DNA of 23,532 nt, taken from a virus. Numbering within the stretch: position 1 is the first letter of the stretch; every line of letters starts with the position of its first letter. The notes beneath the pieces were generated by a model. It ran no database searches and had not been told where the DNA came from. It saw only the letters and a list, made by a program, of their open reading frames with translations. The stretch lies in IMG/VR virus record IMGVR_UViG_3300021605_000013, positions 1-23,532 of that record; one strand, given 5' to 3'. Of the stretch, positions 1 to 23,532 are shown one piece after another. A program made the translations under genes and the position numbers.

Positions 1-50
1 CGCCCCTTGGAATCGGTCGAAGATTCGGATTTTGTGAGAACGGCGGCCAT
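1..50 (-). CDS. Partial tail gene, 5' end only
   Basis: An ATG on the minus strand at 50-48 opens a frame that runs off the left edge. About 16 codons are visible, starting MAAVLTKSESSTDSKG. It follows the tape measure stop codon by 19 nt in the same direction, where siphoviruses carry a minor tail or distal tail gene. The start-linked TTGACAC element lies upstream at a longer spacing (17 nt) than usual here. Too little is present to name a family. Confidence 0.5.
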   Translation of the reverse strand, partial: MAAVLTKSESSTDSKG

Positions 51-66
51 CGGTAACGAAGGAACC

Positions 67-73
67 GTGTCAA
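67..73 (-). promoter_or_regulatory. Start-linked element CTTGACAC, 17 nt before an ATG
   Basis: TTGACAC on the minus strand. Its TGA is the stop codon of the tape measure gene and it precedes the next ATG (50). Spacing is 17 nt, against 13-14 nt at most other copies. Confidence 0.55.
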
Positions 74-2469
74 GCGAGCGTGTAGTTGAGCTCCGTGCTC
101 TGGCTGCCCTGGCGCGAGACGGACCGCGCAATCCGCTCGAGGATGGATGTCTGCCGGCGGTTCTCGGCCAGCATCGGGTCCGAGCCAGCAACGAAATTTC
201 CGCCAGCCCCGATCTTGGCCATCGATGAGGAATAGAGCGCGCCGGATCGTTCCTGTGCGGCTTGGGGATCACCGGCAGACTGGGCGTTTGCCAACCGGGC
301 GGCAGCCGCCTGCGCATCGGCCTCCGGCATCGCGTCCCGCAGCCGGGAGAGCTCGGAATTGTATTTTTGCAGCCACTCGATCCGGGCGGCCTCCTCCTTG
401 TTCCCTGCCGCCTTCGCCTCGGCAAGCCGGGTTTCGAGATCCAGAGCGGTGAGCGTCTTTCGGTTTTCCTCGTCTTTTTGGGCGGCTGCGGCCGTGTCGA
501 GTGCGCCGACCTTCTCGTTTGCCAGCCGGGCAGCTTCTTTTGGATCCAAGCCAGCCGAGATCCCCTGCTTGGTTTCCTGATCGATTTTGGCCTCGTGGTC
601 GAGTCGCTTGACGGTTTCCTTGTCGCCGGATGCTTCGGCCTGGGCGCGGGCGATTTCCCGGTTCACATCGCGTGTGAACTCGGCCCGCTTTGCTGCCGCC
701 TCGGCTTCCTTTTTCGCATCCTCCTCGGCTTTCTTTGCCGCCTGCTCGCGTTCGCGGGTAAGGTCGCGCTCGATACCGATCAGCTTTTCCCGCGCATCCA
801 TGAGCGACTGCATGCGGATCACCTCGTCGTTTGTGAGCGAGAAGGATTCCCGCTTGGCGGCCAGGAGCGCGATCTGCTGGTCCACCTCTGACGTGGTGGA
901 GAGGCCGGCGCCCGCAAGCGTCGCCGATTTCTGGTCGGTCGCGGAAAGCTCGCTGAACGCGGCATCGGCGATCTTCTTGTCGAGCGCCTCCTTGTTTTTT
1001 CCCAACTCGCCGCTGAGTGATGCCGCTTTTCTCCGGCTTTCTTCCAGTGCCGCAGCACGGTCCTTTTCCGCCTGCCTCTGCGCCATGACCTCGGGCGTGA
1101 TCCCGGCCATGCTCGACTTCATTTGTTCGAGCAGATGAATGCGCTGGCGGTATTCGCCTGCGATGTCGTTGCGCTGCTCGGGCGTGAGGTTCTCGAACTG
1201 GTCGGCGAGCCCGGCGAGCGATTCCTTGGCTGCTTCTATATCCCGGTCGATACGCTTCCCCATATCCACCTTGTCTGCCTCGCTCGACACGGTTCTCATT
1301 TCCTCCGCGATAGAGGTCACCGCTTTGAGGGATTCGTTGCTTGCTGCCGCCGCAGCACGGGTCGCTTCCTTGGCCTGCTGGATTTTTCCGATGACCACCT
1401 CGATGGCCGCCGCGATTCCCGCGATCAGGATGCCGATGCCAGTGGAGATGAGGGCGCCCTTGATGGCCAGCGCTGCCCCGCGTGCTGCCATGCCGATTCC
1501 GGCGAATGCGGTGCGGGCTGCTGCGCCTACGCTCGAAAAGTTCATCGTGGCGAGGGCCACGCGGACTTGGGCGAACGCGCGGGTCGCCGCCGGGCCGATG
1601 TTGCTCATGGCGCTCACCACCTTCGTGTCGAACCCTGCGCGGTAGAGTGCCATCGCCGCCACCACGCCCATGATCTGCGGGATCATGCCCGAAAGAACCT
1701 GGCCGAACCGGATTGCCACGACTGCGATGTCGCCAAGGGATTTGCCCAGATCGGTGAGGTCGGTCGCGTTGAGGGCGTTGCCGACCGCCTCGAGCGCCGG
1801 GGCAATCGCTGCCGTGAACCCGGCGGAAAGTTGCTGGCCTTTCAGATGGGCGGATTCAAAGGCGTCGGAAATCGCATCAAACCGTGGGGCGTTCGCCTGC
1901 ATCGTGTCGCCCAGCCCACCGACCTGCTGCCGGGCGACTTCCATGGCGGAGCTGTCCAGGAAGATTGCCTGCAACGCGGCTCCCTTGCGCCCGAAGATCC
2001 CCATGGCAGTAGCCGCCCGCTCGGTCGCGTCCGGGATCCCAGCAATCGCCGCCGATACCCGCGCAAATTGCTCGGCCGGATTGAGCGATTGCAGTTCGCC
2101 CATCGAAATCCCGAGCGCCGCGAGCGCCTTGTTCGTCGGTTCACCGTCCTCGTTGATCCCGCCAAGCGCCTTCTGGAGCCGGTTGATCTGGGGGCCGACC
2201 GCATCGGCGTCCATGCCGGCGTTGGCGAACGCCTGACGCAGAACGACGAGATCAGCCACCGCGATCCCGGTCTGCGCGCTCATATCGGTGAGATGCCCGC
2301 CGAGGTCGAGAGATTCTTTGATGGCAGAAAACGCGCTCGCGAATGGAGCCAGCGCGGCGTTCGCCGCGGCAAATGCTCCCTGAACGGAAATCGTCGCCGC
2401 AGCTACACGGGCAAGCGCGGCATCAATGCCGGAAATATCGAGACGGAATCTGGCTGTGATGTCGGCCAC
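70..2469 (-). CDS. Phage tail tape measure protein
   Basis: A 799-residue protein starting at GTG 2469 (MADITARFRLDISGID). It is the longest gene of the window and lies after the chaperone genes, as tape measure genes do. The N-terminal half is rich in Ala and Gly and matches the tape-measure style, with a long hydrophobic run near residues 335-365 (IGILIAGIAAAIEVVIG) that could span or enter the membrane during DNA ejection. Residues about 460-700 are charged Ala/Glu/Lys/Arg-rich helix, very likely coiled coil. The protein sets tail length and would be packed inside the tail tube, assembled with the G/GT-type chaperone encoded upstream. The GTG start is supported by an ATTGACAC element 13 nt upstream. 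The gene is separated from its upstream neighbours by the plus-strand AlbA insertion, so it may need its own expression signal. Confidence 0.9.
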   Translation of the reverse strand: MADITARFRLDISGIDAALARVAAATISVQGAFAAANAALAPFASAFSAIKESLDLGGHLTDMSAQTGIAVADLVVLRQAFANAGMDADAVGPQINRLQKALGGINEDGEPTNKALAALGISMGELQSLNPAEQFARVSAAIAGIPDATERAATAMGIFGRKGAALQAIFLDSSAMEVARQQVGGLGDTMQANAPRFDAISDAFESAHLKGQQLSAGFTAAIAPALEAVGNALNATDLTDLGKSLGDIAVVAIRFGQVLSGMIPQIMGVVAAMALYRAGFDTKVVSAMSNIGPAATRAFAQVRVALATMNFSSVGAAARTAFAGIGMAARGAALAIKGALISTGIGILIAGIAAAIEVVIGKIQQAKEATRAAAAASNESLKAVTSIAEEMRTVSSEADKVDMGKRIDRDIEAAKESLAGLADQFENLTPEQRNDIAGEYRQRIHLLEQMKSSMAGITPEVMAQRQAEKDRAAALEESRRKAASLSGELGKNKEALDKKIADAAFSELSATDQKSATLAGAGLSTTSEVDQQIALLAAKRESFSLTNDEVIRMQSLMDAREKLIGIERDLTREREQAAKKAEEDAKKEAEAAAKRAEFTRDVNREIARAQAEASGDKETVKRLDHEAKIDQETKQGISAGLDPKEAARLANEKVGALDTAAAAQKDEENRKTLTALDLETRLAEAKAAGNKEEAARIEWLQKYNSELSRLRDAMPEADAQAAAARLANAQSAGDPQAAQERSGALYSSSMAKIGAGGNFVAGSDPMLAENRRQTSILERIARSVSRQGSQSTELNYTLA

Positions 2470-2481
2470 GCCGCAGCGGGC

Positions 2482-2489
2482 GTGTCAAT
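2482..2489 (-). promoter_or_regulatory. Start-linked element ATTGACAC, 13 nt before GTG 2469
   Basis: The minus strand reads ATTGACACG and then 12 more nt before the tape measure GTG. No Shine-Dalgarno sequence is visible in this leader. Confidence 0.7.
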
Positions 2490-2580
2490 CACTGCTCGGG
2501 ATAGTTCCGAAATCACCCGGATTTCCTCTCGCGGGATTGTGCGGGAAAGACTACAACGTCATCCCATGCAGTGGATCGCC

Positions 2581-2742
2581 ATGTCAGAGAAGGTTCCCGA
2601 CTACAACTCGTTGGAAAGGTGCCATTGGAATGCTTTGAAGCACTCTGAGCACCGGCTTGGGAAGTGCTGGCAATCTCTAAATGAGTGGCGGCAGGCTTCC
2701 GGCTGCAACTATCTCATTTCAAACGAGTTCTTATTTGAGTAG
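2581..2742 (+). CDS. Possible small protein upstream of the AlbA-type gene
   Basis: An open frame of 53 codons (MSEKVPDYNSLERCHWNALK...) ends 11 nt before the start of the next plus-strand gene. An in-frame ATG at 2566 is an alternative start. The residue mix (Trp, Tyr, Asn, His, Cys) looks more like a real protein than the Arg/Ala/Pro-rich shadow frames nearby, and the region appears less G+C-rich than the tail genes. No family is recognised. It could be a leader or partner of the AlbA-type protein, or an unused open frame. Confidence 0.35.
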   Translation: MSEKVPDYNSLERCHWNALKHSEHRLGKCWQSLNEWRQASGCNYLISNEFLFE

Positions 2743-2753
2743 AAAACGTCCCG

Positions 2754-4211
2754 ATGAAAGCCTGGATGACCAAAGCGATGGGGTTGCTGGAGGCAAGTCT
2801 TGAGCCGCCGAAGCACGAATTGAACGAACTGGATTGGAAGGCTGGACTGTCTCCTGACAAGAAACGGCTGACGGAACACCTGTCGGCGTTCGCAAACCAG
2901 CCAGGCGGAGGCTTTCTGGTTTTTGGGGTGGATAACACAGGCACGCCGGCCGGGGTAGATGAACCAACCGTCGAGACAACGGTGAACCAACTGGCCAACC
3001 TCGGGCGAATGGGGCTTGAGCCTCCGGTGGCGCTTGACCATGCGATGGAGGCTTACGAATCAGCGCGCCTGTTATTCGTGCATGTTCCGGAATCGCCGGT
3101 GAAACCGGTGCATATTCGGGGCAAGGGATTGGAGCATGCGTTCATTCGCTCCGGTGGCACGACCCGGAACGCGTCCCGGCAGGAAGTCGGCACTTTGATG
3201 CTGAACAGTCGGACGCCGCACTGGGAGGAATTGCACGCATCCGTATTGCTGGAGGATGCAGAATTTTCCTCAAAACTGAACGTCGAGCCAATTTTCAAGA
3301 TGCTGGAGCGTCCCGAGCCCACAACGCCCGAAGAAGTGCTGACTTGGCTGGCTGGGGAGCGACTCATTGTGCGCGAACCCGCAGGCGGGGGCTACATCAC
3401 GAATCTCGGCGTAATTTCGGCAGCGCGAAAACTCTCAGACTTCCCGGATCTGGGCCGCAAGGCGGTCCGGGTGGTCGTCTATGATGGGCTGAATAAAGCC
3501 ACGACCAAACAGGAGCAGGAGGGAACAAAAGGCTATGCCGTCAGCTTCCAGGGTCTGTTGGAGTTTGTCATGTCACTGCTTCCGCAGAGCGAGGTCATCG
3601 AGCAGGCGCTGCGGAGAAAGCGGACAGTGTATCCGGAGATTGCCCTTCGCGAAATTATCGCCAACGCACTGATTCACCAGGATTTTTCTGTCTCCGGTGC
3701 CGGTCCACTGATTGAAATATTTGACGATCGGATCGAGGTTTCAAATCCCGGTGGTCTGCTGCCATCCAAGCGGCTGGATCGTCTCATCGGCACGCAACCT
3801 GAATCCCGGAACGAGCAGTTGGCGCGAGCATTCCGGCGCTACAAGATTTGCGAGGAGCGAGGATCCGGGTTGCTCAAGGCGGGCTTGCAGGTGGAGATTT
3901 ACGGATTGCCGCCCATTGATTTTGCGGCTGGCCCCAATCATTTCAAGGTGACGCTGTTCACTCCGCGAACATTCGCCCAGATGTCGGCCCGTGAGCGATT
4001 GGAAGCCTGCTACCAACATGCCGTGTTGAAGCTTTACTCGGATAGCGCCATGACGAACAAATCGTTGCGTGAGCGGTTGAAAATGTCAGAGAAGCAGCGC
4101 TCGATGGTCTCCGTGCTCATTCAGGAAGCCATCGATAAGAAATTGATTCGATCTGCCGATCCGGCCAACAAGTCCAGAAAGTTTGCTGAATACCTGCCGT
4201 TCTGGGCATAG
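2754..4211 (+). CDS. AlbA_2 / ATP-binding (HATPase_c_4-type) HTH protein, moron
   Basis: A 485-residue protein of the Schlafen AlbA_2 plus GHKL-ATPase type. Residues about 20-145 match an AlbA_2 domain, with the nucleotide-binding-like stretch AFANQPGGGFLVFGVD (45-60) and FIRSGGTTRNASRQEV near 130-145. Residues 293-375 carry the GHKL-like N-box (YPEIALREIIANALIHQD), IEVSNPGGL and EERGSGL. The C-terminal 80 residues look like a winged helix (SLRERLKMSEKQRSMVSVLIQEA). Such proteins are usually annotated as ATP-binding transcription regulators, and AlbA_2 proteins also occur in anti-phage systems. It lies alone on the plus strand inside the minus-strand tail operon, between the gp10-like and tape measure genes, so it is not structural. 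Superinfection exclusion or lysogenic expression is my inference. The start is set by upstream context only; Met codons at 2766 and 2778 are alternatives. Confidence 0.85.
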   Translation: MKAWMTKAMGLLEASLEPPKHELNELDWKAGLSPDKKRLTEHLSAFANQPGGGFLVFGVDNTGTPAGVDEPTVETTVNQLANLGRMGLEPPVALDHAMEAYESARLLFVHVPESPVKPVHIRGKGLEHAFIRSGGTTRNASRQEVGTLMLNSRTPHWEELHASVLLEDAEFSSKLNVEPIFKMLERPEPTTPEEVLTWLAGERLIVREPAGGGYITNLGVISAARKLSDFPDLGRKAVRVVVYDGLNKATTKQEQEGTKGYAVSFQGLLEFVMSLLPQSEVIEQALRRKRTVYPEIALREIIANALIHQDFSVSGAGPLIEIFDDRIEVSNPGGLLPSKRLDRLIGTQPESRNEQLARAFRRYKICEERGSGLLKAGLQVEIYGLPPIDFAAGPNHFKVTLFTPRTFAQMSARERLEACYQHAVLKLYSDSAMTNKSLRERLKMSEKQRSMVSVLIQEAIDKKLIRSADPANKSRKFAEYLPFWA

Positions 4212-4264
4212 CAGGCACACGATATTTGAGCCTGACAGCGCAAGATCCGCTGCCGTTCAATCGG

Positions 4265-4960
4265 TCAGGCCCGGAATCCCGCTTTCCTTGCTGCCTCCCT
4301 GACAGCAAAGTTCTCCACCCGCCGGACCATTGCTGCGGACTGGGAATCGAGGGCGCTTTGAACCCGGCGTTCCATGTCGAGCCGGGGAGCCCCCTGGACT
4401 TGGTTTGTCGCCGTCACCTCGATGGAAACCGCGTCGCTCTTGATTTTGCCCATGCCCGGAGCCGAGTGCCGGGAAATCCACGCGGGGAGGCTGGAGCCGA
4501 ATTTTGCTACTGCCGCCTTCCAGCCCGAAGCCAGGAACCCGACCATCTTCTTTTTGGAGGCGATGTAGCGTTTTAGGTCCGCTGCCTTGATTTTGATCCG
4601 GGGATTGAGTTTGCGGTTCACGCGCCCGGTCGGAGACCGGTTAGCTTTGTGGATGGCGGCAGGCGATTCGCTGGAGGGCTCGTCCACGAACATGCCTGCC
4701 GCCCGCAGTATGAATGCGGGGGCCTTGGGTGGCTCCCACGGCTGCATGAGTTTGAGGATGTCGCTTTCCACCCGCGCCTCCCCCCGCTTCTTGGCAGCCT
4801 GACCGGTGGCGTTTTTCCCTCCGGGCGGCGTCCACTCGATGATTTTACCGAGTGTGCCCTTCGCCTGTTCCCGCAGAACCACCCCGGCAGCACGCTTGCT
4901 TTCGGCTCGGAACAGCTTCAGGGCGGCATCAAACTTCGTGGTGTCGAGTTCAATGCTCAT
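4265..4960 (-). CDS. HK97 gp10 / lambda Z-like tail completion protein (putative)
   Basis: A 231-residue protein starting at ATG 4960 (MSIELDTTKFDAALKLFR). The longer frame upstream overlaps the frameshift extension of the previous gene and is Arg/Pro-rich, so I reject it. The N-terminus (FDAALKLFRAESKRAAGVVLREQAKGTLGKI, then WTPPGG) resembles HK97 gp10-type tail completion proteins in its pattern of helices and a Trp-Thr-Pro-Pro turn. The C-terminal part is basic. The start codon lies 8 nt inside the end of the upstream -1 frame, which suggests translational coupling. Its place next to the tape measure, after the chaperone, differs from lambda, where Z precedes the tail tube gene. The family assignment is by pattern only. 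Confidence 0.55.
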   Translation of the reverse strand: MSIELDTTKFDAALKLFRAESKRAAGVVLREQAKGTLGKIIEWTPPGGKNATGQAAKKRGEARVESDILKLMQPWEPPKAPAFILRAAGMFVDEPSSESPAAIHKANRSPTGRVNRKLNPRIKIKAADLKRYIASKKKMVGFLASGWKAAVAKFGSSLPAWISRHSAPGMGKIKSDAVSIEVTATNQVQGAPRLDMERRVQSALDSQSAAMVRRVENFAVREAARKAGFRA

Positions 4961-5171
4961 CGTCGCAGATTTGGAGGTTGAGAAGCGCGTCAAACTGCGC
5001 CTCTGCTGGCGGGGCTGGAGCCACCGTCCATGCGCCGGATTGCCAGAGCGCACAATGCTGGTAAGCGAGTGCCCGCCAGAGCGGGAGTTCCCACAAAATG
5101 AAGGCTTCCGGCCAGCCGGTCTTTTCGGCCAGCGTGAATACGCGCGAGGCGATCCAGGCTGGCGCTAGGAG
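4950..5171 (-). CDS. Tail assembly chaperone extension (T-like), made by -1 frameshift
   Basis: A 73-codon open frame with no ATG, GTG or TTG near its beginning. It reads LLAPAWIASRVFTLAEKTGW and later WELPLWRALAYQHCALWQ. It is offset by -1 from the preceding gene and is entered at the slippery heptamer CCCAAAC (5177-5171), six nt before the zero-frame TAG. A frameshift there gives a fusion of about 201 residues (128 + 73) spanning 5554-4950. The Trp- and Leu-rich sequence is not a shadow of another gene; the LPLWRALAYQH type of motif is typical of small tail chaperone products. Its end overlaps the next start by 11 nt. In lambda the GT fusion recruits the tape measure protein during tail assembly. 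Confidence 0.8.
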   Translation of the reverse strand, partial: LLAPAWIASRVFTLAEKTGWPEAFILWELPLWRALAYQHCALWQSGAWTVAPAPPAEAQFDALLNLQICDDEH

Positions 5172-5177
5172 TTTGGG
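5128..5177 (-). promoter_or_regulatory. Programmed -1 frameshift signal: slippery CCCAAAC plus possible stem-loop
   Basis: In the zero frame the codons are CCC CCA AAC TCC TAG, so C-CCA-AAC fits the canonical X-XXY-YYZ heptamer exactly (5177-5171). Seven nt downstream a 6-bp stem GCCAGC/GCTGGC (5163-5158 with 5133-5128, loop 24 nt) could act as the stimulatory structure. The heptamer fit is firm; the role of the stem is tentative. Confidence 0.8.
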
Positions 5178-5554
5178 GGCGCGTCCTTGTCCTCGCTGCC
5201 GGGTCGCGGGATCACGTCCACGGACTGCGAGGCGGCGGCGGTGAGGCCGTTCTCGACCTCGCGGATGATCGCCGGGATGTCGGCGACCGGGATCGCTTGG
5301 GAAAACCGGAACACCTCGGCGTGAAAAACATCCGGAGACGAGTATGCAGCCCGCAGGACCGCTTCCAATGGTGCGCCGTGGATGTAGGCGTATTCGAGGG
5401 CTGCCGTGAGATGGTCGGGTGTGGTGTTGCCCGGCGGCACGACGAACGCATTCCCAGTGCGGTGGAGGATCGCATACGAACCGCTGGAAAGCGGACGCAG
5501 TTTGAGTGTGCCCGCGTCGGCTGCGGGACGGAGGAAGTCGGTATCGTTGCTCAT
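5165..5554 (-). CDS. Tail assembly chaperone, short form (lambda G-like)
   Basis: A 129-residue protein starting at ATG 5554 (MSNDTDFLRPAADAGTLKLR) and ending at TAG 5165. The start overlaps the upstream stop by four nt (ATGA), a sign of coupled translation; the 62 extra N-terminal codons that are open upstream are Pro/Arg-rich and lie over the previous gene. The protein is helical and acidic (PLEAVLRAAYSSPDVF, PAIIREVENGLTAAA), compatible with tail chaperones. The decisive evidence is the slippery CCCAAAC just before its stop and the -1 extension, the arrangement found for G/GT before the tape measure in many siphoviruses. The sequence alone would not have identified it. Confidence 0.75.
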   Translation of the reverse strand: MSNDTDFLRPAADAGTLKLRPLSSGSYAILHRTGNAFVVPPGNTTPDHLTAALEYAYIHGAPLEAVLRAAYSSPDVFHAEVFRFSQAIPVADIPAIIREVENGLTAAASQSVDVIPRPGSEDKDAPPNS

Positions 5555-6045
5555 TTGAGGTAGGAGAGGAGTTGCTGGCGTTTGTCTTCGGGAAGATTGG
5601 CGGGGAGCGTGACTTGCCGGTTGCCCCGGCGAATCAGGGCGGCTGGCTTGAGCGTGCGGATCCGGTCGCGGAGCTGGCTGTGTGCGCGGAATGCCCAGCG
5701 AAGGAACGAAATCGGGTGGTCGGGATTGGCCAGGCACCACTCTTCGCTCTCGAACCGCCGGCGAAACTCGGGGAATTCGATGTCCTCGTCAGGGGCTTTG
5801 AAGATGCCTCGAGTGGCCCCGTCAATAAACCACTCGACCCGGCGCAGCGGGCCTCGCTCGGTTTGCTCGACCGTATCCCGGAAGCCGCCCGGTTCGACGA
5901 GTTTGAAGCCGGATGTCAGGGCGGCAGCGATGAGTTGCGTGTTCGGGCTCGTGAGCGGGTTGTTGGCGAAGCGAACTTTGCCGTCCGGCATCTGCTCGGA
6001 TTTCGCCTCTTCCGCTACCCAGTGGTAGGTGGTTCCGTTTTCCAT
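5551..6045 (-). CDS. Conserved-looking phage tail-region protein, unknown
   Basis: A 164-residue protein starting at ATG 6045 (MENGTTYHWVAEEAKSEQ). The frame is open further upstream but the codons there overlap the preceding gene and have no start codon with better support. It is rich in Arg, Glu, Trp and Phe (RRVEWFIDGATRGIF, EFRRRFESEEWCLANPDHPISFLRWAF), with no signal peptide or membrane segment. It ends four nt into the chaperone start. Placed between the tail-tube-like genes and the chaperone, it is probably a tail or head-tail factor. I do not recognise the family. Confidence 0.7.
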   Translation of the reverse strand: MENGTTYHWVAEEAKSEQMPDGKVRFANNPLTSPNTQLIAAALTSGFKLVEPGGFRDTVEQTERGPLRRVEWFIDGATRGIFKAPDEDIEFPEFRRRFESEEWCLANPDHPISFLRWAFRAHSQLRDRIRTLKPAALIRRGNRQVTLPANLPEDKRQQLLSYLK

Positions 6046-6080
6046 AATTGTGATCGGTTGGATGGTGTGTTGCGAGGCGG

Positions 6081-6398
6081 TTACGTGGCCCCTGGGAACC
6101 CTTGGCCCGAGTATTCCCACTGGGGCCAATCGTCGTTGGATGTCGTGTCCTTCGTTTTGGTGACGATGATCTTGCCCGAGACTCCGGTGGGAGCACCGCT
6201 GGAGGCCTTTAGCGCGACCGGGCACGCGATGCCCTTCCCTTTCACGCTGAACTCGAAGGTCGGGTCCAAAACGGCAGCCTGCGAAAATGCCCCGGCCTTG
6301 TCGGTCAGGATCTTGACGTCGCCTTTGCTCGAGAACTCCGCGGATTGGGCGGTCGCCTCGGTGACCATCGTGATGCCAATGTCTGTGGGAACTGCCAT
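6081..6398 (-). CDS. Tail-tube-like protein, copy 2
   Basis: A 105-residue protein starting at ATG 6398, two nt after the stop of its upstream neighbour. It is small, beta-rich and Thr/Gly/Val-rich. It shares a pattern with that neighbour: a KGKG segment in the middle and a C-terminal SNDDWPQWE (SNDDFPDYE in copy 1), both ending in AT. The two are therefore tandem paralogues. Position (after the neck genes, before the chaperone) fits a major tail (tube) protein or its decoration. Its leader AATTATGG resembles that of the next gene downstream. No member is firmly assigned to a known tail-tube family. Confidence 0.7.
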   Translation of the reverse strand: MAVPTDIGITMVTEATAQSAEFSSKGDVKILTDKAGAFSQAAVLDPTFEFSVKGKGIACPVALKASSGAPTGVSGKIIVTKTKDTTSNDDWPQWEYSGQGFPGAT

Positions 6399-6400
6399 AA

Positions 6401-6709
6401 TTATGTCGCGGAGAATTTCTGGAGCGTGACCTCGTAGTCCGGGAAATCGTCGTTGCTCTCGCTCGCCTTGCCGGACGTGATGACGGCGGTTGCGCCGACC
6501 GACAAATTGCGCGTGACCGAGGGGGCGTAGGTGCCTTTGCCTTTCAGCGTGATCGTTTCTGTGACGACACCTTTTGGCACAGCGAGCTTGGTGGTGCCCG
6601 TCGCGTCCTTGCAGGTGGCGATATCGACAGACTTTTCCGAGGTGGTTTCCTGCAAGTAGCCACCCGCCGGGTCAGTCACGCCAAAGAGATTGATCGTCGC
6701 GATAGCCAT
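6401..6709 (-). CDS. Tail-tube-like protein, copy 1
   Basis: A 102-residue protein starting at ATG 6709 (MAIATINLFGVTDPAGGYLQ). It is acidic to neutral, with alternating beta-strand composition and no membrane segment or signal peptide. The middle segment VTETITLKGKGTYAPSV and the C-terminus SNDDFPDYEVTLQKFSAT parallel the following gene, indicating tandem duplication. It occupies the place of lambda V. Which of the two copies builds the tube cannot be told from sequence alone. The stop of the upstream gene lies just before its ATG. Confidence 0.7.
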   Translation of the reverse strand: MAIATINLFGVTDPAGGYLQETTSEKSVDIATCKDATGTTKLAVPKGVVTETITLKGKGTYAPSVTRNLSVGATAVITSGKASESNDDFPDYEVTLQKFSAT

Positions 6710-6710
6710 G

Positions 6711-6923
6711 TTAGGGGAGTTCGCAGCCGGTCAGTTTGAGATCGAATTGGATGACGTAGGAGCGTTGGACCGTGTCCCCGGAAATTGTCTGCGAACGGGC
6801 AACAGAAAATCCCTTCGGGCGGGTTTCTTTGGGCGTCGCCTCAAACCGGGCGAGCGCCTGCTCGCAGAAATCGTAGGCGCAGCGGCGGAGTTCTGTTTGG
6901 TCTTTCGGTGTGTCAGCGGCCAT
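6711..6923 (-). CDS. Small tail-region protein, unknown
   Basis: A 70-residue protein starting at ATG 6923 (MAADTPKDQTELRRCAYDFC). A charged helix at the N-terminus is followed by a beta-like segment (VQRSYVIQFDLKLTGCELP). The start is supported by GTTGACAC 13 nt upstream, whose TGA is also the stop of the previous gene. Its position between the tail-terminator-like gene and the tail-tube-like pair matches lambda U, but it is about half the length of U. No family is recognised. Confidence 0.65.
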   Translation of the reverse strand: MAADTPKDQTELRRCAYDFCEQALARFEATPKETRPKGFSVARSQTISGDTVQRSYVIQFDLKLTGCELP

Positions 6924-6935
6924 GCACCGGAGGAC

Positions 6936-6943
6936 GTGTCAAC
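6936..6943 (-). promoter_or_regulatory. Start-linked element GTTGACAC, 13 nt before ATG 6923
   Basis: A perfect copy on the minus strand. The upstream gene's TGA stop (6939-6941) is inside the element. Confidence 0.7.
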
Positions 6944-7340
6944 CGAGACGGATGCCGGCGACCAGTTCAATGGTCGAACGCCAGGTGTTGTCGGCGATAT
7001 CCTCGGACTGCGAGCGCACGTGAAAACCGTGAAGCGTGAGGTTGCCCGCAACAGGATCAAAGACTGCCGCCGCAGCCGCCGGGTCGAGCAGCGAAAGTGC
7101 CAGCATGCCCGACGCCTCCCGGTGCTGGGCCTCGCCCATGTCGAAGGCTGGCGTGCCAAGGAACACCTTCACGGTCGCCTTGTAGAGCGGTCCGACGACA
7201 TGCTCGCACTCGGAGCACTGGACGATCACCATCTGGGCATCTGCCGGGTGCGGCTTTGAACTCGTGGCCTCGCGCACATGCACGCCAGGCATCGCCGCCC
7301 GGATCACCGCCACAAATCCCATTTCGATGTCCGTGTTCAT
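6939..7340 (-). CDS. Tail terminator / completion protein (putative)
   Basis: A 133-residue protein starting at ATG 7340, overlapping the upstream stop by four nt (ATGA). The N-terminus (MNTDIEMGFVAVIRAAMPGV) and the alternation of strands (VEVFL-type segments, then HGFHVRSQSEDIADNTWRST) fit small tail terminator or tail completion proteins of siphoviruses. Location after the neck gene and before the tail-tube-like pair supports this. The assignment rests on gene order and general pattern, not on a recognised motif. Confidence 0.55.
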   Translation of the reverse strand: MNTDIEMGFVAVIRAAMPGVHVREATSSKPHPADAQMVIVQCSECEHVVGPLYKATVKVFLGTPAFDMGEAQHREASGMLALSLLDPAAAAAVFDPVAGNLTLHGFHVRSQSEDIADNTWRSTIELVAGIRLG

Positions 7341-7642
7341 TCGACCGGCTCCACAGTGAGAGTGACGAGAGGATGCGGCGGACGGTTCGACACGCGAACG
7401 ATGCGGAAAGTTTCCCCGGCATAGGTGAGCGTCTGGCCGATCTGCGGAATCGCCGGAATGTCGTTACGTAACAACTTTACCGTGAAATTTCCGGAGGCGG
7501 TGAATCCGCCGGCCCCGAGTTCGAGGGTTTCCTGCGGCTCGGAGATCAGAGCGGGCAGCGTGCGCCCGGCAATGGCGACTTCTTTCCCGAACTCGGAAAA
7601 GATACCGGCCACATCGGCGGCCATTTCATCGTGGATGGACAT
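7337..7642 (-). CDS. Head-tail joining (neck) protein, FII-like by position
   Basis: A 101-residue protein starting at ATG 7642 (MSIHDEMAADVAGIFSEFGK). A short N-terminal helix is followed by a beta-rich domain (AIPQIGQTLTYAGETFRIVRVSNRPPHPLVTLTVEPVE). This layout is typical of lambda FII-type head-tail attachment proteins, and it is the first gene of the tail module after the capsid. The start carries GTTGACAC 13 nt upstream. A plus-strand insertion and a terminator lie between it and the capsid gene, so it needs readthrough, antitermination or its own promoter. It contains one copy of the GTTGTTACGTAACGAC repeat in the codons for LLRND. Confidence 0.65.
   Translation of the reverse strand: MSIHDEMAADVAGIFSEFGKEVAIAGRTLPALISEPQETLELGAGGFTASGNFTVKLLRNDIPAIPQIGQTLTYAGETFRIVRVSNRPPHPLVTLTVEPVE
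7460..7475 (-). repeat. 16-bp repeat with palindromic core GTTACGTAAC, copy 1
   Basis: The minus strand reads GTTGTTACGTAACGAC, identical to 19227-19242 on the plus strand. Here it lies inside the neck gene. Confidence 0.6.
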
Positions 7643-7654
7643 GCCACGCCGGGC

Positions 7655-7662
7655 GTGTCAAC
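7655..7662 (-). promoter_or_regulatory. Start-linked element GTTGACAC, 13 nt before ATG 7642
   Basis: A perfect copy directly upstream of the neck gene. The flanking upstream DNA belongs to the plus-strand insertion. Confidence 0.7.
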
Positions 7663-7670
7663 GGCTCTGC

Positions 7671-7698
7671 TTGAAAATGCCTCTGGATGGCGCACAAT
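7671..7698 (+). promoter_or_regulatory. Possible promoter of the plus-strand insertion gene
   Basis: TTGAAA (7671-7676), a 16-nt spacer and CACAAT (7693-7698) are followed seven nt later by GTG 7706. This would give a transcript with almost no leader. It is inferred from consensus matching only. Confidence 0.35.
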
Positions 7699-7705
7699 CG
7701 AATTT

Positions 7706-7975
7706 GTGGAAACTCCCTCAACAAAATCGCTCACGTTTTCCTCAGAAGAACGGGAATACATTCTCAACAGTGATCTCGCTTTGACGGAGGTCGGGCTGAC
7801 GTTGGTTGAGCGAGCGGTCGAAGAAGAAGGGCTCTTTTCCTTGGAATGCTCCAATGCGGATTACATGGAGTTCTTTCGGGCAGTTGGCGAGCAGTTGGCT
7901 TATCACGGTTTTAAGCCGGAAGAAGACAGCCTCCGCGCCCTGGCAGCACGTCTTGGCGTGAGCAATGTCGTCTGA
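7706..7975 (+). CDS. Small acidic moron protein, unknown
   Basis: An 89-residue open frame from GTG 7706 (VETPSTKSLTFSSEEREYIL); an ATG at 7631 is in frame but would overlap the neck gene. The protein is acidic and helical (SEEREYILNSDLALTEVGLTL, then FFRAVGEQLAYHGFKPEEDSLRALAARLG). Codon use is less G+C-rich than in the flanking minus-strand genes and the residue mix is unlike shadow frames. It lies alone on the plus strand between capsid and neck genes, next to a hairpin terminator, as morons do. No family is recognised. Confidence 0.6.
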   Translation: METPSTKSLTFSSEEREYILNSDLALTEVGLTLVERAVEEEGLFSLECSNADYMEFFRAVGEQLAYHGFKPEEDSLRALAARLGVSNVV

Positions 7976-7976
7976 A

Positions 7977-8010
7977 ACACAAAACCCCCGCACCATTGCT
8001 GATGCGGGGG
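7977..8010 (-). terminator. Intrinsic terminator after the capsid gene
   Basis: Stem CCCCCGCA/TGCGGGGG (7985-7992 with 8003-8010), 10-nt loop. On the minus strand it is followed by TTTTGTGTTT, so it ends transcripts leaving the capsid gene. On the plus strand there is no T-run, but the hairpin starts only nine nt after the moron stop and might act there too. Confidence 0.85.
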
Positions 8011-8037
8011 CTTGCAACCCAACTACGGAGATGAAGG

Positions 8038-8931
8038 TCAGGGTTTGACGATGCGCTTGAGGCCGCTGGCGATCGCCACCTTGAAGCCGTAGAGGCATTC
8101 GACAGTGACGAAGATCCGGTTGGAGCTGGTCTCGGTATAGCGCAGGTAGCCGAAGGTGAGCCCGGTTTCGGGATCGGTGACCGCGCCCGCCTCGTCGTAT
8201 TGGGCGACCGGCTGGAGGTAGCGCATGGCCACCGCGAGGCAGCTCGGGTGCCCGGCGAACCCGACCAGCTTCTCGTCGCTGTTGGGCAGGATCGTGGTTT
8301 CATACACGTCGAACCCGGCTAGGCGGCGGATGACGCCATCGACCACGCCTGGAAGCGCAACCGGCGTCATGAAACTCTTGGCCACGATGTCGTCGCCCAG
8401 CAGGTTGCTGAAATAGGCGGCATCCAGCACGAGCGCACGGTCCGTGCTCGGCATCCTCGCGGCACCGCAGGATTCCCGCACTCCGAGCACCTTTTTGTAG
8501 TCGAATGCGGTCGAGGCCAGGGCCGCGATTCCGGGTGCGCCGTAGTTGGCGGCGGTGATCTCCGTGAAGATGTCCTGGAGCACATCCTGGGCGAGCTGCT
8601 TGACCGCGCTGCCAACGAGGGTTTCCAGCACGTTGAGGGCGGTCTCGGCCGCCTCGCGGGCGGTGACGTGGACCGTTTTGTATTTGTGCCGGTTGAGTTG
8701 CACCGGCGCCACGTCGATCGAGGAATCTGCATTCGTCGTGTAGCTTCCGCTGAAGTCGCTGGCCGGACTCGGCGCGCCCACGATCGGGACGCGGATCGTG
8801 TCGAGCTTGTCAGCAGGCTCGGGCGAGAAGTTGCTGGAGAATGCCCGCATGGGCAGGAGCGTCGCCATGAACGGCTTGAGGGCCGACTGCGCGACTTTGA
8901 CGTCTTTTGCGTTGGTGAGGATGTTGGACAT
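8038..8931 (-). CDS. Major capsid protein
   Basis: A 297-residue protein starting at ATG 8931 (MSNILTNAKDVKVAQSALKP), six nt after the end of the protease/scaffold gene. The N-terminal region (FMATLLPMRAFSSNFSP, then TIRVPIVGAPSPASDFSG) and the later VAPVQLNRHKYKTVHVTAREA and DGVIRRLAGFDVYETTILP segments look like an HK97-fold phage coat protein with a hairpin arm and P-domain helices. Gene order (portal, protease, scaffold, capsid) is the strongest support. No separate decoration gene follows, unlike lambda D. It lacks the TTGACAC element and has no clear Shine-Dalgarno, so it may be coupled to the scaffold. A terminator follows. Confidence 0.85.
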   Translation of the reverse strand: MSNILTNAKDVKVAQSALKPFMATLLPMRAFSSNFSPEPADKLDTIRVPIVGAPSPASDFSGSYTTNADSSIDVAPVQLNRHKYKTVHVTAREAAETALNVLETLVGSAVKQLAQDVLQDIFTEITAANYGAPGIAALASTAFDYKKVLGVRESCGAARMPSTDRALVLDAAYFSNLLGDDIVAKSFMTPVALPGVVDGVIRRLAGFDVYETTILPNSDEKLVGFAGHPSCLAVAMRYLQPVAQYDEAGAVTDPETGLTFGYLRYTETSSNRIFVTVECLYGFKVAIASGLKRIVKP

Positions 8932-8937
8932 GGGATG

Positions 8938-9516
8938 TTACTTGGTTGAGGACAGGATTTGGTTTTTCTGGTCGGCGGAGAGTCCCTGCCAGAAAGCGGT
9001 CTGCTCGGCGGGATTGGTGATCGAGCGGAACCGCTCCAGGAGGCTGGCCGTCTGCGGTTCGCCTTTCGGGGTCACATTGGCCGGAGCCGAAGTGCCGGTT
9101 TCGGCGACGATCTGGGCGGCGCGGAGCGAGGCCCGCTTTTCCAAATCCTGCTCGGCGGCTTCCAGTGCGGCGTTGCGGGTCTGGATTTCTTTGAGGCTGA
9201 GATTGAGGGCGGCATTGCTCGCCTCGATTTCCTTGAGGCTCACGTCGAGCGCTGAGTTCTCGTTCGTAAGCGAGGCGATCGAGTGCTTGGCGGCGTCAAG
9301 ATCGGCGCGGGCCTGAACGTGCGCCTCGGCCTCGATCTGGCGCTCGGATTCGAGAACCTCCAGACGGGATTGCAGGCCGGTCGCGCTGGCGGTGGCCTCG
9401 GTGAGTTTGGTGTTGGCTTCGGTCAGGAGTGAGTCCCGAGCAGAAGCGTCGGCTTCCAGACGGGTAATCTGCTCACGGGCCTGGGCGAGTTCGTTTTCGA
9501 TGGATGGTGCGCTCAT
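8938..9516 (-). CDS. Nested capsid scaffold protein (Nu3-like), internal start
   Basis: An in-frame internal ATG at 9516 (MSAPSIENELAQAREQITRL) gives a 192-residue protein that is the C-terminal part of the protease gene. It would be coiled coil with a C-terminal capsid-binding region, the usual scaffold layout. The start is supported by GTTGACAC 14 nt upstream, the same element and spacing as at other gene starts here, although at this place it is also read as codons for V-D-T. The coil includes a near-repeat of 14 residues (SLKEIEASNAAL / SLKEIQTRNAAL). Lambda Nu3 gives the precedent; production here is inference. Confidence 0.75.
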   Translation of the reverse strand: MSAPSIENELAQAREQITRLEADASARDSLLTEANTKLTEATASATGLQSRLEVLESERQIEAEAHVQARADLDAAKHSIASLTNENSALDVSLKEIEASNAALNLSLKEIQTRNAALEAAEQDLEKRASLRAAQIVAETGTSAPANVTPKGEPQTASLLERFRSITNPAEQTAFWQGLSADQKNQILSSTK

Positions 9517-10338
9517 TGCACCGGAACCCGTGTCAACCGAACGAACATGCAGTTTGCGCAACCGGGACAGTGCGTCCGCTCGGCTTGCGACCATTCCGGC
9601 GAGGTTGAACCGCATCGCCTTCCGGGCAGAAAACGTCTGCCCCTCCATCGCCTCATCCGGGATCTTGCGACCGCGGGCGAGCACGGCGGCGTGAAAGTCA
9701 GCGGCGGTTTCCTCGACCTCGGATTGCAGCCAGGCCCGCTGGTCGTCGGTGAGGCTCGTGCCGGGAGTGCCAGCGCTTTTGAATTTCCCCGCCGCAAAGA
9801 CTTCCACCTTCAGTCCCGCCTGCTCAAACGCGGCCGAGGAATCCACGACCGGGAGGATCACGCCGATGGAGCCGATCCGTGCGCTCGGGGTGGCGTAGAT
9901 CGCGTCCGCCTGGCTCGCGACCCAGTAGGCAGCCGAGCACATCTGGCCCGCGCTGAACGCATAGACGTATTTCGTCTTGGAGGCGTCGGCGACTGCCTGG
10001 GCGAGTTCGGGGGTGCCGTTGACCGATCCGCCCGGGGAATCAATGTCGAGGAAGATAGCCTCGACGTCGGGACGGGCAGTAGCCTCGGCCACGGCATTGA
10101 TGAGTTCTCCGGTGTCGCAGGCTCCAAAGATGATCCGGTCGAAAATGTCCGGGTTACGGAGCATCGGGCCGGTGATCGAAATGACGCCCACGCCATCCTC
10201 CAATGCGAGGCAGGGCGAGTTCGGGCGCTCAGGAAGATCCGGCGCGTTGTCGAAGAACGATTTCGTGGCGGCGACCATTGCCCCGAGGGCTTCGGGCGCG
10301 ATCAGCCATGGCTGTTTTTGAAGGAGTGTGAGGTTCAC
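8938..10338 (-). CDS. Prohead protease (S49, lambda C-like) fused to scaffold
   Basis: A 466-residue protein starting at GTG 10338. Residues 1-265 form a ClpP/SppA-type S49 peptidase: IFLDIDSPGGSVNG (95-108), GQMCSAAYWVAS with the probable catalytic Ser135, and FKSAGT with the probable catalytic Lys187, spaced as in the SppA Ser-Lys dyad. Residues about 280-405 are a long coiled coil, followed by a proline-containing linker and a small C-terminal domain (SLLERFRSITNPAEQTAFWQGLSADQK). This is the lambda C/Nu3 layout: the protease matures the prohead and the in-frame 3' part is the scaffold. The start has an ATTGACAC element 14 nt upstream and a purine-rich GGGGGAGGGAGG leader. Confidence 0.92.
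   Translation of the reverse strand: MNLTLLQKQPWLIAPEALGAMVAATKSFFDNAPDLPERPNSPCLALEDGVGVISITGPMLRNPDIFDRIIFGACDTGELINAVAEATARPDVEAIFLDIDSPGGSVNGTPELAQAVADASKTKYVYAFSAGQMCSAAYWVASQADAIYATPSARIGSIGVILPVVDSSAAFEQAGLKVEVFAAGKFKSAGTPGTSLTDDQRAWLQSEVEETAADFHAAVLARGRKIPDEAMEGQTFSARKAMRFNLAGMVASRADALSRLRKLHVRSVDTGSGAMSAPSIENELAQAREQITRLEADASARDSLLTEANTKLTEATASATGLQSRLEVLESERQIEAEAHVQARADLDAAKHSIASLTNENSALDVSLKEIEASNAALNLSLKEIQTRNAALEAAEQDLEKRASLRAAQIVAETGTSAPANVTPKGEPQTASLLERFRSITNPAEQTAFWQGLSADQKNQILSSTK
9530..9537 (-). promoter_or_regulatory. Start-linked element GTTGACAC, 14 nt before internal ATG 9516
   Basis: A perfect copy lying inside coding sequence, in front of the presumed scaffold start. 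Confidence 0.7.
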
Positions 10339-10351
10339 GCCTCCCTCCCCC

Positions 10352-10359
10352 GTGTCAAT
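10352..10359 (-). promoter_or_regulatory. Start-linked element ATTGACAC, 14 nt before GTG 10338
   Basis: Precedes the protease GTG. The intervening sequence is one of the few with a clear purine-rich ribosome-binding tract. Confidence 0.7.
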
Positions 10360-10392
10360 CCGCCGGGTTGCGCTGAGAGGATCAGCCGGTCA

Positions 10393-10398
10393 TATTTT
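10393..10398 (+). promoter_or_regulatory. Possible -10 box of the moron at 10406
   Basis: TATTTT ends seven nt before the ATG. The best -35 candidate, TTGCGC (10368-10373), has a 19-nt spacer, so support is weak. Confidence 0.25.
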
Positions 10399-10405
10399 CT
10401 GAGCA

Positions 10406-10708
10406 ATGGATACCGACGAACTCACAGAAATGGCCTACGAGAGCATCGGGCTTGCTGGCGAAGCGAGCGATTGCCTGCGGGCCGAACTCGGAGCGGCGTG
10501 CTCGCGATACCAGAATGAGGACGAGTATCTCCTGGGGATTCTTGCCCATGTGAGGGCAATCCAAAAATCCCCCAAAAGCTACATTGATGAGTGGGATATC
10601 ACGGAGGACGAGGAGTTGGATTTTATCCCAAAGGTTCGCGAACTGCGAAAGCATATCGAGAAGACTCTTGCCGTGCCGCTGGCTGAACGTGGCAAGCCGG
10701 GATTCTGA
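10406..10708 (+). CDS. Small acidic moron protein, unknown
   Basis: A 100-residue protein from ATG 10406 (MDTDELTEMAYESIGLAGEA). It is helical and acidic (QNEDEYLLGILAHVRAIQK, ITEDEELDFIPKVRELRKH), ends one base before the convergent portal stop, and stands alone on the plus strand between portal and protease. The ATG is preceded by TATTTT seven nt upstream, like a -10 box placed for a nearly leaderless message. No family is recognised; moron by location. Confidence 0.65.
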   Translation: MDTDELTEMAYESIGLAGEASDCLRAELGAACSRYQNEDEYLLGILAHVRAIQKSPKSYIDEWDITEDEELDFIPKVRELRKHIEKTLAVPLAERGKPGF

Positions 10709-12166
10709 TTACCCCGGCTGCCGCATCCCTGAGAGCGGCGGCTGGTCTTGGGTTTCTCCAACAGCGGGTGTGGTGGCAATGCCCCCGCTTGTTTTCCATA
10801 GCATCTCCAGCGGAATTTGAAATTCGGCCGCCAGATCCACCAGAAACCTCGCGTTGCGGGCGCGAACTCGCATCTCCTCTTCAAAATCGAGGCCCAATTC
10901 GCCGTAGCTTTGGGAAATCGTTTTGAGGCCCATTTCGACATCCGCGCGGTTCTGCTGCGCCTCGCGCCCCGCATCTACGGTCACCCTGCGGGGGGTCGTC
11001 GAGGAGATCCGCCACCACTGCGGTTGTGCGGCAAGTTCGCCCCGCGCAATGGCATCGCCGATCACATACGCCCATACCGGCTCGATGAGGCGGTTGATGA
11101 GGATCAACTGGCGATACGAGAACCTGCGGTCCGCTTTTGCCACGATGAGTCGCACGCCCGCCCCGCCGATGCTGCTGGAGTCGGCTGCGAATTCGTATGG
11201 CAGCACGCCGAGCGCGGAGTCCCGTCTTAAATGGTTTAGAAATCCAGTAAACGTGGGTGACGGACGGTTCGACTGAAAACTGTCCAGGGATTCGTCGGGT
11301 TTGAGAGCGACGAGTTTTCCACCGATGATTTTCTGGAGCTGGGCGGCGTCGCTTGCCTGCGGTTGATTGGGCTGTGCACCGATGGAAAAGTCTCCGGTAT
11401 CCTCAATTTCCCCACGTGCCGTTTTGAGGATCCGCGCCACATCCGCATTGTCCTTAACGGCATGTTTTTCGAGCGCGAGGAGCTCCATTTCATCGAGCAT
11501 GTGGTTGATCGAATGCTGGATCGTCGGCGCATTGCGCACTGCGCTCACCGACTCAGGCTCGAAAACGTGGAGCATCGAGGCAGCCGGGATGTCGCGGGAA
11601 CCGGAATCTTCAATGAGTCGGTAGAATGCCGGCGATCCGTCCGATGCGAGCCCGACCCCATCGCAGGTTTCTTCTGAATCGTCTCCGATCCGGTGAGTTT
11701 CGATGAGCTGGATCTTTGCGAATCCGCTGCGGTCGCGGGTTTTCAAGACGAAGAACTCGCCGTCCACATCCATTCCCCGGCAGACGAGCGACTGGCATTC
11801 CTCGAATGAAAACCGGTTCGTCACCTCGCACTGTGCCGACCAGCGGCGGAAGATTTCCTCGGCGCGACGATTCCATTCCGGGTCTGCCGACTGCGCCTGG
11901 GGACGGATACCATCGCCCGTGGAGTAGATCGCCATGTTGGAGACCATCTCACGCACGAACCCGGAATTCCGATGGAGGTAGCGGGACCGTCGGACGAGTT
12001 CCGTCCTGACCCCCGGTGAAAGGTCGAGTTTGGCGTCGCGGGGAGCGGAGCCAGGCACACGTCCGCGATTGGGCGACCAATTTGCCGCATCGTAGGGCGA
12101 CGCCCAGGCTTTCGGCAGGAATGCGGCCGGGACAACGAACCGGGCGAGTTTTGGGATCAGGTTCAT
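10709..12166 (-). CDS. Phage portal protein, lambda B family
   Basis: A 485-residue protein starting at ATG 12166, overlapping the connector gene stop by four nt. Family hallmarks are visible: the N-terminal LSPGVRTELVRRSRYLHRNSGFVREMV (about 49-75), SFEECQSLVCRGMDVDGEFFVLKT, the central NHMLDEMELLALEKHAVKDNADV, and GVLPYEFAADSSSIGGAGVRLIVAKADRRF followed by RQLILINRLIEPVW. The dodecameric portal forms the DNA entry channel of the capsid and binds terminase and the neck. It is somewhat shorter than lambda B at the C-terminus. It ends directly against a convergent plus-strand gene. Confidence 0.95.
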   Translation of the reverse strand: MNLIPKLARFVVPAAFLPKAWASPYDAANWSPNRGRVPGSAPRDAKLDLSPGVRTELVRRSRYLHRNSGFVREMVSNMAIYSTGDGIRPQAQSADPEWNRRAEEIFRRWSAQCEVTNRFSFEECQSLVCRGMDVDGEFFVLKTRDRSGFAKIQLIETHRIGDDSEETCDGVGLASDGSPAFYRLIEDSGSRDIPAASMLHVFEPESVSAVRNAPTIQHSINHMLDEMELLALEKHAVKDNADVARILKTARGEIEDTGDFSIGAQPNQPQASDAAQLQKIIGGKLVALKPDESLDSFQSNRPSPTFTGFLNHLRRDSALGVLPYEFAADSSSIGGAGVRLIVAKADRRFSYRQLILINRLIEPVWAYVIGDAIARGELAAQPQWWRISSTTPRRVTVDAGREAQQNRADVEMGLKTISQSYGELGLDFEEEMRVRARNARFLVDLAAEFQIPLEMLWKTSGGIATTPAVGETQDQPPLSGMRQPG

Positions 12167-12414
12167 CGAGGGATAAAGTCAACGGTGGATTGGACGACAC
12201 GCCGCCCGCGCCCGTAGGTCTCGGGTGCCAGTTTGCGCAGCGCGTCCTGGCAGGCAGCGATCACGACATGGATTTCATCCAACCGACGCTTGGTCACCGC
12301 CGAACCGGAATCCGTCCACGAGGCGAGCGTCTTTTCCAACTCCGCCTTGTGGACCGCGAAGATTTTCTCCACCTCCTTTCGAGTGAACCCGATGGAATAG
12401 TCGATAGCGGCCAT
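12163..12414 (-). CDS. Head-tail connector, gpW-like
   Basis: An 83-residue protein from ATG 12414 (MAAIDYSIGFTRKEVEKIFA). Two helices flank a short turn containing SGSAVTKRRLDEIH, the gpW pattern of a Ser-x-Val-Thr hairpin before the second helix. Size and place (between terminase and portal) match lambda W, which joins the packaged head to the tail. It overlaps the portal start by ATGA and contains, near its end, the GTTGACT element of the portal start. The start itself has GTTGACAC 13 nt upstream. Confidence 0.75.
   Translation of the reverse strand: MAAIDYSIGFTRKEVEKIFAVHKAELEKTLASWTDSGSAVTKRRLDEIHVVIAACQDALRKLAPETYGRGRRVVQSTVDFIPR
12177..12183 (-). promoter_or_regulatory. Variant start-linked element GTTGACT, 10 nt before ATG 12166
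   Basis: Precedes the portal ATG with one mismatch (T for the last A) and shorter spacing; it lies in the connector gene. Weaker than other copies. Confidence 0.4.
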
Positions 12415-12426
12415 GCCGGACGGCGG

Positions 12427-12434
12427 GTGTCAAC
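12427..12434 (-). promoter_or_regulatory. Start-linked element GTTGACAC, 13 nt before ATG 12414
   Basis: A perfect copy. Its TGA (12432-12430) is the stop of the lysin gene. Confidence 0.7.
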
Positions 12435-12945
12435 GGATGATCCGAATGAATGAGCGAACAAGGCTGGCCGACCGACGCTTGCGCCACACGCCGTCGCCCG
12501 CGTTGCTGTCACGTTGGCCGCTGCCGTTCGTATTGCCCTCGATGCATTCGATCGACTCCGGTGAAATCTGGTCCTTCACGACGATGCCGATGTGGGAGAA
12601 CTCAAAAACGACGAGATCTCCAGCCTTCGCGAGCGCTTTTTTGTTCAGAACTTGCAGCCCCTTTTCCTTCGCCCACCGCTCGAAGTCGAACGCGCCAGCC
12701 GTCTGCGGCCGCCACTTTTCGCCCTCTTTGTCGTTGCGTAACGACAATTTCGCCAAAACTTCCGGTGACTTCAGCCATTCGCGCAGGATCCAGCAGATGA
12801 ACGCCGCGCACCACGGCCAGGGGGCAGGCTTGAGCCAGGTGGCGGATTGGTATTCGACGATGCGGGGTCCGCGGTTGTTTCCGCCTACTTCGTGTGTGCC
12901 CACCTCGTGGGTGGCGATTTCCAGGAGTCGTTTGATCGGGTCCAT
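12430..12945 (-). CDS. CHAP-type peptidoglycan hydrolase (lysin)
   Basis: A 171-residue protein from ATG 12945 (MDPIKRLLEIATHEVGTHEV). The papain-like (CHAP/NlpC) signature is present: PWCAAFICW with Cys46 as nucleophile, FSHIGIVV with His118, and EGNTN near 136-140 as the third polar residue. The pattern is that of amidases or endopeptidases that cut peptide links in peptidoglycan. There is no signal peptide. Its place between large terminase and the connector, among head genes, is odd for a lysis endolysin, so a virion-borne or packaging-linked wall hydrolase is possible. The start has a variant GTTGACG element 13 nt upstream. Confidence 0.85.
   Translation of the reverse strand: MDPIKRLLEIATHEVGTHEVGGNNRGPRIVEYQSATWLKPAPWPWCAAFICWILREWLKSPEVLAKLSLRNDKEGEKWRPQTAGAFDFERWAKEKGLQVLNKKALAKAGDLVVFEFSHIGIVVKDQISPESIECIEGNTNGSGQRDSNAGDGVWRKRRSASLVRSFIRIIR
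12730..12745. repeat. 16-bp repeat, variant copy (GTCGTTGCGTAACGAC)
   Basis: A near-palindrome inside the lysin gene, differing from the 7460 and 19227 copies at two positions when aligned in the best orientation. Here it encodes LRND in the same way as the 7460 copy. Confidence 0.45.
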
Positions 12946-12957
12946 GAACCCGACGCG

Positions 12958-12965
12958 GCGTCAAC
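12958..12965 (-). promoter_or_regulatory. Variant start-linked element GTTGACGC, 13 nt before ATG 12945
   Basis: One mismatch to the consensus at the sixth base of TTGACA; correct spacing before the lysin ATG. Confidence 0.5.
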
Positions 12966-12995
12966 CGCACGCTTCCGCTTTTTAGGCCGCCGGTG

Positions 12996-13001
12996 TAGAA
13001 T
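12996..13001 (+). promoter_or_regulatory. Possible extended -10 box of the 13009 gene
   Basis: TGTAGAAT, seven nt before ATG 13009. No good -35 is visible at 16-18 nt. Confidence 0.25.
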
Positions 13002-13008
13002 GACTGGC

Positions 13009-13179
13009 ATGAAAACGCCTATTGCCATCGTGGTCGGTGCCGCGCTTATCGCTGCCGCCATTTTCCTCAAACCCTCGTCCCGTCAGCAGGCACTCTACGG
13101 CGATGGCTACATCTACGTGATCGACCTCCATCAAAAGAACATCGCCAACATCATTCCTGGAAAAACTGTCGCAAAATGA
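13009..13179 (+). CDS. Small membrane protein, possible lysis or moron gene
   Basis: A 56-residue protein from ATG 13009 (MKTPIAIVVGAALIAAAIFL), with an in-frame ATG at 13000 as an alternative. One N-terminal membrane segment (about residues 4-20) is followed by a polar tail (YGDGYIYVIDLHQKNIANII). A -10-like TAGAAT ends seven nt before the ATG. It overlaps the next gene by four nt (ATGA). Being next to the lysin, a holin-like role is possible, but it is divergent from it and has only one membrane segment. Confidence 0.6.
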   Translation: MKTPIAIVVGAALIAAAIFLKPSSRQQALYGDGYIYVIDLHQKNIANIIPGKTVAK

Positions 13180-13421
13180 AATTCGGCCTGCGTGTTCCGT
13201 CCCTCCGAAAACGAATCGCTGCCCGGACTTCATGGAAGCGCATTGCAAGAAATTCTCTCGGGCTGAAGGCTCCTCGCGGTTGGGGCTGGGTTACGAACCC
13301 GAAGAAGGCCGCATACAATCGCATTTACAACAGAACGACGACCGGATGCTTGGTCGTGTTGTTGGGATTGCCGCTCGCCCTGTTTGCCATCATCGGCGCG
13401 TTGAGGTCAGTTCTCTCCTGA
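13176..13421 (+). CDS. Small basic membrane protein
   Basis: An 81-residue protein from ATG 13176 (MKFGLRVPSLRKRIAARTSW). The N-terminal half is very basic and includes GWGWVTNPKKAAYNRIYNRTT, a pattern I associate with short phage and plasmid proteins of unknown function. The C-terminus has one membrane segment (TGCLVVLLGLPLALFAIIGAL). The gene is coupled to the upstream small membrane gene (ATGA) and overlaps the convergent large terminase end by 15 nt. Function is unknown; a membrane-bound DNA-binding or lysis role is possible. Confidence 0.65.
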   Translation: MKFGLRVPSLRKRIAARTSWKRIARNSLGLKAPRGWGWVTNPKKAAYNRIYNRTTTGCLVVLLGLPLALFAIIGALRSVLS

Positions 13422-15230
13422 ATCGTCAGTTTCCGTGACGGGATCTGCGGGGGAAAACTCCCGCCCGACCAGTTTGAGCATAACGACGGCCACGACCTGC
13501 ATGGCCTCGCAGTCCCAGAGGTGGTTCGGGCGTGATCCGATCTGTTTCCAGAGCCATTTTCCTCCGTCCTTGACCCGGTGTTCGCTTTCCATCTGGGCGA
13601 GGTAGTCGTCGTCGATGTCGTCGGGCACTTCCCATGTCGCGCCTTTCTCGGGGCGTTGGTTGCGGCGGAGCCGGGCGAGGATGTCTTTGCAGTTGAGGTT
13701 CGACCAATAGAAGACCGAGCAGCTTTTGTTGTGGCCGAGAACCACCTTCCGCCGAGGCGAGTAAAACCGGTGGACTGATTTTCCATCCCGACCCCGGTGG
13801 ACGAATGTCGGGCGGCGGTCGCCGATGAGTGCTGTCCATCCGTATTCCGAACACTGGCGATAGACTTCATAGGCGGCGTGGCCGGCATCCAGGAACACGA
13901 GGTTTGGGTGGACCGTGAACCGTTCCTGCAACGTGCGGATGTCCTCGAATGTGAGGATCCGCTCGTTCCAGATAAGTCGGGATGAACCGTTCGCGCTCCA
14001 GGCCCGAACTACGGCAAACAGGTGGTCCATCTGCACGTCCACGGTCAGAACGCGCAAGGGGGCGGAAATTGCGGCCGGGTCATACGGGCCGGGGACGATG
14101 CGGCCTGTTTTGTCGAATGCCGCTTCCTCATCCCATAGCTCGCCCTTCCGGTATCCGGTGCGTTCGATTTCCAGTTTGTAGTCCTCGCTTGTTTCCCGCC
14201 AAGGGATCGCGAGCCGCTTCTGGTAAAATTGCTGGAGGAGGGAAAAATCGCCCTGCCTGGAAACCGCTTTCGCCCGGAGGTAAAGCTCTGCGAGCCGTCC
14301 CCAGCTCATCGCGCAGAGGGAATTCCAGTGGAACCCGGCGTTCTCGGGAGATGCGTGAGGGTTCTGCGGAACAAATTTTCCGGTGGCATTGAGTTCCCGC
14401 CGGACCCGGTCGGTATCCTCGAAGTAGTGGTTGCAGCCATCGCAGCGCAGCGAGGCGGTCTGGCGCACTTCGCCGTAATCCCATTCGTAGTCATCGCGGC
14501 GGGCGGACTTGCTCCACTCGACGTTCTCCCATTTGAATGGCTGGCGGGTGCCGCACTTCGGGCAGGCGAACGTCCACTCCCGCTGGTCGGTTGTCTCGAA
14601 CTTCCGGGACGTGTCGTCGCCTTCCTCCCCGGCCTGGCTCATGAACAGGCATTTGCCCAGCCAGCCGAACGCGGTGACTCGGGCTTCGGCTTCCGCCATG
14701 TGGCCGGGCGGAAACCGCCAGCATTCATCGGCAATGAGCCAGCGGATCGACCGCCGCTGAAGGTTCGTTTTGTTGTGAGCCCCCAGAATCCAGAGCGTCA
14801 TGCCGTTTGAAAACTGGATCGCGGCGGTTTTCTTTTTGTGTCGATCGCGCGGGTAGAGCGCACGCACCGGAGCGCATTCATCGAACAGCTTCTGGAGACG
14901 GGATTCGCTTTGGTCGCGGGCGTCCTCGTCGGTCTGGTCGAGCCAGAGCGCGGGGCCGGGAAGGTTCGCGATGATGTATGAGATGCCGACCTCCCCGACG
15001 CTCGTCTTTCCGCACTGGATCGCCGCGATAATCGAAACGATGCGGACGCTTGGATCCACCAATGCCTCCAGCGGCTCGCGCAGCCACGGCGAGTGGTCCG
15101 AGCGAAACCGGCCCGGGACTGGCGAATAAGGGATCGAAGCGATGTGCTCCTCCGCCCATGCCCACGGGGGACGGCGATCCGGCGGTCGCCAGACATCCCG
15201 CCATATTTTATCCAGCTTGTTCGCCGTCAT
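13407..15230 (-). CDS. Terminase large subunit, GpA family
   Basis: A 607-residue protein from ATG 15230 (MTANKLDKIWRDVWRPPDRR). The frame is open upstream, but those codons overlap the small subunit gene, whose end it already overlaps by 23 nt. Motifs: Walker-A-like IAAIQCGKTSVGE (68-80), Walker-B-like WLIADECWRF (164-173), a zinc-ribbon-like pair CPKC (223-226) and CDGC (263-266), and the nuclease-domain acids in TVDVQ (Asp398) and FLDAG (Asp448). The order ATPase, Cys pairs, nuclease is that of lambda A. It cuts concatemers and packages DNA with the small subunit. GpA terminases usually go with cos-type ends, but I have not found a cos site. Confidence 0.95.
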   Translation of the reverse strand: MTANKLDKIWRDVWRPPDRRPPWAWAEEHIASIPYSPVPGRFRSDHSPWLREPLEALVDPSVRIVSIIAAIQCGKTSVGEVGISYIIANLPGPALWLDQTDEDARDQSESRLQKLFDECAPVRALYPRDRHKKKTAAIQFSNGMTLWILGAHNKTNLQRRSIRWLIADECWRFPPGHMAEAEARVTAFGWLGKCLFMSQAGEEGDDTSRKFETTDQREWTFACPKCGTRQPFKWENVEWSKSARRDDYEWDYGEVRQTASLRCDGCNHYFEDTDRVRRELNATGKFVPQNPHASPENAGFHWNSLCAMSWGRLAELYLRAKAVSRQGDFSLLQQFYQKRLAIPWRETSEDYKLEIERTGYRKGELWDEEAAFDKTGRIVPGPYDPAAISAPLRVLTVDVQMDHLFAVVRAWSANGSSRLIWNERILTFEDIRTLQERFTVHPNLVFLDAGHAAYEVYRQCSEYGWTALIGDRRPTFVHRGRDGKSVHRFYSPRRKVVLGHNKSCSVFYWSNLNCKDILARLRRNQRPEKGATWEVPDDIDDDYLAQMESEHRVKDGGKWLWKQIGSRPNHLWDCEAMQVVAVVMLKLVGREFSPADPVTETDDSGEN

Positions 15231-15813
15231 GGAGGATTGCCGCGAATTCATCCACGGCGATTGAAAGCTCTTTGCGGATCGCGATCGCATCGAGGCCGGA
15301 GAGGATCGGCGGGATTTCCTGTTCAAGCCGCTTGCGGAGCAGCGCCACCGCCTGCCCGACGTGGTAGGCCCACCGGGTTTTCACGTCATCGAGGAGCACG
15401 TATTCGCCCTGCTTTACCTGGAGCCGGAACTCGCGCTCCATCACCTCGGCTAGCAACTTCCGGGCTTTGAGGGACGACTCCACATCCGACACGTCCTCTT
15501 CGTTTTTGAGCCCACGCTGTTTCACGAATTCCCGCCAGACCGCCACTTCATGCGTGCCGTTGGCATTCGCCTCCGGGGCGCCTTCGAGTTTCCGCCAAGC
15601 ATGGATCGCCTGCCTCGTCACCCCGAGCGCCTCGGCCAGTTCGTTGTAGTTGGCCGCGAGCGTGATCCCGCTCGCCACCGACCCGGCGGCCATCGCCTGG
15701 AGCATATTTCGCTCGGAGCGCGTGAGCTTTCCTCCTCCCTGAACCCGCTGGATCAGGTTGGAGAAATCACGGTTGAGAAGTTTACGCGCTACCTCGGGTG
15801 GAATCGGTTCCAT
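15208..15813 (-). CDS. Terminase small subunit (putative, Nu1-like)
   Basis: A 201-residue protein from ATG 15813 (MEPIPPEVARKLLNRDFSNL). A helix-turn-helix lies near residues 55-75 (YNELAEALGVTRQAIHAWRK), as in Nu1-type DNA-binding subunits that recognise the packaging site. The rest is charged helix (VESSLKARKLLAEVMEREFRL), compatible with oligomer contacts. It directly precedes the large subunit. The start carries a variant GTTGACT element 13 nt upstream, which lies four nt after the stop of the LysE-type gene. Confidence 0.85.
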   Translation of the reverse strand: MEPIPPEVARKLLNRDFSNLIQRVQGGGKLTRSERNMLQAMAAGSVASGITLAANYNELAEALGVTRQAIHAWRKLEGAPEANANGTHEVAVWREFVKQRGLKNEEDVSDVESSLKARKLLAEVMEREFRLQVKQGEYVLLDDVKTRWAYHVGQAVALLRKRLEQEIPPILSGLDAIAIRKELSIAVDEFAAILHDGEQAG

Positions 15814-15825
15814 CCACGCGGGATG

Positions 15826-15833
15826 GAGTCAAC
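15826..15833 (-). promoter_or_regulatory. Variant start-linked element GTTGACTC, 13 nt before ATG 15813
   Basis: One mismatch to TTGACA, correct 13-nt spacing before the small terminase ATG. Confidence 0.5.
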
Positions 15834-15836
15834 GAA

Positions 15837-16463
15837 CTATCGCTGGGTTAGTGCCAATTTGATCGCGATTCCGATGAACACGACTCCCGCAAATCGGTTA
15901 AGCCTTCTCTCCATGAACGCTGATCGCCGCAGCCATTGATTGACCCTCTCCGCCAAACAGGCGACGCAGCCAAAGACGAGAAGGGCCGCCAGCATGAAGA
16001 TTCCTCCGAGCATAAACATCTGAACAAAAACGGACCCGCGCGCGGGATCGGCAAACTGGGGAAGGAAGGCGAGGAAAAATATGGAAACCTTCGGGTTGGT
16101 GACGTTCATGATGATCCCCCGACGGTAAAGCATCGAGGGCGATGGCCTGTTGAGGTGTTGAGAGGAGTCGCTGGTTTTAGCGGCATGGAACGCCTGCCAG
16201 GCAAGGTAGAGAAGATATGCCGCTCCCGCGTATTTGAGCACGGTGAAGGTTGTCGGGGACGCCTGAATGATCGCGGCGACACCAAATGCAACCGCCGTAG
16301 TATGAACGAGGAGGCCGGAACACAATCCCAGCGTGATCCATAGCCCGGCGGTCCTCCCGTAAATGACTGACTGAGCCAGCACGAATATATTGTCCGGGCC
16401 TGGAGCTACCGCCAGAAGCAGGGAGGCGGCAAAGAAGGAAATGACTGTCTGGTTGGCCAGCAT
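15837..16463 (-). CDS. LysE/RhtB-family amino-acid exporter
   Basis: A 208-residue integral membrane protein from ATG 16463, which begins immediately after the TGA of the HTH gene. The family signature LLAVAPGPDNIFVLAQSVIYGRTAGLWITLGLCSG (about 16-50) is clear, and further membrane segments follow (AAYLLYLAWQAFH, VSIFFLAFLPQF, MLAALLVFGCVACLAE, GVVFIGIAIKLAL), giving the usual about six. The family exports amino acids or homoserine lactones. It lies in the late-operon direction between the phage regulator and terminase, so it is host-type cargo carried by the phage or a leftover of a host junction. No sign of decay is visible. Confidence 0.9.
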   Translation of the reverse strand: MLANQTVISFFAASLLLAVAPGPDNIFVLAQSVIYGRTAGLWITLGLCSGLLVHTTAVAFGVAAIIQASPTTFTVLKYAGAAYLLYLAWQAFHAAKTSDSSQHLNRPSPSMLYRRGIIMNVTNPKVSIFFLAFLPQFADPARGSVFVQMFMLGGIFMLAALLVFGCVACLAERVNQWLRRSAFMERRLNRFAGVVFIGIAIKLALTQR

Positions 16464-16652
16464 TCAGTTTGAACGCCCTGAGATCACCTGCAGGATCGCC
16501 TTGAGCCCATAGCCGTTCGGCATGTTCCGGGCGATTTCCCAGTTCTGGAGCGTGCGGATGGAAATCCCGAGGTGGTCGGCTGCATCCTGCTGGGTGAATC
16601 CGTTCTTGGCCCGCCAGCGTTGGATGGTCTTTTGAAATTCCTTCCGCGTCAT
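16464..16652 (-). CDS. XRE-type helix-turn-helix regulator
   Basis: A 62-residue protein from ATG 16652 (MTRKEFQKTIQRWRAKNGFT). Nine more codons are open upstream, but this ATG is the better start because it leaves room for the promoter. The HTH is complete (FTQQDAADHLGISIRTLQNWE, about 19-39). It is only a DNA-binding domain, without the C-terminal cleavage domain of lambda CI. It is divergent from the ParB-like gene across a short region that holds a perfect 18-bp palindrome with TTGACA half-sites, its likely operator. Role as repressor or Cro-like switch is inferred from position. Confidence 0.8.
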   Translation of the reverse strand: MTRKEFQKTIQRWRAKNGFTQQDAADHLGISIRTLQNWEIARNMPNGYGLKAILQVISGRSN

Positions 16653-16683
16653 GGTGACGATCCTACGCGAGACACGCACACGG

Positions 16684-16701
16684 CTGTCAAGCGGTTGACA
16701 G
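16684..16701. promoter_or_regulatory. Palindromic operator in a divergent promoter region
   Basis: CTGTCAAGCGGTTGACAG: perfect 7-bp arms around GCGG. It lies between the divergent HTH and ParB-like genes. On the minus strand TTGACA is followed 19 nt later by TAGGAT, a possible promoter for the HTH gene. The half-site TTGACA equals the core of the start-linked elements. Confidence 0.65.
16694..16701 (+). promoter_or_regulatory. Variant start-linked element GTTGACAG, 14 nt before GTG 16715
   Basis: The right arm of the operator, at the same spacing from the ParB-like GTG as the other copies from their starts. Confidence 0.55.
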
Positions 16702-16714
16702 CAGTGGCGAGGCT

Positions 16715-17392
16715 GTGACCGTCCACTGCGCCCATAACCAGCTCGTTGATCCCCGGAAACTCAAACCGAACCCGGTCAACCCGAACCGGCACAGCGCCCA
16801 CCAGATCCAGCTTCTGGCCGCGATCATCCAGGAACAAGGGTGGCGGTCGCCGATCACGGTGAGCAAACGGAGCGGGCTGATCGTCCGCGGCCACGGCCGG
16901 CTCGAAGCAGCCCTGCTCATCGGTTGTGAAACCGTGCCAGTGGACATCCAGGATTACGAGTCTGAGGCGGCGGAACTGGCCGACCTGCTCGCCGACAACC
17001 GGCTTTCTGAACTCGCCGAGCTCGATGAAGACGACCTCAAGCGTGTCGTGGACAAGCTGCGGGAGAGCGATCCCACGTTCGACATCGAACTCACCGGCTT
17101 CATGGAGAGCGAGATCGACAAACTTTTTGCCGAGGCCGATCCCGCCGAAGACCTCGAAACCATCCCCCGCATGGAATGTCAGGCATTCGAGCACCACGAC
17201 TACCTGGTTTTTATCTTCCACGACCTCCGGGATTGGATGCTCGCACTCCAACTCATCGGCGTGAAGGAAGTCGATTATTCAATCACCCGCAAAACCAAGA
17301 AAATCGGCATCGGCCGCGTCCTCCATGGAAAAAGACTCATCGAACTCGCGCAAAAAGCGGCCAGCGCCGCTCCAGCTCCAACCGCAGGGTAG
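16715..17392 (+). CDS. ParB/Srx N-terminal domain protein
   Basis: A 225-residue protein from GTG 16715 (MTVHCAHNQLVDPRKLKPNP). The N-terminal ParB/Srx domain is clear: LKPNPVNPNRHS (16-27), QIQLLAAIIQEQGWRSPITV, and IVRGHGRLEAALLIGCETVPVDI (56-78). A charged helical stretch (SELAELDEDDLKRVVDKLR) follows, then a C-terminal region (YLVFIFHDLRDWMLALQLIG, KTKKIGIGRVLHGKRLIEL). Phages often carry such proteins next to terminase genes, alone or as the N-terminal half of DNA methylases; no methylase domain is present here. Roles include DNA binding and CTP or ATP-related nuclease activity, not decidable here. Its stop overlaps the start of a tRNA gene. Confidence 0.8.
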   Translation: MTVHCAHNQLVDPRKLKPNPVNPNRHSAHQIQLLAAIIQEQGWRSPITVSKRSGLIVRGHGRLEAALLIGCETVPVDIQDYESEAAELADLLADNRLSELAELDEDDLKRVVDKLRESDPTFDIELTGFMESEIDKLFAEADPAEDLETIPRMECQAFEHHDYLVFIFHDLRDWMLALQLIGVKEVDYSITRKTKKIGIGRVLHGKRLIELAQKAASAAPAPTAG

Positions 17393-17454
17393 TGAAAGTG
17401 GTGTCACGGCGGATTCATACCCCGCAAATCCGGGTTCAACTCCCGGCCCTGCAA
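17383..17454 (+). tRNA. tRNA-Met (CAT), possibly initiator-like
   Basis: A full cloverleaf can be folded: acceptor CGCAGGG with CCCTGCA (positions 2-7 paired, C1 opposite A72 unpaired), D-stem GTGA/TCAC, anticodon stem GCGGA/CCCGC with loop TTCATAC (anticodon CAT), T-arm CCGGG-TTCAACT-CCCGG, discriminator A and then CC. The C1-A72 mismatch is the hallmark of bacterial initiator tRNA, but the stem has A31-C39 in place of the third G-C pair of a true initiator. An Ile tRNA with modified CAT is an alternative. Its first ten bases overlap the end of the ParB-like gene. The integrase gene starts about 350 nt downstream, so the tRNA may also relate to the attachment site. Confidence 0.85.
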
Positions 17455-17516
17455 CCCTTCCCGCTCCCTTAGTGGAATTCCCCGAACTCCGTCCTATTGC
17501 GATCCGTGTCGTGATC

Positions 17517-17852
17517 ATGAGCCGCAGCCGCCAGCGGTCGATCACAACGCACCGGCTGTTCCCGGCGGCCACGCTGGTCGTGCCGGAATCCGAAATCGCC
17601 AGCTACGCCCACATCCCGCTTGAGAAAGTTGGGATCCCCGATTCGATCAGCGGAGTGAGCGCCGTGCGGAATTGGATCGTCGCCCACTTCGCCGAGGAAT
17701 GCCTCGTGATGATGGAACAACAAGACAACCACTCACAATCAACAACTTACGGGCAAGTCACGATTCCGCCTGACAAATTACAGGACAAATTGACACCGGA
17801 GCATCAGCATGAAGAAGTCAAAGAAAAATCTGCCCATCGTTATTTCCGATGA
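17517..17852 (+). CDS. Small protein before the integrase, unknown
   Basis: An open frame of 111 codons from ATG 17517 (MSRSRQRSITTHRLFPAATL), with GTG 17511 as an alternative. It ends 44 nt inside the integrase gene. A compact region (LVVPESEIASYAHIPLEKVGI, then AVRNWIVAHFAEECLVMM) looks protein-like; the C-terminus is polar (HEEVKEKSAHRYFR) and partly reads through the integrase start. The frame also runs back across the tRNA, which I exclude from the gene. No family is recognised. Confidence 0.5.
   Translation: MSRSRQRSITTHRLFPAATLVVPESEIASYAHIPLEKVGIPDSISGVSAVRNWIVAHFAEECLVMMEQQDNHSQSTTYGQVTIPPDKLQDKLTPEHQHEEVKEKSAHRYFR
17789..17796 (+). promoter_or_regulatory. Start-linked element ATTGACAC, 13 nt before ATG 17809
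   Basis: Plus-strand copy before the integrase ATG, embedded in the 3' part of the preceding open frame. Confidence 0.7.
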
Positions 17853-19212
17853 GCACAACGAAATAAAAATCTACACCACTGCCGGGAGAACCGGAGTGTT
17901 CTACCAGCTCTCCTATTACCGGGCCGGGGTCAGGCAGCGGAAAACATTCGCAGACCTGAACGAAGCCAAGCGGGAGGCGAGGATGATTCTCGGTCAGCTT
18001 TCCGGCGAGCGGATCCAGTCGCACAATCTCTCCGCTGTAGAAATGGAGAGCTACACCATTGCGATGCGGACCATTGAGCAAACCGGCGTCCCCCTCCATG
18101 TCTGCGCCGAGCTCTTCGCCGAGGCACGGCGTATTCTCAACGGCCACAGCATCACCGACGCGGCGAAGTATTACATGCGGCACTACGATCCCAAGCGCCC
18201 CCGAAAACCATTGGCAGACCTTGGTGCCGAGTTTCTGGCATCCCGTCAGGCGATTGGGGTGAGTAGCCGCTACATCAGCACGGTGGAATATACGATGCGA
18301 TCCCTTGTTACTGCATTCAAGGACACTTCACTCGATAATCTTGAAGCTGCCGGGCTAGACCGGTGGATGGATGAAAGGGACCTTTCCAATAGAAGTAAAA
18401 ATACCTATCGAACAATTCTGGCCTGTTTCGGGAACTTTCTTAAAAAGCGCAACTATCTTCCGCAGGATCGCCCCACCGTCTTTGACGGAATGTGCGTTTG
18501 GAAAGACGAGGTCAAACCCGTGGAAATCTTCACCGTCGAAGAGATGGGCAATCTCCTTGGCTCCGCACAAGAAAACGTCATCCCTTTCCTTGTGCTTGGA
18601 GCCTTCGCGGGGATGCGCTCCGCAGAAATCTTCCGGCTCGACTGGAAGCATATTCTCTTCAAGCGGGGGTTTATTGAGTGCGCGGCGGAAATGACGAAAA
18701 CCCGCCAGCGGCGGCTTGTGCCCATCTCCGAGAACCTCCGGGCATGGCTGGAGCCGATCGCGGCGGAGAGCGGCCTGGTGATCCCTACCTGCGAAACCGT
18801 CAAAACCACGATCCTAAAGCTCGGAGTCCCTTGGAAGCGAAATGCGCTCAGGCATTCCTATATATCCAACCGGCTTGCGTTGGTTCCCGACACAGCCCGC
18901 GTGGCCTTGGAGTGTGGAAATTCGCCAAACGTGATTTTCAAGCATTACCGCGAACTGGTGACACCGGAGCAGGCGAAGAAATGGTTCAACATCTTTCCGG
19001 GGACTGGCTATCCAAAGTGCCTGTTGACGCGCAGAAAGAAATTCAGCCGAAAGCCGAAATGGGTCTCCCATATCCAGATGACTCCACAAGTCGAGGCAGG
19101 TTCGCCACCCCAGCCGCTCAAGCTTCTCCCTGCCCCGGATGCCGTGGCCCCGGAGATCGTGGGCGACACCGGGCTGAATGATGAGGAGATCCGGCGGGCG
19201 CTGCTGGGGTGA
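17809..19212 (+). CDS. int: Tyrosine recombinase / phage integrase
   Basis: A 467-residue protein from ATG 17809 (MKKSKKNLPIVISDEHNEIK). N-terminal arm/AP2-like part (about 18-65), a SAM-like core-binding domain (about 135-215), and the catalytic domain from about 235. Catalytic residues: Arg270 in AFAGMRSAEIFRLDW, Lys297 in MTKTRQRRLVPI, Arg348 in NALRHSYIS, and Tyr380 in FKHYRELV. Two usual His are Asn (Asn345 in the HxxR box, Asn371 in the GH motif), a change I associate with a subgroup seen in Verrucomicrobiota; it is not read as decay because the rest is intact. A C-terminal extension of about 75 residues is polar. It integrates and excises the phage with the HTH protein encoded next. 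The start carries the ATTGACAC element. Confidence 0.93.
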   Translation: MKKSKKNLPIVISDEHNEIKIYTTAGRTGVFYQLSYYRAGVRQRKTFADLNEAKREARMILGQLSGERIQSHNLSAVEMESYTIAMRTIEQTGVPLHVCAELFAEARRILNGHSITDAAKYYMRHYDPKRPRKPLADLGAEFLASRQAIGVSSRYISTVEYTMRSLVTAFKDTSLDNLEAAGLDRWMDERDLSNRSKNTYRTILACFGNFLKKRNYLPQDRPTVFDGMCVWKDEVKPVEIFTVEEMGNLLGSAQENVIPFLVLGAFAGMRSAEIFRLDWKHILFKRGFIECAAEMTKTRQRRLVPISENLRAWLEPIAAESGLVIPTCETVKTTILKLGVPWKRNALRHSYISNRLALVPDTARVALECGNSPNVIFKHYRELVTPEQAKKWFNIFPGTGYPKCLLTRRKKFSRKPKWVSHIQMTPQVEAGSPPQPLKLLPAPDAVAPEIVGDTGLNDEEIRRALLG

Positions 19213-19226
19213 AAATTTGCAGAAAG

Positions 19227-19242
19227 GTTGTTACGTAACGAC
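19227..19242 (+). repeat. 16-bp repeat with palindromic core GTTACGTAAC, copy 2
   Basis: GTTGTTACGTAACGAC between the integrase and the excisionase-like gene. It is identical, in opposite orientation, to 7460-7475 and similar to 12730-12745. Possible protein-binding site or abundant genomic palindrome. Confidence 0.55.
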
Positions 19243-19252
19243 CGGAGTGCAA

Positions 19253-19260
19253 GTTGACAC
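19253..19260 (+). promoter_or_regulatory. Start-linked element GTTGACAC, 13 nt before ATG 19273
   Basis: A perfect plus-strand copy. The leader also has a GGAAGGGGG tract that could bind the ribosome. Confidence 0.7.
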
Positions 19261-19272
19261 GGCGGAAGGGGG

Positions 19273-19521
19273 ATGAGTGAAAACACATCCACCAAACCGG
19301 GCGAGTGGCTGACAGAACAGCAACTCGCCGATCACCTGCACGTATCCGTCCGCCACATGGCAAACCTCCGAAAGAGAGGGCTGCCGTTTGTGCAACTGGG
19401 GTCGAGCGTGCGTTACAAGCTCGACGAAATCGAAGCCTACCTGTGCGGGAACCGGCGGCTGTCCTCCCATGTGGAGCGCAAGCGCCGGCAGGCGAACCCT
19501 GATCTTGGAGGGCAGCCATGA
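19273..19521 (+). CDS. Excisionase-like HTH (MerR-type) protein
   Basis: An 82-residue protein from ATG 19273 (MSENTSTKPGEWLTEQQLAD). Residues about 12-60 form a winged HTH of the excisionase/helix_turn_helix_17 type: WLTEQQLADHLHVSVRHMANLRKRGLPFVQLG, then VRYKLDEIEAYL. A basic tail follows (HVERKRRQANPD). It lies directly after the integrase, the usual place for a directionality factor, and its stop overlaps the next start by ATGA. A replication or transcription role is an alternative. Confidence 0.75.
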   Translation: MSENTSTKPGEWLTEQQLADHLHVSVRHMANLRKRGLPFVQLGSSVRYKLDEIEAYLCGNRRLSSHVERKRRQANPDLGGQP

Positions 19522-19859
19522 ACCTCACGGACGTTGTGTTTCTGCCGCTGCCCGAGGGCGTGCAGTTTGAGGCGACACGGGAAAGCGAGAGGGCGAAAGC
19601 CACGGCGGTGCGCCTGGGGATGATTCCGCAGATGGACCGGGACCTGAATCGCCCCGGGCTCAATATTGCCGCCGCGATGGGGCGGGATGGCGAGTGGATG
19701 CGGGCGATTATCGCGAGCAACGACCCCGAGGTGACCGGATTCGACTGGATGGGGTTCTCGGTGTCGCCGATCAGCGAGGAGGCGACAAATTGGCTCCTGG
19801 AGCTGGTGGTGATCGTTTCCCGCGCGGATCCAAGCACGGCGCGGCTCGTGGAGCACTGA
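19518..19859 (+). CDS. Unknown early protein, paralogue A
   Basis: A 113-residue protein from ATG 19518 (MNLTDVVFLPLPEGVQFEAT), with a GGAGG ribosome-binding site ten nt before the ATG and ATGA overlap with the previous gene. It is acidic, with no membrane segment. It aligns with the next gene over its length: LPEG near the start, TAVRLG, RDGEWMR, and SPISEEAT followed by a hydrophobic helix. Probably a small globular protein of the replication or early module; function unknown. Five nt separate it from its paralogue. Confidence 0.75.
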   Translation: MNLTDVVFLPLPEGVQFEATRESERAKATAVRLGMIPQMDRDLNRPGLNIAAAMGRDGEWMRAIIASNDPEVTGFDWMGFSVSPISEEATNWLLELVVIVSRADPSTARLVEH

Positions 19860-19864
19860 CGGCC

Positions 19865-20182
19865 ATGATGCCTCCACTTGTGTTGCCCGAGGGGGCGGTC
19901 CTGCTCAAGGACATGGACGAGGACAGTGCGCGCAGGACGGCCGTCCGTCTCGGATACCATTCGACCATCGAGGCGGTGCTCCAAGACGCGAACGGGCCAT
20001 GTGGGGCATCGGTGCTGCAACGCGACGGTGATTGGCTCAGGGGTATTTACGCATGGCAGGGATTCAAATTCTGGAAGGGGTGGGCAACTTTATCCATCTC
20101 GCCCGTGAACGAGGAAACGGCCGCGTTCATGCTCAGGATTACGCGGATGCTCGTGGATGGGGATGTCCCGCCATGCCTGTGA
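19865..20182 (+). CDS. Unknown early protein, paralogue B
   Basis: A 105-residue protein from ATG 19865 (MMPPLVLPEGAVLLKDMDED). The frame is open further upstream but there it overlaps paralogue A. It repeats the pattern of the previous gene: LPEG, TAVRLG, QRDGDWLRG, SISPVNEETAAFML. The two have diverged well (identity confined to these blocks), so the duplication is old or the family was acquired twice. It overlaps the primase-like start by ten nt. Function unknown. Confidence 0.75.
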   Translation: MMPPLVLPEGAVLLKDMDEDSARRTAVRLGYHSTIEAVLQDANGPCGASVLQRDGDWLRGIYAWQGFKFWKGWATLSISPVNEETAAFMLRITRMLVDGDVPPCL

Positions 20183-21087
20183 AGTCTCCACTCCCGGCGT
20201 TTGCGCTGAATATGCTGGCATCGTGCCCGAGCACAGGGGACGGCGTGCATCAGTGGTTGTTCCGGGTGGCGCGGGTGATGCATCCGTATATCGATGCCAA
20301 AACCGAGATTGTCGCCCGTATCGAGGAGGCTGCGGCCGGCTGTGGACGGGAGGTGCCAATCGGGGAAATCGAGGCGGCGGTGGAAAACTCGGAGGCGTAT
20401 GCCTGGAAGCCAGGGAAGAAGCAGGGCGTTTCCAGAAAACCCACGTGGCCCAACTGCAACGAGGAACAGGTCGGGGCGATTGCTGCCGGTGGAGTCGGGC
20501 TCGTTGATTTGTGGGGATGGTCCCCGGTGCATTTTGTCGATGACGAATGCTCGGAGGAAATCGTGGACGCGCTGTTTCCGGGCAACCCGCTGATCTGCTG
20601 CGGGAAGAGGATCGACACCGACTTCGGCACCGGCAGGCGTGAGGAATGGCGCGGCCAACTCGCCCTCCAGCAATTTATCGTTCCCTCGCCGATGATTGCC
20701 GAGGAAGGGCAGCGGAAAAGCGGCAATGGGATCTCCCCGCGCACGCTGGAAAACACCGGACCGCGCCGGTTCCTCGTTATCGAGTTCGACCACGGGCACA
20801 CGGACACGCACGCCGCAGTCCTTTGGCACCTGGGCAAAATGGCCCCGCTCGTGCTCGTCGTCCACAGCGGCGGGAAGTCGCTGCACGGGTGGTTCGCCTG
20901 CGATGGTCAACCCGAGGAGAGGGTTCTGCGGTTCATGCGCTATGCCGTGTCGCTCGGAGCCGATCCCGCCACATGGACGCGCTGCCAGTTTGTGCGGATG
21001 CCGGGCGGGTTGCGTCCGCGGGGCAAGAGCAACAGGTGGGCGCAGCGCCAGCAAGTTTTCCACTTCAACCCGGAGAACCTGCCATGA
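20173..21087 (+). CDS. Archaeo-eukaryotic primase (AEP/PrimPol)-like protein
   Basis: A 304-residue protein from ATG 20173 (MPVKSPLPAFALNMLASCPS). The frame upstream covers paralogue B and is discarded. The C-terminal half has the AEP pattern: a strand ending in acids FLVIEFDHG (200-208, Glu204 and Asp206 in place of the usual D-x-D), VVHSGGKSLHGWFAC (229-243, the SxxxSxH-type motif with His238), and CQFVRMPGG (271-279). The N-terminal half (GVHQWLFRVARVM, then EEIVDALFPGNPLIC) matches the style of phage and plasmid primases linked to RepA-like helicases. Its stop overlaps the helicase start (ATGA), which supports joint work in replication initiation. Confidence 0.75.
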   Translation: MPVKSPLPAFALNMLASCPSTGDGVHQWLFRVARVMHPYIDAKTEIVARIEEAAAGCGREVPIGEIEAAVENSEAYAWKPGKKQGVSRKPTWPNCNEEQVGAIAAGGVGLVDLWGWSPVHFVDDECSEEIVDALFPGNPLICCGKRIDTDFGTGRREEWRGQLALQQFIVPSPMIAEEGQRKSGNGISPRTLENTGPRRFLVIEFDHGHTDTHAAVLWHLGKMAPLVLVVHSGGKSLHGWFACDGQPEERVLRFMRYAVSLGADPATWTRCQFVRMPGGLRPRGKSNRWAQRQQVFHFNPENLP

Positions 21088-22331
21088 AGACCGAATGGAA
21101 CGAGTCTGCGATTCCGGATGTTCCCGGAGAATCCAAAAAGAAGTCTCCTCCCCCGGTGCCCGAGCTGGTGGACTTTTACAGCATCCCGCTGCCGCCGGAG
21201 GATGATCCCAACGAATTGCTCAGGCACCGGTTTTTGTGCCGCGCAGGAGCGCTGCTCCTTGTCGGGCAGACAGGCATCGGCAAGAGCGCGATCGCCGTGC
21301 AGTGCGCGGTGATGTGGAGCATCGGGCGCGAGGCGTTCGGGATCCAGCCGCGCGGATGCCTGCGGATTTTGATTATCCAGGCCGAAAACGACATGGGCGA
21401 TATGGCCGAGTTTCGGGAGGGAATGCTCAAGGGTCTCGCCATTTCCGAAGAGGATCGGGCAAAAAGCGTGATCCGGACCGCGCGGGTGGATTCGGTCATG
21501 GGGGCCGACTTTTGCGAACATGCGGTGGAGCCGCTATTGGAAATGATGAAGCCGGACCTGCTCATCATCGATCCCGCGCTTTCCTACCTCGGCGGCGAGG
21601 CGAACCAGCAGCGGGACGTATCGATGTTTTTGCGCAACGGCCTCAACCCGCTCCTGCACAAGTTCAACTGCGGGCTGGTGCTCATCCACCATACAAACAA
21701 ACCCGCGCAGGGGGATCAGAAGGCGGCCTGGCAGGGTGGGGACTTCGCGTATCTGGGTTCCGGCTCCGCCGAGTGGGCGAACTGGGCTCGGGCGGCCATC
21801 GTCGTTCGGGCGCTGGGGGGACCGCGCGACGATTATTACGAGTTCCGCGTCGCCAAACGTGGAAGGAGGTTGCGGTGGACGGAGGAGGACGGGGATACGC
21901 CGAAGTTCACGCGGATCATCGCGCACAGCGCACTGGGGATCTGCTGGCGGGAGGTGACGGAGGCGGAATACGAAGCGGCGGCAAAGCCAGAGACGAAATC
22001 CGGGAAATTCAAGCCCGAACTCGATCGGTTTATGGAGATCTTCCCGGGCACGTTCTCCGGCGAGCCCCGAAACGCATTGCTCTCGGCCGAGCAGATCAAG
22101 AACGCGTTCTACGACCGGGGATGGCACAAGGATTTTTACAAGGGGCTCTGTGATGAAGCGGAGGCCAGTGGGAAAATCGGCGTCACGCGCATCGGGCGGT
22201 TGAACCAGGTTCTACGCGGGTTGCCGGAGTTGGTCACCACCTACGAGAAGCGCGTGGCTGAAGCCGGAACGATGATGCAGGAAGTCCCGCTCAAGGCTCC
22301 GCTCAATGCTCGGCGCAAGCGCCGGAAGTAG
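21084..22331 (+). CDS. RepA-like RecA-fold replicative helicase/ATPase
   Basis: A 415-residue protein from ATG 21084 (MKTEWNESAIPDVPGESKKK), overlapping the primase-like gene by four nt. Walker A is GQTGIGKSA (61-69), Walker B LLIIDPA (159-165), and sensor-like LVLIHHTNKP follows (198-207). This is the AAA_25/RepA layout of hexameric helicases that open DNA at plasmid and phage origins. The C-terminal part (about 310-400) looks like a winged helix (SAEQIKNAFYDRGWHKDFYK). The upstream open frame of about 146 codons is a shadow of the primase gene. A non-coding block with inverted and direct repeats follows, which fits a nearby origin. Confidence 0.88.
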   Translation: MKTEWNESAIPDVPGESKKKSPPPVPELVDFYSIPLPPEDDPNELLRHRFLCRAGALLLVGQTGIGKSAIAVQCAVMWSIGREAFGIQPRGCLRILIIQAENDMGDMAEFREGMLKGLAISEEDRAKSVIRTARVDSVMGADFCEHAVEPLLEMMKPDLLIIDPALSYLGGEANQQRDVSMFLRNGLNPLLHKFNCGLVLIHHTNKPAQGDQKAAWQGGDFAYLGSGSAEWANWARAAIVVRALGGPRDDYYEFRVAKRGRRLRWTEEDGDTPKFTRIIAHSALGICWREVTEAEYEAAAKPETKSGKFKPELDRFMEIFPGTFSGEPRNALLSAEQIKNAFYDRGWHKDFYKGLCDEAEASGKIGVTRIGRLNQVLRGLPELVTTYEKRVAEAGTMMQEVPLKAPLNARRKRRK

Positions 22332-22560
22332 CGCGGACGCTATGCGGGATTGAAACTCCACCGTGCGTTCGTGGCCGACTGATCCCGCCTTGATTCTCCC
22401 CCGCGCCGGACTGCCGCCCGGCCTGTTTTATGCAACGCTCACGCAACCCGTGTTTTCTGGTTTTTCAGGTCGTGCGCGATGGTCCGGCGAATGCGGAAGA
22501 TGCACGCTTGCTCTCGTATTCCTTGGATTTCCGCTCCTTGCAGGCCGATTCAAAAAACGG

Positions 22561-22672
22561 GTGAATGATGCAAATGATGCAAATTGGGTTTTTCCCCCAA
22601 AGTGGTACACGAGGAAACTTTATAGGAACACTTTGGGGGAAAAACCCTGTTTCGCTCATTTCCATCATTGCC
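22561..22672. repeat. Long inverted repeat with perfect 19-bp inner arms
   Basis: Inner arms GGGTTTTTCCCCCAAAGTG (22586-22604) and its exact complement (22629-22647), 24-nt loop. Outer parts extend the symmetry to 44 bp per arm with 8 mismatches (my hand count). Each arm ends in AATGATG-type units. It is too long and not T-tailed for a simple terminator. Confidence 0.85.
22564..22581 (+). repeat. Tandem AATGATGCA direct repeats (iteron-like)
   Basis: Two perfect 9-bp units, followed by AAATT. A related pair (AATGATGGA AATGAG on the minus strand) lies near 22655-22670. Possible iterons for the RepA-like helicase or another initiator. Confidence 0.6.
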
Positions 22673-22839
22673 GCCCCGATCAAACGCCGCCGGTTTAAGT
22701 CGGAGTGGGAGGGGAGGCGCGTGTCGGGCGATGAAGAGGCTCACTTTGACCCACCATCCTGAACGCACCGTCTTGCACCCTCAATGCACCCCCTTAACCA
22801 CTGCATCCCCGTGGCTGCTCCGCGCTATTCTTGGAGGCA

Positions 22840-23388
22840 GTGGAACTCAGCACGATCAGGAACTACAAATTCAGCGAGGTGTCCTCGGCGATGCAGAAGG
22901 CCATCCGCCGCGCCGATACCCAGCTTGCCGGATACTGGGCGCTGGAACTCTGGGCCAGCGGGTTCGGAAACTACGTGTGGAAGCGTTTGCTCACTGTGAG
23001 CGCGGAGGATTGCTGGGGCCTGATTACTGCCGAGGTCAAGGCACTCCACGATTCCTACCTGATCGTGAACGACAACGTGCCGGCCCGGAAAGCCAAGGGC
23101 CGGATCTTTATTTCCAAAGCGGTGATCATCCTCTGCGCGGCTAAGAAAAGCCGAGACCCCGACCATCTGCAAAATCTCGTCTATGACCAGTTGAAGGGAG
23201 TCGATGCGGACGCGCTTGCCGACGATCTCAGGAACGCGCCCGAATACGTGCCCATCCCCGACTATGCATTCGACTGCCACACGCGTAAGGGAAAGGCGTC
23301 AGGGGCCACGAAAGCGCAGTTCTTCTCCGCCGAGCACGCTGCCTTACAGCCGTTCCAACCGGGCCTCTTCGATGGGTTGCTGGAGTGA
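22840..23388 (+). CDS. Protein resembling the C-terminal part of RarA/MgsA
   Basis: A 182-residue protein from GTG 22840 (MELSTIRNYKFSEVSSAMQK); GGAGG lies two nt before the GTG, closer than usual, so TTG 22831 or a later start is possible. The text SAMQKAIRRADTQLAGYWALELWASG, then FISKAVIILCAAKKSRDPDHLQNLVY and YVPIPDYAFDCHTRKGKASGATKAQFFSAEHAAL, is reminiscent of the helical C-terminal region of RarA/MgsA ATPases, with no ATPase domain. Such stand-alone pieces are seen in phages. A role with host replication or repair factors is possible. The similarity is from memory of the family pattern only. Confidence 0.55.
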   Translation: MELSTIRNYKFSEVSSAMQKAIRRADTQLAGYWALELWASGFGNYVWKRLLTVSAEDCWGLITAEVKALHDSYLIVNDNVPARKAKGRIFISKAVIILCAAKKSRDPDHLQNLVYDQLKGVDADALADDLRNAPEYVPIPDYAFDCHTRKGKASGATKAQFFSAEHAALQPFQPGLFDGLLE

Positions 23389-23532
23389 GTCACGCGGGTT
23401 TCGCGACTTTCGGCCTCTCCCTATACCACCCGCGCCTTCCGACTCCATTGTGAGGCCGTAGCAAACGGCTTCCTACGCCTGATAAACGCCGTCCGATGGG
23501 CGCGGACCGGCGGAACAATTCCGGTGCCAACA

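Follow-up and report, generated by a model that had tools for sequence, protein, structure and literature searches.

The window, the whole stretch of DNA analysed here, is an entire IMG/VR virus record of 23,532 bases. A sequence-only reading had described a palindrome, CTGTCAAGCGGTTGACAG, between the divergent genes for a helix-turn-helix (HTH) protein and a ParB-like protein, and had placed its right arm at a 14-nt start spacing from the ParB-like gene. We found both descriptions to be correct. The features of the locus are:

16464..16652, minus strand: gene for a 62-aa Xre/HTH_3 protein (ATG at 16652), with homologues 42-98% identical in about 60 loci
16660..16665, minus strand: TAGGAT, a possible -10 hexamer of the HTH gene; TAG(G/T)nT is conserved here in relatives
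16684..16701: the palindrome CTGTCAAGCGGTTGACAG, two head-to-head TTGACA with 4 nt between them
16685..16690, minus strand: left arm TTGACA, 32 nt before the HTH ATG at 16652; a possible -35 hexamer
16695..16700, plus strand: right arm TTGACA, the start-linked element of the ParB-like gene, 14 nt before the GTG at 16715; retained in nearly all relatives
16715..17392, plus strand: gene for a ParB-like (ParB_N) protein of 225 aa, with a GTG start

Between the HTH gene and terS lies a gene for a LysE-type exporter (15837-16463, minus strand), which among the related loci is present in just two other contigs (L084; L007/L085). A complete tRNA-Met(cat) gene (17383-17456, plus strand) overlaps both the ParB-like gene, at its 3' end, and the frame that follows, near the integrase gene.

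The arms of the palindrome match perfectly over 7 bp, and a pattern search of the window for TGTCAA-N0-12-TTGACA returned this site only. We nevertheless rejected the palindrome as a significant inverted repeat, as the counts were no better than chance: counting inverted repeats in the window (arm length 7 or above, spacer 0-12) gave 21, against 34 expected, and 2 had a spacer of 4, against 2.7 expected. The number of TTGACA copies is likewise ordinary (11, with 8.6 expected). What far exceeds chance is their placement before starts, not the symmetry of the palindrome. Nine of the 11 copies lie exactly 13 or 14 nt upstream of a gene start, on both strands and before early and late genes (binomial tail ~5e-25, before correction for 4096 hexamers); the tenth lies 17 nt before an ATG, and the eleventh is the left arm of the palindrome. 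When all hexamers in the window were scored in this way, those lacking the TTGAC core reached a start-linkage of at most 2/12. The palindrome is best read as two independent single elements, one for each diverging gene, facing away from each other. The single-site form of the element is GTTGACAC, and its copies elsewhere in the window, with two variants, are:

68..73, minus strand: TTGACA, including the TGA stop of the tape-measure gene, 17 nt before the ATG at position 50
2483..2488, minus strand: TTGACA, 13 nt before the tape-measure GTG at 2469
6937..6942, minus strand: TTGACA, including the TGA stop of the upstream gene, 13 nt before the ATG at 6923
7656..7661, minus strand: TTGACA, 13 nt before the ATG at 7642
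9531..9536, minus strand: TTGACA within the protease gene, 14 nt before an in-frame nested (scaffold-like) ATG at 9516
8938..9516, minus strand: the nested in-frame scaffold-like frame, within the head maturation protease gene (8938-10338)
10353..10358, minus strand: TTGACA, 14 nt before the protease GTG at 10338
12428..12433, minus strand: TTGACA, including the endolysin TGA stop, 13 nt before the ATG at 12414
12959..12964, minus strand: variant TTGACG, 13 nt before the endolysin ATG at 12945; a TTGAC element is present in 12/12 orthologues
15827..15832, minus strand: variant TTGACT, 13 nt before the terS ATG at 15813; a TTGAC element is present in 47/49 orthologues
17790..17795, plus strand: TTGACA, 13 nt before the integrase ATG at 17809
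19254..19259, plus strand: TTGACA, 13 nt before the excisionase-like ATG at 19273

The proposal that the half-site has sense-oriented copies ahead of both early and late genes was borne out, and start-linked copies always read TTGACA in the same direction as the gene that they precede. Three plus-strand frames inside the minus-strand late operon (2754-4211, 7631-7975 and 10406-10708) are likely cargo genes; the first encodes SLFN_AlbA_2 and RecG-C-terminal (HATPase_c_4) domains, and the other two had no Pfam match. Two small adjacent plus-strand frames, 19518-19859 and 19865-20182, resemble diverged tandem paralogues.

A TerL search provided 80 viral loci related at 98-68% identity and another 24 loci from bacterial genomes, the latter nearly all titled Verrucomicrobia; the nearest named phages, Verrucomicrobia phage P8625 among them, have ~25% TerL identity. 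Across the relatives, ATG or GTG follows TTGACA at 13-17 nt far more commonly than at other distances, and 117 of 196 non-redundant TTGACA sites have an open start in this range. For the 17 phages with 68-76% TerL identity, the 13-14 nt distance accounted for 58 of 105 TTGACA sites, and the wider range of 13-17 nt for 81 counts. Start-linkage holds in phages whose TerL or portal is at least 50% identical, and the TTGAC motif is constant over TerL identities from ~50 to 98%. No start-linked copy was present among the 20 TTGACA of P8625, a lytic phage with a distant TerL.

The consensus of the element is gTTGACAC, a C-rich stretch, GGGc and the start codon; its core form is gTTGAC[A/g], then 13-17 nt, then the start codon. 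A G located 12 nt after TTGACA keeps its distance to TTGACA even when the start shifts to 16 nt. In L112, a prophage of 43% GC, TTGACA and a distance of 16-17 nt are all that remains of the consensus. In 98 of 224 cases, an upstream frame ends on the TGA within TTGAC. Aligned start sites contained no covarying pairs between element and start, and single RNA folds were unremarkable; an RNA hairpin between TTGACA and the start was rejected because covariation was absent. The L112 prophage, from Opitutales, also carries a perfect palindrome, GTGTCAACCACTGGTTGACAC (7071-7091), upstream of a ParB-methylase-like gene. It occurs once there, has arms off the usual start distance and resembles a true operator.

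We also compared loci in a collection assembled through the ParB-like protein. Where TerL or portal was related and no HTH homologue was detected (29 loci), 115 of 153 TTGACA were start-linked, versus 26 of 252 in 50 loci that pair a ParB-like gene with unrelated TerL and portal. Because ParB relatives with other terminases are without the start-linked element, we rejected a linkage of the element to the ParB-like protein. By this comparison, the element follows the phage lineage set by the structural genes, and not the HTH or the ParB-like gene.

The hosts were sampled as 400 kb of genome G004 and 200 kb each of G006 and G009 (800 kb from three genomes). TTGACA showed no peak before starts in this sample (1/92, 0/39 and 2/19 at 13-14 nt), and a host-wide translation or promoter signal was rejected for that reason. 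Genome-wide, TTGACA-N13-14-ATG occurs 16-52 times per host genome, modestly above a reversed-pattern control. The matches concentrate in prophages; a 31-kb part of contig C27, for example, accounts for 8 of the 25 in G006, and the spacings there agree with those of the related locus L108. Because the sampled hosts have no start peak and the matches cluster in prophages, the element belongs to the phage lineage and not to the host.

The left arm of the palindrome may have an additional role. In HTH-bearing relatives, TAG(G/T)nT follows TTGAC after 17-19 nt and, in the group of the window, is itself followed by ~7 nt and the ATG; the possible layout in the window is TTGACA-N19-TAGGAT-N7-ATG (16652-16690, minus strand). 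This conserved downstream motif suggests a promoter of the HTH gene, in which the left arm may also be the -35 box and the HTH transcript would be nearly leaderless. A standard sigma-70 scan of 16400-17000 called no promoter.

How the element might act is suggested by which genes carry it. Its presence by gene is near binary and follows independence from the upstream gene. It precedes terS in 47/49 orthologues, endolysin in 12/12, protease in 37/39, g7642 in 14/14 and gpW in 31/43, and is absent from portal (0/32, all ATGA overlaps), the major capsid protein (MCP; 0/18), g7340 (0/8) and g6398 (0/13). Counted over orthologues, which are not independent of one another, it precedes 121 of 144 starts with a gap of more than 10 nt versus 38 of 150 coupled starts; the gap preference could partly reflect room for any short DNA site. 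At the nested start in the protease gene, the element lies at 12-18 nt in 14 of 17 orthologues, and the other three have GTTGACA nearby; GTT-GAC is present in all 17. The nested frame is probably a scaffold gene, by analogy with lambda C/Nu3.

The sequence-only reading had remarked that a fixed spacing to start codons argues for a possible part in translation, and our data lend support to this point: the tight start distance, the presence of the element at an in-frame nested start and its scarcity at coupled starts each favour an action in translation. The element is not complementary to the conserved 3' end of 16S rRNA (the CCUCC region), and a pattern search for the 16S 3' tail gave a match in 2 of 7 genomes. 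Because the element lacks this complementarity and is unused by hosts, an action in translation would call for a phage-specific factor. Upstream of long ORFs in stretches L119-L158 of G004, G006 and G009, with starts called roughly, we found no Shine-Dalgarno enrichment over control, and some Verrucomicrobia are listed as Shine-Dalgarno-scarce (PMC10783764).

We therefore consider a model in which the element would act on the mRNA at translation initiation, helping ribosomes to start at genes unable to rely on coupling to the upstream gene, in hosts that appear to make little use of Shine-Dalgarno pairing; the left arm would double as the -35 box of the HTH gene. To the whole of this reading, in which the palindrome is two lineage-specific start-linked elements that act on mRNA at translation initiation and the left arm is also a -35 box, we give an even chance of being right. 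A broader proposal, which we put forward tentatively and would not be surprised to see fail, is that these Verrucomicrobia phages use a start signal of their own, TTGAC 13-17 nt upstream, read by a phage-encoded or phage-induced factor, which replaces Shine-Dalgarno at independently recruited genes including the nested gene. If translation is indeed directed by the element, these phages would have a start signal specific to them in bacteria with little Shine-Dalgarno use of their own, and the element would offer a way into start selection by the ribosomes of such bacteria. Several results count against an action in translation: 38 of the 150 coupled starts bear the element, the MCP gene, expected to be strongly expressed, is without it, there is no covarying hairpin, and the stoperators of phage D29 share its core and sense orientation. 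The G that keeps its distance to TTGACA and not to the start codon would fit a bipartite protein site equally well.

The strongest rival to translation is a stoperator-like grid, in which the element would be an asymmetric DNA site for a phage repressor, other than or besides the HTH protein. Bound there, the repressor would stop transcription at gene junctions and also at promoters that have the element across their -35 box. We judge this unlikely, yet deserving of serious weight. The L5 stoperators had been named as a parallel to the element, and the comparison proved apt: the L5-type sites that we examined in D29 (L159) read CTTGACAKCCACC on the sense strand, and the cluster A stoperators (GGTGGMTGTCAAG) resemble the element in their TTGACA core, in their sense orientation with transcription, in their many asymmetric sites near gene junctions and in that they may overlap a -35 box, as the left arm may here. 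In D29, the TTG annotated as the start codon of several genes belongs to the stoperator itself. The family encodes integrase and excisionase genes, so that a repressor is expected, and the bipartite TTGAC...G signature would suit a two-domain protein. However, only the element studied here has a fixed start distance; 13-17 nt, kept also at the nested start, has no reason at the DNA level, and the D29 sites lie at scattered distances, several of them far from any start. Cluster A stoperator motifs change together with their repressors (PMC6550527), whereas the TTGAC element stays constant over TerL identities from ~50 to 98% and with an HTH protein that is 42-98% identical or absent. Cluster A repressors are monomers of ~183 aa with an HTH and a Stoperator domain (PMC9283540), and the local 62-aa protein has one HTH domain and no such second DNA-binding domain; its profile retrieved no cluster A repressor from the PDB up to E = 10, and a shared repressor was not found. 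If the element is a DNA site after all, it would represent a second stoperator-like system with a TTGACA core, in an unrelated phage group.

It may instead be that each gene has its own promoter, served by a phage-specific or alternative sigma factor and giving very short leaders that start at the conserved G ~12 nt after TTGACA. Such promoters would account for the anchoring of this G to TTGACA and not to the start codon, for the phage specificity of the element and for the nested start. We regard them as improbable, since the 10-12 nt to be melted are C/G-rich, with C the most frequent base at positions 6-13 of the 13-nt class, since many copies are intra-operon and sit on the upstream stop codon (98/224), and since no phage sigma factor or RNA polymerase was present among the window proteins tested.

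The sequence-only reading had taken the palindrome for an operator of the HTH protein built from two TTGACA half-sites. The arms are indeed copies of the start-linked element, but their use as a specific dimer operator of the 62-aa protein did not hold up, and we consider it very improbable. The position of the site between a divergent regulator and an early gene and its perfect 7-bp arms speak for such an operator, and HTH_3/Xre proteins often bind palindromic sites of this type. A dimer operator would be expected to keep its half-sites at a fixed spacing together with its protein. We aligned the ParB-upstream regions of about 60 relatives; many ParB starts called by tblastn sit two codons inside the gene, which gives a raw element distance of 19-20 nt. 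The ParB-side TTGAC was retained in nearly all relatives, 13-17 nt from the likely start. The spacing between the arms was 1, 2, 4, 5, 7, 9, 10, 11 or 15 nt, and the opposite arm was absent within 20 nt in 18 of 63 relatives. While several close relatives share the spacing of 4, it is 10 nt in L012 and L013, where the HTH protein is 95% and 89% identical to that of the window.

What lies between ParB and terS varies: it may be the HTH gene, other genes or no gene at all. Loci without an HTH gene there, such as L103, L033, L071, L080 and L060, have the opposite arm 15-16 nt upstream of terS. Head-to-head pairs in L109, L108 and L103 have each arm 13-16 nt before its own start; the spacings in L108 and L109 differ from that of the window, and L103 has the same 4-nt palindrome with its arms 14 and 16 nt before their starts. 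A profile search with the HTH protein found no homologue in the G006 genome, only a weak match in G004, and none in viral records G011-G015 and G017, which are fragments, so that absence there is not proof; the element is present in all of these. In addition, the inverted-repeat counts do not raise the palindrome above chance. These alignments give no support to a dimer operator of fixed geometry, and the palindrome should not be annotated as the operator of the regulator. The HTH protein may still bind single TTGAC sites. Ordinary host sigma-70 -35 boxes, whose consensus TTGACA is and of which the left arm may be one, are the least probable explanation and can be largely set aside: the aligned start-linked sites have no -10-like signal 17 nt downstream, for which reason a sigma-70 promoter at each gene was rejected, transcription would begin downstream of start codons that lie at 13-17 nt, and the scan around the palindrome found no promoter of this type.

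The element can also be compared with two other known kinds. Translational operators of the T4 RegA type are repeated mRNA sites at gene starts that act on many genes. Our element is likewise repeated at gene starts; a RegA-like protein was not identified here.

The closest known kind is that of the Start-Associated Sequences (SAS), described in mycobacteriophages of cluster K and in Microbacterium phages of cluster EF: short asymmetric repeats just upstream of start codons, which occur at a subset of genes and mostly in one orientation, sometimes include the upstream stop codon, are absent from the host and are conserved across subclusters (PMC3203893, PMC7302621). The element shares with SAS a near-fixed distance upstream of the starts of a subset of genes, and it is not start-linked in the sampled host genomes. 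The two have no sequence relation. SAS (GGGATAGGAGCCC) is a 13-bp repeat with an AGGAG-type Shine-Dalgarno core in the usual place, and about half of the SAS sites have extended inverted repeats (ESAS) upstream; the element, in contrast, has TTGAC 13-17 nt upstream of the start and no Shine-Dalgarno core at the usual place, in Shine-Dalgarno-poor hosts. We regard the element as an unrelated variant of this kind and not as SAS itself. Should the element direct translation, SAS-like elements, whose role has been open since 2011, would gain a second, unrelated and clearly non-Shine-Dalgarno case with a testable distance.
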